In this document: in pieces, positions 1 through 64,000 of the stretch
Layout: each line of letters opens with the position of its first letter
Position numbering within the stretch: position 1 is the stretch's first letter
Source: Hymenobacter cheonanensis
Lineage (GTDB): Bacteria; Bacteroidota; Bacteroidia; Cytophagales; Hymenobacteraceae
Direction of reading: 5' to 3'
Length of the DNA: 64,000 bases
Assembly: GCF_030581075.1 (NCBI RefSeq)
Contig: NZ_JAUQSW010000008.1
Location: 1-64,000, forward strand
Position numbers and translations under genes: made by a program
Notes under the pieces: generated by a model
What the model saw: the letters and a program-made list of their open reading frames with translations, nothing else
What the model was told of the DNA's origin: nothing
The model's database searches: none

Positions 1-2814
1 GCCGCCAGCCCCGCCAAGGCCCCCGCCGCCGCTGGCCGCCGGCCCCAGCCCGCCGCCAGGCCCACCGGGCCACGCGGCCCGGTGCCCGGCCTCAGCCAGC
101 TTACGGCGCTGGTGCGCGACCGCCGGTTTCACCTGCTCGTGGGCTTCGGGCTGCTGCTGGGCTCGCTCTACCTCACTATTGCCTTTACCTCGTTTTTGCT
201 GAGCGGGCGCGCCGACCAGAGCGTGGTGGCCGCCCTGGGCAGCGTGCCGGTGAAGGAAGCCGGCCAGGAATCGGGCAACTGGCTGGGGCTGCTAGGGGCC
301 TGGCTGGCCGAAAAGCTCATTTACCGGGGCTTCGGGCTGGCATCGTACGCACTCATCCCAATCGTTTTTTTCCTGGGCTACAAAATTGTGTTTCGCCGTG
401 CGGCGGGCTCGGTGAGCTACGTGCTGGCGCTAGGGTTCTTTACTATGCTGTGGGTCAGCGCGTTGCTGGGCTACGTGGTGGTGCAGCTGGCCCAGCCCGG
501 CGCCGATGCCAGCCTGCCCGGTGCGGCGCAGGCCCATCGCCTCGACTGGCTAAGCGGCGGCGCGGGCTACGAGCTGGCGCTGTGGCTCGATTCGCTCATT
601 GGCTGGGGCACGGTGCTGCTGCTGGCGTTCGGGCTCATCATGTTTGTGGTGTTTTTCTTCAACATCACCACCCTCAACCTCAGCCTGAGCGGTAAGGATG
701 ACGAAGACATTGAAGGCGAGGAAATAGAGGAGGAAAGCCCGGCTGCCGCCCCGGTAGCCAACCGCCCGGCCAAAGCGCCTGCATCCCGCGCCCCCGAGCC
801 CGAAGCTGCCCCCGTGCCCACCCGCGAACCCGAGTTTGAGCCTGCTCCGCGCCCTAGCCCCCTTAAGGCACCGGTGCCAGCCAGCACCAGTTTTGAGGTG
901 GTAGAGGCACCCGCCGACGAAGCCGACGAGGAAGTTTACCCCGCGCCTAGCCCCGGCCCGGCGGCGGCCACGGCGCTGGCCATTGCTCCGGCTGTGCCAG
1001 TAGTAGCGGTGCCGCTGGCCGCTGCCGCTGGCCCTGCATTCTCGTTCGAGCTGCCCGAGGCCGAGCCCGAAATGGCACCTGCTGCCCCTATGGTGGCTAG
1101 CATCCCCACGCCGCTTTCGCTGGCCGACCTGGCCGATGGGCCGCTGCCCGCGCCGGCCGTGGCTAGCCCCAGCCCGGCCGCGCTCAGCCAAAAGCTGGAG
1201 ATAACCGTGCCCAGCCGCGACGACCTGGACCCCAACGCCGGGGCCGCCATCGCGGCCGTGGCCGACGAGGATGAGAATGCCGACGCCATGCCCGACGTCA
1301 ACTATGACCCCACGCTCGACCTCTCGCGCTACCTCTTCCCCAACCTGGAGCTGCTCAACGACTACGGCGTGGCCAAGGCCCAGGTAACCAAGGAGGAACT
1401 CGAAGCCAACAAGGACCGCATCGTGGAAACGCTGGGGCACTACGGCATCACCATCGCCAGCATCAAGGCCACCATCGGGCCCACGGTTACGCTCTATGAG
1501 ATTGTGCCCGAGGCGGGCGTGCGCATCTCCAAAATCAAGAGCCTGGAAGATGATATTGCTTTGAGCCTGGCCGCGTTAGGTATTCGCATTATCGCGCCCA
1601 TTCCGGGCAAGGGCACCATCGGTATTGAGGTGCCGAACACCAAGAAGGAGATGGTGAGTATCCGCTCGGTGCTGGGTTCCGAGAAGTTCGCCCGTACCGA
1701 AATGGACCTGCCGGTGGCTTTTGGCCGCACCATTACCAACGAGGTTTTCGTGGCCGACCTGGCCAAAATGCCCCACTTGCTGATGGCCGGTGCCACCGGC
1801 CAGGGCAAGTCGGTGGGTTTGAACGTGATACTGGCCTCGCTGCTCTACAAGCGCCACCCGGCCACACTCAAATTCGTGCTGGTTGACCCGAAGAAGGTGG
1901 AACTCAGTATTTTCAACAAGATTGAGCGGCACTTCCTGGCCAAACTGCCCGACACCGAGGAGGCCATCATCACCGATACCAAAAAGGTGGTGAACACCCT
2001 GAACTCGCTGTGTATGGAGATGGACCGGCGCTACGACCTACTCAAGGAAGCCGGCTGCCGCAACCTCAAGGAGTACAACGCCAAGTTTATCGAGCGCCGC
2101 CTGAACCCGCGCAAAGGCCACCGCTTTTTGCCCTTCATCGTGCTGGTAATCGACGAGCTGGCCGACCTCATGATGACGGCCGGCAAGGAAGTCGAAACGC
2201 CCATTGCGCGCCTGGCGCAGCTGGCGCGGGCCATTGGTATTCACCTCATTGTGGCTACGCAACGGCCTAGTGTAAACGTCATTACGGGTATTATCAAGGC
2301 CAACTTCCCGTGCCGGATTTCCTTTAAGGTAACCAGCAAAATCGATTCGCGCACCATCCTCGACACCGGCGGAGCCGACCAGCTTATCGGGCAGGGCGAC
2401 ATGCTGTTTTCGGCGGGCTCCGACCTCATCCGGGTGCAGTGTGCCTTCATCGACACGCCCGAGGTGGACCGCCTCTGCGACTTTATTGGCGAGCAGCAGG
2501 GCTACGCCGACGCCTACCTGCTGCCCGAGGTGGCCGGCGCCGACGGCGACGAGGGCAGCGGCCAGGAAGAGCTAGACCCCAGCGAGCGCGATTCCATGTT
2601 TGCCGAAGCGGCGCGCTGCATTGTGTTGCACCAGCAGGGCTCTACCTCGCTCATTCAGCGCAAGCTGAAGCTGGGCTACAACCGCTCGGGCCGCCTCATG
2701 GACCAGTTGCAGCAGGCCGGCATCGTGGGCCCGTTTGAGGGCAGCAAGGCCCGCGCCGTGCTCATCCCCGATGAGTATCAGCTGGAGCAGCTGCTGAACA
2801 CCTTGCCGAAATAA
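1..2814 (+). CDS. ftsK: DNA translocase FtsK (5' end outside window)
   Basis: Membrane-anchored motor that pumps chromosomal DNA at the division septum and coordinates dimer resolution. The frame is open from base 1 and reads a basic Pro/Ala-rich cytoplasmic leader, so the GTG at 82 is probably internal and the gene starts upstream of the window. About four membrane helices follow within 82-690, then a long acidic Pro/Ala linker (about 700-1290), then the motor. Walker A (GATGQGKS) is at 1789-1812 and Walker B (VLVIDELADL) near 2140-2170. The C-terminal winged-helix gamma domain lies within about 2575-2780. Length and domain order are normal for Bacteroidota FtsK. The lolA-like gene follows, a common pairing in this phylum. 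Confidence 0.95.
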   Translation, partial: AASPAKAPAAAGRRPQPAARPTGPRGPVPGLSQLTALVRDRRFHLLVGFGLLLGSLYLTIAFTSFLLSGRADQSVVAALGSVPVKEAGQESGNWLGLLGAWLAEKLIYRGFGLASYALIPIVFFLGYKIVFRRAAGSVSYVLALGFFTMLWVSALLGYVVVQLAQPGADASLPGAAQAHRLDWLSGGAGYELALWLDSLIGWGTVLLLAFGLIMFVVFFFNITTLNLSLSGKDDEDIEGEEIEEESPAAAPVANRPAKAPASRAPEPEAAPVPTREPEFEPAPRPSPLKAPVPASTSFEVVEAPADEADEEVYPAPSPGPAAATALAIAPAVPVVAVPLAAAAGPAFSFELPEAEPEMAPAAPMVASIPTPLSLADLADGPLPAPAVASPSPAALSQKLEITVPSRDDLDPNAGAAIAAVADEDENADAMPDVNYDPTLDLSRYLFPNLELLNDYGVAKAQVTKEELEANKDRIVETLGHYGITIASIKATIGPTVTLYEIVPEAGVRISKIKSLEDDIALSLAALGIRIIAPIPGKGTIGIEVPNTKKEMVSIRSVLGSEKFARTEMDLPVAFGRTITNEVFVADLAKMPHLLMAGATGQGKSVGLNVILASLLYKRHPATLKFVLVDPKKVELSIFNKIERHFLAKLPDTEEAIITDTKKVVNTLNSLCMEMDRRYDLLKEAGCRNLKEYNAKFIERRLNPRKGHRFLPFIVLVIDELADLMMTAGKEVETPIARLAQLARAIGIHLIVATQRPSVNVITGIIKANFPCRISFKVTSKIDSRTILDTGGADQLIGQGDMLFSAGSDLIRVQCAFIDTPEVDRLCDFIGEQQGYADAYLLPEVAGADGDEGSGQEELDPSERDSMFAEAARCIVLHQQGSTSLIQRKLKLGYNRSGRLMDQLQQAGIVGPFEGSKARAVLIPDEYQLEQLLNTLPK

Positions 2815-2820
2815 ATGCCG

Positions 2821-2850
2821 CCGCCCCGGCGCTTTACCTCGCCGGGGCGG
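2821..2850 (+). terminator. GC hairpin after ftsK
   Basis: Perfect 11-bp arms (2821-2831 and 2840-2850) around an 8-base loop, beginning six bases after the ftsK stop. It lacks a strong T-run, so it may attenuate rather than stop transcription into the lolA-like gene. Confidence 0.55.
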
Positions 2851-2919
2851 CCAATCTTTGGCCCCGCTTTTGCGTATCAGGCTTGGTCCGGCGTCAAACT
2901 GCCGGGCTTTTTCTTTCCC

Positions 2920-3564
2920 ATGACCAAGCAATTCTCCCTGTTGGCGCTGGCCGCTAGCCTCGCCTTGCCCGCCGCCGCTCAGCAAGACCCCAAAGCCGGA
3001 AAAATTCTCGACGCGGTAAGCGCTAAGTACACGGCCCTCAAGTCGTTTCAGGCCAGCTTTACCCAAACACTGGAAAACCCCGCCGCCAAGCTTAAGCAAA
3101 ACCTGACCGGCGATGTGACCGTGAGCGGCCAGAAGTACCACCTCACTACCAGCGGCCAGGAAGTCATCAACGATGGCAAAACGACTTGGACGTACCTCAA
3201 AAACGAGAACGAGGTCAACATCACGGAGTCGGACCCAACCAACCAGGATATGTCGCCGGCCCAGATGTATACCATGTACAAGAAAGGCTATAAATACACT
3301 TACGTGAAGTCGTTGAAGGATGGCGGCGTAGCCAGTGACCTCATCGAGCTATCGCCGGAAGACCGCAAAAACGACGTGTTTAAGGTGCAGCTCATCGTGG
3401 GCACGGCCGATAAAGCCATCCACAGCGTGAAGACGTTCAAGAAAAACGGCACGCGCACCACGTTCACCCTCAAGAACTTTAAGCCGAACGTGCCGGTGTC
3501 GGCTACTTCATTTGCCTTTGACAAGAACGCCCACAAGGGCGTGAAAGTGGTGGACCTGCGCTAG
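2920..3564 (+). CDS. LolA-like outer-membrane lipoprotein carrier
   Basis: Periplasmic protein of the LolA/LolB fold, expected to carry lipoproteins from the inner to the outer membrane. I chose the ATG at 2920 because it opens a clean signal peptide (MTKQFSLLALAASLALPAAA, cleavage near AAAQQ). The frame is open back to 2815, but that extension covers the ftsK hairpin. The mature part has the family's 'Y..LKSFQASFTQTL' start and a 'TTWTYLKNENEV' strand. About 214 aa, normal for the family. It follows ftsK, and a canonical terminator closes the pair at 3591-3624. Confidence 0.85.
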   Translation: MTKQFSLLALAASLALPAAAQQDPKAGKILDAVSAKYTALKSFQASFTQTLENPAAKLKQNLTGDVTVSGQKYHLTTSGQEVINDGKTTWTYLKNENEVNITESDPTNQDMSPAQMYTMYKKGYKYTYVKSLKDGGVASDLIELSPEDRKNDVFKVQLIVGTADKAIHSVKTFKKNGTRTTFTLKNFKPNVPVSATSFAFDKNAHKGVKVVDLR

Positions 3565-3590
3565 AATGTCTGTTTTAATACTAATCAGCC

Positions 3591-3624
3591 AAAAAGGCCC
3601 GTTTCTTCAGAAATGGGCCTTTTT
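3591..3624 (+). terminator. Rho-independent terminator after lolA-like gene
   Basis: Arms AAAAAGGCCC / GGGCCTTTTT with an inner GTTTC/GAAAT pairing and a T-run on both strands. It overlaps the first possible start of the next frame, which supports the later start at 3640. Confidence 0.9.
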
Positions 3625-3639
3625 CATTATCCTTGCAGG

Positions 3640-4062
3640 ATGGATGAAAGATTGAGGCTTATTAAAATTGTTTCAGAGCAAGCGCAATATCTCATGCGTG
3701 AAACAGGAGGCTTGCTGCCATTTGCAGTTATTCTTGACAATGAAGGCCATGTGCGCCAACTAATATTGGATTGGGAAGAGGAGCATCCTGACGCAAGAGA
3801 ATTAACAGTAGCCTTAGAAGCAGTAGTAAAAGTTAGACTAAAGTTTAAGTCCATTCTAGGAGGAGTAGTTTGTACAGACGTTCTTTATCGGCCGAATGGA
3901 CAAGCTGAACAGCAGGACGCCTTACAAATGAAGCATTTGCTGCCGCAGGAAACGGAGTATTATTTCCAGCCTTATGTATCAGTGAATGATAAAACGTTTG
4001 TCTTCGCTGAAATTCTACGGGATGATATGAGTTGGGATAGATTGTCAGCGCTAGCCGAATAA
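3640..4062 (+). CDS. Hypothetical cytoplasmic protein, AT-rich
   Basis: I do not recognise a family. 140 aa, no signal peptide or membrane helix, mixed alpha/beta appearance with a Trp-Glu-rich centre (LDWEEEHPDARE). The start at 3640 is preferred over 3613 because 3613 lies inside the terminator; a GCAGG sits just upstream. Base composition is clearly more AT-rich than the flanking genes, with codons such as TTA, AGA and ATA, which suggests recent acquisition. It ends three bases before the DUF2851 gene. Confidence 0.7.
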   Translation: MDERLRLIKIVSEQAQYLMRETGGLLPFAVILDNEGHVRQLILDWEEEHPDARELTVALEAVVKVRLKFKSILGGVVCTDVLYRPNGQAEQQDALQMKHLLPQETEYYFQPYVSVNDKTFVFAEILRDDMSWDRLSALAE

Positions 4063-4065
4063 TAT

Positions 4066-5382
4066 ATGCGTGAAGATTTCCTCCACTACGTCTGGCAGCA
4101 TCAATACTTTGACAAGGCAGACCTGCGCACGACGGCTGGCGAGGAAATTCAGGTGCTGCGCCCCGGCCAGCGCAACGCCGACGCCGGCCCCGATTTCCTG
4201 AATGCCCGCCTGCGCCTGGGCGATGTGGAGTGGAACGGCGCCGTCGAGATTCACCTGCGCGCTTCCGACTGGCAACGGCATAACCACCAGGTAGATGCCA
4301 AGTACGACCAGGTGGTGCTGCACGTAGTGCTCACGGCCGATGCCGACGTGCACCGCACCAATGGCAGCCTCATTCCGGCGCTGGCCCTAGCCCCGCGCCT
4401 GGCCCCCGGCCTGCTGGCCCGCTACGAGGCCCTGCTGGCCGCGCCCCCGGCCGCCCCGTTGCCCTGCGCGCCGCTGCTAGGGCAGGTGCCTATGCTAATG
4501 CGCACTATGATGACCGAGCGCGCTCTGCTGGAGCGCGTAGAGCACAAAGCCGATACCCTGGCCGAGCTGCACGCCCACCTGGGCCACGACTGGGAGGCCA
4601 CCGCCTACCACGCCCTGATGGCGGCCTTCGGCTTTCAGAAAAATAGTGAGCCGCTGGCCCGGCTTGCCAAGGCCGTGCCGCTGCCCGTGCTGCGCCGCCA
4701 CCGCCACGATGTGCGCCAGCTTGAAGCGCTACTCTTCGGCCAAGCCGGCTTTTTGCTGGAAAACGAGGAAACTGCCGGCGATACCTACTTGGCCGACCGG
4801 CGGCAGGAGCACGAGTTTTTGCGCCACAAGTATGGACTGGCCGAGGCCGCGCTGGCCCCGCACGAGTGGAACTACCTGCGCCTGCGGCCCGCCAATTTTC
4901 CGGCCGTGCGGCTAGGGCAGCTGGTGGGGCTGCTGCACCGGCGCCCGGCCCTGTTCGATGCCCTGCTCACGGCGGGCAGCGTGGCGGCGCTGAGCGAGTT
5001 TTTTGCCGGCGCCCCGGCGCCCGACTACTGGCGGCAGCACTTCCGGCCCGGCCGGGCCGGCAAAGTGCCCGCCCTGGGTAAGAGCAGTATCGACCTGCTG
5101 ATTATCAACGTAGTGGTGCCCCTGCGCGTGGCCTACGCCCGCCACGTGGGCCAGCCGGCGCTGGTCGAAAGCAGCGTGGCACTCCTCACCGAGCTGCCGG
5201 CCGAGCACAACCAATACACCGACCTCTACGCCGACCTGGGCTTCGAGCACCGCACGGCGGCCGATTCGCAGGGGCTGCTAGCCCTGCACAAAGGCTACTG
5301 CCAGCCCCGGCGCTGCCTGCACTGCGCCATTGGCGGGCGGCTGGTGGGTGGGGCAGAGGCCCGCCTGCGCATCGTGCAATGA
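4066..5382 (+). CDS. DUF2851 family protein
   Basis: A 438-aa soluble protein of a family largely restricted to Bacteroidota, of unknown function. The N-terminal signature is visible: MREDFLHYVWQ, then 'GPDFLNARLRL' and 'WNGAVEIHLRASDW', a segment reminiscent of nuclease-like acidic and basic clusters. The C-terminus has a Cys-rich end (CQPRRCLHCAIG), a possible metal site. It overlaps the next gene by four bases (ATGA), so the two are probably translationally coupled. Family assignment is firm; no role can be given. Confidence 0.85.
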   Translation: MREDFLHYVWQHQYFDKADLRTTAGEEIQVLRPGQRNADAGPDFLNARLRLGDVEWNGAVEIHLRASDWQRHNHQVDAKYDQVVLHVVLTADADVHRTNGSLIPALALAPRLAPGLLARYEALLAAPPAAPLPCAPLLGQVPMLMRTMMTERALLERVEHKADTLAELHAHLGHDWEATAYHALMAAFGFQKNSEPLARLAKAVPLPVLRRHRHDVRQLEALLFGQAGFLLENEETAGDTYLADRRQEHEFLRHKYGLAEAALAPHEWNYLRLRPANFPAVRLGQLVGLLHRRPALFDALLTAGSVAALSEFFAGAPAPDYWRQHFRPGRAGKVPALGKSSIDLLIINVVVPLRVAYARHVGQPALVESSVALLTELPAEHNQYTDLYADLGFEHRTAADSQGLLALHKGYCQPRRCLHCAIGGRLVGGAEARLRIVQ

Positions 5383-6665
5383 GGCTGCTCGTAATGGTGC
5401 TGCTGAACGGGCTGCTGGCCAGTACGTTCGCTTATTGGCTGCGGGGCGAATACCACCGGGCTGGGCCGCCCCTGCGCCGCTGGCTGCTGCCCGCCCTGGG
5501 GTGGCGGCTGCTGCTCACGGCCATCAGCAGCCAGTGGCCCAGCCCCGACCTGGTGGGCGCGGCCAAGTGGAGCCGGCTGCTGGGAGCTTTTTTCCGGGAA
5601 CGGCCTGGCCAGGTGTGGGCCACGCTGCAAGGCGCTAGCTTTCAGGTAAGTAGCCAGCACATTGCTTTCTATCAATGGTCGGGTACGCTCTTCTACTACA
5701 AAGTGCTGGCGCTGCTGAGCATTGCCTCGGGGGGCGCGCTGTGGCTGAACGGGCTGTACCTCAGTTTGCTGGCCTTTGTAGCCTGCTGGGCCGTGGTGCG
5801 GGCAGTCAGCCAAACGTTTCGGCTGGCCCCGGCGGCGGCCGGCGTGGCCTGGCTGGCCTGGCCCTCGGTAGTGTGGTGGACGGCCGGCTTCACTAAAGAA
5901 ACGCTGGTGGTGGGGGCCGGGGCGGGCCTGGTAGCCCTGGCGCTGCCCACCCTTTATGGCGAGGACCGGCCGCGTTTCTGGCCGGCAGTGGGCCGGGCGG
6001 CGCTTTTCCTCCTGCTAGCCTGGCTGATGGTGCGGATGCGGTATTTCTTTGCGCTGCCGCTGCTCGGGGGGCTGCTGGCGCTGGCGGCCGTGCGCCTGGC
6101 CACCCGGCGGCACTGGCTGGGGCGCAGTGGGCTGGCCCAGGTTGGTGGCTTGCTGCTGGGGCTGGCCCTGGCAAGCGGGGGGGCGCTGGCGCTAGGGGGG
6201 CAGCACGTGGCTCTCAGCTACTTCAGCCGGGAGGTAGGCGCTAACTACCGCTATGGCCTGCGCACCTCGGCGGGCCGGCCGCACCTCGAATACGCCGATT
6301 GGCAGCCCACGCCGGCGGGCCTCGTGCGGCACGCGCCGCTGGCCGCCGCGCAGGTGCTGGTGCGGCCCTGGCCCGGCGAGTCGGCCCGGTTGCAGTACGT
6401 AGGCGTGGGGCTGGAAAACGCCCTGCTGTGCACCCTGCTGGGCCTGGCGCTGGTAGCGGCCGGGCGGGGCCGGGCGGGCCGGCTGCCGGTGGCTTTGGTG
6501 GTAGTGCTAGGGCTGTATTGCCTGCTGCTGGCCGCCTTTATCGGCCTGAGCACGCCCAACCTGGGCACCCTGAGCCGCTACCGCGTGGCCCTGCTGCCGT
6601 GGCTGCTGCTGCTGGTTTTGCAAAACGACTACGCCCGTGGCTTGTTAAAGAAGCTGGGGCTCTGA
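5379..6665 (+). CDS. Polytopic membrane protein, unknown function
   Basis: 428 aa with roughly nine or ten hydrophobic segments, very Leu/Ala-rich, and a conserved-looking periplasmic stretch 'WTAGFTKETLVVGAG'. Overall layout resembles glycosyltransferase-type or O-antigen-type multi-span proteins of Bacteroidota, but I see no catalytic motif I can name. It is coupled to the DUF2851 gene by a 4-bp overlap. Confidence 0.75.
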   Translation: MRLLVMVLLNGLLASTFAYWLRGEYHRAGPPLRRWLLPALGWRLLLTAISSQWPSPDLVGAAKWSRLLGAFFRERPGQVWATLQGASFQVSSQHIAFYQWSGTLFYYKVLALLSIASGGALWLNGLYLSLLAFVACWAVVRAVSQTFRLAPAAAGVAWLAWPSVVWWTAGFTKETLVVGAGAGLVALALPTLYGEDRPRFWPAVGRAALFLLLAWLMVRMRYFFALPLLGGLLALAAVRLATRRHWLGRSGLAQVGGLLLGLALASGGALALGGQHVALSYFSREVGANYRYGLRTSAGRPHLEYADWQPTPAGLVRHAPLAAAQVLVRPWPGESARLQYVGVGLENALLCTLLGLALVAAGRGRAGRLPVALVVVLGLYCLLLAAFIGLSTPNLGTLSRYRVALLPWLLLLVLQNDYARGLLKKLGL

Positions 6666-6718
6666 GCGGCAGCGGCACCCGGGCCAGCCAGGCGGCTCGC
6701 CTTCCGTAGCCCTGTTCG

Positions 6719-6726
6719 TACCTTTG
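6719..6726 (+). promoter_or_regulatory. -7 box TACCTTTG
   Basis: Exact match to the Bacteroidota -7 consensus TAnnTTTG. It ends only seven bases before the ATG at 6734, so the transcript would have almost no leader. Confidence 0.65.
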
Positions 6727-6733
6727 CCTACTT

Positions 6734-7366
6734 ATGGAAAACCCTGTTATCATTCTCGGCGCGCAAGCCGTGGGCACTGCCGCGCTGGATGCTTTCTTAT
6801 CAAACGACGTGGTGGTGTACTGCCTGCTCGACGATGAGCCCAAGCTGCACAACACCGAGCTGCTCGACGTACCCGTGATGGGCAACACCGACGACGGCGA
6901 GCTGCTGAAGCTGCTGGGCAAGAAGTGCGAAGTCTTCGTGGCTACCGAAGATGCCGCCAGCCGCCGCAGCCTCACCAAGATGCTGCGCGAGGAGTACGAA
7001 GTGGTGCCCGTCAACAGCATTCACCAGCGCGCCAGCGTGTCGCCGCACGCCGAGCTGGGGCACGGCAACTACGTGGGCCCCAATGTCGTGGTGGCTGCTA
7101 ATGCTAAGGTTGGCGAGGGGGTTTTGATTGGCCCCAATGCCGTGGTGGAAGGCCAGGCTACCGTGGGCGACTACGCCCAACTGGGCAGCGGCGCCCAGGT
7201 AGGCGTGGGGGCTAGCGTGGGCGCTAATGCCTTTGTGGGCGCGGGCGCCGTGCTGGTAGCCGGTGTGAAAGTAGGCGACAAGGCCCGCGTAGGCGCCGGC
7301 TCGGTGGTGGTGGCCGATGTGCCGGCCGGCCAAACGGTATTCGGCAACCCGGCGGCTAAGGTTTAA
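6734..7366 (+). CDS. NeuD-type sugar O-acyltransferase
   Basis: 210 aa. Residues 1-90 form a Rossmann-like PglD/NeuD N-terminal domain (start MENPVIILGAQAVG). From about residue 95 there are left-handed beta-helix hexapeptide repeats (for example VGPNVVVAANAKVGEGVLIG), ending in the family's 'GNPAAKV' tail. Such enzymes acetylate or otherwise acylate amino sugars of surface polysaccharide; the actual substrate cannot be read from the sequence. It stands alone, with its own promoter box and an inverted repeat behind it. Confidence 0.85.
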   Translation: MENPVIILGAQAVGTAALDAFLSNDVVVYCLLDDEPKLHNTELLDVPVMGNTDDGELLKLLGKKCEVFVATEDAASRRSLTKMLREEYEVVPVNSIHQRASVSPHAELGHGNYVGPNVVVAANAKVGEGVLIGPNAVVEGQATVGDYAQLGSGAQVGVGASVGANAFVGAGAVLVAGVKVGDKARVGAGSVVVADVPAGQTVFGNPAAKV

Positions 7367-7471
7367 ATTAGAAATTGAAAATTATGAATTAAAAATAGCT
7401 GTTTGCCACATAAAAAGTGAGTGGCTCAGGCCTCAATTCATAATTTCTAATTCATAATTTTTAATTGAAAA
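7366..7471. repeat. AT-rich inverted repeat filling the gap
   Basis: Imperfect inverted repeat built from 'attatgaatt' and 'aattcataat' words. It runs from the stop of the acyltransferase to the base before the trhO ATG. The same family recurs at 47408-47516. Confidence 0.7.
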
Positions 7472-8413
7472 ATGTATCAAGTCCTTCTTTATTACTGCTA
7501 TACGCCGCTCGACAACCCCGAGCAGTTTCGCGACGAGCACCACCGCTTGTGCCTCGGCCTGGACTTGCGCGGGCGCATTATCGTGGCCGCTGAGGGCCTG
7601 AACGGCACCGTGTCGGGCACCCGCGAGGCGTGCGCCGCCTACATGGCCGCCGTGCAGGCCGACCCGCGCTTTGCGGCGCTGGAGTTTAAGGTGGATGAGG
7701 TGGCTAGCCACGCGTTTCAGAAGCTGCACGTGCGGGTAAAGCCCGAAATCGTGCACAGCAGCCTGCACCACGTGCGCCCGCACGAGAAAACCGGCCAGCA
7801 CCTCAGCCCGCAGGAATTCAAGGAGTTGAAGGACCGCGACGACGTGGTGGTGGTCGATGTGCGCTCGGACTACGAGTACAATCTCGGCCGCTTCAAAAAT
7901 GCCGTAACGCTGGATATCGAGAATTTCCGCGACTTCCCCGAGCGCGTCGAGCGCCTGCAAGAGTTCAGGGATAAGAAAATTCTGACCTATTGCACCGGCG
8001 GCGTGAAGTGCGAAAAAGCCACTGCTTTCCTGCTGGAGCAAGGTTTTGAGAACGTGTACCAGCTGCACGGCGGCATTATCAAGTACGGCATTGAGGCGGG
8101 CGGCGAAGACTTCGAAGGCCAGTGCTACGTGTTCGATGGCCGCGTGGCAGTTGATGTCAACCGCGTGAACCCTAGCGTGATATCGCGCTGCCACCACTGC
8201 CAGCAGCCCTCGGCCAGGCTTATCAACTGCGCCAACCCGCACTGCAACGCCCACCTGCCGCTCTGCGAAAGCTGCGGCGAAACCCTGCAAGGCGCCTGCT
8301 CGGAAACCTGCGCTACGCACCCCGACAAGCGCCCCTACGACGGTACGGGCACGTATCCGAAAATCAGCAACCACTACACGCCCGCGCAGGGGCTAGCCTC
8401 GTATCGGGGTTAA
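7472..8413 (+). CDS. trhO: tRNA uridine(34) hydroxylase TrhO (rhodanese-like)
   Basis: Cytosolic enzyme (YceA/TrhO family) that hydroxylates the wobble uridine of certain tRNAs, the first step to 5-(carboxy)methoxyuridine. 313 aa. N-terminal acylphosphatase-like domain to about residue 95, then a rhodanese domain with 'VVDVRSDYEYNLGRFKNA' and the active-site loop 'YCTGGVKCEKA' carrying the catalytic Cys. A C-terminal Cys-rich part (CHHCQQPS, CANPHCNAH, CESCGE) probably binds zinc, as in the family. Flanked by inverted repeats on both sides, so probably monocistronic. Confidence 0.93.
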   Translation: MYQVLLYYCYTPLDNPEQFRDEHHRLCLGLDLRGRIIVAAEGLNGTVSGTREACAAYMAAVQADPRFAALEFKVDEVASHAFQKLHVRVKPEIVHSSLHHVRPHEKTGQHLSPQEFKELKDRDDVVVVDVRSDYEYNLGRFKNAVTLDIENFRDFPERVERLQEFRDKKILTYCTGGVKCEKATAFLLEQGFENVYQLHGGIIKYGIEAGGEDFEGQCYVFDGRVAVDVNRVNPSVISRCHHCQQPSARLINCANPHCNAHLPLCESCGETLQGACSETCATHPDKRPYDGTGTYPKISNHYTPAQGLASYRG

Positions 8414-8429
8414 TTCATCTTTTTTTAGT

Positions 8430-8547
8430 CGTCATGCTGAGCGCAGCGGAGCGGAGTCGAAGCATCTTGCTTGGTGAACTAACTCCTAATGCTAGCAACG
8501 AAGCGGCAGAGGTGCCTCGACTCCGCTCCGCTGCGCTCAGCATGACG
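8430..8547. repeat. Inverted repeat, 'GTCATGCTGAGC' family
   Basis: Perfect 31-bp arms (8430-8460 and 8517-8547) around a 56-base centre that pairs partly (AAGCATCTTGC). It lies between two same-strand genes. Same family as the repeats at 11588, 27484, 29691, 38811 and 59773. Confidence 0.9.
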
Positions 8548-8582
8548 TTTAGTTTGGCACTAGCAAGACAAGAACTTTGCCC

Positions 8583-9452
8583 ATGATTCCCGAATCCGAA
8601 CTTATCCTGAACCCCGACGGCACGATTTACCACCTGAATCTGCTGCCCGACCATATTTCCGATACCATTCTGACTGTGGGCGACCCGGCGCGGGTGGCGC
8701 AGGTGAGCCGGCATTTCGACTCCATCGAGTTTGAGGGCACGCACCGCGAGTTTGTAACCCACGTGGGCTACTACCGCGGCAAGCGCCTCACGGTGCTGAG
8801 CACGGGTATGGGCACCGACAACATTGATATCGTGATGAATGAGCTTGATGCGCTCGTTAACATCGACTTCCTCTCGCGCACCGTGCGCCCGGTAGAGGAG
8901 CGCATGAACCTGCGCATCATCCGGCTAGGCACCAGCGGCAGCTTGCAGGCCGACGTGCCGGTAGGCTCGCTGCTGGCCACGCAGCACGCCATCGGCCTCG
9001 ATTCACTCATGCAGTTTTACCCGTTTGTGGAAACCGGCCTCGAAACCCAGGTTGCCCGGGACTTGCAGCAGCACCTGGGCCTGCCCTTCGCGCCCTACGT
9101 GGTGCGCGGCTCCGACCTGCTGCGCGAGCAGTTGGCCGCCGACCTGCTCATCGGCAATACCGTGACGTGCCCCGGCTTCTACGGCCCGCAGGGCCGCCGC
9201 CTGCGCCTCGACCTGCGCTCGGGCGACTACATGCAGCGCCTCCAAAACTTCCGCCACCAGAGCCCGGAGGGCGATTTCCGCCTCTCCAACTTCGAGATGG
9301 AAACCGCTGGCTACTACGCGCTAGGCCAGCTATTGGGCCATGAGGTGCTGAGCCTCAACGCCATTGTGGCCAACCGCGCCACCGGCGAGTTTGCCAAAAA
9401 CGCCGGCGACGTAGTAGACACGCTCATCGCTCGCACGCTTGCCCTCCTCTAA
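8583..9452 (+). CDS. Nucleoside phosphorylase (uridine/purine type)
   Basis: 289 aa, family-1 nucleoside phosphorylase, which splits nucleosides with phosphate in salvage. Visible motifs: phosphate-binding 'TVGDPARV' near residue 30, 'GMGTDN', the 'RLGTSGSL' loop, and 'FEMETAGYYAL' with the ribose-contacting Met-Glu pair. The start is the ATG at 8583; a TTG two codons earlier is in frame but less likely. Uridine phosphorylase is the closest type by eye, but base specificity cannot be assigned. Its stop codon is supplied by the adjoining 51-bp inverted repeat. Confidence 0.85.
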   Translation: MIPESELILNPDGTIYHLNLLPDHISDTILTVGDPARVAQVSRHFDSIEFEGTHREFVTHVGYYRGKRLTVLSTGMGTDNIDIVMNELDALVNIDFLSRTVRPVEERMNLRIIRLGTSGSLQADVPVGSLLATQHAIGLDSLMQFYPFVETGLETQVARDLQQHLGLPFAPYVVRGSDLLREQLAADLLIGNTVTCPGFYGPQGRRLRLDLRSGDYMQRLQNFRHQSPEGDFRLSNFEMETAGYYALGQLLGHEVLSLNAIVANRATGEFAKNAGDVVDTLIARTLALL

Positions 9453-9645
9453 ATCACGGATTACGCGGATTTTAGCGGATTGCCCGGATTTTGTGGACGG
9501 CGCAGCTTCCGCATCCTCAGTTCAAAGCAAAAAAGGCTACCCAAATGGGTAGCCTTTTTTGTTGCAACTCTTGCGCTGGAAAAAGGGGCTAGCACCGTCC
9601 ACAAAATCCGGGCAATCCGCTAAAATCCGCGTAATCCGTGATTTA
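9450..9645. repeat. Perfect 51-bp inverted repeat with nested terminator
   Basis: Arms 9450-9500 and 9595-9645 are perfect reverse complements, built of 'cgGATTacg'-like words. Both outer ends begin with TAA, and these are the stop codons of the two converging genes. A separate terminator hairpin sits in the loop. Confidence 0.95.
9528..9561. terminator. Bidirectional terminator
   Basis: 15-bp perfect arms (AAAAAAGGCTACCC / GGGTAGCCTTTTTT core) with an AAAT loop and T-runs both ways, between convergent genes. Confidence 0.93.
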
Positions 9646-9948
9646 GTAGAAGTCGAACCCTAGCACGGCGCGCAGGGGCAGCGTAATGCCGGCTTTCAGG
9701 CTAAGGTACTCGGGGTGCGCGCCCCACACGGTGGTTTGCACGCGCTTGGGTTGGCCGTCGGCGGTTTGAAAGAAAATATCGAGCTTGCCCTGGTAGGTAT
9801 TGCCGAGGCGGGCGGCGCGCTCGGCATCGGCCCGGCGGCGCTCGCGGGCGGCTTTGTCGGCCAGCACGTCTTCAGGGGCGAAGCGCAGGGTTGGAAGACT
9901 CTCTTTTTCAACAGTTTCAACCGGCTGGTTGGTGGTGGGGGCGAACAT
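9643..9948 (-). CDS. Small hypothetical protein (101 aa)
   Basis: No recognised family. The N-terminal third is charged and helical (DKAARERRRADAERAARLG); the rest looks like short beta strands, 'GKLDIFFQTADGQPKRVQTTVW', ending in GFDFY. No signal or membrane segment. The composition matches the neighbours, and the frame ends exactly at the boundary of the inverted repeat. It is probably transcribed alone on the minus strand. Confidence 0.7.
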   Translation of the reverse strand: MFAPTTNQPVETVEKESLPTLRFAPEDVLADKAARERRRADAERAARLGNTYQGKLDIFFQTADGQPKRVQTTVWGAHPEYLSLKAGITLPLRAVLGFDFY

Positions 9949-10041
9949 AGGTAGTAGCAGCGGTAGGTGAGAGAAAGTGCGGGAAAGCCTCTTTACGTAA
10001 GGGTAAGCTCCCTTATTGTACCAACTTCGGGCCAGTTCGGT

Positions 10042-11058
10042 TTACAATTCGGCCGCTAAAAATTCCATGGTATCGATGCCGTCGGCGTAGTCGCCCACCC
10101 CGGGGTTTTGGGCGCGGCCCAGCGGGAAGGAGCCCGGGTAGCGCCCGCCGGCCGATACGAGGCACTGCGTTTGGGCCGCCACATCGGTAAGCTGGTCGAG
10201 CAAGTCGATTTCCTGGGTGTAGGTGCTGTAGTGCACCACCGAGATGGGCGAAACGAGCGCCGTTTGCTCGGTCAAGAGCAGAAAACCGTTGTCGAAGTGC
10301 GGCACCGCATTCACGAGCATAATGCTCTTGTTGTAGTCGTAGTTGTTCTGGTACTTGTGGTGATTGAGCACGCCGTGCCAGGTTTGCAGCGCATCGAGCA
10401 GGGGCACAAAATTGTAGCCCTCCGGCACGTAGAGCTTGCTCACGTTGCGGCAGCCCAGGCCGTAGTATTGGAAAATATCGGGGCCAAGCTCGGCTAGCTC
10501 CTCCGGCGTTTCGCGGCCGGTGAGAATAGCCAGACTGGTGCGGTTGCGCCGGATAAGGTGCGGCCGGCTCTTAAAATAAAACTCGAAGTAGCGGGCCGTA
10601 TTGTCCGAGCCCGTGGCAATGAAGGCATCGGCCGCATTGAGGCGCTCCACAAACTGGATGCGCTCGGCAAAGGCCGGCTCAATATCGGTCAGCTCTTTGG
10701 CGACCCAGAGCATAAGCACGGTGTCGTCTTTGCTAGGCTTGGCCAGCAGCGTGTGGCCGCTCAGCAGCACGCACAGCAGGTCGTGGAAGCCCACGAGCGG
10801 GATGTTGCCGGCCATCACCACGCCCACTTTGCGGGGCTCGGTGGGCTCGGCGGGGTAGCGGCCGGCCCAGCGGGTTAGCGCGGGCTCGGCCAGCAGGTGG
10901 GCAATGCCCGTGATGGCGGCGCGCACATTAGGCAGGTCGAACCAGGCGTTGCGGTTGCGGGCGCGGGCGGCCAAGTCGGTCAGTTCGTCTTCGGAGAGGC
11001 TAGCGAGGCGGCGGCCCAGCGCCGCGAAGGCCGCCAGACGGGCAGAATGATTCAGCAT
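10042..11058 (-). CDS. LuxC-like acyl-CoA reductase
   Basis: 338 aa from the ATG at 11058; the open frame to 11160 would run under the divergent ferredoxin promoter box. Acyl-CoA reductase (LuxC family, aldehyde dehydrogenase fold) reduces acyl-CoA to aldehyde with NAD(P)H. Visible: 'GVVMAGNIPLVGFHDLLCVL' (cofactor region, residues about 90-110), 'KPSKDDTVL' and 'YGLGCRNVSKLYVP' with the likely catalytic Cys. There is no luxD or luxE, so bioluminescence is not implied. Divergent from a dicluster ferredoxin, which may supply or drain electrons (inference from position only). Confidence 0.8.
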   Translation of the reverse strand: MLNHSARLAAFAALGRRLASLSEDELTDLAARARNRNAWFDLPNVRAAITGIAHLLAEPALTRWAGRYPAEPTEPRKVGVVMAGNIPLVGFHDLLCVLLSGHTLLAKPSKDDTVLMLWVAKELTDIEPAFAERIQFVERLNAADAFIATGSDNTARYFEFYFKSRPHLIRRNRTSLAILTGRETPEELAELGPDIFQYYGLGCRNVSKLYVPEGYNFVPLLDALQTWHGVLNHHKYQNNYDYNKSIMLVNAVPHFDNGFLLLTEQTALVSPISVVHYSTYTQEIDLLDQLTDVAAQTQCLVSAGGRYPGSFPLGRAQNPGVGDYADGIDTMEFLAAEL

Positions 11059-11091
11059 AAGAAAGGAGTAGCAGCGAGCCGGAATGGGCCG

Positions 11092-11099
11092 TACTTTTG
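11092..11099 (+). promoter_or_regulatory. -7 box TACTTTTG for the ferredoxin
   Basis: Match to TAnnTTTG on the plus strand, 92 bases before the ferredoxin ATG, inside the divergent gap. Confidence 0.5.
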
Positions 11100-11191
11100 A
11101 GGGTTCAAGGCGGCCAGTTCCGGCGCGTTTACGTACAGCCGGGCAGCTTTGACCAAGCAAAATTACTCACTAGCATAAGGAGACGACGGCA

Positions 11192-11542
11192 ATGGCCATC
11201 ATGATAACCGACGAGTGCATCAACTGTGGTGCCTGCGAACCGGAATGCCCCAACACCGCCATTTACGAGGGCGGCGCCCAGTGGCGCTGGGCCGATGGCA
11301 CCACGCTGAAGGAAGTACAGACCATCGACGGCAAAACCGCCGGCGGCACCGACCCCCAAAAGCCGGTTTCCAACGAGTATTACTACATCGTAACCGATAA
11401 GTGCACCGAGTGCGTGGGCTTTCACGAGGAGCCGCAGTGCGCCGCCGTGTGCCCCGTAGACTGCTGCGTCGATGACCCCGACCACCGCGAAAGCCGCGAG
11501 CGCCTCACCCAGAAGCAGCAGTGGCTGCACAAGGCCGCGTAA
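11192..11542 (+). CDS. 4Fe-4S dicluster ferredoxin
   Basis: 116-aa soluble electron carrier. First cluster motif [12 protein letters not shown] near residues 11-22. The second, [21 protein letters not shown], has the longer spacing between its second and third Cys seen in the 2[4Fe-4S] Alvin-type ferredoxins. An insertion of about 40 residues separates the motifs. A purine-rich 'aaggag' lies about 10 bases upstream of the ATG, one of the few Shine-Dalgarno-like sites in the window. Divergent from the acyl-CoA reductase. Confidence 0.92.
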
Positions 11543-11587
11543 AGCAGTAGCGCGGACTTTGTAGTCCGCGTTTGGCTGCGTGCCACC

Positions 11588-11699
11588 AAAACGTCCGTCA
11601 TGCTGAGCTTGCCGAAGCATCTTGGCTGGTTGCGTAAGGGTACTATTCCTTCCGTGCCCTAGCAAGATGCTTCGACAAGCTCAGCATGACGGACGTTTT
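11588..11699. repeat. Inverted repeat, 'GTCATGCTGAGC' family
   Basis: Outer arms of about 37 bp with one mismatch (AAAACGTCCGTCATGCTGAG and its complement). It fills the gap between the convergent ferredoxin and aat genes and probably folds as a bidirectional terminator-like hairpin. Confidence 0.9.
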
Positions 11700-11703
11700 T
11701 GGT

Positions 11704-12366
11704 TTAGTTGAGATTGAAGAGCCGTCGGCTAGCATCCTGCTCAACCGCCAGCAGCGCCAGAAACTCCTTTCGCGATACCTCCTCCGCGCCCAGCGCCGCC
11801 ATGTGCGGCGTCAGCTGCTGAATATCAAACCAGCTAGCCCCTTTCGCCCGCAGGTGCTCAGATAAAGCTAAAACGGCCAGCTTCGAGGCATTGGGCCGAA
11901 GGTGAAACATGCTTTCGCCCGCAAACACCCCTAGCACGGCCACGCCGTAGAGGCCGCCCACCAGCTCGTCGCCCTCCCACACTTCCACGCTGTGGGCGTG
12001 GCCAGCGGCGTGCAGCTCCGTATAGCCGCGCACCAGTTGCGGCGTTATCCAGGTGCCCTCCTGGCCGGGGCGCGGCTGGGCCTGGCACGCCCGCATCACC
12101 TGCCCAAACGCGGTGTCGAAGCTGATGCGCCACGGCGACTGCCGCTGCGCCCGCGCCAGGCTGCGGCCCACGTGTAGGCTAGCCAGCCGCAAAATGCCCC
12201 GGCGCGGCGGGCAAAACCAGGCCAGCGGCCACCCCGGCACCGGCCACGGAAAAATGCCCTGCGCATACGCCGCCACCAGGTTTTCGACAGTGGGCTGGCC
12301 GCCGAGCAGCAGCAGGCCGTCGAGGTCGTCGCGCGCGGCGGTGGGTGGGGGGAAGGTGAGGGTCAT
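11704..12366 (-). CDS. aat: Leucyl/phenylalanyl-tRNA-protein transferase
   Basis: 220 aa. Aat adds Leu or Phe from charged tRNA to N-terminal Arg/Lys of proteins, feeding the N-degron (ClpS/ClpAP) route. Family motifs are clear: 'AYAQGIFPWP', 'WFCPPRRGIL', 'TWITPQLV', 'HSVEVWEGDELVGGLYG', 'GESMFH' and 'WFDIQQLTPHMAALGAEE'. Full length for the family. Transcribed away from valS, with the lipoprotein gene behind it on the same strand. Confidence 0.95.
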   Translation of the reverse strand: MTLTFPPPTAARDDLDGLLLLGGQPTVENLVAAYAQGIFPWPVPGWPLAWFCPPRRGILRLASLHVGRSLARAQRQSPWRISFDTAFGQVMRACQAQPRPGQEGTWITPQLVRGYTELHAAGHAHSVEVWEGDELVGGLYGVAVLGVFAGESMFHLRPNASKLAVLALSEHLRAKGASWFDIQQLTPHMAALGAEEVSRKEFLALLAVEQDASRRLFNLN

Positions 12367-12445
12367 TAAGAAATAAACCTGCTTTTTAGTAGTATTGAAA
12401 TTGCTTTTCAGTGAATGGCAGTAAGGGTATTATAACACTGCATCG

Positions 12446-12850
12446 CTAAAGTTTCTCATAAAAAGCTTCGTCAATATCACGTGGAGCCTCAATAGAAACT
12501 ACTCTTCCAAATTGTCTTCTCACAGGCAAGTCACAGAGCATAGCTCCTGGGCCAAGGACTACTTTGGGCAGGTATTTGTCGTCCTCATCGGGGAGAAAAT
12601 TATAAAGAAGTATCCTGTCACCATCGGTTCTCCATTTGTCTTCATTTTTAAATAGTAGGCGTCGGTCGCTTTGAGCATATAAGGTTCTCACATAGGTGCC
12701 ATTACGTAGTATTTTGAGTGTATCAAGATTATTATTTAAGCCTTTTATGATATATATCCCACTGAGTTCTTCTTGCTTAGCGCTACAAGAACTGAAGGCA
12801 AGGCCCATTGCTAGGAGCGCTAAGTGGAGCGAGGATGGTTTTTGTATCAT
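12446..12850 (-). CDS. Hypothetical lipoprotein, AT-rich
   Basis: 134 aa. Signal peptide with lipobox 'LAFSSC', so probably lipid-anchored in the envelope. The mature part has a repeated-strand look (GTYVRTLYAQSD, LFKNEDKWRTDGDRILLYNF) typical of small beta-barrel or lipocalin-like lipoproteins of Bacteroidota, but I cannot name the family. Base composition is noticeably more AT-rich than aat and valS on either side. Confidence 0.75.
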   Translation of the reverse strand: MIQKPSSLHLALLAMGLAFSSCSAKQEELSGIYIIKGLNNNLDTLKILRNGTYVRTLYAQSDRRLLFKNEDKWRTDGDRILLYNFLPDEDDKYLPKVVLGPGAMLCDLPVRRQFGRVVSIEAPRDIDEAFYEKL

Positions 12851-12949
12851 GTCTAATTCAAGGTGTAATTTTTATGGCAATGCACAAATTAACAACTTAC
12901 AGCCTTCGTCTATGTACTGACATATCTCCGCACCCTGCCAACCCCGCCG

Positions 12950-12957
12950 TACTTTTG
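12950..12957 (+). promoter_or_regulatory. -7 box TACTTTTG for valS
   Basis: Match to TAnnTTTG, 26 bases before the valS ATG; no clear -33 TTTG. Confidence 0.65.
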
Positions 12958-12983
12958 CTACTTAGCAGCAGACCCCCGACCAC

Positions 12984-15614
12984 ATGTCCCTAGCCAAAAC
13001 TTACTCGCCCGCTGACGTTGAAGCCAAATGGTACCAGCGCTGGCAGGAGCAGGGCTTTTTCCAAGCCAAACCCAACCCCCGCAAGCAGCCCTACACCGTG
13101 GTCATTCCGCCGCCCAACGTGACGGGCGTGCTGCACATGGGCCACATGCTCAACAATACCATCCAGGACGTGCTCGTGCGCCGCGCCCGGATGCAGGGCA
13201 AGGAAGCCTGCTGGGTGCCCGGCACCGACCACGCCAGCATCGCCACCGAGGCCAAAGTAGTGGCCATGCTCAAGGAGCAGGGTATCAATAAGAAAGACCT
13301 GAGCCGCGAGGATTTCCTGACCCACGCCTGGGCCTGGAAGGAGAAGTACGGCGGCATCATCCTGGAGCAGCTCAAGCAGCTCGGTGCCAGTTGCGACTGG
13401 AGCCGCACGCGCTTCACGATGGAGCCCAAACTGACCGAGGCCGTGCTGCGCGTGTTCGTAGACTTGTACCGCAAGGGCCTGATTTACCGCGGCGTGCGCA
13501 TGGTGAACTGGGACCCGCTGGGCGGCACCGCCATCTCGGACGAGGAAGTGATTCCGAAGGACACCCAGGCCAAGATGTACCACCTCAAGTACGAGGTGGT
13601 GGGCCAGCCCGGCCGCTTCCTCACGGTGGCTACCTCGCGCCCCGAAACGGTGATGGCCGACGTGGCCGTGGCCGTGAACCCCACCGACCCGCGCTACCAG
13701 GACCTGGCCGGGCAGCGCGTGCGCATCCCGCTGCTGGGCCGCGAAATCCCGGTTATTCAGGACGAGTACGTGACGGTGGACTTCGGCACGGGCGCGCTGA
13801 AAGTGACGCCCGCCCACGACCTGAACGACTACGAGCTGGGCCTGAAACACAACCTGCCGGTTATTGATATTCTGAACGATAACGGTACGCTGAACGAGAA
13901 AGCCGAGCTGTACGTGGGGCAGGACCGGTTTGCGGCCCGCCGCAACATCGTGAAGGATTTGCAGGAAGCCGGCCTGCTCGATAAAATCGAGGAGTACGCC
14001 AGCATCGTGCAGACCTCGGAGCGCACCGGGGCCGTGATTGAGCCCAAGCTGAGCTTGCAGTGGTTCCTGAAAATGGAGCACCTCGCCAAGCCCGCCCTTG
14101 AAGTGGTGGAAAACGACACCATCAAGCTGCACCCGCCCAAGTTCAAGAACATGTACCGGGTGTGGATGGAGAACGTGCGCGACTGGTGCATCTCGCGCCA
14201 GCTGTGGTGGGGCCAGCGCATTCCGGCCTACTACCTGCCTGATGGCTCGTTTGTAGTGGCCCAGAACGAGGCCGAAGCCGTGGAGCTGGCCCGCGAGCAG
14301 AGCGGCAACAACGCCTTGCAAGCCAGCGACCTGCGCCAGGACGAGGACGTGCTCGATACCTGGTTTTCGTCGTGGCTGTGGCCCATCTCGGTGTTCGACG
14401 GCTTCGACGACCCCGACAACGCCGACATCAACTACTTCTACCCGACCAATGACCTCGTGACGGCCCCCGAAATCCTGTTTTTCTGGGTGGCGCGCATGAT
14501 TATGGCCGGGCTGGAATACCGCAAGGAAGTGCCGTTCAAGAACGTGTACCTGACTGGCATTGTGCGCGATGCGCAAGGCCGCAAGATGAGCAAGCAGCTC
14601 GGCAACTCGCCCGACCCGCTCGACCTCATCCGCGACTTTGGGGCCGATGCGGTACGCACGGGCATGCTATTCTCGTCGCCCGCCGGCAACGACCTGTTCT
14701 ACGACCAGAAGCTGATTGACCAGGGGCGTAACTTCAACAACAAGCTCTGGAACGCCTTCCGCTTGGTGAAAGGCTGGGAGGTTGACAACTCATTGCCTTT
14801 CGCTAATGTGCAGGCCGTGAGCTGGTTTGAGGCCAAGTTGGCCGAAACCATAGCGGTGCTCGATGAGCACTTCGACAAGTTTCGGATGAGCGACGCGCTG
14901 CTGACGGTGTACAAGCTGGTGTGGGACGACTTCTGCGGGCAGTACCTCGAAATGGTGAAGCCCGCCTATCAGCACCCGATTGATGCCGATACGCTGCGCG
15001 CCACCGTGAGCTTCCTCGAAACGCTGCTCAAGCTGCTGCACCCGTTCATGCCCTTCATCACCGAAGAGCTGTGGCACGAGCTGGCCGAGCGCGGCCCCAA
15101 AGACTATGTGTGCGTGGCCCACTGGCCTAAGGTGCTAGCGCCCGCCGACAGCGCCGACACCCTGGCCGAAATGGACAAGGCCCTCGCCATCGTGGCCGGC
15201 GTGCGCAACGTGCGCAATCAGAAGAACTTAGGCCCGGTGAAGCCGCTGGAGCTAGCCGTGAAAACCGACGACCAAGCGGCCATTCTGGCTTACGCTTCAC
15301 TGGTGCGTAAGCTGGCTAATCTCAGCAGCTTGTCCTTTACGCAGGAGGCGCTGGCTGGCGCGGTCAGCTTCGTGCTGGGCGGCAATGAGTTCTTTATCCC
15401 GCTCGACATGCAGGTAGATGCCGCCGCCGAGCGCGCCCGCGTGGAGAAGGAGCTGGAATACGCCATCGGCTTCCGCGACTCGGTGAATAAGAAGCTGGGC
15501 AACGAGAAATTCGTGGCCAATGCCAAGCCCGATGTGCTGGAGCGCGAGCGCCAGAAGCTGGCCGATGCCGAGGCAAAAATCGCGGCCCTGGAGCAAGCCC
15601 TGAAAGCCTTGTAA
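12984..15614 (+). CDS. valS: Valyl-tRNA synthetase
   Basis: 876-aa class I aminoacyl-tRNA synthetase charging tRNA-Val. The HIGH signature appears as 'PPNVTGVLHMGHMLN' (residues about 40-55) and KMSKS as 'RKMSKQLGNS' (about 533-542). Between them is the editing (CP1) domain; the anticodon-binding domain follows. A C-terminal coiled-coil tail (ERARVEKELEYAIGFRDSV to EAKIAALEQALKAL) is typical of ValS. Monocistronic: own promoter box and a terminator-like hairpin behind it. Confidence 0.98.
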   Translation: MSLAKTYSPADVEAKWYQRWQEQGFFQAKPNPRKQPYTVVIPPPNVTGVLHMGHMLNNTIQDVLVRRARMQGKEACWVPGTDHASIATEAKVVAMLKEQGINKKDLSREDFLTHAWAWKEKYGGIILEQLKQLGASCDWSRTRFTMEPKLTEAVLRVFVDLYRKGLIYRGVRMVNWDPLGGTAISDEEVIPKDTQAKMYHLKYEVVGQPGRFLTVATSRPETVMADVAVAVNPTDPRYQDLAGQRVRIPLLGREIPVIQDEYVTVDFGTGALKVTPAHDLNDYELGLKHNLPVIDILNDNGTLNEKAELYVGQDRFAARRNIVKDLQEAGLLDKIEEYASIVQTSERTGAVIEPKLSLQWFLKMEHLAKPALEVVENDTIKLHPPKFKNMYRVWMENVRDWCISRQLWWGQRIPAYYLPDGSFVVAQNEAEAVELAREQSGNNALQASDLRQDEDVLDTWFSSWLWPISVFDGFDDPDNADINYFYPTNDLVTAPEILFFWVARMIMAGLEYRKEVPFKNVYLTGIVRDAQGRKMSKQLGNSPDPLDLIRDFGADAVRTGMLFSSPAGNDLFYDQKLIDQGRNFNNKLWNAFRLVKGWEVDNSLPFANVQAVSWFEAKLAETIAVLDEHFDKFRMSDALLTVYKLVWDDFCGQYLEMVKPAYQHPIDADTLRATVSFLETLLKLLHPFMPFITEELWHELAERGPKDYVCVAHWPKVLAPADSADTLAEMDKALAIVAGVRNVRNQKNLGPVKPLELAVKTDDQAAILAYASLVRKLANLSSLSFTQEALAGAVSFVLGGNEFFIPLDMQVDAAAERARVEKELEYAIGFRDSVNKKLGNEKFVANAKPDVLERERQKLADAEAKIAALEQALKAL

Positions 15615-15634
15615 ACAAGGCTTGTGCCGAATAA

Positions 15635-15682
15635 CAGAACGCCCGTTCTGCCTGATAACTATCGGGTAAAACGGGCGTTCTG
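15635..15682. terminator. Hairpin after valS
   Basis: Perfect 13-bp arms (CAGAACGCCCGTT and complement) with a 22-base loop, no long T-run. Likely terminator or processing hairpin. Confidence 0.65.
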
Positions 15683-15808
15683 ATAAACTTAAGCCGCATA
15701 GCACGGGCTGAAACAGCCTTTGGTGTGGCGCTTAAATGGCGTTGCAAGAAGCTGCGTACTTATCGTTTCCAGCGTTTCTTTGTAGGTATTACTCAATAGT
15801 TTGTCCGA

Positions 15809-17950
15809 ATGAAAATACTATCTACGCTTTGGATTGGCTACCTGACGACCCTAGCCGCCCTATCGGCGCAGGGCCAGGCGGCGTCCACTTCTTCCCCCAT
15901 GTCTCCTCCACCCATTGCCACCGTTAAGGCCAAGCAGCTGACCTCGCCCCACGGCACCCGTACCGATAACTACTACTGGCTCAACGAGCGCGACAACCCG
16001 CAGGTACTCAGCTACCTCAGGCAGGAAAACGTTTATACCGACCAGCAGATGGCCCCGGTAAAAGGGCTGGAAGAGAAGCTCTTCACTGAGATGAAGGGCC
16101 GCATCAAGGAGCAGGATGCCTCGGTGCCCTACCGCGACCACGGCTACTACTACTACACCCGCTACGAAACCGGCGGCGAGTACCCGCTCTACTGCCGCAA
16201 GGAAGGTAGCCTGACGGCGCCCGAGGAAATTATGCTCAACGGCAACGAGATGGGCCAGGGCAAGGCCTACTTCGCCATTGGGGGCTACGAGGTGAGCGAC
16301 GACAACCAGACGCTGGCCTACGGCACCGACAGCGTGAGCCGCCGCCTCTACACGCTACGCTTCAAAAACCTGAAAACCGGCCAGCTCTACCCCGAGAAGA
16401 TTGCCAATACGGCCGGCTCGGCAGTGTGGGCGGCCGATAACAAAACCGTTTTCTACGCCAAAAAGGACGTGGGTACGCTGCTGGCCTACCAGGTGTACCG
16501 CCACACGCTCGGCACCGACCCTAGCCACGACGTGCTGGTATATGAGGAAAAGGACAACACCTTCGGCGTCAACATCGCGCGCAGCAAGTCGCGCCAGTAC
16601 ATCGGCATCACGCTGCACAGCTCGCTGTCGTCGGAATACCGCTACCTGGAGGCTGGCAAGCCCACCGGCGCGTTCAAGGTTTTCCTGAAGCGCGAGCCCG
16701 ACCACCTCTACGAGGTGCAGGACGCCAACGGCGAGTTCTACGTGCTCACCAACTGGGAGGCGCCCAACTTCCGGGTGATGGCCACGCCGCTCAGCAACAC
16801 CAATAAGGCGCAGTGGGAAGACGTGGTGCCGCAGCGCGAAGATGTCTTCATCGAGCAGATGGAACTGTTCAAAAACTACCTCGTGCTGAACGAGCGCGCC
16901 GAGGGCCTGCGCGAAATGCGCGTAATTAACCTGGGTACCGAAATCGGGCAGATTATCCCGTTCCGCGAAACGGCTTATACCACGTTCATCGGGGCCAACC
17001 CCGAGTTTGATACGCCCACGCTGCGCCTCACCTACACGTCGTTTACCACGCCCACCAGCACCTACGACTACAACATGGACACTCAGAAGCTGACCCTGCT
17101 GAAGGAGCAGCCGGTGCTAGGGGGCTTCAACAAGGAAGACTACGTAACGGAGCGCGTGTTTGTGAAAGCCCGCGACGGCAAGGAAATCCCGCTGACCATC
17201 GTCTACAAAAAAGGCTTTAAGAAGGACGGCAACGGCCCGCTGCTGCAATACGCCTACGGCTCGTATGGCTTGTCGATGGACCCTACCTTCTCCTCGGCGC
17301 GCCTGAGCCTGCTCAACCGGGGCTTTGCCTACGCGCTGTGCAGCATCCGGGGCGGGCAGGAGCTAGGCCGCCAGTGGTTTGAGGACGGCCGCATGCTACA
17401 CAAGAAAAACTCGTTCACCGACTTCATCGACTGCTCGCTCTACCTCATTAAGAATAAGTACACCGCGCCCGCCAAGCTGTTTGCCCAGGGCGGCAGCGCG
17501 GGTGGCCTGCTGATGGGCGCGGTAGTAAACATGCGCCCCGACCTCTACAAGGGCGTGATTGCGGCCGTGCCGTTCGTGGATGTGGTCACGACCATGTCCG
17601 ACGCCAGCATTCCGCTCACCACCGGCGAGTACGACCAGTGGGGCAACCCCGCCGAGAAAAAGTACTATGACTACATGCTCTCGTACTCGCCCTACGACAA
17701 CGTAAAGGACCAGAACTACCCCAACATGCTCGTGCTCACGGGCCTGCACGACTCGCAGGTGCAGTACTTCGAGCCCGCCAAGTGGGTGGCCAAGCTGCGC
17801 GCCACCAAAACCGACAACCACCTGCTGCTGCTGCACACCGACATGGAAGCCGGCCACGGCGGCGCCTCGGGCCGCTTCAAGGCGCTGCACGACGTGGCGC
17901 GGCAATACGCGTTCCTGTTCCTGCTGCTAGGACCGAAAACGACGATGTAA
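15809..17950 (+). CDS. Secreted S9 oligopeptidase (oligopeptidase B-like)
   Basis: 713 aa. Serine peptidase of the prolyl oligopeptidase family. N-terminal signal peptide (start MKILSTLWIGYL), then a seven-bladed propeller to about residue 430 and the alpha/beta hydrolase domain. Catalytic Ser in 'QGGSAGGLLMGA' (about 567), Asp in 'GLHDSQVQY' and His in 'DMEAGHGGASGR'. The arrangement 'RGGQELGRQWFEDGRM' matches the oligopeptidase B branch, which cuts after Arg/Lys. E. coli PtrB is cytosolic, whereas this one carries an export signal. Confidence 0.9.
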   Translation: MKILSTLWIGYLTTLAALSAQGQAASTSSPMSPPPIATVKAKQLTSPHGTRTDNYYWLNERDNPQVLSYLRQENVYTDQQMAPVKGLEEKLFTEMKGRIKEQDASVPYRDHGYYYYTRYETGGEYPLYCRKEGSLTAPEEIMLNGNEMGQGKAYFAIGGYEVSDDNQTLAYGTDSVSRRLYTLRFKNLKTGQLYPEKIANTAGSAVWAADNKTVFYAKKDVGTLLAYQVYRHTLGTDPSHDVLVYEEKDNTFGVNIARSKSRQYIGITLHSSLSSEYRYLEAGKPTGAFKVFLKREPDHLYEVQDANGEFYVLTNWEAPNFRVMATPLSNTNKAQWEDVVPQREDVFIEQMELFKNYLVLNERAEGLREMRVINLGTEIGQIIPFRETAYTTFIGANPEFDTPTLRLTYTSFTTPTSTYDYNMDTQKLTLLKEQPVLGGFNKEDYVTERVFVKARDGKEIPLTIVYKKGFKKDGNGPLLQYAYGSYGLSMDPTFSSARLSLLNRGFAYALCSIRGGQELGRQWFEDGRMLHKKNSFTDFIDCSLYLIKNKYTAPAKLFAQGGSAGGLLMGAVVNMRPDLYKGVIAAVPFVDVVTTMSDASIPLTTGEYDQWGNPAEKKYYDYMLSYSPYDNVKDQNYPNMLVLTGLHDSQVQYFEPAKWVAKLRATKTDNHLLLLHTDMEAGHGGASGRFKALHDVARQYAFLFLLLGPKTTM

Positions 17951-17970
17951 GTGGGCTAGCCCTTGAATTT

Positions 17971-18186
17971 CTAGCGCGATACGGAAGGCGCGGTGGTCGA
18001 GTGGGCCGCCGCGCTTTTTTCGTCGGCGCTTAGCTGGGCCTGCAATTGGAAGGTGACCTGCTGGCAGGCTTCTACCTTCACCTGCGCATCCTTCAGCGCG
18101 TTTTGCGTAACGGTGAGCTGCCAGTAAAGAAAGAAAATCAGGCCCAGCGCAATGGCCAGGGTCACGATAAAGAGGATGTTTTTCAC
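17971..18186 (-). CDS. Small single-span membrane protein
   Basis: 71 aa from a GTG start. One N-terminal membrane helix (ILFIVTLAIALGLIFFLYW), then a short predicted coiled coil (LKDAQVKVEACQQVTFQLQ) and a Ser/Ala-rich tail. No recognised family. Located between the peptidase (convergent) and an inverted repeat. A small bitopic protein with a periplasmic or cytoplasmic helix is all that can be said. Confidence 0.6.
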   Translation of the reverse strand: MKNILFIVTLAIALGLIFFLYWQLTVTQNALKDAQVKVEACQQVTFQLQAQLSADEKSAAAHSTTAPSVSR

Positions 18187-18216
18187 GATGAGAAATACTC
18201 GAGCGAATGAATTACC

Positions 18217-18331
18217 AAATTAAAAATCGTTTGTCATTGCGAGCTTGCGAAGCAATCGCATCCGAACGACTCAGGGTATCGTTCTGGGGCGATTGCTTCG
18301 CGGGCTCGCAATGACAAACGATTTTTAATTT
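18217..18331. repeat. Inverted repeat, 'GTCATTGCGAGC' family
   Basis: 43-bp arms with two mismatches (18217-18259 and 18289-18331), containing GTCATTGCGAGC and GAAGCAATCGC words. A distinct family from the GTCATGCTGAGC repeats. Sits between two minus-strand genes. Confidence 0.9.
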
Positions 18332-18347
18332 GTTGAATGGCTAGCCG

Positions 18348-19829
18348 TTATATCACCGTGTTCGGGTCGAACTGCTCTAGGTAATCGGCTACCTTGCGCA
18401 CGAACATGCCGCCTAGCGAGCCATCGACCACGCGGTGGTCGTAGCTGTGGCTGAGGAACATAAAGTGGCGCACGCCGATGAGGTCGCCCTGGGGCGTCTC
18501 AATCACGGCGGGCTTCTTCTTGATGGCACCCACGGCCATGATAGCCACCTGCGGCTGCATGATGATGGGCGTGCCCATGACGTTGCCAAACGAGCCCACG
18601 TTGCTGAGCGTGTAGGTGCCGCCTTCGAGGTCGGCGGGCGTGAGCTTGTTGATGCGGGCGCGGGCGGCCAGGTCGTTCACCTTCTTGGTGAGGCCGTTGA
18701 GGTTGAGCTGGTCGGCGTTGTGAATGACCGGCACGATGAGGTTGCCGCTGGGCAGCGCCACCGCCACACCCACGTTGATGTCGCGCTTCTTGATGATGTA
18801 GTCGCCATCAATCGACACGTTTATCAGCGGGTAATCCTGGATGGCGCGGGCCACGGCCCACACAAAAAGCGGCGTGAAGGTGAGGTTCTCGCCGGTGCGC
18901 TTCTTGTAGGCATCCTTGTGCTTGTTGCGCCAGTGCACCAGTTCGGTCACGTCGGCCTCCACGAAGCTCGTGACGTGCGGCGAAATGCGCTTCGAGTCCA
19001 CCATGCGCTGGGCAATCATCTTGCGCATCCGGTCCATCTCAATCAGCTCCTGGCCGCCCGATACCGAGGGCGCGGGCTTGCTGGCGGGGGCCGCCTGGCC
19101 ATTGGCACCGGGGGCGGGGCTAGCCTTGGGCGCGGGCGCGGCGGGCTTGGCTTCGGGGGCCGGCTTCGTTTCGGGGACAGGCGCGGGCTTGGGGGCGGGC
19201 GCAGCTGGCTGGGGCGCCGGGGCGGCAGGGGCCGCCGCGGTTGGCTGCAGCGAGGGCTTGCCGGCGGCTACGTGGTCGAGAATGTCCTTTTTGGTTACGC
19301 GGCCTTCCTGGCCGGTGCCGGGCAGGCGCTCCAGCTCGCTCATGCTGATGCCTTCCTCGCGGGCAATGCTGAGCACCAGCGGCGAGTAGAAGCGGCCTTC
19401 CTGTACGGGCAGGCCGGCGCTGGCCGGCGCCGGGGCCGATACCGGGTTGTTGGGGCCGGGCAGGTAGGGCACGCCTTCGTCGCCGGCCGGGGCCTCGTGC
19501 AGCGGGCGCACATCTTCTTGCACGGGCGGGTTGGCGCTGGCTTCTTCGAGGTCGTCGGTGTTCTCGCTGGGGGCCGGGGCAGTGGCGGCATCGGTTTCGA
19601 TGCGGGCGATGGGCGCGCCCACGGCCACCACCTGGCCTTCCTGCACCAGAATTTCGGCCAGCGTGCCGGCGTAGAGGGCGGGTACTTCGGTATCTACCTT
19701 ATCGGTCGCTACTTCCAGCACCGACTCATCTTGCTCAATGGCGTCGCCAACTTGCTTGAGCCATTTCAGCACGGTGCCTTCCATGATGGATTCGCCCATC
19801 TTGGGCATCGTCATTTCCACTCGGGCCAT
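18348..19829 (-). CDS. 2-oxoacid dehydrogenase E2 (dihydrolipoamide acyltransferase)
   Basis: 493 aa from the ATG at 19829 (MARVEMTMPKMGESIMEG). Core of a pyruvate-, branched-chain- or 2-oxoglutarate-dehydrogenase type complex. Domains: lipoyl domain with the lipoylated Lys in 'EVATDKVDTEV' (residues 1-75), acidic linker, E1/E3-binding domain (about 140-180, 'REEGISMSELERLPGTG'), Pro/Ala linker, and the catalytic domain ending with 'SYDHRVVDGSLGG' (active His and Asp). One lipoyl domain. No E1 or E3 is adjacent, so the substrate is unassigned; branched-chain type is common for stand-alone Bacteroidota copies. Confidence 0.92.
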   Translation of the reverse strand: MARVEMTMPKMGESIMEGTVLKWLKQVGDAIEQDESVLEVATDKVDTEVPALYAGTLAEILVQEGQVVAVGAPIARIETDAATAPAPSENTDDLEEASANPPVQEDVRPLHEAPAGDEGVPYLPGPNNPVSAPAPASAGLPVQEGRFYSPLVLSIAREEGISMSELERLPGTGQEGRVTKKDILDHVAAGKPSLQPTAAAPAAPAPQPAAPAPKPAPVPETKPAPEAKPAAPAPKASPAPGANGQAAPASKPAPSVSGGQELIEMDRMRKMIAQRMVDSKRISPHVTSFVEADVTELVHWRNKHKDAYKKRTGENLTFTPLFVWAVARAIQDYPLINVSIDGDYIIKKRDINVGVAVALPSGNLIVPVIHNADQLNLNGLTKKVNDLAARARINKLTPADLEGGTYTLSNVGSFGNVMGTPIIMQPQVAIMAVGAIKKKPAVIETPQGDLIGVRHFMFLSHSYDHRVVDGSLGGMFVRKVADYLEQFDPNTVI

Positions 19830-19887
19830 AATCAGGGGGCTGGGGGTCTTAAAAACGTAGGGTGGGGTGGGAGGGAGTTTCGGGCCA

Positions 19888-19895
19888 CAAAGGTA
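19888..19895 (-). promoter_or_regulatory. -7 box TACCTTTG for E2
   Basis: Reverse-strand match to TAnnTTTG, 58 bases before the ATG, directly after the upstream gene's terminator. Confidence 0.6.
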
Positions 19896-19901
19896 GGCAG
19901 A

Positions 19902-19946
19902 AGCCAAACGCCCCCGCACCGGCAGGCCGGGCGGGGGCGTTTGGCT
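19902..19946. terminator. 16-bp hairpin between membrane protein and E2
   Basis: Perfect arms 19902-19917 and 19931-19946 (AGCCAAACGCCCCCGC and complement). It begins at the stop codon of the upstream minus-strand gene and ends just before the E2 promoter box. Confidence 0.8.
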
Positions 19947-20685
19947 AAGGTGGCGAAACTGATTTATTTGTTGCCTTGCGGTTTGGGCTTGTCACCTGTT
20001 TTGTTTTTATGGCCGGATTCGGTGTCATCTGAACTAGAGAGTCCTTCCCCAAGACGGACGATGCGGCTACGCTCAACGATGGGGAGCTGATAATTTTTGC
20101 GCTGCGTAGCGGCTTTTCTTTCAAGTACTGCTGGCATGTTACGGCAAGTTGTTGAGGTGGAGAATCAGGAGGAGGGAAAACGAATTTAAGCAGTAGACAG
20201 CTAACCAACGTCCAGGCAACTGTAATGCCGGACCATAGAACGGCCCGATTGTAAGCAGTATGGGAGTTGGTAAGCTCTTGGCCATTTATAGTAATCGCCG
20301 CCTGGTTGGCAGCAATTTCGAGGAGTAGAACATCTTCGTAGCTTTTACGGATAACCTCGTTAAATTCAGCAGGGTCTAATCCGCTAGCTGCCTCGCGTTC
20401 TAACATTACGCTGAAGAATAACCAAAAGGTGTAGGCCGCCGAGCCTAGTAGCGGCAGCAGCACCAACAACCTCCACCAGCTGAAGGGCAAAGCTTGGCTG
20501 AAAAAAAACGTTAGCAAGGCCGTAAGCAGCGTTACAAACATTCCAGCATTTTGCCGGCGATGCCTAATTATTTCATCCTGTTGTTGCAGGTAATTTTTAG
20601 ACTTCTCAGCTACAAATTCAAGTTGCTGGCAGCCTAGTGATACTGTGACTTCTTCGGGGAGAGGTAGCTCTGCGGGTGGTTCCAT
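19945..20685 (-). CDS. Three-helix membrane protein, SLATT/Pycsar-TM-like layout
   Basis: 246 aa, family not firmly recognised. Layout: amphipathic helix (about 25-46, KNYLQQQDEIIRHRRQNA), two close membrane spans (47-65 and 70-92), a charged cytoplasmic helix (93-140), a third span (147-168), then a Pro/Ser/Lys-rich tail. This helix-TM-TM-helix-TM order resembles membrane effectors of SLATT or Pycsar-TM type, but no nucleotide cyclase or other defence partner is next to it, so that is inference. Composition is slightly more AT-rich than its neighbours. Confidence 0.65.
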   Translation of the reverse strand: MEPPAELPLPEEVTVSLGCQQLEFVAEKSKNYLQQQDEIIRHRRQNAGMFVTLLTALLTFFFSQALPFSWWRLLVLLPLLGSAAYTFWLFFSVMLEREAASGLDPAEFNEVIRKSYEDVLLLEIAANQAAITINGQELTNSHTAYNRAVLWSGITVAWTLVSCLLLKFVFPPPDSPPQQLAVTCQQYLKEKPLRSAKIISSPSLSVAASSVLGKDSLVQMTPNPAIKTKQVTSPNRKATNKSVSPP

Positions 20686-20704
20686 ACGCGTCGATTTGAC
20701 TAAA

Positions 20705-21304
20705 CTACCCCAGTACCACCTCCACCACGTCCGAGCGCTCGCCCACAGGCTTGTCGTCCTTCATCAGGTGCACGCAGTACTCGTAGCGGCCGTGCAGGCC
20801 GGTTTCGGTGTCGATGTAGGGCGAGCGGGTGTCGAAGGCTAGTGGGCGGCCCCAGTCGGCAGAGCCGGCCGGGCGGCGGAAAACCTGCACGCCATCCTGG
20901 CCCAGCTTGCTCCAGTCGAGGCGCAGGCCCTCGGCCGAGGGACGCTGCTGGAGAGAAGGCTTGAGGCTGACGCTCTGGGCCGAGGCGGGGCTGCTGAGCC
21001 ATTGCATATCCTGGCCTATGGCTGCGGAGTAGGCGGGGTGGGTTTTGGCGCGGGCAATGGCGGCGCGGGTGGCAGTGGTGTAGGCATCGATGGCCGCATC
21101 GCGGGCCACTACGGCGGCGCGGGCTTGGCTCATAGCGGCCTCAGCTGCCCCGATGCTGGCGAGCACAGCTTGGTCAGCGGCGTTGTGCTGGGTGGTTTCG
21201 GCTTCCGAGTAGCCGAGGGTGGGGGCGTAGCCAGCCCGTTTGGTGGTTTGAAGGCGCACCCACTGGGCAAAGTCGCCCAAGGCCTGCGGAATAAAATCGC
21301 TCAC
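20705..21304 (-). CDS. Hypothetical protein with helical N-part and Fn3-like C-part
   Basis: 199 aa from a GTG start. Residues about 40-95 are Ala-rich and helical (AAEAAMSQARAAVVARDAAI). The C-terminal 70 residues look like one beta-sandwich: 'LRLDWSKLGQDGVQVFRRP', 'GLHGRYEYCVHLMKDDKPVG', resembling fibronectin type III. No signal peptide or membrane helix. Function unknown. It starts at the edge of a gap containing a 21-nt repeat array and may form a unit with the membrane protein downstream (19-bp spacing). Confidence 0.65.
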   Translation of the reverse strand: MSDFIPQALGDFAQWVRLQTTKRAGYAPTLGYSEAETTQHNAADQAVLASIGAAEAAMSQARAAVVARDAAIDAYTTATRAAIARAKTHPAYSAAIGQDMQWLSSPASAQSVSLKPSLQQRPSAEGLRLDWSKLGQDGVQVFRRPAGSADWGRPLAFDTRSPYIDTETGLHGRYEYCVHLMKDDKPVGERSDVVEVVLG

Positions 21305-21367
21305 GACAAAAAAGAAAAGTAAAAAGGCAAAGCAATACTACGTCCCAATTCTTCTATTTTAAAGCAC

Positions 21368-21577
21368 GCGGGTATTTAGGTAGCCTAGCCGGGGGGCCAG
21401 GCCGGTGGGCCGGGGTGCTGGGCGGGCTAGCCGGGAAGTAAGGCCTGCGTTCTGGGGAGTTTTGCGGGAGCGCCAGGGGGCGGCCCCGGCCTACCGGGAA
21501 GTTTTGCGGGAAAGTCGGGAAACCGAGCCGGGCTGCCGGGGCCGCTGCCCGGGGCGCCGGCACGGAGGCCAGGGCCG
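21368..21577. repeat. Array of ten degenerate 21-nt units
   Basis: Phased units start at 21368, 21389, 21410, 21431, 21452, 21473, 21494, 21515, 21536 and 21557. Most begin CCGGG or a close variant; the clearest unit reads CCGGGAAGTTTTGCGGGAA plus two bases. It lies inside the 469-base gap between divergent genes (21305-21773), which otherwise shows no convincing gene. Confidence 0.85.
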
Positions 21578-21686
21578 GTTTCAAGCGGTACAATCGGGGC
21601 GTTGGTCGGGGTTTGGAGGTAAAAAGGGGCCAGTGGCATCGCCAGGCCGTTTTTCGGCCACTCGTTTGCAAAGGGATAGTCAACCA

Positions 21687-21729
21687 GCCGCCGGCGCCCA
21701 GGCCGCCGGCGCCCAGGCCGCCGGCGCGG
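21687..21729. repeat. Tandem 15-mer, almost three copies
   Basis: GCCGCCGGCGCCCAG at 21687 and 21702, with a third partial copy at 21717. Forty-five bases before the ATG at 21774, so in the probable leader or promoter of that gene. Confidence 0.85.
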
Positions 21730-21773
21730 TTGGTTTCTTTCTCCTTTCCTCCAGCATTCTTTTTTCCACCGTC

Positions 21774-22163
21774 ATGAAATCTTTCCTGTTTGCCGCCCTC
21801 GCTACCGCTAGCCTGCTCGCCAGCCCCAGCGCTTTCGCCGCCGCTCCTCTCGACAGCCACGACCGCGATGGCCGCTACGAGCAGCAGCGCCCCGGCGACC
21901 GCGACTTCAACTACGGCTACGACCGCAACCACCGCGTGAGCCGCGAAGAAATAGCCCGCTACCAGGCTCAGCACCGCAACGACAACCGCGGCCGCGACAA
22001 CGACCACTTCGACCGCAACCAGAACTACGGCTTCGACCGCGACCACCGCGTGAGCCCAAGCGAGCGCCGCGACTGGGAGCGTGGCCACAACTACGGCTAC
22101 GCCCAAAACCACCGCGTAACGCCCCAGGAGCGTGCCCGCTGGGAAGCCCAGTACCGCCGCTAA
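21774..22163 (+). CDS. Secreted repeat protein with NYGY..NHRV motifs
   Basis: 129 aa. Signal peptide 1-23 (MKSFLFAALATASLLASPSA). The mature protein has three similar modules, 'NYGYDRNHRVSREE', 'NYGFDRDHRVSPSERRDWE' and 'NYGYAQNHRVTPQERARWE', spaced about 30-40 residues and rich in Asp, Arg, His and Tyr. I do not recognise the family; the repeats suggest a structural or ligand-binding periplasmic protein. The start at 21774 is chosen because the upstream extension runs through GC-rich repeats. Followed by another small secreted protein on the same strand. Confidence 0.75.
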   Translation: MKSFLFAALATASLLASPSAFAAAPLDSHDRDGRYEQQRPGDRDFNYGYDRNHRVSREEIARYQAQHRNDNRGRDNDHFDRNQNYGFDRDHRVSPSERRDWERGHNYGYAQNHRVTPQERARWEAQYRR

Positions 22164-22250
22164 GCCTTAAACCTCCGGGTCGGGCCGGCCTCTAACCCCT
22201 GGTTGGGGTCGGCCCTGGCTTTTATCCTTCCTTTTTTCAGCTCATTACCC

Positions 22251-22712
22251 ATGAAAAAGTTTCTGCTTCCGCTGCTGGCCCTAGCACTATCGGCCACGGC
22301 GGCCTCGGCCCAAACCACGCCCGACCAGGCCGGTGGCCGCCCCCAGCTCAACCCCGAGGCAATGGCTGCCCGCCAAACCGAGGGTCTTACCCGGCAGCTA
22401 GGCCTCAGCGCCGACCAGGCGGCCCGGGTGCAGCCCATTTTGCTGGCCCGCAGCCAGGAAATGATGGCCATGCGCGGCCAGATGCAGGCCGGCACCGCCG
22501 ACCGCGACCAGCTGCGCACCCAAATGCAGGCGAGCCGCGCCAAATACGACGACCAGCTCAAGACCATTCTGACCCCCGAGCAGTTTGCCCAAATGCAAAC
22601 CATGGAGGCCAGCCGCCGCCAGCGCGGCGGCCCCGGCGCCATGCCTGCGCAAGATGGCAAGGTGAAGGAAAAGGACGGCAAAGTGAAAATCAAGACCAAA
22701 ACCGACGCCTAG
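22251..22712 (+). CDS. Spy/CpxP-like periplasmic protein (DUF4890 type)
   Basis: 153 aa, signal peptide ending at ASAQ. The helical mature part 'EGLTRQLGLSADQAARVQPIL' through 'QLKTILTPEQFAQMQTM' has the LTxxQ-like pattern of Spy/CpxP stress chaperones and DUF4890 proteins. Ends with a Lys/Asp tail (KVKEKDGKVKIKTKTDA). Likely periplasmic; the role in envelope stress is by family analogy. A strong bidirectional terminator follows. Confidence 0.8.
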   Translation: MKKFLLPLLALALSATAASAQTTPDQAGGRPQLNPEAMAARQTEGLTRQLGLSADQAARVQPILLARSQEMMAMRGQMQAGTADRDQLRTQMQASRAKYDDQLKTILTPEQFAQMQTMEASRRQRGGPGAMPAQDGKVKEKDGKVKIKTKTDA

Positions 22713-22736
22713 CCCGTAGCTGGCCACTAAGCTGCT

Positions 22737-22784
22737 ACTAAAGAAAGCGGCCGGCCACGCAAGTGGCCGGCCGCTTTCTTTAGT
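22737..22784. terminator. 22-bp perfect hairpin with GCAA loop
   Basis: Arms 22737-22758 and 22763-22784 with a GNRA-type tetraloop (GCAA) and A/T-rich outer ends on both sides. Serves the two converging small genes. Confidence 0.93.
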
Positions 22785-22798
22785 GCTACAGCGCGGGC

Positions 22799-23098
22799 TT
22801 AAAACAAGCCGGTAGTGCGCCGGCGGCTGCTTTTGTGGGCGCGCATCGGGCCTTTGTGCCGGGCCGTGGCGCGGCCATTGCCATGCAGGAAGCCGAAGAG
22901 CCCGCCGCCATCCGGGCGGCTGTGGTTGCGGTAGGTGCCGTAGTGGTGGGTGTAGTCGCCGGCGAGCTTGCGGCTGCCGTGGCGCTCGGGCTTCGAGAGC
23001 CAGAACGGCCAGCTAGCCCGGTAGGCCGGCCGCGCGGTGGCCGGGGCCGCCGCTGCCAGCAGCAGCAGCAAGCCGGCCAAAAAAGCAAAGCGTGTCAT
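22799..23098 (-). CDS. Small secreted basic protein
   Basis: 99 aa. Signal peptide MTRFAFLAGLLLLLAAAA with cleavage near ATARP. The mature part is His/Arg/Gly-rich (DYTHHYGTYRNHSRPDGGG) with a very basic end (HKSSRRRTTGLF). No recognised family. Convergent with the CpxP-like gene across the GCAA hairpin. Confidence 0.6.
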   Translation of the reverse strand: MTRFAFLAGLLLLLAAAAPATARPAYRASWPFWLSKPERHGSRKLAGDYTHHYGTYRNHSRPDGGGLFGFLHGNGRATARHKGPMRAHKSSRRRTTGLF

Positions 23099-23290
23099 CG
23101 GTTTATGCAGAAGAAAAGGTAGTTGACGGCGTGGCCCGGGCCACGGGTAGCACCTTGCTACTACCTCTTAAACTGCGGCCTGGCCCGAATTAGTACAGCC
23201 GCGCCCCGGCGCTAGCGGGGAGCGGCACTTTACTCGACCAGCGGGGGCTTTGCCTCTGCCAATGCCCTGGCCCCGACGCGGCCCAAAAAA

Positions 23291-23316
23291 GCCGCTTACC
23301 CCAAAGGGCAAGCGGC
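23291..23316 (-). terminator. Terminator of the outer-membrane protein gene
   Basis: Hairpin GCCGCTT..AAGCGGC with an inner CCC/GGG pairing, followed on the minus strand by a run of six T (23285-23290). Confidence 0.8.
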
Positions 23317-23338
23317 CTGGTAAATCAAGGTGGCGAGC

Positions 23339-24010
23339 TTATTTGCCGCCGAGCAGCACGCCCACGTAGGCCTGAAACGCCGAGTTGCGGGCGTTGCGGA
23401 AGTCGTTGTTGCTGTAGCCGTCTTTGGCAAAGTCGGTGAAAGCGCCGTTGTAGCGCACCCCTAGCAAGAAGCCCTGGCTCGACTGAAAGCCGAGCCCGCC
23501 CACGTAGCCCAGCTCGTTGCGGTTCACGTTGTCGAGGTTGGTGGTGCCCGAGCCGGCCGTACCCACCACGTTGCCGTTGGCAGTCTGGGTGCGGTCGGTC
23601 GAGATGTTCATCAGGTAGCTGTACTGCGGGCCCACTTCAAAAAACACGCCGCTCACCTTGAGGCGCACCAGCACGGGCACATCGAGGTAGTCGTAGCGCA
23701 CGCTGCCGGTGTTGCGGTAGGTGTTGCCAAGCACCGTGTACGATTGGTCGGCATACTTGAAGCCTTTTTGCGAGTACAGCACCTCGGGCTGAATCGAAAT
23801 CAAATCATTGGCCAGCCCGAAGTTGACCATCACCCCGCCGTGAAAGCCAAAGCGGTTGTTGTACTGGCTCTGGTTAACGAGGTCGCCCGAGAGGTTCGAG
23901 AGGTTGGCGCCGGCCTTCAGGCCGAAGAGGACAGATTGGGCACGGGCCGCCGGGGCGGCTGCTACTGCCAGCAGCGTAGCTGCCGCAGCGCCGATAAGTA
24001 GTTTTTTCAT
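23339..24010 (-). CDS. Outer-membrane beta-barrel protein (PorT-like)
   Basis: 223 aa. Signal peptide (MKKLLIGAAAATLLAV to ARAQ), then 'GLKAGANLSNLSGD', the typical opening of the Bacteroidota outer-membrane beta-barrel family, alternating-strand segments (FGFHGGVMVNFGL) and a C-terminal strand 'AYVGVLLGG'. About eight strands are expected. Specific function is unknown; structural or PorT-like roles are typical. Divergent from the ABC exporter. Confidence 0.88.
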   Translation of the reverse strand: MKKLLIGAAAATLLAVAAAPAARAQSVLFGLKAGANLSNLSGDLVNQSQYNNRFGFHGGVMVNFGLANDLISIQPEVLYSQKGFKYADQSYTVLGNTYRNTGSVRYDYLDVPVLVRLKVSGVFFEVGPQYSYLMNISTDRTQTANGNVVGTAGSGTTNLDNVNRNELGYVGGLGFQSSQGFLLGVRYNGAFTDFAKDGYSNNDFRNARNSAFQAYVGVLLGGK

Positions 24011-24120
24011 GGTGCGAGATACGGTTCAGGTTAGAAATCGGTTTGGGCGGGGCCAGCCAGCAAATAACCCCACCCGGATGCTAGCCGTCTAACTCTTTCG
24101 CCCCCACTTCTATTGTCTCC

Positions 24121-25932
24121 ATGAGTCTTTGGCAAATAATCCAGCGCCTGCTGCCCTTCGTGCGGCCCTATCGCCGCCTGGTCATCAGCACGCTGCTGCT
24201 CACGCTGGTGGGCTCGCTGGCCGCGCAGGTCAACCCGTTTGTGCTGCGCTACACCGTCGATACGGTGCAGGGGCTGCTGAACCGCGGCCTAGGGCTAGCC
24301 CAGGGCTGGCAGATGCTTATCTGGGTGAGCGCCCTTCTGCTAGGCAAGGAATTGCTGAATACGGCCATCACCTTCGGCCAGAAATACTACGGCGAAAAAA
24401 TCCGCATCAGCGTGTCAGGGGCGCTGGCCGAGGCCGCCGTGACCAAAATTCTGGGCTACGAGCTGGGCTTTTTCTCGGAAGGAGCAAACCAAACCGGCAA
24501 GCTCCAGACTCGCATCGACCGCGGCGTGGAGAGCCTGATGAAGCTGGTGCAGAACTTCTTTATCGATATTCTGCCGCTCTTCGCCAACGCCATCGTGGCG
24601 CTGGTAGTCATGTTTCTGGCCAATAAGTGGGTGGGGCTGGTGGCCACGTCCATCCTGCCCGTGTACTTCTGGCTGAGCTACCGGCAGGCCGACCGCCTCA
24701 ACGGCACCCGCCGCCACCTGCGCGCCCTGCGCGAGGAAAAAAACCACGGCCTCATCAGCATCATCGACAGCATTGTGGTAATCAAGAGCTTCGTGCGCGA
24801 AGCCTACGAGGGCGACAAGCAGCTGGCCGTGCAAGACAAGCTGGAAGCCGCCCAGCTCCAAACCCGCAAGACCAACTTTCGCTACGACGGCCTCAAGTCG
24901 TTTTTCGAGCAGATTGGCGTGGTGGCCATCATCGTGCTCACGGCCTACCTGGTGCTAGCCGGCCAGATGAGCATAGGCGCTATCATGTTTCACGTGCTGC
25001 TCTTTAACAACGTATCGGCGCCCATCCGGCAGCTGCACCGCATCTACGACGAGATGAACGAGGCCCTGACCTACGCCGAGGGCTTTTTCGCCATCCTCGA
25101 CGCCGACGACCAGACCGAGCGCCCCGGCCCGCTGCGCCCCGCGCACCTCTACGGCCGCTTCGAGCTGCGCCACGTCAACTTCACGTACCCTAGCGGCACG
25201 GCCGCCCTGCACGATGTAAGTCTGACCATCGAAGCCGGCAAAACCACCGCCCTGGTGGGCCTCAGCGGCGCCGGCAAAAGCACGATTATCAACCTGCTTT
25301 GCGAGTTTTACCGCCCCGACAACGGCGGCGTCTTCCTCGACGGCCAGCCGCTGAGCGAGTACGACACGCCCGCCCTGCGCCAGCAAATTGGCCTGGTGCT
25401 CCAGAAAAACCACATTTTCAAGGGCACCATTGAGGAAAATATCCGCTACGGCAACTTCAACGCCACCCAGGCTGAGATAGAAGCCGCCGCCCGCCAGGCC
25501 TACCTCCACGACCAGATTCTGGACCTGCCTAAGGGCTACGGCAGCGACGCCCAGCAGCTCTCAGGCGGCCAGCAGCAGCGCATCGCCATCGCCCGGCTCT
25601 TCCTCAAAAACCCGCCCATCATCTTCCTCGACGAGCCCACCGCTAGCCTCGACGCCATTGCCACCGAGCAAATTAAAAACAGCCTCGACGCTATTAAGCA
25701 GGGCCGCACGGTGGTTATCATCTCCCACAGCCTCGCCCAGATTGTGGACGCCGACTGCATCTACGTGATGAAAAAAGGCGAGATGGTGGAAAGCGGCACC
25801 CACATGGAGCTTTACGAGAAGCGCGGCACCTACCGCGAGATTTTCGACGCCTCGGCCCGCAGCCTCAATATCGAGAAGCTAGCCAAAACGATGGCCGATG
25901 ATGGTGATGAGGTGCTGGATACGGCGCTGTAA
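24121..25932 (+). CDS. ABC exporter, fused permease and ATPase
   Basis: 603 aa. An N-terminal six-helix exporter domain (about 15-310) and a C-terminal nucleotide-binding domain. Walker A 'GLSGAGKST' (about 380), signature '[14 protein letters not shown]', Walker B '[12 protein letters not shown]' and the switch His in '[10 protein letters not shown]'. A half-transporter that should dimerise, of the MsbA/lipid or drug exporter type; the substrate is not readable. Monocistronic as far as seen; the next plus-strand gene is of different composition. Confidence 0.93.
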
Positions 25933-25973
25933 CTTTGCAATAGCAATATTATCCTCTAAGAGCCAGTAGCCTC

Positions 25974-26450
25974 ATGATTGCAAATACAAAAAATTGGCTA
26001 GCAGCTTATTACAAGATAAGCGAAGAGAAGATAGAAAGTTATTTTAAGGACGAAGATGTGCCTGGATTTTTGATTATATGGACTATTTTTGAACAGAAGT
26101 TATTTGGCGGATTCGTTAAAGTTGGTAATATTAAGAATCACTCGGTAAAGGAGTTAGATAAAATTCTGTTTGCGTTAGAGACTGAATTTATTTTCTTTTT
26201 TGAAGCTTATCAAGACAAAGCCAGATTTAAAAACCTAAGACACGACCAAAAGGCAGAGGAAATAAGTTTATTATTGTCTGTTGATAAAAACAAACTAAGT
26301 GCAGAAAACAAGCTCTACATTTTGTTATTCGTAGTTTACAGGTACCGAAATAATATTTTTCACGGCAATAAGCCAGTACCTTCTTGGTCTCGGTACAGAA
26401 AAGAAATAGGTTACTGCGTTAATATTATGAAGTGCTTGTTAGAGGCTTAG
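25974..26450 (+). CDS. AT-rich HEPN-like protein
   Basis: 158 aa, strikingly AT-rich against the surroundings. Mostly helical. Near the C-terminus is 'YRYRNNIFHGNKPV', which fits the R-x4-H motif of HEPN-domain RNases in the 'RNxxFHG' form seen in Apea-like and toxin HEPN proteins. No MNT nucleotidyltransferase or other antitoxin is adjacent, so it may be an orphan toxin, an RNA-processing protein or a defence effector. The family call rests on this motif and the helical pattern only. Confidence 0.65.
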   Translation: MIANTKNWLAAYYKISEEKIESYFKDEDVPGFLIIWTIFEQKLFGGFVKVGNIKNHSVKELDKILFALETEFIFFFEAYQDKARFKNLRHDQKAEEISLLLSVDKNKLSAENKLYILLFVVYRYRNNIFHGNKPVPSWSRYRKEIGYCVNIMKCLLEA

Positions 26451-26562
26451 TACAAGAATGATATATAGTATGCGGAAGCTGAACCGAAGTTCAAAATCCG
26501 CCTTTGCATGTTTGTCTCTCATGTTGGAGAAAGAAGTTAGGTGCTTGACCACCTGCTTTTTT

Positions 26563-26602
26563 GAAACCCCGGTTGCGCCAACAGCCGGGGTTTCGTCTTT
26601 TT
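26563..26602 (+). terminator. Rho-independent terminator
   Basis: Arms GAAACCCCGG / CCGGGGTTTC with an AT tract before and CTTTTT after. It lies 113 bases beyond the HEPN-like gene; the intervening bases (26451-26562) show no gene. Confidence 0.85.
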
Positions 26603-26673
26603 AGGGACTTGCCGGGGTGAGGTAAAATAACCGTGCAACGGGCCAAAGATGTAGCCGCGTAGCGCTGGTTAAC

Positions 26674-27429
26674 CTACCCAATTGCCGCCCGCGTAAACTC
26701 GCTCAGCACCAGCCGGCCGCTGATGGCGGCGCGCTCTACAAGTAGCGTATCCCAGTGCGCGGTGCCGGCCCAGAGCACTTGCTTTAGCTCGCGCATGGCC
26801 TCGGGCGAGGAGGCAGCCAGGCGCTGGGCCAGGGCCTGCACGGCCGCGTTGAGGCTAGCCAGGTCGGGCAATACCTCGGCGTAGAGGCCGTGGCGGGCGG
26901 CCCACTCGGCCGGGCGAAACTGCGTGGCATCGATGGCGAGCTGGCCGAACGCGGAGGTGCCGATTTTGCGCTCCACGGCCGGGCCGACTACGAAGGGGCC
27001 GATGCCCACGGCCAGCTCGCTGAGCTTTATGGCGGCGTGGGTGGTGGCCAGGCAGTAGTCGGTGGCGGCGGCTAGCCCCACGCCGCCGCCCACGGCCTTG
27101 CCCTGCACCCGCCCGATGATGAGCTTGGGACAGGTGCGGCAGGCATTGATAACGTGCGCGAAGCCCGAAAAGAAAACCAGCCCCTGCGCCGCATCAGCCA
27201 CGGCGCGCAGCTCGTCGAAGCTGGCGCCGGCGCAAAACGTGCGCTCGCCCTCGCTTTGCAGAATGATGACTTTGGTAGCTTCTTCCTGGCCTAGCCGGGT
27301 GATGGTTTCGGCCAGCTGGGCCAGAATAGCGCCGGGCAGCGAGTTGTGGGCCGGGTGAAAGAACGTGACGGTGGCGATGCCCGCGGCATCGGTAGTGGCG
27401 GTAACGTGGCCGGCGGTGAAATTACTCAT
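26674..27429 (-). CDS. Crotonase-family enoyl-CoA hydratase/isomerase (PaaF position)
   Basis: 251 aa, last gene of the phenylacetate cluster. Crotonase fold with oxyanion-hole segments 'CAGASFDELRAV' and 'GKAVGGGVGLAAATDYCLA'. The catalytic Glu of the second helix is present (KLSELAVGIGP), but the first position, normally Glu in hydratases (GGCE), is Gly here (GGVG). That fits an isomerase or methylglutaconyl-type relative as well as PaaF (2,3-dehydroadipyl-CoA hydratase). The PaaF role is inferred from position. Confidence 0.8.
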   Translation of the reverse strand: MSNFTAGHVTATTDAAGIATVTFFHPAHNSLPGAILAQLAETITRLGQEEATKVIILQSEGERTFCAGASFDELRAVADAAQGLVFFSGFAHVINACRTCPKLIIGRVQGKAVGGGVGLAAATDYCLATTHAAIKLSELAVGIGPFVVGPAVERKIGTSAFGQLAIDATQFRPAEWAARHGLYAEVLPDLASLNAAVQALAQRLAASSPEAMRELKQVLWAGTAHWDTLLVERAAISGRLVLSEFTRAAIG

Positions 27430-27483
27430 AGTGCAAGGTTTCGCCGGGTAAAGCGAGGCTTCACAGGGTTATTAAAAACGGCT

Positions 27484-27575
27484 GTCATGCTGAGCCTGCC
27501 GAAGCATCTTGCCCGCATTCTTGGGTTAGTAATCCCTAGCGGTGCTAGCAAGATGCTTCGCAGGCTCAGCATGAC
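27484..27575. repeat. Inverted repeat, 'GTCATGCTGAGC' family
   Basis: About 28-bp arms with a single-base bulge (27484-27512 and 27548-27575). Between paaZ and the crotonase gene. Confidence 0.9.
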
Positions 27576-27598
27576 GAACGCGTTTGGGTGGGTTTTAC

Positions 27599-29662
27599 TT
27601 ACTGCTGATTCTTCTTTTTCACCATCGTCAGAATCGTAGCCACGGCCACCGTGTCGCCGGTTTCGTCGGTCACGGTGACGAGCCAGCGCACGATGCCTTT
27701 GGCGATATCGGTTTCGTCGCGCTTTTCCTGGCCAATTTTTTCTTTTACCGTCAACTTCACGCCGATGGTGGTGCCGGGGTACACGGGCTTGGTGAAGCGG
27801 CACTCGTCGAGGCCGTAGTTGAGCAAAACCGGGCCTTTGCGGGGGTCTACAAACATGCCGGCCGCTTTGCTAAGCACGTAGTAGCCGTGGGCCACGCGGC
27901 CGGTGAAGAGCGTGCCTTCCAGCGAGGTAGCATCGATGTGGGCGTAGAAATTGTCGCCCGAAATGCCGGCAAAGGCACTGATGTCGGCCTCCGTTACGGT
28001 ATGCTTGTGGGTGGTGTACGTCTCGCCGATTTCCAGTTCCTCGAAGTAACGCTGGAAGGGATGCTTGTCGTACTCTACCTGCTTGGCACCCGTCTGATAC
28101 ACCTCCGTAATGGCCGTGAGCATGCTCGGCGAGCCCTGCAGCGCCACGCGCTGCATGAAGTGCTCGACGCCCCGGATGCCACCCATTTCCTGGCCGCCGC
28201 CGGCCCGGCCGGGGCCGCCGTGCACGAGCTGCGGCAGGGGCGAGCCGTGGCCGGTGCTTTCCTTGGCCATCTCGCCATTGAGCACCAGGATGCGGCCGTG
28301 GTGGGTAGCCGCCCCTAGCACAAACTCCTGGGCCGTGCGCGGGGCGTTGGTGGCCAGCGAGCACACCAGCGAGCCCTTGCCGAGGTTGGCGAGCCGCGTA
28401 GCCTCGCCCAAATCGTGGTAGGGCATGAGCGTCACGACCGGGCCGAAAGCTTCCAGCTCGTGGCTGTCCAGGTGCTCAAACGGCTTGTCGTTGCGCAGCA
28501 CGATGGGCGAGATAAACGCGCCCCTGGCCGCGTCGGCCCCGCGCTCCTTGCCCAGGATTTCTACGTTGTCGAGGTCGCCGTACACGATGGGCGTAGTTTT
28601 GGCGAGCTGGCGCACCTGCTGGCGCAGGCGCTCGGCCTGCTCGCGGCCAGCCAGCGCCCCCATGCGCACGCCCTCGGCCTGCGGGTGGCCAATGGTGGTC
28701 TGGGCCAGGGCTTTGCCGAGGGCAATCTGCACGTCTTCGAGCAAATTGGCGGGCACGATGGCGCGGCGAATGGCCGTGCATTTCTGCCCGCACTTGGCCG
28801 TCATTTCCTTGCGCACTTCCTTGATGAAGAGGTCAAACTCGGGCGTGCCGGGCGTGGCGTCGGGGCCTAGCACGGCCGCGTTGAGCGAGTCGGCCTCCAG
28901 CGTAAAGGGCACCGCCTCGCTGATGATGCGCGGGTGGGCGCGCAGCCGGGCGCCGGTAGCCGCCGAGCCGGTGAAGGTGACCACATCCTGGTACGTAACG
29001 TGGTCGAGAATGCCCTGGCCCGAGCCCACCACGAGCTGCAAGGCACCCTCGGGCAAGATGCCGCTGGCGATAATCTCGCGCACCACAGCCTCGGTGAGGT
29101 AGGCGCTGGGCACGGCGGGCTTCACCACGGCCGGCATACCGGCCAGCAGGTTCACGGCAATTTTTTCGAGCATTCCCCAAATGGGGAAGTTGTAGGCGTT
29201 GATGTGCACGGCCACGCCCTCGCGGGGCACCAGCAGGTGCTGGGCCATAAACGTGCCGCCCTTGCTCAGGCCCACCGGCTCGCCCTCCACGTAAAACGGC
29301 TTGTCGGGAAACTTGCGCCGCAGCGAGGCATTGGCAAACAGGTTGCCGATGCCGCCCTCAATGTCAATCCAGGAGTCGGCGCGGGTGGCGCCCGAGCGGT
29401 AGCTCAGCTCGTAGAAAATCTCCTTCTTTTCCTGCAAGTGAAAGGCCAGGGCCTTGAGCATCCGGCCCCGCTCGTGGAAGGTCATGCGGCGCAGGGCCGG
29501 GTTGCCCACGCGGCGGCCGTAGGCCAGAATCTGCTCAAAGTCAAAGCCTTCGGTGTTGGCCAGGGCGATGACCTCGCCGGTGCTGGCGTCGCGCAATTCG
29601 TGCGGGTCGGCAGCGCCGGGCGTCCAGCGGCCGAGGGTGTAGTTTTCGAGGGTGGGCGTCAT
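27599..29662 (-). CDS. paaZ: PaaZ: oxepin-CoA hydrolase / semialdehyde dehydrogenase
   Basis: 687-aa bifunctional enzyme that opens the oxepin-CoA ring and oxidises the resulting aldehyde with NADP. Aldehyde dehydrogenase domain 1-515, with catalytic Cys in '[13 protein letters not shown]' and Glu in '[12 protein letters not shown]'. C-terminal MaoC hydratase domain from about 545 ('[12 protein letters not shown]', with hot-dog Asp and His). The fusion and length match PaaZ of complete paa pathways. Separated from thiolase and crotonase genes by inverted repeats but on the same strand. Confidence 0.95.
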
Positions 29663-29690
29663 AACTAGATAGGAAAGAGGCAGAAATGAG

Positions 29691-29816
29691 CGTCTGTCGC
29701 GCTGAGCGCAGCAAAGCGGCGTCGAAGCACCTTGGTAAGGATACTAACTCCTGAGTCTGGCAACGAAGCGAACAAGATGCTTCGACTCCGCTCCGCTGCG
29801 CTCAGCATGACAGACG
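29691..29816. repeat. Inverted repeat, 'GTCATGCTGAGC' family (diverged)
   Basis: Imperfect long arms containing GCTGAGCGCAGC and its complement. The outer ends CGTCTGTC / GACAGACG are exact. Between paaJ and paaZ. Confidence 0.85.
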
Positions 29817-29828
29817 TAATGAGTTGAT

Positions 29829-31037
29829 TTACATGCGCTCAATAATCACGGCGTAGCCCTGGCCGACGCCGATGCACATGGCCACCAGCGCGTAGCGCTT
29901 TTGCTGCGCGTGCAGCTCCAGGGCAGCCGTGTTAAGCAGGCGGGCGCCGCTCATGCCCAGCGGGTGGCCGAGCGCGATGGCGCCGCCGTTGGGGTTGAGG
30001 CGCGGGTCATCGTCGGCCAGGCCAAAGGCCCGGATGCAGGCCAGCGACTGCGCCGCAAAGGCTTCATTCAGTTCGATAATATCGATGTCATTCAGCGTGA
30101 GGCTGGCCTTTTGCAATGCTTGCTGGCTAGCCGGCACCGGGCCGATGCCCATGATGCGCGGCTCCACGCCGGCCACGCCCATGCTCACGATGCGCGCTTT
30201 GGGGGTGAGATTGTGCTGCCTGATGCCGGCTTCGGAGGCTAGCAGCAGGGCGGCGGCGCCGTCGTTGAGGCCCGAGGCGTTGCCGGCCGTCACGGTGCCG
30301 CCGGCTTGGCGGAAAGCGGGGCGCAACTGGGCTAGCCCTTCGAGAGAGGTGTTGGGCTTGAGAAATTCGTCTTCGGCAAAAAGCAGCGGCTCGCCCTTGC
30401 GCTGCGCAAGGGGCACGGGCGCAATTTCCTGGGCTAGCCGGCCGCTGCGCTGGGCAGCGGCGGCTTTTTGCTGCGAGGCCAGGGCAAATTTGTCCTGGTC
30501 GCCACGGCTGATGCCGTACTGGTCCACGAGATTTTCGGCGGTTTCGCCCATCGCGTCGGTGCCGTACTGCGCTTGCAGGGCGGGATTGATGAAGCGCCAG
30601 CCGAAGCTGGAATCGGCCAGCTGCGAGTCGGTGCCGAACGCCTTGGAAGGCTTTGACATAACGAAGGGCGCGCGGGTCATGCCCTCGACCCCGCCGGCCA
30701 CAAACAGGTCGCCGTCGCCGCTGCGAATGGCGCGGGCGGCCGCGATACCCGCCGACAAGCCGCTGGCACAGAGGCGGTTCAGGGTTTCACCCGGCACGGT
30801 AGTGGGCAGGCCGGCCAGCAGCGCGGCCATGCGGGCCACGTTGCGGTTGTCTTCGCCGGCCTGGTTGGCGCAGCCCAGGATAACGTCGGCCACGGCGGCC
30901 GGGTCGGCGCCCGGCTGGCGGGCCAGCAGCGCACGAATAACGTGGGCCGCGAGGTCATCGGGCCGCACGGTGGCCAGGGAGCCGCCAAAGTTGCCGATGG
31001 GCGTGCGCACGCCGTCAATGATATAAGCCTGATTCAT
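29829..31037 (-). CDS. paaJ: 3-oxoadipyl-CoA thiolase (PaaJ/PcaF)
   Basis: 402 aa. Cleaves 3-oxoadipyl-CoA to succinyl-CoA and acetyl-CoA; PaaJ also acts on the dehydrosuberyl intermediate. Nucleophilic Cys in 'LNRLCASGLSAG' (about 90), 'GGAIALGHPLGMSGARL' with the His, and the second Cys in 'VAMCIGVGQG'. Full-length thiolase II. The name PaaJ rather than PcaF is given by the surrounding cluster. Confidence 0.93.
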   Translation of the reverse strand: MNQAYIIDGVRTPIGNFGGSLATVRPDDLAAHVIRALLARQPGADPAAVADVILGCANQAGEDNRNVARMAALLAGLPTTVPGETLNRLCASGLSAGIAAARAIRSGDGDLFVAGGVEGMTRAPFVMSKPSKAFGTDSQLADSSFGWRFINPALQAQYGTDAMGETAENLVDQYGISRGDQDKFALASQQKAAAAQRSGRLAQEIAPVPLAQRKGEPLLFAEDEFLKPNTSLEGLAQLRPAFRQAGGTVTAGNASGLNDGAAALLLASEAGIRQHNLTPKARIVSMGVAGVEPRIMGIGPVPASQQALQKASLTLNDIDIIELNEAFAAQSLACIRAFGLADDDPRLNPNGGAIALGHPLGMSGARLLNTAALELHAQQKRYALVAMCIGVGQGYAVIIERM

Positions 31038-31054
31038 GATGAATATAAATCGTT

Positions 31055-31081
31055 GTCATGCTTCGCTGCGCTCTGCATGAC
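31055..31081. repeat. Minimal relic of the 'GTCATGC' inverted repeat
   Basis: GTCATGC and GCATGAC flank a 13-base centre. It keeps only the outer tips of the longer family. Confidence 0.6.
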
Positions 31082-31086
31082 ATTCG

Positions 31087-31533
31087 TTAGGAATTAGCAG
31101 CTACATTTTCGTGGCTGGTGCGGTAGGCCGTGCCCTTGAAGAGGGCTAGCCGCAGGCCGTTCTGGTTGCGAATGCTGACCTCGTACACGCCCACGCGGTG
31201 CTTGAGGCTGGCCTCGGTGGCCTCCACCGTGATGGTATCGCCGGGCCGGCCGGCCTCCAGGTAGTCGATGGTGACGGTGAGGCCCACGCTCTGGCGGCCG
31301 TGGGTGTTGCAGGCAATGGAAAACGCCGTGTCGGCCGCCGCGAAGGTGACGCCGCCGTGCACCATGCCAAAGCCGTTGAGCATTTCGGGGCGTACCGGCA
31401 GGCGCAGGCGGCAGTAGCCGGGCCGCACTTCCTCAATAATGACCCCTAGCCACGCGCTAAACGGGTCGCGGGTGGTAAGCCACTGCTGCACCGCGTGGTG
31501 GGCCTGGCGGGCCGGGTTTTCAGGAGCACTCAT
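31087..31533 (-). CDS. paaI: PaaI thioesterase
   Basis: 148-aa hot-dog thioesterase that releases stalled ring-hydroxylated or ring-epoxide CoA esters, protecting the CoA pool. 'GFGMVHGGVTFAAADTAFS' holds the HGG motif and catalytic Asp; 'SVGLTVTIDYLEAGRPGDT' follows as in the family. Its ATG overlaps the paaH stop by four bases (ATGA), so the two are coupled. Confidence 0.93.
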   Translation of the reverse strand: MSAPENPARQAHHAVQQWLTTRDPFSAWLGVIIEEVRPGYCRLRLPVRPEMLNGFGMVHGGVTFAAADTAFSIACNTHGRQSVGLTVTIDYLEAGRPGDTITVEATEASLKHRVGVYEVSIRNQNGLRLALFKGTAYRTSHENVAANS

Positions 31534-32690
31534 GCCGGAAGAAATAGCTGGTGGGAGGCCGCTAGCCGGCGCAGCAGCATGCTGGCGCGGTAGCGGTCCT
31601 CGTGGTAGTCGTGGTAGAGGCCGTCGAGGGTAGCCAGCACCGTGGCCGGCCCCAGCTCGTCGGCCCAGGCCAGCAGGCCTTTGGGGTAATTGACGCCGGT
31701 GGTCATGGCCAGCTCCAGGTCGGCGGCCGAAGCCACGCGCAGGTGCAGCGCCTCGGCCGCCTCGTTGATGAGCATGGCCACTACGCGTTGCACAATGCGC
31801 TGGCCCAACTCAGCATCGCGGGTGGGCGCGGACTGGCTAGCCCCGGCCGCGTAGTCGTAGAAGCCGCGCCCCGCCTTGCGGCCGTAGTAGCCGGCCTCAA
31901 ACAGCCGCCGCTGGGTGAACGACGGCCGGTAGCGCGGGTCGTAGAAAAAGGCCGTGAACACCGATTCGGTGACGCGGTAATTCACGTCGTGGCCGATAAA
32001 ATCCATCAGCGCAAACGGCCCCATGCGAAAACCACCCAGCTCGGTCAGCGCCCAGTCGATGGTCGCCGTGTCGGCGATGCCTTCCTCTAAAATCCGGATA
32101 GCCTCGCCGTAGAAGGGCCTGGCCACGCGGTTCACGATAAAGCCGGGCGTATCCTGGGCCAGCACCGGGCGCTTGCCCCAGCCAGCCACCAGCGCCTTCA
32201 TCTCGTCGGCTAGCCCCGCCCGCGTTTGCACTGCCGGAATGATTTCGACCAGCTGCATAAGCGGCGCCGGGTTGAAAAAATGGATGCCCACGAAGCGCCC
32301 GGGGTGCTGGCAAGCCGCCGCAATGGAGGTGATGGAGAGCGACGACGTATTGCTGGCCAGCACGCAGTCGGCCGCCACCAGCGCTTCTACCTGCCTGAAA
32401 GCCTGCTGCTTCACCACCAGGTCTTCCACAATGGCTTCGATAACCAGGCCGCAATCGGCAAAGTCCCGCATGTCGGCCGTAGGGTGCAGCCGGCCGATGG
32501 CCGCTTCGGCGGCCTCAGGGGTGAGCTTGCCTTTTTCGGCCAGCTTGCGGAGGCTGGCGGCGATGCTGGCCGTGGCGTTGGAGAGAGCCGCCGCGTTTTG
32601 GTCGAGCAGGCGCACCGGGTGGCCGGCGGTGGCTACCACTTGCGCAATGCCCGCGCCCATCGCGCCGCTGCCGATGATTCCAATAATCAT
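31530..32690 (-). CDS. paaH: 3-hydroxyadipyl-CoA dehydrogenase PaaH
   Basis: 386 aa from the ATG at 32690 (MIIGIIGSGAMGAGIAQ). The longer open frame would translate an intergenic repeat. NAD-binding Rossmann fold (1-180) with 'NTSSLSITSIAA' and catalytic His in 'VGIHFFNPAPLMQLVEII'; C-terminal dimerisation domain with 'DTPGFIVNR' and 'GRGFYDY'. Oxidises 3-hydroxyadipyl-CoA to the 3-oxo compound for PaaJ. The C-terminus carries an extra partial domain (VNYPKGLLAWADELG), common for this subgroup. Confidence 0.93.
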   Translation of the reverse strand: MIIGIIGSGAMGAGIAQVVATAGHPVRLLDQNAAALSNATASIAASLRKLAEKGKLTPEAAEAAIGRLHPTADMRDFADCGLVIEAIVEDLVVKQQAFRQVEALVAADCVLASNTSSLSITSIAAACQHPGRFVGIHFFNPAPLMQLVEIIPAVQTRAGLADEMKALVAGWGKRPVLAQDTPGFIVNRVARPFYGEAIRILEEGIADTATIDWALTELGGFRMGPFALMDFIGHDVNYRVTESVFTAFFYDPRYRPSFTQRRLFEAGYYGRKAGRGFYDYAAGASQSAPTRDAELGQRIVQRVVAMLINEAAEALHLRVASAADLELAMTTGVNYPKGLLAWADELGPATVLATLDGLYHDYHEDRYRASMLLRRLAASHQLFLPA

Positions 32691-32696
32691 TCGTTG

Positions 32697-32795
32697 GTTG
32701 GTCGTTGTCAGTGGTTGGGTGTTCGTTGTGGTGTCGCGGCTGCCGTTGTTTACAAGCGAAAAGCTAACCACCACCAACGAAAAGCGAACAGGCTA
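32697..32795. repeat. Degenerate 'CGTTGG / CGAAAA' repeat
   Basis: Gap between paaH and paaG. Its right end (CGAAAAGCGAACAGGCTAC) closely matches the end of the repeat at 48920-49040, so both belong to one family. Pairing of the arms is weak here. Confidence 0.5.
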
Positions 32796-33575
32796 CTGGC
32801 CGGTGAAGGTGGGCTGGCGCTTTGCCAGAAAGGCCGCTACGCCCTCGCGGTAATCGGTGGTGTGGCCAGCGCGCAGCTGGTAGTCGCCCTCGGCGCGCAG
32901 CTGCTGGGCCACGTCGTTGGTGAAGGAGCTGTTGAGCAGCTGCTTGGTGTAGGCCAGGCCTTTGGTGGGCAGGCTGGCCATTTTGTGGGCTAGCCGGGCT
33001 ACTTCCTGGTCAAAGCTTTCGTCGGCGAAAGCCTTGTAAATCATGCCCATCTGCACGGCTTCGGCAGCGCCCACTTTGTCGCCGGTGAGCATGAGCGCAC
33101 TGGCGCGCTGCAAGCCCACGAGGCGCGGCAGAAAATAGGTGCCGCCGCTGTCGGGTACCAGGCCTATCTTGCTGAATGCCTGAATAAAAGCCGCCGACTC
33201 CTTAGCCACTACGATATCGCAGGCCAGGGCCAGGTTGGCGCCCGCGCCAGCCGCCACGCCGTTCACGGCCGCGATTACGGGCTTCTCCAACTCTCTGATG
33301 AGCAGCACAATCGGATTGTAGTGCTTCTCCACAATCTCCGACACATCGGGCGCATTTGGCCCCGTAATCTCGGCCAGGTCCTGCCCCGCGCAAAAGGCAC
33401 GGCCGGTACCCGTGAGCACCACGGCCCGCACGGCGGCATCGGCCTGGCACTCGCGCAGGTGCTGCTGCACAGCCAGGGCCAGCGGCTTGTTGATGCTGTT
33501 GAAAACGTCGGGCCGGTTGAGCGTGAGCGTAGCCACGCCCTCGGCGAAAGTGTAGAGCAGGGAGGTGTCGGACAT
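32793..33575 (-). CDS. paaG: PaaG: epoxy-phenylacetyl-CoA isomerase
   Basis: 260-aa crotonase-fold enzyme converting ring-1,2-epoxyphenylacetyl-CoA to oxepin-CoA. Start at 33575 (MSDTSLLYTF); the upstream open frame crosses a repeat. 'GRAFCAGQDLAEI', 'VAAGAGANLALACDIVVA' and 'FSKIGLVPDSGGTYFLPRL', whose Asp replaces the hydratase Glu as in known PaaG. The C-terminal 'YREGVAAFLAKRQPTF' is typical. Confidence 0.93.
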   Translation of the reverse strand: MSDTSLLYTFAEGVATLTLNRPDVFNSINKPLALAVQQHLRECQADAAVRAVVLTGTGRAFCAGQDLAEITGPNAPDVSEIVEKHYNPIVLLIRELEKPVIAAVNGVAAGAGANLALACDIVVAKESAAFIQAFSKIGLVPDSGGTYFLPRLVGLQRASALMLTGDKVGAAEAVQMGMIYKAFADESFDQEVARLAHKMASLPTKGLAYTKQLLNSSFTNDVAQQLRAEGDYQLRAGHTTDYREGVAAFLAKRQPTFTGQ

Positions 33576-33599
33576 GAAATTTTGGATGTTCTGGTGGGT

Positions 33600-33728
33600 A
33601 ACCTCACCCCCTAGCCCCCTCTCCTTGGGGAGAGGGGGAACTAGCACTAGTTCTAAATCTAGCTTCTATGCTAAAACCAAAAACTAGTTCCCCCTCTCCC
33701 CAAGGAGAGGGGGCTAGGGGGTGAGGTT
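33600..33728. repeat. Perfect 45-bp inverted repeat with nested palindromes
   Basis: Arms 33600-33644 and 33684-33728 are exact complements. Each arm itself contains a near-palindrome of CCCCTCTCC and GGGGAGAGGGGG, so alternative folds are possible. Between paaG and paaD. Related to 35355-35503. Confidence 0.93.
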
Positions 33729-33731
33729 GTA

Positions 33732-34247
33732 TCAAGCGTGGCATTTGAAATAATCGAACGGCTCGCGGCAGTCGTCGCACTGGTACAGCGCCTTGCAGGC
33801 CGTAGAGCCAAACTGGCTGACTAGGTGCGTGTGCGCCGACTTGCAGAGCGGGCAGCGCACGGCCGTATCCTGGCCAAACAGGTTGAGGATGTGGCCGGTA
33901 GCCGTGCCGTCGATGGGCGGCGCAATGCCGTACTCCTCCAGCTTGGCGCGGCCGGCCGCGCTCATCCAGTCGGTAGTCCAGGCCGGACTGATTTGATTTT
34001 TGATGATGAGCTGCGTGTAGCCCTCGGCCAGCAGCCGCAGCCGGATGTCGGTGGCGATGGCGCTCATGGCCGGGCAGCCCGAGTACGTGGGCGTGATGGT
34101 AACCGTAACGTGCTCGCCCGCTACCGCCACGGCGCGCACAATGCCCAGGTCCAGAATGCTGAGTACGGGCACTTCCGGGTCGCTCACCTCCTCCAGCAAT
34201 TGCCAGATGCGGGCTTCCGTCGGGGGGAGGGCAGAAGCGGTTACCAC
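33732..34247 (-). CDS. paaD: PaaD: phenylacetyl-CoA epoxidase maturation protein
   Basis: 171 aa from a GTG at 34247, overlapping the paaC stop by seven bases (GTGGTAA). N-terminal MIP18/DUF59 domain ('EEVSDPEVPVLSILDLGIVR', 'PTYSGCPAMSAI'), C-terminal zinc-ribbon (CPLCKS and CDDC). Such proteins help assemble or load the iron site of the epoxidase. The open frame upstream to 34583 is the shadow of paaC. Confidence 0.9.
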   Translation of the reverse strand: MVTASALPPTEARIWQLLEEVSDPEVPVLSILDLGIVRAVAVAGEHVTVTITPTYSGCPAMSAIATDIRLRLLAEGYTQLIIKNQISPAWTTDWMSAAGRAKLEEYGIAPPIDGTATGHILNLFGQDTAVRCPLCKSAHTHLVSQFGSTACKALYQCDDCREPFDYFKCHA

Positions 34248-35035
34248 GTGAGGCCAGGGTAGGTGCGTTGCAGGTATTGCAGCTCGGCCAGCAGGTAGCC
34301 CAGGTGCTCGGAGTGCCGGCCGCTTTTGCCCCCTAGCTGCGCAAAGGGCGGGGCCGGCTCCGGCACGGTGGCCTCGGCCAGTACGTGCGCGGTGTGGGCC
34401 TGCACGGCGGGCCGCAGCGCCGCGTAGTCGGGCACCAGGCCTAGCTCCTGCAGCTGGGTTTCGGTGGCGGTGGGTGTAGTTAGCTCGCCGGCGAAGCGCC
34501 AGAGCGTGGCAATGGCCTTGTCGAGGCGGCGGCGGCTTTCGGGGGTGCCGTCGCCGAGGCGAATCATCCACTCCGAACTCCACTTGAGGTGGTAGGCGGC
34601 TTCCTTCAGCGACTTCTCGGCAATGGAGGCCAGCCGGGCATCGGGGCCGTCTTTCAGGCCTTTAAGCAGTTGATAATGAAAATTATCGAATAGAAACTGC
34701 CGCACGATGGTGTGGGCAAAGTCACCGTTGGGCTGCTCTACCAGCAGCGGGTTGCGGTACTCCACGGCCGGGCGCAGGTAGGCCAGGTCGTCTTCGGCGC
34801 GGCCCTGGCCCTCCAGCTCGGCGGCGTATTGGTAGTAGCTGCGGGCCTCGCCCAGCAGGTCGAGGGCGATGTTGGCCAGCGCCAAATCCTGCTCCAGCAC
34901 GGGGCCGTGCCCGCACCACTCCGAGAGGCGGTGCGCCAGGATGAGGCTGGTATCGGCCAGCTGCAGCACGAAGGGAAACAGCGGGCTAGCGGTGGCAGTA
35001 GAAGCGGCAGTTAGTTCGGGCTGGGTGGGAAGCAT
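34241..35035 (-). CDS. paaC: PaaC: epoxidase structural subunit
   Basis: 264-aa ferritin-like partner of PaaA in the 1,2-phenylacetyl-CoA epoxidase. 'ALANIALDLLGEARSYYQYA' and 'KSLKEAAYHLKWSSEWMIRL' are family segments. The subunit pairs with PaaA and is not itself the di-iron catalyst. An 11-base gap to paaB and overlap with paaD suggest one translational unit. Confidence 0.94.
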   Translation of the reverse strand: MLPTQPELTAASTATASPLFPFVLQLADTSLILAHRLSEWCGHGPVLEQDLALANIALDLLGEARSYYQYAAELEGQGRAEDDLAYLRPAVEYRNPLLVEQPNGDFAHTIVRQFLFDNFHYQLLKGLKDGPDARLASIAEKSLKEAAYHLKWSSEWMIRLGDGTPESRRRLDKAIATLWRFAGELTTPTATETQLQELGLVPDYAALRPAVQAHTAHVLAEATVPEPAPPFAQLGGKSGRHSEHLGYLLAELQYLQRTYPGLTW

Positions 35036-35046
35036 AAGCCGCAGAT

Positions 35047-35334
35047 TTACATGTGTTTAATAGAGTCCGGCACGTCGTAGAACGTGGGGTGCCGGTACAC
35101 TTTATCGGCGGCCGGGTCAAAAAATTCGGCCGCTTCATCGGGGTTGGAGGCGTGGATGTGAGTCGACTCGACCACCCAGATGCTCACGCCTTCGAGGCGG
35201 CGCGTGTACACGTCGCGGGCGTTTTGCATGGCCATCGCTGCGTCGGCGGCGTGCAGGCTACCCACGTGCTTGTGGTCGAGGCCCTGCTTGCTGCGGATAA
35301 AGACCTCCCACAGAGGCCATTCGGAGTTGTTCAT
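35047..35334 (-). CDS. paaB: PaaB: epoxidase small subunit
   Basis: 95 aa. 'WPLWEVFIRSKQGLDHKHVG' and 'AMQNARDVYTRRLEGVSIWV' identify PaaB, which bridges two PaaAC heterodimers. Full length. Separated from paaA by a 54-bp-arm inverted repeat. Confidence 0.95.
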   Translation of the reverse strand: MNNSEWPLWEVFIRSKQGLDHKHVGSLHAADAAMAMQNARDVYTRRLEGVSIWVVESTHIHASNPDEAAEFFDPAADKVYRHPTFYDVPDSIKHM

Positions 35335-35354
35335 TGATTATTTACTTTCTGGCA

Positions 35355-35503
35355 AACCTAGCGGGGCGCCTCACCCCCCGGCCCCCTCTCCGAAAAGGAG
35401 AGGGGGAGCCGATTGCAAGCGAACGAGTGCAGTCGTTGGTATTCGTCAAGCTCCCCCTCTCCTTTTCGGAGAGGGGGCCGGCGGCGAGGCGCCCCGCTAG
35501 GTT
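35355..35503. repeat. Inverted repeat with 54-bp arms
   Basis: Arms start AACCTAGCGGGGCGCCTC and carry an inner palindrome CCCCTCTCCGAAAAGGAGAG; about three mismatches. Between paaA and paaB, inside one operon. Confidence 0.92.
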
Positions 35504-35512
35504 CATTAATTA

Positions 35513-36469
35513 TTAGGCCGCCACGGCCTCGCGGGCCTTGCGCTTGGCAGCGTGGGCCAGCGCGGCCTCGCGCACCCAGGCGCCTTCCTCGTGGGCTTGC
35601 ACGCGGGCTTGCAGGCGCTCGTGGTTGCAGAGGCCGTTGCCTTTCACCACGGCCCAAAACTCATCCCAGTTCACCTCGCCGAAGTCGTAGGCCTGGCGCG
35701 CCTCGTTCCACTGCACGGCGGGGTCGGGCACGGTAAGGCCCAGAAACTCGGCCTGGGGCACCATCATATCCACGAATTTCTGGCGCAGCTCGTCGTTGGT
35801 GAAGCGCTTGATGCGCCACTTCATGCTCTGCTCGGTGTTGGGCGACTCGCTGTCTTTGGGCCCGAACATCATCAGCGTAGGCCACCACCAGCGGTTGAGG
35901 GCCTCCTGGGCCATCTCTTTCTGCACCGGCGCGCCCTCGCAAAGCGTTTGCATAATCTCGAAACCCTGGCGCTGGTGAAAGCTCTCCTCCTTGCACACGC
36001 GCACCATTGCCCTAGCGTAGGGGCCGTAAGAGGTGCGGCACAGCGGCACCTGGTTGAGGATGGCGGCGCCATCCACGAGCCAGCCTACGCAGCCCATATC
36101 GGCCCAGCTCAGGGTGGGGTAGTTGAAAATGCTGCTGTACTTGGCCTTGCCCGAGTGCAGGTCGGCCAGCATCTGGTCGCGCGAGGTGCCCAGCGTTTCG
36201 GCGGCGCTGTAGAGGTACAGGCCGTGGCCCGCCTCGTCCTGCACCTTCGCCAGCAAAATGGACTTGCGCTTGAGCGAGGGCGCCCGCGTTATCCAGTTGC
36301 CTTCGGGCAGCATGCCCACCAGCTCGGAGTGCGCGTGCTGCGAAATCTGCCGAATCAGCGTTTTGCGGTAGGCCTCCGGCATCCAGTCTTTGGGCTCGAT
36401 GCGGATGTCGGCGTCGATGCGGGCCTGAAACTGGGCTTCGGGCGTGAGGTCTTGGGCGAGGGTTTCCAT
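35513..36469 (-). CDS. paaA: PaaA: epoxidase catalytic subunit
   Basis: 318 aa. Di-iron oxygenase subunit that epoxidises the ring of phenylacetyl-CoA using O2 and electrons from PaaE. Two ExxH iron-ligand motifs are visible, '[15 protein letters not shown]' (about 80) and '[13 protein letters not shown]' (about 160). Strong identity to known PaaA can be seen along the whole length ([12 protein letters not shown]). First gene after the operator-bearing promoter. Confidence 0.96.
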
Positions 36470-36484
36470 AAGCAGACAACGAAT

Positions 36485-36500
36485 ACTAACAAGTGTTAGT
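36485..36500. promoter_or_regulatory. PaaR-like operator upstream of paaA
   Basis: Palindrome ACTAACAAGTGTTAGT with perfect 7-bp half-sites. It begins four bases downstream of the -7 box, over the expected transcription start, so a bound repressor would block paaA. A variant of the site at 40318-40333. Confidence 0.75.
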
Positions 36501-36504
36501 TTTT

Positions 36505-36512
36505 CAAAGGTA
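36505..36512 (-). promoter_or_regulatory. -7 box TACCTTTG for paaA
   Basis: Reverse-strand match to TAnnTTTG, 35 bases before the ATG and directly next to the operator palindrome. Confidence 0.75.
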
Positions 36513-36549
36513 AGGAAAATTTGCGCAACAAAGTGGGCTAGCCCGGCGG

Positions 36550-37608
36550 CTACACCTTAGCCGTGTCATCGCCCAGCACATCCTGCACGTACAGCATCTT
36601 CACCAGCACCGTAATGATGGCGATAATGGGCGTGGCCAGCGTGAGGCCCAGCAGCCCCGTAAACGAGCCGATGATGAGCTGCCCCACCAGAATGAGCGCC
36701 GGCGGCAGCGAAATGAGCCGCTGCTGCAACACCGGCGACACGGCCGCGCTTTCCAGCGTTTGGGCCGCCAGGTACAGCAGCAGCACATACAAGGCCATGT
36801 GCGGCCCGCCGTTGAAGAACGCCAGCAGCAGCGCCGGCACCATCGACACCACCGGCCCGATGTTGGGAATAAACGTGACCAGGCCCGCAAACAACCCTAG
36901 CACGCCCGCCAGCGGCATGCCCAAAAAGCTGAGCCCCAGCACCGTGAGCACGCCCACGAACAGCATGGAGGCCAGCCGGCCCACCACCCAGCTCACGAGC
37001 GTGCTGCTGATTTTATCGAGTACTTCGTTGGCGCGGGCGCGGCCGGCCTTGGGCACCAGCAGCACCAGCCCGGCGCGGTAGGTTTTGGGCTGAATAACCA
37101 GAAACACGGTCAGGAACAGGATGACGTAGCCATCGGCCAGGATGCTGAAGGTGGTCGAAAAGATGCCCGTGGCGCGGCCCAGCCACTCCGAGGTGCCGCC
37201 CATTATTTTGCGATAATCGAAGTTTTCGCCGGCCAGCCACCGGCCCCACTCAGTGGTGCTGATGCGGGCCTGCGCCGTGCGAATGGCCTCGGGCAGCTGC
37301 TGCTGCAAGGTGCTTACCTGCGCGCCGATTTTAGCCGAAAACAGCCAGCCCATGCCCCCTAGCAGCGCCAATACCAGCAGCGACAGCAGGGCCACCGCTA
37401 GCCCCGTGGGCAGGCCCGTACGGCGGTTCAGCCACTCGGCCCCCGCCCGCAGCGGCAAGGCAATCAGCAAGGCCGCCAGTAGCCGCAAAAACACGCCAAA
37501 GGCCAGTCCCAGCAAGCCCAATAGCCCGAGCACCAGCACAATAAGGCCGAGCGCCGCCAGCACGCGGTAAACGTAGGCAGCGGTAACAGGAGCGGAGGGC
37601 TGATTCAT
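36550..37608 (-). CDS. AI-2E-family transporter (PerM type)
   Basis: 352 aa, seven or eight membrane helices. Family marks: Leu-rich N-terminal pair, '[20 protein letters not shown]'-like third segment, '[20 protein letters not shown]' and '[21 protein letters not shown]'. Members include AI-2 exporters and Na+/H+ antiporters, so the substrate is open. It sits between paaE and paaA on the same strand, the only non-catabolic gene in the cluster; uptake or efflux of an aromatic acid is a guess. Confidence 0.85.
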
Positions 37609-37707
37609 GCGCAGGAAAAAAGAAGGCTAGCTGATATACTCTACCGAAAGCGACAGGCTCTGAGGTGAAGCTTACGCAAAAAGCTGGGCGGTAGCCACGC
37701 AGGGCCC

Positions 37708-38784
37708 TTATTGGTCAAAGTCTACCGTTGCTTCGGGCGAGGTAGGCCGGGCCTGGCACGTGAGTACGTAGCCCTTGGCTACTTCGGCTTCGGAGAGTGA
37801 GTAGTTAACGTCCATGGCGGCGGTGCCGGCCGTAACGCGGCCCAGGCAGGTGCTGCACATGCCGTTTTTGCACGAGTACGGGGCGTCGATGCCGGCGGCC
37901 AGGGCCGCATCAAGCACCGTATCGCCGTAGTACGACATATCGAGGCGGTAGGCGCGGCCGTCGAGGCGCACGGTTACCTGGCTTTTCTGGTCATCCTCGC
38001 CGGCCGGGCGGGGTGGGGCGGCAGTTTTGGCGCCGCCGCCCGCCGAGGCAAACAGCTCGAAGTGAATTTTCTCGGGCGCCACGCCGGCCTCGGCCAGGGC
38101 CTGGCGCACGCCGTGTATTATTTCCTCGGGGCCGCAGATGAAGGACTCGTCGAGGCTGGCGGCCGGGATAAGTTGGCGCAGCAGCTGCGTCGTTTTGGCC
38201 TGGTCTACGCGGCCGTAAAACAAGTCGCTCTCGCCCTGCTCGCGGCTCAGGATGTGGTACACGCTCAGCCGGCCCATAAAGGTATTCTTCAGACCCTCAA
38301 GCTGTTCCTTGAAAATAATGGAGTTGCGGCCCCGGTTGCCGTACACCAGATACACCTGGCTGCCCGGCTCCGTCAGCAGCACCGTGCGCGCAATGCTGAG
38401 GATGGGCGTGATGCCGCTGCCGGCCGCAAACAGCGCGTAGCGCCGGGCCTGGCCAGGGTGCAGCGTGGGCGTGAAGCGGCCCTGCGGCGGCAGCACGTCG
38501 AGGGTGTCGCCGGGGCGCAGGCCGTCCTCCACGGCCAGGGTCGAGAAGCGGCCGCCGGGCACCTTTTTGATGGCCACGCGCCATTCGTCATCGAGCGGGC
38601 TGCTGGCAATGGAGTAGCTGCGACGCAGCTCCTCGCCCCCGTGCTCGCGGCGCAGCGTGAGGTACTGGCCCGGCTGGTAGCGAAAGGTTTCGCGCAGCTC
38701 GGCCGGCACCTCAAAGGCCAGCGACACGCAGTCGGGCGTTTCGCGGGTGATGCTCTTGATTTTTAACTTATGGAAACGGCTCAT
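37708..38784 (-). CDS. paaE: PaaE: epoxidase reductase
   Basis: 358 aa. FAD-binding domain ('RRSYSIASSPLDDE'), NAD-binding domain ('FAAGSGITPILSIARTVL', 'CGPEEIIHGV') and a C-terminal plant-type 2Fe-2S ferredoxin domain (CKNGMCSTCLG and a later Cys in LTCQA). It passes NAD(P)H electrons to PaaA. Split from the paaABCD block by the AI-2E gene. Confidence 0.95.
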   Translation of the reverse strand: MSRFHKLKIKSITRETPDCVSLAFEVPAELRETFRYQPGQYLTLRREHGGEELRRSYSIASSPLDDEWRVAIKKVPGGRFSTLAVEDGLRPGDTLDVLPPQGRFTPTLHPGQARRYALFAAGSGITPILSIARTVLLTEPGSQVYLVYGNRGRNSIIFKEQLEGLKNTFMGRLSVYHILSREQGESDLFYGRVDQAKTTQLLRQLIPAASLDESFICGPEEIIHGVRQALAEAGVAPEKIHFELFASAGGGAKTAAPPRPAGEDDQKSQVTVRLDGRAYRLDMSYYGDTVLDAALAAGIDAPYSCKNGMCSTCLGRVTAGTAAMDVNYSLSEAEVAKGYVLTCQARPTSPEATVDFDQ

Positions 38785-38810
38785 TTACAAATGCTTATTT
38801 TGGCAATACT

Positions 38811-38913
38811 CATTGGCCATGCAGAGCGCAGCGAAGCATCTCGCTCGCTTCGTCTGCACGGTTGGGGCTAGGGCAGCGAGCGAGATGCTTCGCTACGCTC
38901 TGCATGACCAATG
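38811..38913. repeat. Inverted repeat, 'GTCATGC..GCATC' variant
   Basis: 39-bp arms with two mismatches (38811-38849 and 38875-38913), core GCAGAGCGCAGCGAAGCATC. Between paaK and paaE. Confidence 0.9.
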
Positions 38914-38926
38914 ATTTTTACTTTCT

Positions 38927-40276
38927 CTACTTCAACTCGCGCAGGTCCCTCACCCGGTTCAGTTTGCCGCCCTCGCTGCGCGGTAGTTGGCCACAGCCCA
39001 GCAGGTTTACGCGCATGCTGAGGCCGATATTGTCCTTGATTTTTTTGGCAAACTGGCCCTGGAGCTGGCGCAGGCAGTCGTGCTCGGCTACATGCGCGGC
39101 GGTGAGCGCGGTCGTGGCTAGCCCCAACTCGCGCAATAAGGGTTCGGCTACCTCCACGTTCACTTCTACCTCATCGAGGCTGCCGCGCCGGGTGGCTACC
39201 ACCTGGTAGTGGGGGCTGAGGTGGGCTAGCCCGCTGATGATGTCCTCGACCTGCGTGGGGAAGAAATTAACCCCGCGAATGATGAGCATATCATCGGCCC
39301 GGCCCCGGATGGGCCCCATCTTCACGTGGGTGCGCTTCACCGAGTGGTGGTAGTAGATGTTGGTGATGTCGCCTGTCCAGTAGCGCAGAATGGGCAGGGC
39401 CTTCTTCGTTAGCGTGCTGAAAACCAAGACGCCCAGCTCGCCCTCGGCCACCGGCTCGCCGGTGTCTTTGTCCACTACTTCGGGGTAAAAGTGGTCTTCC
39501 CAGATGTAGCTGCCGGTGCCGCGCTCGTCCACATCTTCCTGCGAGATGCCGGGGCCTAGTATTTCGCTCAGGCCGTAGATATTGGTGGCTGCCACGCGCA
39601 GGCCATCCTGCACCTGTGTGCGAATAGCCTCGCTCCAGGGCTCGGCCCCCAGCACGGCCAGCTTCAGGTTGATGGCCTCCGGGGCGATGCCGCGCCGGTG
39701 CAGTTCTTCGGCCAAAACCTGGGCGTAGGAGGGAGTAGCGCAGATGATTTCGGGCCGAAAATCCTGGAGCAACTGCAGCTGCCGGTCGGTGCTGCCGCCC
39801 GATACCGGAATGACCGTGAGGCCCAGCCGCTCGGCGCCGTAGTGCAGGCCTAGCCCGCCCGTAAACAGGCCATAGCCGTAGGCATTCTGCACTTTCATGC
39901 CCGGCCGGCAGCCGGCAGCGGCCAGCGAGCGGGCCACTACCTCGGAGAAAATGGCGAGGTCGCCGGCCGTGTAGCCCACCACCGTAGCCTTGCCCGTGGT
40001 ACCGCTGGAGCAGTGCAGCCGCGCTACCTCGGCCTCGGGCACCGCGAAGAGGCCGAAGGGGTAATTATCCCGAAAATCAGCCTTCCTGGTAAAGCCCAGC
40101 CTGGTCAGGTCTTCCAGCCCGCGAAACGTGGCCGGGTCGATGCCCGCCTCGGCAAACCGGCGCTGGTAAAATGGCACCCGCGCCGCCAGGTAAGCTACCT
40201 GCTCCTTGAGCCGGGCGTTTTGCAGGGCGCGCAACTGCGGCAGCGGCAGCCGTTCGATGTCGGGTTGAAAGAGCAT
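38927..40276 (-). CDS. paaK: PaaK: phenylacetate-CoA ligase
   Basis: 449 aa. ATP-dependent activation of phenylacetate to phenylacetyl-CoA, the entry step. AMP-binding loop 'CSSGTTGKATVVGYT' (about 90), 'YGLSEILGPG', 'YWTGDITNIYYH' and C-terminal lid 'GRADDMLIIRGVNFFPTQVED'. Full length. Its promoter region carries an exact PaaR-type palindrome. Confidence 0.95.
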   Translation of the reverse strand: MLFQPDIERLPLPQLRALQNARLKEQVAYLAARVPFYQRRFAEAGIDPATFRGLEDLTRLGFTRKADFRDNYPFGLFAVPEAEVARLHCSSGTTGKATVVGYTAGDLAIFSEVVARSLAAAGCRPGMKVQNAYGYGLFTGGLGLHYGAERLGLTVIPVSGGSTDRQLQLLQDFRPEIICATPSYAQVLAEELHRRGIAPEAINLKLAVLGAEPWSEAIRTQVQDGLRVAATNIYGLSEILGPGISQEDVDERGTGSYIWEDHFYPEVVDKDTGEPVAEGELGVLVFSTLTKKALPILRYWTGDITNIYYHHSVKRTHVKMGPIRGRADDMLIIRGVNFFPTQVEDIISGLAHLSPHYQVVATRRGSLDEVEVNVEVAEPLLRELGLATTALTAAHVAEHDCLRQLQGQFAKKIKDNIGLSMRVNLLGCGQLPRSEGGKLNRVRDLRELK

Positions 40277-40317
40277 GGCGGGGCTAGGGTGGGAGGGAAG
40301 CCTACTAACGATGCAAA

Positions 40318-40333
40318 ACTAACGAACGTTAGT
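40318..40333. promoter_or_regulatory. PaaR operator upstream of paaK
   Basis: Palindrome ACTAACGAACGTTAGT. It fits the pattern CNAACGNNCGTTNG reported for Thermus PaaR. Another half-site (ACTAACGATG) lies at 40303-40312. 41 bases before the paaK ATG. Confidence 0.8.
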
Positions 40334-40395
40334 TATAAAGCGAGGCAACTTCACGCGTCTGCGCTTTTTTACCGCCTTGGCCAGGCGCGTTCAGC

Positions 40396-40902
40396 CTACG
40401 CGGGCCCCTGGCTGCCGGTAGCCGGGGGTAAGGGCTGGTACAGGTGCGGCGGCAGGTACTGGTTAACCGGCACGTTGAAGCGGTCAGCCATATCGTGCGC
40501 GAAATCAATGGCGGTATTGACGTCGTCGGCGCTGAAGCGCTCGATAGTCATCCCGGTGACGGAGTTTCTGACTGATAGAAGAACTACTATTTCTTCGTGA
40601 TGTGAGGTGGTGGCATTCCAACTATATTTTGAACGCCTAGTGGAAACGGTGGAGAAATACTTAAGTGTTACTCCTACAACGGGCGGCAGTGGTTGCCAGC
40701 GCCCAAATTTCAGCCCAAACAGGGAATAGTACGCTCTGTATTGCCGGCAGTCAGCACTGATTTCCAGGGCCGTGCCACCTAGGGAAGGGGCCAAGCCTAA
40801 AAACAGAATAAGCAGGCCGATAAGAATTTTACCCCCAAGCGGAGCGGTTGCCAACGCAAGAAGCAGTGGCGCATGGGGCAGCACATTCATCAAATCAGCC
40901 AT
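40396..40902 (-). CDS. Hypothetical membrane-anchored protein
   Basis: 168 aa. One or two hydrophobic segments near the start (LLLALATAPLGGKILIGLLILFL), then a soluble part with 'GRWQPLPPVVGVTLKYFSTV' that resembles small PH-like membrane proteins. Ends in a Pro-rich tail. No family I can name. Slightly lower GC than cinA. It lies upstream of paaK on the same strand, but the operator between them suggests a separate unit. Confidence 0.65.
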   Translation of the reverse strand: MADLMNVLPHAPLLLALATAPLGGKILIGLLILFLGLAPSLGGTALEISADCRQYRAYYSLFGLKFGRWQPLPPVVGVTLKYFSTVSTRRSKYSWNATTSHHEEIVVLLSVRNSVTGMTIERFSADDVNTAIDFAHDMADRFNVPVNQYLPPHLYQPLPPATGSQGPA

Positions 40903-40951
40903 GAGGCGTAAGTAAAAGCCTGGCCACTAAGCTACGTGCTGGGTTACTGCT

Positions 40952-42217
40952 TCACACCTTCAGCAGCTCGGCTTTTTGGTGGCCGGCTAGCTGCTGCCAC
41001 AGCAGTATCAGCACGGACTGGGTGGTATACTCAATATTAGTTTGCCGGCCGCGGTCGATGTTAATCTGCCGGCTCACGGTGCCGGCCGGCGTGGCGCAGG
41101 CAATGCAGATGGTGCCCACCGGCTTGAGCGGCGTGCCGCCGCCGGGGCCGGCAATGCCGCTGGTGGCCAGGGCCACATCGCAGCCCAGGCGGGCGCGGGC
41201 GCCCTCGGCCATTTCGCGCACCGTGGGCTCGCTCACGGCGCCGTGCTGGCCCAGGGTTTCGGCGTTTACCCCTAGCAGGCTTTCCTTGAGGTCGTTATCG
41301 TAGGCCACTACGCTGCCGCGGAAATAGGCCGAGCTGCCCGGCACGCTGGTAATGCGCTGGGCCACCGCGCCGCCGGTGCAGCTTTCGGCGGTGCCGAGCT
41401 GCCAGTTTTTGGCCTTCAGAATCTGGCCGACTACTACTTCGAGCGGCGAATCTTCCTCGGCAAAAATGTACTCGCCGATGCGCGCGCGCAGCGCGGGCAG
41501 CAGGGCCAGCATGCGGCCGCGCAGGTCGGGCTGGCCATCGGCAGTGCCGGTGAGGCGCAGGCGCACGCTGCCCAGGCTGGGCAGGTAGGCCAGCTTCACG
41601 TTGGGCGGCAGGGCGCTTTCCCAGTCCTTGATTTTCTCGGCCAGAAACGACTCGCCCAGGCCGGCCGTCATCACCACCACGTGCTCGATGGGGGCTAGCT
41701 GAAACTTCGCTTGCAGCTTGGGCAGCACCTGGTCCGTCATCAGGCGCTTCATCTCGAAGGGCACGCCCGGCATGCTGATGAACACCGTGCCACCGTCTTC
41801 TATCCACATGCCGGGCGCGGTGCCCACGGCATTGTGCAGCACTTCAGTGCCCTCGGGCACCATGGCCTGCTGGCGGTTCACGTCGAGCATGGGTCGGTTG
41901 AAGCGCCTGAAAATCTCCTCCACGTGGCGCAGCGTAGGCGCGTGCTCTACCAGCTCGCGGCCGAAGTAGCGGGCCAGCACGTGCTTGGTGAGGTCGTCTT
42001 TGGTGGGGCCGAGGCCGCCGGTCATCAGGATGACTTTGGCGCGCTGGCGGGCCTGGTCGAGGGCGGCCACTATCTCGTCGGCGCGGTCGCTCACGCTCGT
42101 TATCTGGCGCACGCGCAGGCCCAGCCGGCCTAGCTGCTGGCCCATAAAGGCCGAATTGGTATCCACGACCTGCCCGTAGAGCAGCTCGTCGCCGATTGTC
42201 ATGATTTCAACGTCCAT
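40952..42217 (-). CDS. cinA: CinA / nicotinamide-nucleotide amidase
   Basis: 421 aa. N-terminal MoCF-like domain (1-170; 'MTIGDELLYGQVVDTNSAF', 'TGGLGPTKDDLTKHVLARY') and C-terminal PncC-type domain ('AESCTGGAVAQRITSVPGSS', 'SGIAGPGGGTPLKPVGTI'). The family hydrolyses ADP-ribose and deamidates NMN in NAD recycling; the name comes from competence regulation elsewhere. Full length. Confidence 0.95.
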   Translation of the reverse strand: MDVEIMTIGDELLYGQVVDTNSAFMGQQLGRLGLRVRQITSVSDRADEIVAALDQARQRAKVILMTGGLGPTKDDLTKHVLARYFGRELVEHAPTLRHVEEIFRRFNRPMLDVNRQQAMVPEGTEVLHNAVGTAPGMWIEDGGTVFISMPGVPFEMKRLMTDQVLPKLQAKFQLAPIEHVVVMTAGLGESFLAEKIKDWESALPPNVKLAYLPSLGSVRLRLTGTADGQPDLRGRMLALLPALRARIGEYIFAEEDSPLEVVVGQILKAKNWQLGTAESCTGGAVAQRITSVPGSSAYFRGSVVAYDNDLKESLLGVNAETLGQHGAVSEPTVREMAEGARARLGCDVALATSGIAGPGGGTPLKPVGTICIACATPAGTVSRQINIDRGRQTNIEYTTQSVLILLWQQLAGHQKAELLKV

Positions 42218-42333
42218 CGAAAAGCAATAGAATAGTTTGGCAAGGTTTTGTAAAGACCTTTGCGGCGGGGTGCTTGCAGGACAGCTATACGAGCCATCCG
42301 GTTTTGCGCCCCACCTTTTTCTTTTTCTGCCCG

Positions 42334-43146
42334 ATGAAAAACCTACTCCTGGCGCTGGCCCTGTGCAGCGCCGCCCCGGCCCTGGCCCAAACCACTAAAA
42401 AAGCCACGACCACCAAGAAAACCACCGTCGTAAAAAAAGCGCCGGTAAAAGCGGCGCCAGCTAAAAAAACGACCACCACCACTACCAAAGCCACGGCCAC
42501 TACTCCGGCGCCCGCACCCGCGCCAGTAGCGCCCCTCACCGAGGCCGAAGCCGCCAGCGGCCTGCGTGAGGCCCTCACCACCGGCATTACCAAGGCCGTG
42601 GCCTTCGCTTCCGAGCCCGACGGCTTTAATCTGAACGACGACATCCGCATTCAATTTCCGCCCGATGCGCAGCTCGTGGCCACCACGCTAGGGTCGCTGC
42701 CGCTGGGCCGGCAGGCCGTAGAGCAGGCCACCAACCTCATGAACCGGGCGGCCGAAGCCGCTTCGCCTGCGGCCAAAGACATCTTCCTCAATGCCTTGCA
42801 GCAGCTTACGCTTACCGATGCGCTTTCGCTCGTGACCAGCGGCAGCAAGGATGCTGCCACCCAGCTGCTGCGCAAAAACTCGGAGGCCGCCCTCAACGCC
42901 GCCCTGCGCCCCAGCATCGTGCAGAGCCTCGACCAGGTGGGCGCCAATGCGGCCTACGCCAAGCTCATCGAGCGCTACAACAAGATTCCACTCATGACGC
43001 CGGCCAGCACCAACCTCACCGACTACGTTACGAAGGAAACCGTGGACGGCCTCTTCATCCTGCTGGCCCAGCAGGAAGCCAAAATCCGCCAGAACCCGGC
43101 CGCGCAGTCCACGGCGCTGCTCAAGCGCGTGTTTGGCGCAAAATAA
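42334..43146 (+). CDS. DUF4197 secreted protein
   Basis: 270 aa from the ATG at 42334. Signal peptide (to ALAQ), then a Lys/Thr/Ala low-complexity stretch with alternating KK/TT blocks (about 22-65), then the DUF4197 region: 'ASGLREALTTGITKAV', 'RQAVEQATNLMNRAAEAA', 'YDKL'-like 'AAYAKLIERYNKIPLM' and 'TKETVDGLFILLAQQEAKIR'. Probably periplasmic and of unknown role. The low-complexity segment is richer than usual for the family. Confidence 0.85.
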   Translation: MKNLLLALALCSAAPALAQTTKKATTTKKTTVVKKAPVKAAPAKKTTTTTTKATATTPAPAPAPVAPLTEAEAASGLREALTTGITKAVAFASEPDGFNLNDDIRIQFPPDAQLVATTLGSLPLGRQAVEQATNLMNRAAEAASPAAKDIFLNALQQLTLTDALSLVTSGSKDAATQLLRKNSEAALNAALRPSIVQSLDQVGANAAYAKLIERYNKIPLMTPASTNLTDYVTKETVDGLFILLAQQEAKIRQNPAAQSTALLKRVFGAK

Positions 43147-43211
43147 TTTTTGGCCGCCCACCCGTCGCCAACTCGGTTGGGGTGAGCACTATAAGGCCTA
43201 GCTAATAGTCC

Positions 43212-43243
43212 AGCCCTAGCTGCCCGGCAGCTAGGGCTTTTTT
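43212..43243 (+). terminator. Terminator after the DUF4197 gene
   Basis: AGCCCTAGCTGCC paired with its complement, followed by six T. Located 65 bases after the stop. Confidence 0.92.
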
Positions 43244-43309
43244 GCGTGCATTAAACCCGGCGTTTGACTTGCAATCCAAAGGTTAAGAAATTCACAAAAT
43301 GTTGATTTC

Positions 43310-44860
43310 ATGAAAATTACATACGCTTTAGCGTTGGGCTTGCTAGCGCTGGCCAGTTGCCACAGGGAAGCCGCGCCCGCGCCGGCCCCCGTCGAAACGC
43401 TGCACCTTTCTTTCGGGGCCGGGTCGCTTACGCTCAACCCCTCGGGCTACGCGCCGCTCACGGCCCGGCTCAGCCTTACCTCGCGCCAGAGCGGGCGGCT
43501 GCGGCTGGTGGTGCACGGCCGCCACGGCGCGGCCTCCGACCTCACGCAGCAGTTTGCCGACGAAGGTACCATGCACACGGTGCCCGTGCTGGGCCTGTAC
43601 CCCAACTATGCCAACAACGTGACGGTGCAGCTGGTAGACCCTGGCGGCGCGGTGCTGGCCGATACGGCTCTCCTTATTCAAACTGCCGCGCTGCCGCCCG
43701 ATATGCCGGCTAGCCTCGTTACGACGGCGCCGACGGGCGGCCCGCTGGGCGGCGATTTTACCCTGGTGAGCAATTTCAGCGCTTCCAACCCACAAATGCC
43801 CCTCATCGTGGATAATTACGGCGAGGTGCGCTGGCTGCTCGATTACCGCAGCCTGCCGGAGCTTGAGCAGCTTTCCTACGATTGTGGCATCAGCCGGCTG
43901 CGCAATGGCAACTTTTGCTTTGGTGATAAGACGACCAGCCAGCTGTTCGAGGTCGATGTGTACGGCACCATCATCAACCGCTGGAACATGGCGGGCTACA
44001 CCTTTCACCACGAGCTGTACGAGAAGCCCGACGGTAATTTCCTGGTGACGGCGAACAAAACCGGCAGCACCCACCCCGACGGCACGGCCACCGACGAGGA
44101 CTACGTAATTGAAATAAACCGCCACGCCAACCGCGTGGTGCAGGAATGGGACCTCAAGCAGAGCCTCAACGAAAACCGCCACGCCCTGGAGGCGGACCCC
44201 GTAGACTGGCTCCACGCCAACGCCGTGCTCTACGACCCCTCCGATAATACCATCATCGTGTCGGGCCGCTACCAGGGCGTGGTGAAGCTGACCTACGACA
44301 ACCACGTGCAGTGGCTGCTGGCCCCGCACCGCGGCTGGGGCCCCAACCACCAGGGCCAGGACCTGAAGCAGCTGCTCCTGACGCCACTCGACGCGGGCGG
44401 CCAGGCCATTGCCGATACGGCCGTGGTCAACGGCTCGGCCAACGCCCCGGACTTTGAGTGGAACTGGTACCAGCACTCGGTGCAGCTGATGCCCAGCGGC
44501 GACCTGCTGCTGTTTGACAACGGCACCAACCGCAATTTTATCCGCAACGCGCCCACGCACTACAGCCGGGCGGTGGTGTACCGCCTCGACCCGGCGGCCC
44601 GCACGGTGCAGCAAATCTGGACCTACGGCAAGGAGCGCGGCGACGACACGTTCTCGGCCATCGTGTCGCGGGTGCAGTACCTGCCGGCCGTCAACCACCT
44701 CCTGTTCTGCCCGGGCTACCAGGTGCCTAACGCAACCGGCCAGGGCGGCAAAATCATCGAGCTGGACTACGCCAGCAAGCAGGTGCTGTTTGAGATGCAG
44801 TTAACCCCCGCCAATGGCTTTGCTTTTCACCGCGCCCAGCGCGAAAGCATTTACCCCTGA
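43310..44860 (+). CDS. Arylsulfate sulfotransferase-like lipoprotein
   Basis: 516 aa. Lipobox 'LALASC' predicts a lipid-anchored envelope protein. An N-terminal beta-sandwich (40-120) precedes a propeller of the AssT/arylsulfotransferase family. Likely catalytic histidines lie in 'FHHELYEKPDGN', 'DWLHANAVLYD' and 'WYQHSVQLMPSGDLLLFDNG', the last with the family's 'DNG' loop. AssT enzymes move sulfate from a phenolic sulfate to another phenol without PAPS. No dsb partner is adjacent. Confidence 0.85.
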   Translation: MKITYALALGLLALASCHREAAPAPAPVETLHLSFGAGSLTLNPSGYAPLTARLSLTSRQSGRLRLVVHGRHGAASDLTQQFADEGTMHTVPVLGLYPNYANNVTVQLVDPGGAVLADTALLIQTAALPPDMPASLVTTAPTGGPLGGDFTLVSNFSASNPQMPLIVDNYGEVRWLLDYRSLPELEQLSYDCGISRLRNGNFCFGDKTTSQLFEVDVYGTIINRWNMAGYTFHHELYEKPDGNFLVTANKTGSTHPDGTATDEDYVIEINRHANRVVQEWDLKQSLNENRHALEADPVDWLHANAVLYDPSDNTIIVSGRYQGVVKLTYDNHVQWLLAPHRGWGPNHQGQDLKQLLLTPLDAGGQAIADTAVVNGSANAPDFEWNWYQHSVQLMPSGDLLLFDNGTNRNFIRNAPTHYSRAVVYRLDPAARTVQQIWTYGKERGDDTFSAIVSRVQYLPAVNHLLFCPGYQVPNATGQGGKIIELDYASKQVLFEMQLTPANGFAFHRAQRESIYP

Positions 44861-44867
44861 GTGAAGC

Positions 44868-44904
44868 AAAAAAGGAGGAGCTGCGCTGGCAGCTCCTCCT
44901 TTTT
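44868..44904. terminator. Bidirectional terminator
   Basis: AAAAAAGGAGGAGCTGC with complement GCAGCTCCTCCTTTTT, loop of four, A/T tails both sides; between convergent genes. Confidence 0.93.
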
Positions 44905-44928
44905 CGGGGTCGTAAGTAGTGGCAGCGC

Positions 44929-45282
44929 CTAGTAGTCGCTGTCGTAGTCGTCGCCGCGGCCCCGGCCGCGCGAGCTGCCGCCGAAGTCATCGTCGTCATC
45001 GGCATCGAGGTCGTCGTCATCTTCGAGCGGGGCCAGGCCACTGGCGCCATCGGGGTCTTCGGCGGCTTCGGCCGTCTCAAACTCGTCTTCGGTCATGGAG
45101 GCGAGGTCGAGCGCCTCGTCGTGCGAGGAGCCCGTATCGCGCCACATCAGGTAGTCGGCGTATTTGGCCGAGAGCTGGTCCTCGCTGGAGCCCTTGGTTT
45201 TGGCGCCGCCGGTGCTGGCAAAGGCGTCGAGGTTATCGTCGTCGGCGAGGTCGTCGTCGTCCAGGTTATCGTACTGTCGCAT
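44929..45282 (-). CDS. Very acidic hypothetical protein
   Basis: 117 aa, extremely Asp-rich at both ends (DDDDLADDDN; LEDDDDLDADDDDD) around a short helical centre 'LSAKYADYLMWRDTGSSHDE'. Ends with an RGRGR stretch then DDYDSDY. No family known to me. Probably disordered, a possible chaperone or DNA/RNA-mimic type. Has a promoter box at 45331. Confidence 0.7.
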   Translation of the reverse strand: MRQYDNLDDDDLADDDNLDAFASTGGAKTKGSSEDQLSAKYADYLMWRDTGSSHDEALDLASMTEDEFETAEAAEDPDGASGLAPLEDDDDLDADDDDDFGGSSRGRGRGDDYDSDY

Positions 45283-45330
45283 AGCAAAAAGGGCAGTAGA
45301 GAGTAATTGAATGGGTTTTGGAACGTAGAG

Positions 45331-45338
45331 CGAAGATA
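45331..45338 (-). promoter_or_regulatory. -7 box TATCTTCG for the acidic protein
   Basis: TAnnTTTG with one mismatch, 48 bases before the ATG at 45282. Confidence 0.5.
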
Positions 45339-45393
45339 CGGGCGGGGCCGAAATGGGTTGGCTACCGTGCCTGCTCGGGCCGAAAATAAACAG

Positions 45394-45954
45394 CTAGGCC
45401 CGCAGCGCCACGCCTTGGTAGAGGTCGGCCAGCGGCAGCGTCACCTCCACATCCGGAATCGTCAGCACGGCATCCAGCCCCGTAAAGCCCGACACGTCCA
45501 AATTCCCTTCCTCGTTGCGCGAGCCCAGCGACACGCGCGCCGCAAACTCCGTTAGCAGCACCACGTGCTGCACCGTCGGAATGGCGTAGTAAGCCTCAAA
45601 TAGCTCCTGAAAATGCGCCGGCATGGGGTGCGGCAGCACCTTGAATAAGACCGTGGGATTCAGCAGCGTATCGCGGTATTCATCGGCTAGCCGCAGCACA
45701 TTGCCGCAGACAAGCGCCACGTCGGGGTAAGAGAACAGGCCGGCCCCCAGCGCGTGCACGCGGGTGGCGCTGCCCAGCACCGTCCAGTCGCGGCCCTGTA
45801 CCTGGCCGGCCAGCAGCAGGGCCGTGTTTTCGGCAATAAGCAGGTGCTCGGGCGTGGGCTCGGGCAGCGGAAACACCCGGCCATCGAGGTATTCGCTGCG
45901 GCCGGGGGCTAGCCGCTCGGCCGCCAAATACGCTTTTTCCGCGTGGCTAAGCAT
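45394..45954 (-). CDS. Uma2/DUF820 family putative endonuclease
   Basis: 186 aa from the ATG at 45954. PD-(D/E)xK-like fold: 'SEYLDGRVFPLP' near residue 20, catalytic 'YPDVALVCG' near 90, and 'VQHVVLLTEFAARVSLG' matching the 'eYW...' strand of the family. Function of Uma2 proteins is not settled. It directly follows the ABC ATPase gene (20 bases). Confidence 0.8.
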   Translation of the reverse strand: MLSHAEKAYLAAERLAPGRSEYLDGRVFPLPEPTPEHLLIAENTALLLAGQVQGRDWTVLGSATRVHALGAGLFSYPDVALVCGNVLRLADEYRDTLLNPTVLFKVLPHPMPAHFQELFEAYYAIPTVQHVVLLTEFAARVSLGSRNEEGNLDVSGFTGLDAVLTIPDVEVTLPLADLYQGVALRA

Positions 45955-45974
45955 AGAAAAAATACTTTTACTAG

Positions 45975-46601
45975 CTATTGAAAATCGGTGATGCGCACCT
46001 GGGCGTCGCAAAAGCCGTACTCGGCCGGCACGTTGGACGAAACCACCACCAGCCGGCTAGGGTCGCGCACCCTGGCCACGTGCTCCAGGTACCAGGCCGC
46101 GCCCTGGGCGTCGAGGTTGGTGGTAGGCTCGTCGAGCAGCAGCAGCGGGGTGGCCGCGTAGAGGGCCAGCCCCAGCTTAAGGCGCTGCTTCATGCCCGAC
46201 GAAAACGTGCGTACCGCCTGGTGCCGCGCCTTGTGCAAGTACATGATTTCCAGCAAATCGGTGATTGACACCCCCGGCCGCAACGGCTTGAGCCTGGTGT
46301 GAAAAGCCAGCAGCTCCAGCAGCGTGAAGTCTTCGGGTAGCTCCAGATAAGGCGCACAGTAGGCTAGCAGGCGCGGCACCTCGGCCACGGGCAGCGCCTT
46401 GCCGCCGGGGGCCGACTCATAGCGCACCGTGCCCTCGCTCGGCAGCAGCTGGCCCGCCAGTATGCTGAGCAGCGTGCTTTTGCCCGCGCCATTGGGCCCC
46501 AGAATGGCCGTGGCCGAGCCGGGCTCGAAGGCATGGCTCAACCCGCGAAAAACCCACTGCCGGCCGTAGCGGCGGCCCAGGTTTTGGGCATCGAGCCGCA
46601 T
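45975..46601 (-). CDS. ABC-type ATPase subunit
   Basis: 208 aa. Walker A 'GPNGAGKSTLLSI' (about 34-46), signature 'FSSGMKQRLKLGLAL', Walker B 'LLLLDEPTTNLD'. Short single NBD with no membrane partner nearby. It overlaps the lpxA stop (TAATG), so it is probably co-translated with the lipid A genes. The transport substrate is unknown; a link with the outer-membrane pathway is inference from position. Confidence 0.9.
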   Translation of the reverse strand: MRLDAQNLGRRYGRQWVFRGLSHAFEPGSATAILGPNGAGKSTLLSILAGQLLPSEGTVRYESAPGGKALPVAEVPRLLAYCAPYLELPEDFTLLELLAFHTRLKPLRPGVSITDLLEIMYLHKARHQAVRTFSSGMKQRLKLGLALYAATPLLLLDEPTTNLDAQGAAWYLEHVARVRDPSRLVVVSSNVPAEYGFCDAQVRITDFQ

Positions 46602-47407
46602 TAGTCGGCGCTATCCTCGGCCGAGCTGCCGCGGCTAGGCCCTTTGATGATGCCCCGGGCGGCCGAGCGCACAAACTGCGTTATCTCGTCGCGCTCGGGC
46701 GAGGGCGGCAGCTCTACTTCGATGCGGCTCAGCGACTCCGTCATGGGTAAGCCGCTGAGGTACAGCGTGCGGTACATCTCATGAATGCCGTTAACCTGCT
46801 CTTCCGTAAAGCCGCGGCGGCGCAGCCCCACCGAGTTGACGCCGGCGTAGGTGAGCGGCTCGCGGGCGGCCTTCACGAAGGGCGGCACGTCCTTGCGCAC
46901 CAGCGAGCCCCCGGCGATAAAGGCGTGCGCCCCGATGTTGGTAAACTGATGAATGGCCGTGGTGCCGCCGATAATGGCCCAGTCGCCCACCTGCACGTGG
47001 CCGGCCATCTGGGTGGCGTTCGAAATCACGCAGTGGTTGCCCACCAGGCAGTCGTGGGCAATGTGCACGTAGGCTTGCAGCAGGCAGTGGCTACCCACCA
47101 CCGTGCGGCCGCGGTCCACGGTGCCGCGGTTCACGGTCACGCACTCGCGCAGCACGGTGTAGTCGCCGATGTGGGCCGTGGTTACCTCGCCGGCAAACTT
47201 CAAATCCTGCGGCACGCCCGACACCACCGCGCCCGGAAAAATCTGGCAGTTGGCCCCGATGCGCGCCCCGTCCATGATGGTCACGTTGGGCCCAATCCAG
47301 GTATTTTCGCCAATTTCCACATCGCCGTAAATGGTAGTGAACGGTTCGACGGTAACTCCCGGGGCTAGCCGGGCGGCAGGGTGGATATGGGCGAGGGGAG
47401 AAATCAT
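46601..47407 (-). CDS. lpxA: UDP-GlcNAc acyltransferase LpxA
   Basis: 268 aa, left-handed beta-helix hexapeptide repeats (1-185) and helical C-terminus. Catalytic His in 'AYVHIAHDCLVGNHCVISN'. First step of lipid A synthesis, using acyl-ACP. The C-terminal tail is Ser/Glu-rich. Follows lpxC/fabZ after an AT-rich inverted repeat. Confidence 0.95.
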   Translation of the reverse strand: MISPLAHIHPAARLAPGVTVEPFTTIYGDVEIGENTWIGPNVTIMDGARIGANCQIFPGAVVSGVPQDLKFAGEVTTAHIGDYTVLRECVTVNRGTVDRGRTVVGSHCLLQAYVHIAHDCLVGNHCVISNATQMAGHVQVGDWAIIGGTTAIHQFTNIGAHAFIAGGSLVRKDVPPFVKAAREPLTYAGVNSVGLRRRGFTEEQVNGIHEMYRTLYLSGLPMTESLSRIEVELPPSPERDEITQFVRSAARGIIKGPSRGSSAEDSAD

Positions 47408-47516
47408 TTTTTAGAATTATGAGCTATGAATTACGATTTGTGAATTATGTGATAATGAGCACGATAGCCGCAGGTATTGGGCCGGCTCATAATTCATAAT
47501 TTATAATTCATAATTA
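47408..47516. repeat. AT-rich inverted repeat filling the gap
   Basis: Built from 'aattatga' and 'tcataatt' words; same family as 7366-7471. It fits almost exactly between the lpxC/fabZ stop and the lpxA start. Confidence 0.75.
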
Positions 47517-47518
47517 AA

Positions 47519-48916
47519 CTAAACGTTGTCTTTGCGCACGATGGCGGCGCTCATCTCGGCGTCGCACACCACCTTGCCGTTCACGAAGGCCTGGCCTTTC
47601 ATCTTGGCAATGCCGCGCTTGATGGGCGCCGTGAGCACGCAGTGAAACACGACGGTATCGCCGGGCAGCACCTTCTTGCGGAAGCGCGCATTCTCAATAC
47701 CCAGGAAATACTGCCAATAGTTCTCGGGGTCGGGCACGGTGTTCATCACCAGGATGCCGCCGGTCTGGGCCATGGCCTCAATCTGCAACACGCCGGGCAT
47801 CACGGGGTTGCCGGGGAAGTGGCCCTGGAAAAAGGGCTCGTTCATGGTAATGTTTTTTACGGCCGTCACCATCTGCGCGTCGAGGTGAATCACCTTGTCG
47901 AGCAGCAGGAAGGGGTAGCGGTGGGGCAGCACCTGCATAATGCGGTTGATGTCCATCACCGGCTCGCGGCTAGGGTCATACACCGGCACGGCGCTGGTGC
48001 GGTCTTCGAGCATCTTCTTTTTGATGCGCTTGGCGAAGGCCACGTTGGCGGCGTGGCCGGGGCGGGCGGCCAGAATCTGGCCTTTCAGCGGCCGGCCCAC
48101 CAGGGCGAGGTCGCCCACGAGGTCGAGCAGCTTGTGGCGGGCGGGCTCGTTTTTGTGGCGCAGGTCCACGTTGTTGAGGATGCCCTCCTTTTTTACCGAC
48201 ACCTTGGGTTTGCCCAGCATGGCGGCCAGCTCGTCAAGCTCGTCCTCGCTCACGGCGCGGTCTACCACCACGATGGCGTTGCTCAAATCGCCACCCTTAA
48301 TGAGGTTCGACTTGTAGAGGTACTCCAGCTCGTGCAAAAAGCAGAACGTGCGCGACGACGAAATCTCGTCGCTAAACTGCTTGATATCCGTAAGCGTGGC
48401 GTGCTGCGAGCCCAGCACCGGCGAGTTGTAGTCCACCATCACCGTGAGGCGGTAGTCGGCCAGCGGCAGGGCCGCAATCTCCACGCCGCGCGCATTGTCC
48501 ACGTAGCGGATAGTGTCCGGAATCTCGTAGTAGTTGCGCAGCGCGTTCTGCTCCTCAAAGCCCACCTCGTTGAGGGCCTTGATAAACTCGGCCGAGGAGC
48601 CATCCATGATGGGCGGCTCGGGGCCGCTGAGCTGAATGAGCACGTTGTCGAGCTGCAAGCCTACCAGGGCAGCCAGCGTGTGCTCCACGGTGTTGATGCG
48701 GGCGCCGTTTTGCTCAATGGTGGTGCCGCGCGAGAGGTCTACCACGTTGTCGACGTCGGCATCCACAAGGGGCTGGCCGGGCAAATCGACGCGCTGAAAC
48801 TTGTAGCCGTGGCCCACCGGCGCGGGGCAGAAGGTCATGGTCGCCTCTGCGCCGGTGTGCAGCCCGATGCCCCGCACCGTTACGGGGGCCTTAATGGTGT
48901 GTTGCTTGTCGTTCAT
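47519..48916 (-). CDS. lpxC: LpxC-FabZ fusion: deacetylase and dehydratase
   Basis: 465 aa, the bifunctional form typical of Bacteroidota. LpxC (1-310): zinc ligands in 'VEHTLAALVG' and 'EPARHKLLDLVGDLAL', catalytic His in 'RPGHAANVAF', which deacetylates the LpxA product. FabZ (from about 325): 'LPHRYPFLLLDKV', 'GHFPGNPVMPGVLQIEAMAQ' with active His and Glu, dehydrating 3-hydroxyacyl-ACP. Fusing the two couples lipid A and fatty acid flux. Confidence 0.97.
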   Translation of the reverse strand: MNDKQHTIKAPVTVRGIGLHTGAEATMTFCPAPVGHGYKFQRVDLPGQPLVDADVDNVVDLSRGTTIEQNGARINTVEHTLAALVGLQLDNVLIQLSGPEPPIMDGSSAEFIKALNEVGFEEQNALRNYYEIPDTIRYVDNARGVEIAALPLADYRLTVMVDYNSPVLGSQHATLTDIKQFSDEISSSRTFCFLHELEYLYKSNLIKGGDLSNAIVVVDRAVSEDELDELAAMLGKPKVSVKKEGILNNVDLRHKNEPARHKLLDLVGDLALVGRPLKGQILAARPGHAANVAFAKRIKKKMLEDRTSAVPVYDPSREPVMDINRIMQVLPHRYPFLLLDKVIHLDAQMVTAVKNITMNEPFFQGHFPGNPVMPGVLQIEAMAQTGGILVMNTVPDPENYWQYFLGIENARFRKKVLPGDTVVFHCVLTAPIKRGIAKMKGQAFVNGKVVCDAEMSAAIVRKDNV

Positions 48917-48919
48917 ATT

Positions 48920-49040
48920 GGTCGTTTTTCGTTTTTCGTTTTTCGTTTTTCGCCTCTCGTTGGTACTGAATCAGCCACTTATAAAAGCGTATTTCAGGCA
49001 ACGAAAAACGAAAAACAAGCAGCGAAAAACGAACCGGCTA
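48920..49040. repeat. 'GTTTTTC' repeat with inverted arms
   Basis: Four to five tandem GTTTTTC-type units (48923-48952), then CGAAAAACGAAAAAC and GCGAAAAACGAACCGGCTAC on the other arm. Between lpxD and lpxC/fabZ; its right end matches the repeat at 32697-32795. Confidence 0.8.
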
Positions 49041-49045
49041 CAAAG

Positions 49046-50086
49046 CTAAGACTTATCCGGCGCTGACTGGCTTTTTTCGAGGGCCACGAGGCGGCGCTCC
49101 AGCTCGGGCAGGCGCCGGTACACGGCCGTGGCCCGCTGGTTTTCCTTGAGGCCGAAGGCGGGATAGCCTTGCAGTACCTGGCCTTCTTCCTTGGTTGATT
49201 TTTGCACGCCGCTCTGGGCCGTGATGGTGGTGCGGTTGGCTAGGGCAATGTGGCCCACAATGCCCACCTGGCCCGCCAGCACGCAGTAGTCGCCCACCTT
49301 GGCCGAGCCCGAAATGCCGGTTTGGGCGGCGATAACGGTGTGCTGGCCCACTTCCACGTTGTGAGCAATCTGCACCAGATTGTCGATTTTGGTGCCCCGG
49401 CGAATGAGCGTGCTGCCCATCGTGGCGCAGTCCACGGTGGCATTGGCCCCGATGCTCACGTCGTCTTCGAGCACCACGTTGCCAATCTGCGGAATGGCCC
49501 GGTACGAGCCGTCGGGCTGGGGCGCGAAGCCGAAGCCATCGGTGCCCACCACGGCGCCGGCCTTGATAACGCAGCGCTCACCAATAACGGTGTCGGCGTA
49601 AATCTTGGCCCCGGCGTGGATGATTGAATTGGCCCCGATGCGCACCCGGTCGCCGATGTAGGCGTGCGGAAAAATGAGCACGTTTTCGCCGATAACGCAA
49701 TTTTCGCCCACGTAGGAGAAAGCGCCGCGGTAGTGGCCCGGCCCGATGGTCGCGCTTTCGGCCAGGAAGCTGGGCTGCTCCACGCCGCGCTTGCCCATGC
49801 GCGTGGCCTGGGCATAAAATTCGAGCAGCTTGGTGAAAGCCGAGTAGGGGTCGGCCACCCGAATGAGGCTGGCGGCCACCGCCTGGCGCAGCGGCAGTTC
49901 GGGGCTGACAATCACGGCCGTAGCGCGGGTGGTGTATAAAAACTGCTCGTACTTGGCATTTGCCAAAAACGCGAGCGCGCCGGGCCCGGCTTCTTCAATC
50001 TTTGCCAGGCTCGAAACGGTGGCGTCGGCGTCGCCTTCCACGGCGCCGCCCACCACCTGGGCAATCTGACCAACGGTGAACTTCAT
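49046..50086 (-). CDS. lpxD: UDP-3-O-acyl-glucosamine N-acyltransferase LpxD
   Basis: 346 aa. N-terminal uridine-binding domain (1-100), then hexapeptide beta-helix, catalytic His near 'LVQIAHNVEVGQHTVIAAQT', C-terminal helix. Third acylation step of lipid A. Promoter box lies in the 27-base gap to the upstream gene and implies a nearly leaderless mRNA. Confidence 0.95.
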   Translation of the reverse strand: MKFTVGQIAQVVGGAVEGDADATVSSLAKIEEAGPGALAFLANAKYEQFLYTTRATAVIVSPELPLRQAVAASLIRVADPYSAFTKLLEFYAQATRMGKRGVEQPSFLAESATIGPGHYRGAFSYVGENCVIGENVLIFPHAYIGDRVRIGANSIIHAGAKIYADTVIGERCVIKAGAVVGTDGFGFAPQPDGSYRAIPQIGNVVLEDDVSIGANATVDCATMGSTLIRRGTKIDNLVQIAHNVEVGQHTVIAAQTGISGSAKVGDYCVLAGQVGIVGHIALANRTTITAQSGVQKSTKEEGQVLQGYPAFGLKENQRATAVYRRLPELERRLVALEKSQSAPDKS

Positions 50087-50093
50087 AGGGCGG

Positions 50094-50101
50094 CAAAAGT
50101 A
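50094..50101 (-). promoter_or_regulatory. -7 box TACTTTTG for lpxD
   Basis: Seven bases separate the box from the ATG at 50086. Confidence 0.7.
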
Positions 50102-50113
50102 CGGGCCGGGCGC

Positions 50114-50482
50114 TTACCGGATGGCGGCCAGCGGCTGGCCAAAATAGGCGGCTAGCCGCGCGTGCAGCAGCGCCACCAGCGCGGGGTCCTCAAAGCGGTA
50201 GTCGTCGGGAATGCGCAGGTTCACGACCGGCTTGCCCGCCAGCGCGGGGCCAAACTTGGCGCGCAGGCGGTCGGCGTGCTTTTTCTCCATCACAAAAATG
50301 ACGTCGGCCCAGCCCAGGTGGCCGGCCGCCACGCGCACCCGGGCCCCCGGCTCGGTGCCCGCCGAGCGGGCTAGCAGGTGCGCGTGGTTGGCAAAAAGCC
50401 CTTCGGCCGTGAGGCTGCGCCAGCGGTTCTGGCTGCAAATGAACAGCAGCTGGCGGGGGAGGGGCGCGGGAATTTCGGGCAA
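50114..50482 (-). CDS. Low-molecular-weight phosphatase-like protein
   Basis: 122 aa from a TTG (the only possible start; the frame closes just upstream). P-loop 'FICSQNRWRSLTAE' fits C-x5-R-S of low-molecular-weight phosphotyrosine phosphatases, and 'FEDPALVALL' holds a candidate general-acid Asp. The protein is shorter than classical members. It may be phosphatase or arsenate-reductase-like. Lies just upstream of lpxD. Confidence 0.75.
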   Translation of the reverse strand: MPEIPAPLPRQLLFICSQNRWRSLTAEGLFANHAHLLARSAGTEPGARVRVAAGHLGWADVIFVMEKKHADRLRAKFGPALAGKPVVNLRIPDDYRFEDPALVALLHARLAAYFGQPLAAIR

Positions 50483-50514
50483 AGGAAATGGTGGCTAAGG
50501 GAAAGCTAACAGGC

Positions 50515-51525
50515 CTAGCGGCGAGCTGCCGTGGCCTTAAGCGGCTGAGCACTTACGCCCTGATTGGTGATTTTGACGGGCAGAATGTGGCCTTGCTTAT
50601 CGAAATGCATTTCGTCGATGCACACCTGGCGGTGGTTGCCGTTGGGGTCGCCGAGCGGGTGGCGGTGGTACACGATGTACCAGCGGTCGGTACCCGGCAC
50701 GTTGATAACGGCGTGGTGCCCCGCACCGGTACCCACCTTCAAGTCCTGCTGCAAGATTTTGCCCTCGCGCCGAAACGGGCCAAAGGGCGAGTCGCCCACG
50801 GCGTAGGCCACCGAGTAGTCGGGGCCGGTCCAGCCGCCCTCGCTCCACATAAAGTAGTACTTGCCCTGGCGCCGAAACATCAGCGGCCCTTCTACATACT
50901 TGTCGGGGGTAATCGACTTGAACACCTTGCCATCGGGGAAGGGCAGGAAGCCCGTAAAATCGTCCTTGAGCCGGGCGATGTTGCAATGCTGCCAGCCGCC
51001 GTAAATAAGGTAATACTTGCCGTCGGCGTCCTTAAACACAAACTGGTCGATGGGCTGCGCGCCGTTTTCTATGGTGCCCACCAGCGGGTGCCCGAGCAGG
51101 TCCTTAAAGGGCCCTTCCGGCTTGTCGGCCACGGCTACGCCAATGCCGCCCGGCGGCTCGTTGGGCTTCTCGGGGTGGTAGTCGTTGGCCCCGAAAAACA
51201 GGTAGTACTTGCCGCCTTTGGCCACGATGGCGGGCGCCCACATGGCGCGGTGCGCCCACTTCACGGCCGCCGTGTCGATGATGCGCGGGTGCTTGGTCCA
51301 GTGCACAAGGTCGGGCGAAGAGAAGGCATCGAGGTACACCTGCTGGTCGAACGGGACCGAGTACGTGGGGTAAATCCAGTACTGCGAGCCAAAAATCGCC
51401 GCCTCGGGGTCGGCGTACCAGCCCGGAAAAACGGGGTTGCCGGCGCGGGCGGCCGGCTGTTGGGCCAGGGCTACCTGGCAGGCTAGCCCACCGGCTAGGG
51501 TAAGCAGGGCTTTTTTCAGAAGCAT
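50515..51525 (-). CDS. Secreted glycoside hydrolase family 43
   Basis: 336 aa. Signal peptide (to ALAQ), then a five-bladed propeller. Catalytic base Asp in 'GWYADPEAAIFG', pKa-modulating Asp in 'GAQPIDQFVFKD', acid Glu in 'YVEGPLMFRRQGKYYFMWSE'. GH43 enzymes are arabinofuranosidases or xylosidases. Last gene of a minus-strand pair with the sugar transporter. Confidence 0.9.
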   Translation of the reverse strand: MLLKKALLTLAGGLACQVALAQQPAARAGNPVFPGWYADPEAAIFGSQYWIYPTYSVPFDQQVYLDAFSSPDLVHWTKHPRIIDTAAVKWAHRAMWAPAIVAKGGKYYLFFGANDYHPEKPNEPPGGIGVAVADKPEGPFKDLLGHPLVGTIENGAQPIDQFVFKDADGKYYLIYGGWQHCNIARLKDDFTGFLPFPDGKVFKSITPDKYVEGPLMFRRQGKYYFMWSEGGWTGPDYSVAYAVGDSPFGPFRREGKILQQDLKVGTGAGHHAVINVPGTDRWYIVYHRHPLGDPNGNHRQVCIDEMHFDKQGHILPVKITNQGVSAQPLKATAARR

Positions 51526-51551
51526 AAGCGAAAAGCTGGGCTAGCCAGGGC

Positions 51552-52853
51552 TTAGGTGAAGGCGATGGGAGGCGTAACAACGGCCGCTTCCTGGCGGCTG
51601 CCGCGCAGGCCATACCAGCCGATGTAGGCGTAGCAGAGCACCGGCAGCACAAAGGCCCAGCGCAGACCCGGCCCGTCGGCAATGGCGCCGAAAAGCACCG
51701 GCACCACGGCCCCGCCCACGATGGCTGTGCACAGCAGCCCCGAGGCCTGCTCGGTGTGGCGGCCCAGCCCGGCCACCGCCAGCGTGAAGATGGTAGGGTA
51801 CATAATGGAGTTCATCAGGCCCACGGCCAGCACGCTCCACATGGCTACCGAGCCCGTGGCACCCACCGAGATAGCAACGAGAAGGATGGCTCCTAGCGCG
51901 GTGAAGGCCAGCGCTTTGCCCGGCGAGAATTTATTGAGTAGGTACGCGCCAGCGAAGCGGCCGACCATAGCACCACCCCAGTAAAAGCCCACCATTTTAC
52001 CGGCTTCCACCGGCTCCATGCTCATCACCGAGGGGAGGGCAAAATAGCTAACTAAGTGTGAGCCAATGGCTACCTCGGCCCCCACGTAGGTGAAGATGCC
52101 CAGCACCCCTAGCAAGAGGTGCCGATATTGCCAGGCGCTGGTACGGGTGCTGGCCGAAGTGTCGCTTTCGGTAGGTGTTATCTGAGGAAGTTTTACCTGG
52201 CTCAGCATCAAGCTAATAAGTAGTAGCATACCCCCGATAACCAGGTAGGGGAGCTGCACGGCGCGCACATCAATGCTGGCGGCCGAAGTGGCATCCGTGA
52301 GCTTAGGCAGGCGGCTCAGCAAAAACACGCTGCCCAGCACCGGCCCAAGCGTGGTGCCCACCGAGTTGAAGGCCTGCGTGAGCGTGAGCCGCGCCGAGGC
52401 CGACTGCGGCGGCCCCAGAATAGCCACGTAGGGGTTGGCCGCCACTTGCAGCAGCGTGATGCCCGAGGCCAGCACGAACAGCGCGCCTAAAAACAAGCCG
52501 TAGGAACGCTGGTCGGCAGCCGGGTAAAATAGGAATGCCCCTAGTGCCGCCACGCCAAAGCCTAATAACATGCCGCGCTTGTAGCCTACTTTCTCTACCA
52601 GGAGCCCGGCCGGAATACTCATTAGAAAATACGCCCCGAAAAAGCACAGGTTGATGAGGTTGGCCTGGGTGTAGCTGAGCTGAAAAATAGCTTTCAGGTA
52701 CGGGATGAGGATGTCGTTCAGCGACGTGATGAAGCCCCACAAAAAGAAGAGCGTAGTGACGGCGCTGAGGGCCGAAGTGTAGCGCGGGGCCGGGCCGGCC
52801 GATAAGGCCGGGCCGCTGGCCGCGGCCGGCGAAGAGATAAGGGGAGCAGCCAT
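51552..52853 (-). CDS. FucP-like sugar:H+ symporter (MFS)
   Basis: 433 aa, twelve membrane helices. 'LFFLWGFITSLNDILIPYLK' near residue 35 is the signature of the fucose/glucose-galactose transporter family; 'ANPYVAILG' and 'TQAFNSVGTTLGPVLGS' follow as usual. Probably imports the sugar released by the neighbouring GH43. Promoter box at 52881. Confidence 0.9.
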   Translation of the reverse strand: MAAPLISSPAAASGPALSAGPAPRYTSALSAVTTLFFLWGFITSLNDILIPYLKAIFQLSYTQANLINLCFFGAYFLMSIPAGLLVEKVGYKRGMLLGFGVAALGAFLFYPAADQRSYGLFLGALFVLASGITLLQVAANPYVAILGPPQSASARLTLTQAFNSVGTTLGPVLGSVFLLSRLPKLTDATSAASIDVRAVQLPYLVIGGMLLLISLMLSQVKLPQITPTESDTSASTRTSAWQYRHLLLGVLGIFTYVGAEVAIGSHLVSYFALPSVMSMEPVEAGKMVGFYWGGAMVGRFAGAYLLNKFSPGKALAFTALGAILLVAISVGATGSVAMWSVLAVGLMNSIMYPTIFTLAVAGLGRHTEQASGLLCTAIVGGAVVPVLFGAIADGPGLRWAFVLPVLCYAYIGWYGLRGSRQEAAVVTPPIAFT

Positions 52854-52880
52854 GTGGGCGGGAAAAGGAGGAATATGCCC

Positions 52881-52888
52881 CGAAGATA
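52881..52888 (-). promoter_or_regulatory. -7 box TATCTTCG for the transporter gene
   Basis: One mismatch to TAnnTTTG, 27 bases before the ATG at 52853, in the divergent gap. Confidence 0.55.
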
Positions 52889-53022
52889 TTAGCCGTAGCC
52901 ACAGACATGACGCTTAGTGGTTGAAAAAAACGTTTTAGCAGTGATATTCGCCGAAAAAACGGCTGCGTAATTTCGACCGCCGGCCCGACCTTCGCAGCCT
53001 TCGTTCTTTGCCCACCCTCGCT

Positions 53023-55017
53023 ATGTTTTCCAAAAAATTGCCGATTGCCGCTAGCCTGCTGCTGGCTGCGCCGCTCGCCCACGCCACCGTGCGCCTGCCG
53101 GCGCTGGTGGGCTCGCACATGGTGCTGCAACGCGGGCGGCCGGTGCCCGTGTGGGGCTGGGCCGCGCCGGGCGAGCAGGTCAGCGTCACGTTTCGGGGTA
53201 AAACCTACGTGGCTAGCCCACCCGATGCCAGCGGCCGCTGGCAGGCTACGCTGCCCGCCACGCCGGCCGGCGGGCCGTATGTGCTCACTGTTAAAGGCCA
53301 GAATACCATTGACTTGGCCGATGTATTGGTGGGCGACGTGTGGCTGGCCTCGGGCCAGTCGAACATGCAGATGCCGGTGAAGGACCACCCCGGCGGCTAC
53401 CAGCCGGTGCAGCAGGCCGACCAGGAAATTGCGGCTGCCAGCTGGCCCGCTATCCGCTTCTTTACCGTGAGCCAAACCGTGGCCTACCGCCCGCAGGCCG
53501 AGGTAGCGGGCAGCGGCTGGCAGGTGTGCAGCCCGGCCACGGTGGCGCAGTGTTCGGCCGTGGCGTACTTTTTTGGCCGCGACTTATACAAAAAATACCG
53601 GGTGCCGCTAGGCCTGCTCGTGAGCAGTTGGGGCGGCACGCCCGCCGAGAGCTGGGTTAGCGCCGAGGGGCTGGCCGCCTTTCCCGAGTTTGGGGCGCAG
53701 GTGGCCGGCTTCGCCGGCAAAACCACCAACCTGAGCGACGACCAGCGGGCCTACGAAGCCAGGCAGCGCGAGCTGCTGCGCAACATCCGGCAGTACGACA
53801 AAGGGTACCTGCCCGGCGGCCGCACCTGGGCCGCGCCCGACTTCGACGCCCGCGCCTGGCCTACCATGCCGGTGCCCGGTAGCTGGGAGGCCACGCCGGG
53901 GCTGGCCACCTACGACGGCGTGGTGTGGTTTCGGAAGGAAATTGACCTGCCCGCCCGCCTGGCCGGCCAGCCCCTTACGCTGGCGCTGGGCAAGATTGAC
54001 GACGCCGACAGCACCTATGTAAATGGGGTGCGCGTGGGCTACGCCAGCGGCTACGACCGCCCGCGCAGCTACCCGGTACCCGCCGGGCTGCTGCGGCCGG
54101 GCCGCAACGTTATTGCCGTGCGCGTGGTGGATACCGGCGGCGGGGGCGGCATCACCGGCGAGCCCACCGAGCTGGCTTTGCGCGGGGCTGGCCAATCGCT
54201 GCCGCTGGCCGGCCCCTGGCAGTACCAGGTGGGCCTGCTGCCGCAAGACCAGCCCGTGGCGCCCGCGCCCGGCGGGGCCGAGCACGCGCCCACCACGCTC
54301 TACAACGGGATGATTGCGCCGCTTCAACCACTTGCTCTTAAAGGCGTTATATGGTATCAGGGCGAGAGCAATGCCGACCGTGCCGAGCAGTATCGCACGC
54401 TGTTCCCGGCGCTCATTGCCGACTGGCGCCGTTGCTTTGGCCAGCCCGAGCTGCCTTTTCTGTTGGTGCAGCTGGCGGGCTACATGGCCGCCCGGCCCGC
54501 GCCCACGGAGTCGGCCTGGGCTGAGCTGCGCGAGGCGCAGGCCCTGGCCTTGCAGGTGCCGCACACCGGGCTAGCCACCGCCATCGACATTGGCGAGGCC
54601 GCCGACATTCACCCCCACAACAAGCAGGAGGTGGGCCGCCGCCTGGCCCTGGCCGCCGGGCACGTGGCCTACGGCGATAACAAGCTGGTTTACAGCGGCC
54701 CTGCTTATGCCGGCATGAGCCCGGCCGGCTCGGGTATTCGGCTGAAATTCGGGCAGCCAGGCGCCGGGCTGGCCGCGAAAGGCGGCGCAGCTTTGCAGGG
54801 CTTTGCCGTGGCGGGCGCCGACCATGTTTTTCACTGGGCCACGGCCAGGGTGGTGGGCAGCGAGGTAGCGGTGCAAAGCCCCGATGTGCCGCAGCCCGTG
54901 GCCGTGCGCTACGACTGGGCCGACAACCCCAACGGCAACCTCATCAATAAGGAAGGCCTGCCGGCCCTGCCCTTCCGCACCGATACCTGGCCGGGCGTTA
55001 CGGCTGGCAAAAAATAA
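53023..55017 (+). CDS. Sialate O-acetylesterase-like carbohydrate esterase
   Basis: 664 aa from ATG 53023 (a TTG at 53008 is in frame but less likely). Signal peptide to AHAT. SASA-type SGNH hydrolase: nucleophile in 'ASGQSNMQMPV' (about 120), 'IWYQGESNADRAEQY' and 'IHPHNKQEVGRRLA' (Asp/His part). A galactose-binding-like beta-sandwich is inserted (about 280-370). Removes O-acetyl groups from sugars, helping glycosidases. Followed 12 bases later by another esterase. Confidence 0.9.
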   Translation: MFSKKLPIAASLLLAAPLAHATVRLPALVGSHMVLQRGRPVPVWGWAAPGEQVSVTFRGKTYVASPPDASGRWQATLPATPAGGPYVLTVKGQNTIDLADVLVGDVWLASGQSNMQMPVKDHPGGYQPVQQADQEIAAASWPAIRFFTVSQTVAYRPQAEVAGSGWQVCSPATVAQCSAVAYFFGRDLYKKYRVPLGLLVSSWGGTPAESWVSAEGLAAFPEFGAQVAGFAGKTTNLSDDQRAYEARQRELLRNIRQYDKGYLPGGRTWAAPDFDARAWPTMPVPGSWEATPGLATYDGVVWFRKEIDLPARLAGQPLTLALGKIDDADSTYVNGVRVGYASGYDRPRSYPVPAGLLRPGRNVIAVRVVDTGGGGGITGEPTELALRGAGQSLPLAGPWQYQVGLLPQDQPVAPAPGGAEHAPTTLYNGMIAPLQPLALKGVIWYQGESNADRAEQYRTLFPALIADWRRCFGQPELPFLLVQLAGYMAARPAPTESAWAELREAQALALQVPHTGLATAIDIGEAADIHPHNKQEVGRRLALAAGHVAYGDNKLVYSGPAYAGMSPAGSGIRLKFGQPGAGLAAKGGAALQGFAVAGADHVFHWATARVVGSEVAVQSPDVPQPVAVRYDWADNPNGNLINKEGLPALPFRTDTWPGVTAGKK

Positions 55018-55029
55018 GCTACCTGATTA

Positions 55030-56115
55030 ATGATGAGCATAGTAAGTAGCGCCACCTTGCTGCTGGCTGCCTTGCTGGCTGGCCTGCCCGGGCGGGGGGC
55101 TAGCCACGCGGCGCCCGCGCCCCGGTTTTTTGCCGCCGACAATCCGAATATTCAGTACACGGGCCGCGTCGATTTCGGCCAGGCCCGCAAGCCGCGCTTT
55201 TGGGCGCCGGGCGTATACATTACGGTGCGCTTTAAGGGCCCCTCGTGCACGGTGCAGCTTGCCGATGAGCTGCTGAACGGCAAGAGCCAGAACTACGTGC
55301 AGCTAGTGCTTGATGGCCAGCAGTCGCGCCGCAAGCTCACGGGCCCGGCCACCACGCTGGTAGTAGCCGAAAACCTGCCCAACACCGTCCACACGCTCGT
55401 TATTTGCAAAGACACCGAAGCGGGGCAGGGGTACATCGAGTTTGCGGGCCTGACCTGCGCCCGGCTGCTGCCGCCTCCCGCCCGGCCGGCGCACAAAATC
55501 GAGTTTATCGGCAATTCGATTACCTGCGGCTACGGCGCCGATATGGCCGAAATTGCCTGTGGCAAGGGCGAGTGGTACGACCAGCACAACGCCTACCAGG
55601 CCTACGGCCCGCGCACCGCCCGCGCCCTGGGGGCCGAGTGGCAGCTCACCGCCGAGTCGGGTATTGGCCTGATACACAGCTGCTGCAATAAGCCCAACCT
55701 GATGCCCCAGGAGTTTGGCACCATCGACCTGCGCGTGGGCGGCCGGCCCTGGGATGTGCGCCGCTACCAGCCCGACGTGGTCACCATCTGCCTGGGCCAG
55801 AACGACGGCGTGCAGGACTCGGTGCAGTTTTGCGGGGCTTACTTGGCTTTTCTCAGAACCCTGCGCGCCGACTACCCGCGCGCCCGCTTCGTGTGCCTCA
55901 CCAGCCCCATGGCCGACGCCCGCCTCACGGCCGTGCTGCGGCGCTACCTCACGGGCGTGGTGGCGGCCGCCCAGGCCGGCGGCGAGCAGAATATCGACAA
56001 GTTTTTCTTCGCCCGCCGCTACACCAGCGGTTGCGGCGCCCACCCCAGCCTGGCCGAGCAGGCGCTGATTGGCAATGAGCTGACGGCCTATTTAAGACAG
56101 ACGCTGCACTGGTGA
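55030..56115 (+). CDS. CE2-type acetyl esterase (SGNH)
   Basis: 361 aa. Signal peptide 1-28. N-terminal beta-sandwich, then SGNH domain: 'KIEFIGNSITCGYGAD' with the Ser, 'ICLGQNDGVQDS' with the Asn and 'SGCGAHPSLAEQ' with the His. Matches carbohydrate esterase family 2 (xylan/mannan deacetylation). Co-transcribed with the sialate-type esterase. Confidence 0.88.
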   Translation: MMSIVSSATLLLAALLAGLPGRGASHAAPAPRFFAADNPNIQYTGRVDFGQARKPRFWAPGVYITVRFKGPSCTVQLADELLNGKSQNYVQLVLDGQQSRRKLTGPATTLVVAENLPNTVHTLVICKDTEAGQGYIEFAGLTCARLLPPPARPAHKIEFIGNSITCGYGADMAEIACGKGEWYDQHNAYQAYGPRTARALGAEWQLTAESGIGLIHSCCNKPNLMPQEFGTIDLRVGGRPWDVRRYQPDVVTICLGQNDGVQDSVQFCGAYLAFLRTLRADYPRARFVCLTSPMADARLTAVLRRYLTGVVAAAQAGGEQNIDKFFFARRYTSGCGAHPSLAEQALIGNELTAYLRQTLHW

Positions 56116-56208
56116 AAGCAAAGTGGGCATTAGCTGATAAGCCGCCAGGCCCCGCCAGGCGAATGCAACGTGCGTTAAGAGGCTATTCAGCTCGTTAAAT
56201 TTCTGCTA

Positions 56209-56577
56209 ATGAGTAAGTTGCCCTCCTTGCTGCTTGGTTTGGCGCTGCTGGCACCATTGCACGTCTTTGCGCAGGCGGCTAGCCCCGCCGACCTCGTGAA
56301 CCCCCTGATGGGCACCAACGCGAAGCCCGAGTTCTCGAACGGCAACACGTATCCGGCCATCACGCGGCCCTGGGGCATGAGCTGCTGGCTGCCCCAAACC
56401 GGCAAAATGGGCAACGGCTGGGCCTCCTAGTACGGGGCCGACAAAATCCGGGGCTTCAGGCAAACGCACCAGCCCTCGCCCTGGAAGGCGCAATACTGGA
56501 CCCGCGAGGTGCTGAACGCGCCCGCCAACCTCGCCGAAAACCGCTATATCAGCCGCCTGACTGTCAAGGAAATTATG
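56209..56577 (+). pseudogene. Collapsed GH92 alpha-mannosidase remnant
   Basis: The frame begins with signal peptide and a GH92 N-terminus ('LVNPLMGTNAKPEFSNGNTY', 'TGKMGNGWAS'), then a TAG at 56428. In the same frame follow 'YGADKIRGFRQTHQPSP', 'WKAQYWTREVLN' and 'ENRYISRLTV', which match positions scattered to the C-terminal end of a roughly 750-residue GH92. So most of the gene has been removed by internal in-frame deletions. The 3' end is where the match stops, next to the convergent helicase. Confidence 0.8.
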
Positions 56578-56586
56578 CGCCTTACG

Positions 56587-58023
56587 CTACGCCACTTCCG
56601 TCACGCGCACTTTCACGCCCTTCACTTTGGCGCCGTTCAGCTTTTCCAGCAGCTCGGCGGCTTGCTTGCGCGGCACGGCCACGTAAGAGTAAAAGTCGAA
56701 TACCTCGATGCGGCCCACGGTGTGGTGGTCGAGGCCACCCACTTTGACAAAGGCGCCAACCAGGTCGTGGGCGCTCACTTTGTGCTTTTTGCCGGCCGTC
56801 ACGTGCAGCGTCACGGTTTCGGGGCGCGGCAGCTTACTGGCGGCGTTGGCGGGCGGCAGCGGTGCCGGCTTGAGGCGCGCCCACTGCGCGCCCTGGGCGC
56901 TGGGCCAGGCCTGCACGCGGGCCTGCTCGGGCGGGGTGGCCAGCAGGTGGGCAGTGCCGGCCACGCCGGCGCGGGCCGTGCGGCCGGCGCGGTGCTGGAA
57001 GGTTTCGGCATCGTGCGGCAGGTCGTACTGAATAACCGTATCGAGGGCCGGCACGTCGATGCCGCGGGCCGCTACATCGGTAGCTACCAGGGCCTGGGCC
57101 GAGTTATTGCGCAGCTTCATCAGGGCCTTGTCGCGCTCGGGCTGGGGCAGCTTGCCGTGCAGCACCTCGGCGGCCACGCCCCGGCCGCGCAGAAACTGGG
57201 CTAGCTCCTCCACCTTGTCGCGGGTATTGGCGAAGATGAGCGTCTGGCCCGTTTCGGGCTGCTGCAAGAGGTGGTAAAGGGCGGCGGGTTTTTCCTCCAC
57301 GGCATTGAGCACGTGGCCGCGCAGGGTGAGCGAGGCGGGCAGGGCATCGCCGGTAATTTCGCCGTTGAGGCCGCCGGCGGCAGTCAGCATGCGGGGGCGG
57401 GTGAGGTACTCGCGCACTAGGGCCAGCACCTTGTCGGGCATGGTAGCCGAAAACAGCAGCGTTTGGCGGCGGCGCGGCAGGCGGCTGATGATGGTGGCCA
57501 TCTCCTCCTGAAACTTCAAGTCGAGCAGCTTGTCGGCCTCATCCAACACCAATACCTTCAATTGGTTAGGAATGATGTGGCGCTTCTCCAGGTGGTCGAG
57601 CAGGCGGCCGGGCGTGGCCACTACCACGTGGGGCGTTTGCTGCAAGGTCTGCACCTCATCGCGCATGGGATGGCCGCCGTAGAGGGCGGCCACGCGCAGG
57701 CCGGGGGCGGGCAGGTACTTGCCCAGGCTCTTGAGGGCGTCGCGCACTTGCAGCGCCAGCTCGCGGGCCGGCACCAGCACAATGGCCTGCACGGCCTTGG
57801 CGCCAGGGTCAACCTGCGCCAGGATGGCTAGCCCGTAGGCGGCAGTTTTGCCCGAGCCGGTGGGCGCCTGGCCGGCCACATCCTGCAAGTCGAGGGCGGG
57901 CTGCAGCACCAGCGCCTGCACGGGCGTGGGCTGGGTGAAATTCAGCTCGGCCAGACCTTGCAAAAGTTCGGGCGAGAGGTTGAAATCGGAAAACGAGGCC
58001 GGAGCGGCGGGGTCAGCTTGCAT
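56587..58023 (-). CDS. dbpA: DEAD-box RNA helicase DbpA
   Basis: 478 aa from ATG 58023; a longer frame crosses yihY's shadow and is rejected. Q motif 'NFTQPTPVQ', Walker A 'APTGSGKT', DEAD as 'VLDEADKLLD', 'SATMP', 'HRAGRTARAG'. C-terminal DbpA RNA-binding domain ('KHKVSAHDLVGAFVKVGG', 'GRIEVFDFYSYVAVP'), which targets 23S rRNA hairpin 92. Ribosome assembly role by family. Confidence 0.94.
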   Translation of the reverse strand: MQADPAAPASFSDFNLSPELLQGLAELNFTQPTPVQALVLQPALDLQDVAGQAPTGSGKTAAYGLAILAQVDPGAKAVQAIVLVPARELALQVRDALKSLGKYLPAPGLRVAALYGGHPMRDEVQTLQQTPHVVVATPGRLLDHLEKRHIIPNQLKVLVLDEADKLLDLKFQEEMATIISRLPRRRQTLLFSATMPDKVLALVREYLTRPRMLTAAGGLNGEITGDALPASLTLRGHVLNAVEEKPAALYHLLQQPETGQTLIFANTRDKVEELAQFLRGRGVAAEVLHGKLPQPERDKALMKLRNNSAQALVATDVAARGIDVPALDTVIQYDLPHDAETFQHRAGRTARAGVAGTAHLLATPPEQARVQAWPSAQGAQWARLKPAPLPPANAASKLPRPETVTLHVTAGKKHKVSAHDLVGAFVKVGGLDHHTVGRIEVFDFYSYVAVPRKQAAELLEKLNGAKVKGVKVRVTEVA

Positions 58024-58027
58024 CCGG

Positions 58028-58035
58028 CAAAGGTA
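58028..58035 (-). promoter_or_regulatory. -7 box TACCTTTG for dbpA
   Basis: Only four bases before the ATG; the transcript probably begins at the start codon. Confidence 0.75.
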
Positions 58036-58044
58036 CGACCGGCG

Positions 58045-58102
58045 TGTAGGGGAAGCTTCCGCTTGCCTTTTCCACGACTGGCAGGCGAAAGCTTCCCCTA
58101 TA
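58045..58102. repeat. Inverted repeat 'TAGGGGAAGCTT'
   Basis: 23-bp arms with three mismatches around a 12-base loop; fits between the yihY stop and the dbpA promoter. Confidence 0.85.
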
Positions 58103-58103
58103 C

Positions 58104-59048
58104 TTACTCCGCCACATTCACCAGGCGGTAGCGCACGGCCGTTTTCTTGGGCCGGATATCGAGCCCCACGTGGTGGGCGTAGGCCCAGGTAAAGGCCGCG
58201 CCGAAGTAGAAAATCATGGCCGAGTAAAACACAAACAGCAGCACCAGTACCGAGCTGGCGGCCGGCCCGTAGATGGGCCCCAGGTCGCGGCCCACCAGTA
58301 GCTGCCCCAGCACCCGCTCGCCCAGCTCGATGAGCACGGCCGTGAGCAGCGCCCCGCGCCGCACCGCCCGCCAGGGCACTTTGGCCGCGCTGAGCGTGCG
58401 GAATACGAAGCCGCACCACACCGCCAGAATGAGCAGGCTCACCACAAAATTGAGCACCCACACCACGTAGAAGGCAAAGGTGACATCGAAATCGGATACA
58501 AAATCGGCAAATAAGGCCAGGGCTGCATCGGCCGAAAAGGCCAGCACCGACAGCCCCGCCGTGGCCAGTAGCACGCCTGCCGAGCGCAGGCGCTCGCGCG
58601 CAGCTACCGATACCTGGCTGAGCTGCCGCCGGGGCCGCACGCGCCACAACTGGTTGAGCGAGTGCTGAATAACGGTAAACAGCGTAGTGGCGATAAACAC
58701 CAGAAACGCGAAGCCCAGCCAGGTGATGAGCCGGTTGCGGCCCGCGTGGGCCACGTTGTGCACGGTTTGGGCCACCAGGCCGGTGGCGGTGCTGCCAATC
58801 ACCTCGCCGAGCTTGGTGAGCAGCATGGCCCGCGCGCCCCGCGCCGAATACACCGACCCTAGCAGCTGCACCAGAATAATGAGAATGGGCGGCAGCGCAA
58901 ACGAGGTAAAAAACGCCGTGGCCGCCCCTAGCCGCAGGGGGTCGTTGGCACCAAGCTCGCGGGCAGCGCGGCGCAGCAAGAGCCAGAACTCGACCCACCA
59001 CGGAAAGCGATGGGGCACGGGGGCAGAAGAGGAAGCAGAATCCTTCAC
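58104..59048 (-). CDS. YihY/BrkB family membrane protein
   Basis: 314 aa from a GTG at 59048; an ATG at 59162 is in frame but adds an unlikely leader. Six membrane helices. Family segments 'DPLRLGAATAFFTSFALPPI', 'NQLWRVRPRR' and 'LIELGERVLGQLL'. Function is unsettled. TAAGTTTC (59054-59061) may be its -7 box. Confidence 0.85.
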   Translation of the reverse strand: MKDSASSSAPVPHRFPWWVEFWLLLRRAARELGANDPLRLGAATAFFTSFALPPILIILVQLLGSVYSARGARAMLLTKLGEVIGSTATGLVAQTVHNVAHAGRNRLITWLGFAFLVFIATTLFTVIQHSLNQLWRVRPRRQLSQVSVAARERLRSAGVLLATAGLSVLAFSADAALALFADFVSDFDVTFAFYVVWVLNFVVSLLILAVWCGFVFRTLSAAKVPWRAVRRGALLTAVLIELGERVLGQLLVGRDLGPIYGPAASSVLVLLFVFYSAMIFYFGAAFTWAYAHHVGLDIRPKKTAVRYRLVNVAE

Positions 59049-59185
59049 TAAGAGAAACTTAACGCCGGGCCGACAACATTTTGCGCCTGGCGGGGTACAA
59101 GGGGGCAGCCGCCGGGTAGCCCGGCCCGCTGCTACCCTCGGCAGTGGGTGCGCTACTAACACGCATTTTCCGCGGCTAGTTACGC

Positions 59186-59740
59186 ATGACTATAACTTCC
59201 ATCTCTGCTACCGGGGTGCGGGCCGTGCCCGAGCCCCCGCCCCGCACCTGGATTCAGCGCCGCCTGATAGACCCCTTCATGAGCTTGCTCAAGGCGGGGC
59301 TGGCCCCCGGCAGCCTGGCCCTCACGGCGGGCCTGGGCGTGGCCTTCGGGCTGGCGCCCACCTTTGGCATTACCACCCTCGTGAGCACGGCCGTGGCTTT
59401 GCGCCTCAAGCTCAACGTGGCGGCCATGCAGCTGGTGTGCCACGTGCTTAGCCCGGTGCAACTCATTCTGCTGCTGCCGTTTTTGCGCTGGGGCGCCACG
59501 CTGCTGGGCCAGGGCCGCGAGGTAGCACACCTGAGCATGGCCCAAATCAAACAAATGGTGAAAGTAGACGGCTGGGGCCACGTGCTGCACCTGCTGTGGC
59601 GCGCCGAGCTGGGTGCCCTCATGATTTGGGCCGTGGCCGCCGTGCCGGTAGTACTAGCCCTGTATTTTGGCCTGCGGCCGCTGTTTAAGCGCTTCATTGC
59701 CCGCCAGGAGGAAGCCGAAGAGATAATAGTGGTGGCCTAA
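59186..59740 (+). CDS. DUF2062 membrane protein
   Basis: 184 aa. 'GSLALTAGLGVAFGLAPTFG' and 'LRLKLNVAAMQLVCHVLSP' are DUF2062 signatures; about three membrane helices, basic N-terminus. Function unknown; seen beside lipid and glycan genes in other genomes. Divergent from yihY. Confidence 0.85.
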   Translation: MTITSISATGVRAVPEPPPRTWIQRRLIDPFMSLLKAGLAPGSLALTAGLGVAFGLAPTFGITTLVSTAVALRLKLNVAAMQLVCHVLSPVQLILLLPFLRWGATLLGQGREVAHLSMAQIKQMVKVDGWGHVLHLLWRAELGALMIWAVAAVPVVLALYFGLRPLFKRFIARQEEAEEIIVVA

Positions 59741-59772
59741 CGACGGGCTGCACTAAAAGAGCATATAAAAAA

Positions 59773-59877
59773 ACGTCCGTCCTGCTGAGCTTGCCCAAGC
59801 AGCTTGCCCGCACCGTTAGGAGTAGTAACCCTGGCGGTGCGAGCAAGCTGCTTGGGCAAGCTCAGCAGGACGGACGT
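59773..59877. repeat. Inverted repeat, 'GTCCTGCTGAGC' variant
   Basis: Perfect 35-bp arms (59773-59807 and 59843-59877). Sits between convergent genes. It differs from the 11588 copy at positions changed in both arms. Confidence 0.95.
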
Positions 59878-59911
59878 GCTTGGTTCAGTTAGCGGCTAGC
59901 CGAAAATCAGC

Positions 59912-60910
59912 CTACGAAGCCGTGTAAATCGGCTGCACCTCAGGCTGCTGGAAGTAGGGGTTTACGCCCTCCTGCGAGGTCAGGTCGAGCAGCATCAAAT
60001 CGACGTGCTGGAACGTGCCGGTGCGGCCTTCGAGAGCAGGGCCGAGCTGCTGCATAAAGTCGGGGTCGTGGCTGATGGTGTCGAAACCCAGCAGCAGGCG
60101 CGGGGGCTGGCTGTCGTCGCCGGCCAGCTGCATCTGGGCCACGTAAATGGCGCGGATGTCGGCATTATCGGCCCCAAACCGGGCCAGCGACTCGCCCAGG
60201 CCCTCGGGCAGCTCGGGGGCGCTCAGGGTTACCTGGGCATCGGCGGGCAGGCCGCCGCCCTGGCCAAGCTGGCCCATGAGCAGGGCCTGAATTTCGGCGG
60301 CGGGCAGCAGCTTGCCGGCCGGCGAAAAGGGGTTCAGCACGCAGTCCTGGCCCTGGGTCATGGCAAAAAACGCCTGGCCCGGAATGGGCGTCCAGGCAAT
60401 GGTGCTGGCATCCATGCCGCCATCGCTGAGGCGCGCCTCGGAAGTGAAGATGGGCAGGCGGCCATCCTGCAATACTTGCAGCTGAATCTGCTGGCCTTCG
60501 GTAAGCTGTACTTCGCCGGTGCCCACGTTGTCGTCGGGTGCCAGCACCATCAGGATATTCTCCTGCAGCAGCGCCTGGTAGAAGGCCGGCCGGGCGTTCT
60601 CGTCGATAGGGGCTAGCAGCAGCAGGTGCTCCAGAATGTTCTGGGGCTCGAATGGAAACTCGGGCGCCTCGGGCTGGGCTAGCGGGCCCTGGCCCTGCAA
60701 GCCGGCCGGCATGGGCGGCATGGGCGGAATTTGGGGCGTAGGCTCGGCCGGGGCCACGTACTTGGAGCCCTGGTAGCGGGGGCCGCTTTTGGCGGGGGCC
60801 GCTTCCTGGGCGGGCGCGGCGTTGGCAGCGGCCGGGGTGGCGCCGGGGGTGGGAGCACCGGGGGTGGCGGGCGCCGATTCAGGTTTTTTTAGAAAGTCGA
60901 AGAGACCCAT
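59912..60910 (-). CDS. SseB-family protein
   Basis: 332 aa. Ala/Pro-rich N-terminal 80 residues (MGLFDFLKKPESAPATP), then an SseB N-terminal-like domain ('NILEHLLLLAPIDENARPAF', 'PIFTSEARLSDGG') and SseB C-terminal domain ('IRAIYVAQMQL'). SseB affects serine sensitivity in E. coli; exact role is unknown. Own promoter box at 60937. Confidence 0.82.
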   Translation of the reverse strand: MGLFDFLKKPESAPATPGAPTPGATPAAANAAPAQEAAPAKSGPRYQGSKYVAPAEPTPQIPPMPPMPAGLQGQGPLAQPEAPEFPFEPQNILEHLLLLAPIDENARPAFYQALLQENILMVLAPDDNVGTGEVQLTEGQQIQLQVLQDGRLPIFTSEARLSDGGMDASTIAWTPIPGQAFFAMTQGQDCVLNPFSPAGKLLPAAEIQALLMGQLGQGGGLPADAQVTLSAPELPEGLGESLARFGADNADIRAIYVAQMQLAGDDSQPPRLLLGFDTISHDPDFMQQLGPALEGRTGTFQHVDLMLLDLTSQEGVNPYFQQPEVQPIYTAS

Positions 60911-60936
60911 TGCACTGGAAAGATTAGCGTGGTAAG

Positions 60937-60944
60937 CAAAGGTA
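60937..60944 (-). promoter_or_regulatory. -7 box TACCTTTG for the SseB-like gene
   Basis: 26 bases before the ATG at 60910. Confidence 0.65.
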
Positions 60945-60952
60945 AAGGTAGC

Positions 60953-61384
60953 CTAGCGCGGGGCACAGGCCCGCAGCTCGGCCTCGGTGCCGGCAATGGT
61001 GCGCACGCCGGCCGGCCCGGGGTGGTTGCCCCAGTGCCCCTCAATAAAATTAAGTAAATTGGTGACCTGCGCCGGCGACAGCTGGTGGTGAGTAGTGGTG
61101 TCCTGCACCCCCAGCATAAGCTGGTTGTAGGCCACGCCCTTCACCACAATGGGGCCGTTGAGGCCGTAGCGCACAATGCAGGCCAGCTGGCCGGAATGCT
61201 GGGCCAGGTAATCGGACCCCGCCAGCGGGGGCACGAGCTGCCCAATGCCCTCGCCCTGCTCGCCGTGGCAGCCCGCGCAGTGCTGCACATACAGCCGCTC
61301 GCCCTGGTGCTTGGTACTGCTGAAGCACGAAGGCAGGCCTAGCAAAGCCAGCAAAACAAGCGCGGTGGCGGTTGGAAAACGCAT
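60953..61384 (-). CDS. Cytochrome c lipoprotein
   Basis: 143 aa. Lipobox 'LLGLPSC', one haem site 'CAGCHGEQGEG', probable axial Met in 'YNQLMLG'. Periplasm-facing class I cytochrome, presumably feeding an oxidase. Three bases after the SCO gene. Confidence 0.92.
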   Translation of the reverse strand: MRFPTATALVLLALLGLPSCFSSTKHQGERLYVQHCAGCHGEQGEGIGQLVPPLAGSDYLAQHSGQLACIVRYGLNGPIVVKGVAYNQLMLGVQDTTTHHQLSPAQVTNLLNFIEGHWGNHPGPAGVRTIAGTEAELRACAPR

Positions 61385-61386
61385 AT

Positions 61387-62073
61387 CTAGTGGGCGGCAG
61401 TGGCGGCGGTGGCCTTGCGGCCATTCACCTCGTTTAGCAGCACCGGCAGCTGGCGCAGCAGCAGGGCCACCTGCTCGGGGTTGAGGCCGTCGTAGGTGCC
61501 GCGCACGTAGCCCTGGTCATCTACGAGGGCCAGCGCGCCGCTGTGGGCAATGCCGCCAGGGGCCTTCAGGTCGGTTTGGGCGGCGGCCAGGTAGTTATTG
61601 GCCAGCTTATAGGCGGCGGGGCGGTCGGGGGTGCGCAAAAAGCGCCAGGTGCTGCCCGGCGCCGCTACCCCTAGCCGGCGGGCGTAGTCGGCCAGCACGG
61701 GCTGGGTATCGTGCTCGGGGTCGATGGTGAACGACAGGAACGCCACGTTGGGGTCCTGGCCGTACTGCTTGTACACTTTCAGCAGCTCACTCTGCATTTT
61801 GGGGCAGATGCCGGGGCAGGTGGCGAAGAAAAAATCGGTGATGTAGACCTTGCCCGCCAGGCTTTTATTTGACACGAGCTTGCCCTCCTGGTCGGGCAGG
61901 CTGAAGGCGGGCACCGGCTTTTTGCCCTCGGCCCCGAGGTAGGGCAGGGTGGCCGAGGTCGCTTCCTCGCTATCGAGGTGCACATCGGCAATGCCGGTGT
62001 CATTGGCCGGGGTGTTGGTGCCGCAGCCGGCCAGGGCCAGCAAGCCCACGAGGGGCAGATATTTTAAAAGCAT
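61387..62073 (-). CDS. SCO family copper chaperone
   Basis: 228 aa from the ATG at 62073. Lipobox 'LLALAGC'. Thioredoxin fold with CxxxC in 'FATCPGICPKMQ' and conserved His in 'GIAHSGALALVDD'. Delivers copper to cytochrome oxidase CuA. Operon with the cytochrome c gene. Confidence 0.92.
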   Translation of the reverse strand: MLLKYLPLVGLLALAGCGTNTPANDTGIADVHLDSEEATSATLPYLGAEGKKPVPAFSLPDQEGKLVSNKSLAGKVYITDFFFATCPGICPKMQSELLKVYKQYGQDPNVAFLSFTIDPEHDTQPVLADYARRLGVAAPGSTWRFLRTPDRPAAYKLANNYLAAAQTDLKAPGGIAHSGALALVDDQGYVRGTYDGLNPEQVALLLRQLPVLLNEVNGRKATAATAAH

Positions 62074-62172
62074 AACGCGCAAAACAAGGCAACGAAACGG
62101 CCGGCAGCCGGCCTGGCTACTAAACCGCGCGGGGCGCCCCGGCGTTCGCCGCAGGCGGGCCCGCCGGGCAGG

Positions 62173-62655
62173 TTATTTGGGCTGGGGAGCCGGGGCAGTG
62201 GGCGCCGCCGCCTTGGGCTGGGTGGCCCGGCCTAGCGTGGCCTGGGCCGAGTCGAGGACGGTGCGCAGCTGCTGCTCGATGGCCGTGAGCTGCTTTTGCT
62301 GGTCTTGCAGGTAGGCCAGGCGCTGGGGGGCGGGGGCCGTGCTGTCGGGGGGCTGGTAGGTGTGCATCCAGGTCATCATGGCGCGGTCGGCGGCCTGCAT
62401 TTTGGCCATAATGGGCGCCTTGGCGGGCACTTTGGCCTTCGTCAGCTGGTCGCGCAGGGCAAAGAGCTGCTCGGTCTGGTTCATGGCCAGCTCGTGGTGA
62501 TGGTTTATGACGCTATCGAGCACCTGGGCCTGGGCGGCGGGCGAGGCAGCGTCGGGGGTAGCGGTAGTAGTGGTGGGCTGGTTGTTGCAGCCCGGCAGGG
62601 CCAGGCTTAGCAATCCAAACGCCGCACCCAGCGGCAAAAGCAGCAGTTTTTTCAT
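62173..62655 (-). CDS. Hypothetical lipoprotein of the cytochrome operon
   Basis: 160 aa. Lipobox 'LALPGC', Thr/Ala-rich linker, then helical 'LDSVINHHHELAMNQTEQL' and 'RLAYLQDQQKQLTAIEQQL', ending Pro/Ala-rich. HHH could bind metal. Family not recognised; probably transcribed with the SCO and cytochrome genes. Leaderless promoter box. Confidence 0.75.
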   Translation of the reverse strand: MKKLLLLPLGAAFGLLSLALPGCNNQPTTTTATPDAASPAAQAQVLDSVINHHHELAMNQTEQLFALRDQLTKAKVPAKAPIMAKMQAADRAMMTWMHTYQPPDSTAPAPQRLAYLQDQQKQLTAIEQQLRTVLDSAQATLGRATQPKAAAPTAPAPQPK

Positions 62656-62659
62656 GCGG

Positions 62660-62667
62660 CAAAGGTA
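62660..62667 (-). promoter_or_regulatory. -7 box TACCTTTG for the lipoprotein gene
   Basis: Four bases before the ATG at 62655; implies a leaderless mRNA for the cytochrome operon. Confidence 0.75.
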
Positions 62668-62702
62668 CGGCGGGCCGGGAAGCGCGGCGAGCTAGGGCGA
62701 GC

Positions 62703-62912
62703 CGCCAGCTGGCTAAAACTTGGACGGAACTACGTAAAACCTGGATTCGGAGCAGCGCGGCAACAGTGCGGTAGTTTGAGCAAACAGTGCGCAGGACCCG
62801 GGCGAAGGTGCGGAAGACCGAGGCTATAGCGCAGAAGACCGGGACGCATGTGCGGCTTCCCGGGGTGGCACCCGGGCCGCCCGCAGCGTATGCCCGGGGC
62901 CCCGGGGCGGCA
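62703..62912. repeat. Array of ten degenerate 21-nt units
   Basis: Units start at 62703, 62724, 62745, 62766, 62787, 62808, 62829, 62850, 62871 and 62892. Most conserved form GTGCGGAAGACCGGG plus six. It occupies most of the 366-base gap between divergent genes (62656-63021), where I see no gene. Confidence 0.85.
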
Positions 62913-63021
62913 GGTAGGCGCGGCCGCAACGGGCAGAAACCAGACCCCGAAAAAATCAAAACCCCGCGCCAGGCGGTTTATCAGCCACCTTTCCCTTTTC
63001 ACCCCCAACTTTTCCACGCAT

Positions 63022-64000
<979 letters not shown>

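Follow-up and report, generated by a model that had tools for sequence, protein, structure and literature searches.

Phased 21-nt repeat arrays beside three uncharacterised protein families of Bacteroidota, tentatively read as helically phased DNA sites

The 64-kb stretch of DNA analysed here (the window) contains, in the gap between two genes, a row of degenerate 21-nt repeats, and the question raised by this locus is what such a row might be for. An earlier note on the same DNA had claimed ten phased units in a divergent gap, pointed out that 21 nt equals two turns of B-DNA or seven codons, doubted that the row is translated, and left helically phased protein sites, a structured RNA and a promoter spacer as options.

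The array in the window and its surroundings

The excess of lag-21 matches over shuffled sequence, a check set beforehand, was borne out. Between positions 21368 and 21577 there are 97 matches in 189 comparisons at lag 21 (shuffle mean 61.7, z 5.9), 97 at lag 42 (mean 54.9, z 7.5) and 75 at lag 63 (mean 48.0, z 5.1), values that were reached by none of 2000 dinucleotide shuffles; nor was the lag-21 fraction reached by any of 6379 segments of 210 nt taken in steps of 10 over the whole 64 kb. Additional peaks at lags 13, 12 and 8 (z 5.4, 3.5 and 2.4) are attributable to a second CGGG inside the unit, which they fit. About eight of the ten units claimed are convincing, the first and the last being weak, and while a CCGGG-like head is present in most units, the TGCGGGAA tail said to go with it is clear only at 21452 and 21494. 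The unit consensus is dyad-symmetric relative to column permutation (p 0.003). TRF, run with a minimum score of 30, did not report the array as period 21, and Rfam gave no match in the window.

When the DNA of the whole array was searched against its own genome (G000), only the array itself and one match outside it were returned, and the better matches in the genus proved to be the upstream region of the 129-aa gene rather than an array. The unit was also considered as a dispersed motif, and this was rejected: CGGGAAGTTTTGCGGGA with one mismatch occurs in 11 of 120 genus genomes, at one place each, and a backwards control gives more. No arrays are present around the ten non-self matches to CGGGAAGTTTTGCGGGA in the genus genomes. 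Between the array and the plus-strand gene TRF reports a 15-nt repeat of 2.7 copies (21687-21727); its genus matches, as far as they were read, are mostly Ala-rich coding DNA, and it was discarded as giving chance matches.

Table 1. Positions in the window of the array, its neighbours and a second array
Feature	Position	Strand	Basis or remark
odhB-like gene	18348-19829	-	beyond the 246-aa gene
246-aa gene after family i, weakly 8xMP / PycTM-like membrane protein	19945-20685	-	weak profile matches
Segment of 246-aa gene, family i gene and array	19951-21577		absent from the same place in L003 and L007 (BLAST against the window)
Family i gene, 199 aa, uncharacterised	20705-21304	-	homologues in genus, family, order and phylum; array lies 5' of the gene
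Putative promoter zone, array to gene	21305-21367	-	alignment of six upstream regions; promoter function inferred
Core of 21-nt phased array, about 8 units	21392-21558		autocorrelation, array bounds, dyad consensus
129-aa gene	21774-22163	+	right side of the divergent gap
Second 21-nt phased array	62740-62930		lag-21 score 0.56; another divergent gap

The gap is divergent, as the earlier note had it, with a 199-aa gene and a 129-aa gene on its two sides (Table 1). Behind the 199-aa gene stands a 246-aa gene with a Pfam 8xMP match at E 0.0013, which is below the cut-off, and a PADLOC PycTM match at E 0.006, and beyond it a gene that we take, from its sequence, to be odhB-like. The 129-aa protein is secreted-looking, with repeated YGYDRNHRVS-like motifs, and the region upstream of its gene (approximately 21573-21712) is conserved in several relatives.

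In two loci of related genomes, L003 and L007, the odhB-like gene directly adjoins the 129-aa gene, without the 246-aa gene, the 199-aa gene or the array; homology to the window ends at 19926 and restarts at 21573 in the former, and ends at 19950 and restarts at 21581 in the latter. At L064 to L067 the order of array, 199-aa homologue, further sequence and odhB-like gene is kept, from which it is reasonable to infer that the unit of array and gene is old at this place and has probably been lost in some lineages. G083 retains 40 residues from the 3' end of the family i gene as a trace, with no array seen in the surrounding 8 kb, and G058 looks the same by eye. From species to species, different genes fill the space from family i to the odhB-like gene (L064 to L067 and the 246-aa gene of the window), which gives this place the look of a variable slot, and other loci have different genes in place of the 246-aa gene.

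Linkage to three protein families

Homologues of the 199-aa protein (family i), sought in the genus, family, order and phylum, carry a 21-nt array just upstream, with a unit that is peculiar to each locus. Two further families, of 160 aa (family ii) and 228 aa (family iii), were met beside the arrays of gaps, and G000 has a family ii gene of its own (L301, 1501-1986) with a long array after the stop codon. Genes were called with a home-made codon-usage caller, and for each flank the best lag among 12 to 40 was taken at a score of at least 0.46, the opposite flank and the other lags serving as control. Upstream of family i genes the best lag was 21 in 26 of 36 flanks and 22 in one (L046), with no other lag appearing, as compared with lag 21 in 2 of 38 downstream flanks and other lags in three. 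For family ii it is the downstream flank that carries the array (lag 21 in 41 of 57, other lags in three, one of them 22), the upstream flank giving lag 21 in 1 of 57 and other lags in eight; for family iii it is again the upstream flank (lag 21 in 13 of 30, other lags in five, against 0 of 30 and two downstream). The arrays are a widespread class found beside certain small uncharacterised proteins in many Bacteroidota, on a side that is set by the family.

These counts are not independent, since the loci include orthologues and paralogues. From family i, 6 of 45 loci without a tblastn match were dropped (L280, L281, L282, L283, L288 and L296), and four of these, L280, L281, L288 and L296, score 0.52 to 0.87 at lag 21 on the upstream side; a further locus was merged with a near-identical one, and two lacked usable sequence upstream. 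Some matches of the order search were left out (e.g. three of G251 and two of G299), as were those covering only some 70 C-terminal residues, and L101, whose array lies more than 400 nt upstream, was scored as a miss. For family ii, 1 of 60 loci was without a match and one was merged, and for families ii and iii the matches taken in were 30 of 43, 30 of 45 and 30 of 44. Members of family i without an array do exist, for example L276 and L285 (both of G771). The GC content of array loci ranges from 0.31 to 0.67 (31 to 67%), and the period is still 21; a period of 22 is found in two loci, L046 and L311.

The proteins themselves offer few clues. No match above cut-off in Pfam or NCBIfam, and no trustworthy PADLOC match, was obtained for the members of families i-iii that were scanned, and a known DNA-binding domain was found in none of the three with Pfam and NCBIfam. 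A common ancestor of the three families was considered and rejected on HH-align probabilities below 1%. The AF2 model of family i predicts a helical hairpin and an Fn3-like beta domain (sandwich) at pLDDT 73 and pTM 0.39; its Fn3-like structural matches are weak (none better than E>0.1), and neither a classical DNA-binding fold nor winged-helix Rep domains were met in it. The C-terminal tail of family ii is basic, K+R making up 24% of its final 20 residues and 11% of the whole protein (13 sequences). A plasmid or viral home was rejected for family i, since none of 72,556 plasmid records gave a tblastn match to a protein of this family and viral contigs gave no match either.

Where an array sits with respect to transcription signals bears upon several of the options. 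Among six aligned family i orthologues, TCAG[CT]TACTATTAC is common to L065, L066 and L067, where it lies after the array and ahead of the start codon; in L063, L064 and the window it is present in weaker form, TAGTATTGCTTTG occupying in the window the place of the TACTATTAC-like letters of the orthologues. If this element is a promoter, which we infer from the alignment only, the family i array would lie upstream of it and hence outside the transcript of its own gene. The family ii array, on the other hand, comes after its gene, which excludes a plain promoter role for all arrays, and the promoter spacer that had been offered as an option fails as a general reading. Of 20 family ii loci scanned, 10 have a terminator-like hairpin before the array or at its start; this count has no shuffled control, and the scan was confined to loci whose array begins more than 25 nt after the stop codon (10 further loci were too close). 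In L223 and L224, downstream of the family ii gene, the letters of the terminator-like hairpin resemble the array unit, and the array there may have grown from the hairpin or may include it.

A period of seven codons also invites the reading that the arrays code for seven-residue (heptad) peptide repeats, and many are indeed open in some frame (a mean of 2.98 open frames of six per array, as against 2.51 after column permutation). We nonetheless find this scarcely credible. In 6 of 60 arrays every one of the six frames is closed, which excludes coding as the general reason and upholds the doubt about translation already expressed; L046 and L311 have the period of 22; and in family i the promoter-like element stands between array and start codon.

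Unit anatomy, with repeat RNA and phased DNA sites as possible readings

In a sample of 60 arrays of at least five units, the unit consensus is dyad-symmetric in 35 (p<=0.05 against column permutation), with 18 of 20 in family ii, 12 of 16 in family i, 1 of 11 in family iii and 4 of 13 among the others. Most of the family iii arrays printed have instead an asymmetric core like GATATCCTACT or GAAATCCTACT together with a variable part, L274 and L275 being different. Rows have a median of about 7 units, and the units inside one array are on average some 61% identical. Successive units are 21 nt apart in 359 of 363 cases, but this is weak support, as lag 21 was the criterion by which arrays were picked, and with shuffled letters 220 of 234 steps are still 21. 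What we do observe across loci is that the sequence turns over while the period remains constant, a combination that is seldom met and that points directly to selection on geometry.

One possibility to be weighed is that the array works as a transcribed repeat RNA bound by the neighbouring protein, in the manner of a type III toxin-antitoxin system. We consider this unlikely, though not to be dismissed. Its design is the same, as far as the part of the source available to us goes, with diverged repeats, a constant unit length and related proteins having related repeats (PMC5086642), and ToxIN, CptIN and TenpIN also resemble the arrays in that a small protein gene adjoins repeats which are peculiar to the locus and constant in length (PMC5086642, likewise seen in part). 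Moreover, folding on both strands is much stronger in family i and ii arrays than in their dinucleotide shuffles (mean z about -5.4 for 16 family i arrays, and -7.2 to -7.7 for 20 of family ii). However, there is no clear difference between the strands in folding, and good folding on both strands alike is what any dyad array must display; no such folding is seen in family iii (mean z -0.15 and 0.65, 11 arrays), and the array of the window folds no better than shuffles (z -1.2 and +0.85). The structured RNA left as an option in the earlier note for the window array is weakened by this last result and by the want of compensation within units, yet RNA repeats remain possible.

The arms of units pair equally well within and between units (difference 0.003, Wilcoxon p 0.99) and independently of the unit offset, as expected for half-sites that are read singly in DNA. 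The changes between units are transition-rich and not complementary, and within the units of the dyad arrays no compensatory change of the kind that simple hairpins would call for was found. G-T and A-C mispairs are equally frequent within and between units, so that no preference for G-U over A-C exists beyond the between-unit level. A hairpin RNA was rejected on these grounds, for the consensus units are dyads, yet there is no compensation. The arrays depart from type III systems in other respects as well, the unit being 21 nt rather than the 34-36 nt of the three ToxIN examples cited, and no ToxN-like endoribonuclease being matched by families i-iii in Pfam or NCBIfam. As to the type III order of repeats, terminator and toxin gene, families i and iii have the array upstream of the gene, and family ii has it downstream, behind or at the terminator-like hairpin in the ten loci mentioned above.

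The reading that we prefer, while holding it at somewhat under even confidence, is that an array is a cis-acting set of helically phased DNA sites for an oligomerising factor, most likely the product of the neighbouring gene. It rests chiefly on the constant step of two B-DNA turns, which is kept regardless of sequence and GC content, and to this extent the option of helically phased protein sites raised at the outset is favoured by the comparative evidence, albeit without proof. Also in its favour are the tie to a gene on a family-specific side, the dyad units, the promoter-like element that separates array and gene in family i, the terminator-like hairpins of family ii, the basic tail of the family ii proteins and the same-unit orphan arrays of G000 and G113. 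In a periodic 21-bp dyad, a symmetry axis recurs every 10.5 bp, giving one half-site per helical turn. Sites placed every two helix turns would all face one way, so that bound proteins could touch each other, and in a dyad unit such as that of the window the half-sites would alternate in direction at about one per turn. The binding factor would most likely be the small helical protein encoded beside the array, and in some genomes its action may extend in trans to arrays that lie in further gaps; the outcome of binding could be autoregulation or a local organisation of the DNA. Protein binding, the identity of the binder, its oligomerisation and its effect are each inferred. Several findings count against such DNA sites, in that a unit identity of some 61% is loose for specific sites, the arrays of family iii are not dyads, the families have no known DNA-binding domain and there are no binding data. 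The similarity of arrays follows that of the adjoining proteins (Mantel r 0.33, 0.40 and 0.77), which is what co-evolution would give but is expected from common descent alone.

A precedent for phased DNA sites exists in iterons, tandem units of 17-22 bp that are bound by Rep, whose unit sequence varies between replicons and whose cooperativity is lost when half a helical turn is added between two of them (PMC4980987, of which we have seen a part). The resemblance consists of tandem repeats of 21 (22) nt that adjoin a gene, the binding of its product being in our case an inference only. The rep gene is usually found beside its iterons. The arrays differ from them in being tied to three families without similarity to Rep, on a family-specific side that can be downstream, in often being dyads, in a period that is nearly constant over a phylum, and in the absence of a plasmid match for family i.

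With rather less confidence than we place in phased DNA sites as such, and only as a tentative proposal, we suggest that the arrays and proteins make up an undescribed two-part element of Bacteroidota, consisting of a small helical protein and a phased 21-bp array whose letters are free, with arrays of the same unit elsewhere, so that each genome has a private DNA-address code. No description of such arrays or families was found in open-access PMC full text; as preprints and most subscription papers are outside that scope, the novelty is provisional. Three uncharacterised protein families of Bacteroidota in any case gain a testable partner in the adjoining array. Should the families bind the arrays, they would provide ready-made DNA-binding pairs with locus-specific recognition, whereas action as RNA would mean a new repeat-RNA system; in both cases the intergenic arrays can now be read and can serve in the search for more such families.

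Arrays in other gaps

The gaps of four genomes that carry full-length family i were scanned, and arrays numbered 4 for G000 (463 kb, the window accounting for two), 9 for G006 (400 kb), 3 for G113 (200 kb) and 4 for G067 (200 kb), making 20 in 1,263 kb. In 20 further members of the genus that lack full-length family i, no array was scored among 180 gaps (400 kb). This contrast is weaker than it appears. Eleven of the 20 non-carriers have family ii or iii, and some match part of family i weakly; in the pooled gaps of the 20, where no array was scored, lag 21 again comes out on top (z 8.2); and with the threshold lowered, two non-carrier gaps emerge at lag 21, one of which is coding-looking. In G006 the best lag is 21 in nine gaps and any other lag from 12 to 40 in at most three; lowering the threshold to 0.42 gives 17 gaps at lag 21, of which three consist of 7-nt repeats or are probably coding, with a single gap at lag 20 besides. 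Among the neighbours of 20 arrays beyond the first of the window, 5 adjoin a family ii or iii gene and 15 are without any family i-iii gene, which speaks against the DNA-site reading. The second array of the window (Table 1) has a different unit and no adjoining family i-iii gene, and is flanked by what look by eye like a 160-aa lipoprotein gene and an aldo/keto-reductase gene.

Gaps with arrays and no family gene are what would be expected if the arrays had a functionless mutational origin, slippage or template switching with a 21-nt step amplifying local sequence (e.g. terminator hairpins) and the products persisting in gaps. We judge such an origin unlikely though still possible, and several points are in its favour. 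Near units are slightly more alike than distant ones (identity of 0.62-0.64 one or two units apart and 0.575 at eight apart), from which it appears that local duplication continues; the hairpin letters at L223 and L224 resemble the unit; and the peak at lag 21 in the pooled gaps of non-carriers is likewise in keeping with it. Slippage, however, leaves unexplained the tie to three families on a family-specific side, the dominance of lag 21 over the remainder of the range in gaps (as in G006) and the keeping of phase at about 60% unit identity.

In two genomes we observed orphan arrays that have the unit of a family-linked array. Over all arrays compared, the mean similarity is the same within genomes (0.311) and between them (0.310), but the top two of 334 pairs each join an orphan and a family-linked array of one genome with a common unit, L118 (315-480) with L301 in G000, and L181 (at 18189) with L024 in G113. 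Their PSSM scores are 43.9 and 41.6 bits, whereas no other place in the scanned samples exceeds 17.6 and 13.0, respectively, and a BLAST search of G000 revealed a third array with the unit of L301 and L118, in a convergent gap at C16:160533. For 9 of 11 family-linked arrays scanned, no clear orphan partner was found in the same genome; their best own-genome non-self scores are 10 to 33 bits, the highest being to another family ii array of G006, while scores between genomes also reach 20 to 24 bits and once 37, between two family iii arrays. The want of a partner for these nine and the equal mean similarity weigh against the DNA-site reading.

Such pairs suggest a further explanation, in which the gene helps its array to spread to other gaps as a dispersing repeat. 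REP/BIME palindromes are associated in this way with a RAYT gene, which encodes a Y1 transposase. There is a likeness in the dyad repeats that lie in gaps, are specific to a genome and have one copy group beside the gene; the same-unit orphans of G000 and G113 and the many arrays without a family gene are likewise compatible with dispersal. We regard it as improbable all the same. No transposase, nuclease or integrase match above cut-off was found in families i-iii; the orphans have a consensus in common and are not near-identical copies; nine of the eleven arrays sampled lack a clear partner; and REP/BIME elements do not resemble the constant 21-nt phasing and the rows of several units seen here. 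Nor do the arrays have the near-identical repeats and unrelated spacers of a CRISPR array, the period being 21, the units being only loosely alike and the most regular arrays repeating the whole unit without spacers; no cas genes were noticed among the array neighbours printed, which were inspected by eye only.

Heptanucleotide direct repeats, e.g. TAACTGA, are described from intergenic regions, also of five Bacteroidetes (PMC4679880). To judge from the part of that source available to us, they consist of one fixed 7-nt word over gaps, as opposed to locus-specific 21-nt units of which many are tied to a gene family. TRF reports repeats of the heptanucleotide type, with periods of 7, 14 and 21, at 7365-7466, 47414-47515 and 48922-49033 of the window, and similar 7-nt arrays are present in G006 (L130 1-134 and L147 16114-16257). 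Units of two alternating forms, with a period of 42 nt and large dyads, were seen at L145 8864-9187, L193 555-1000 and L132 9297-9656.
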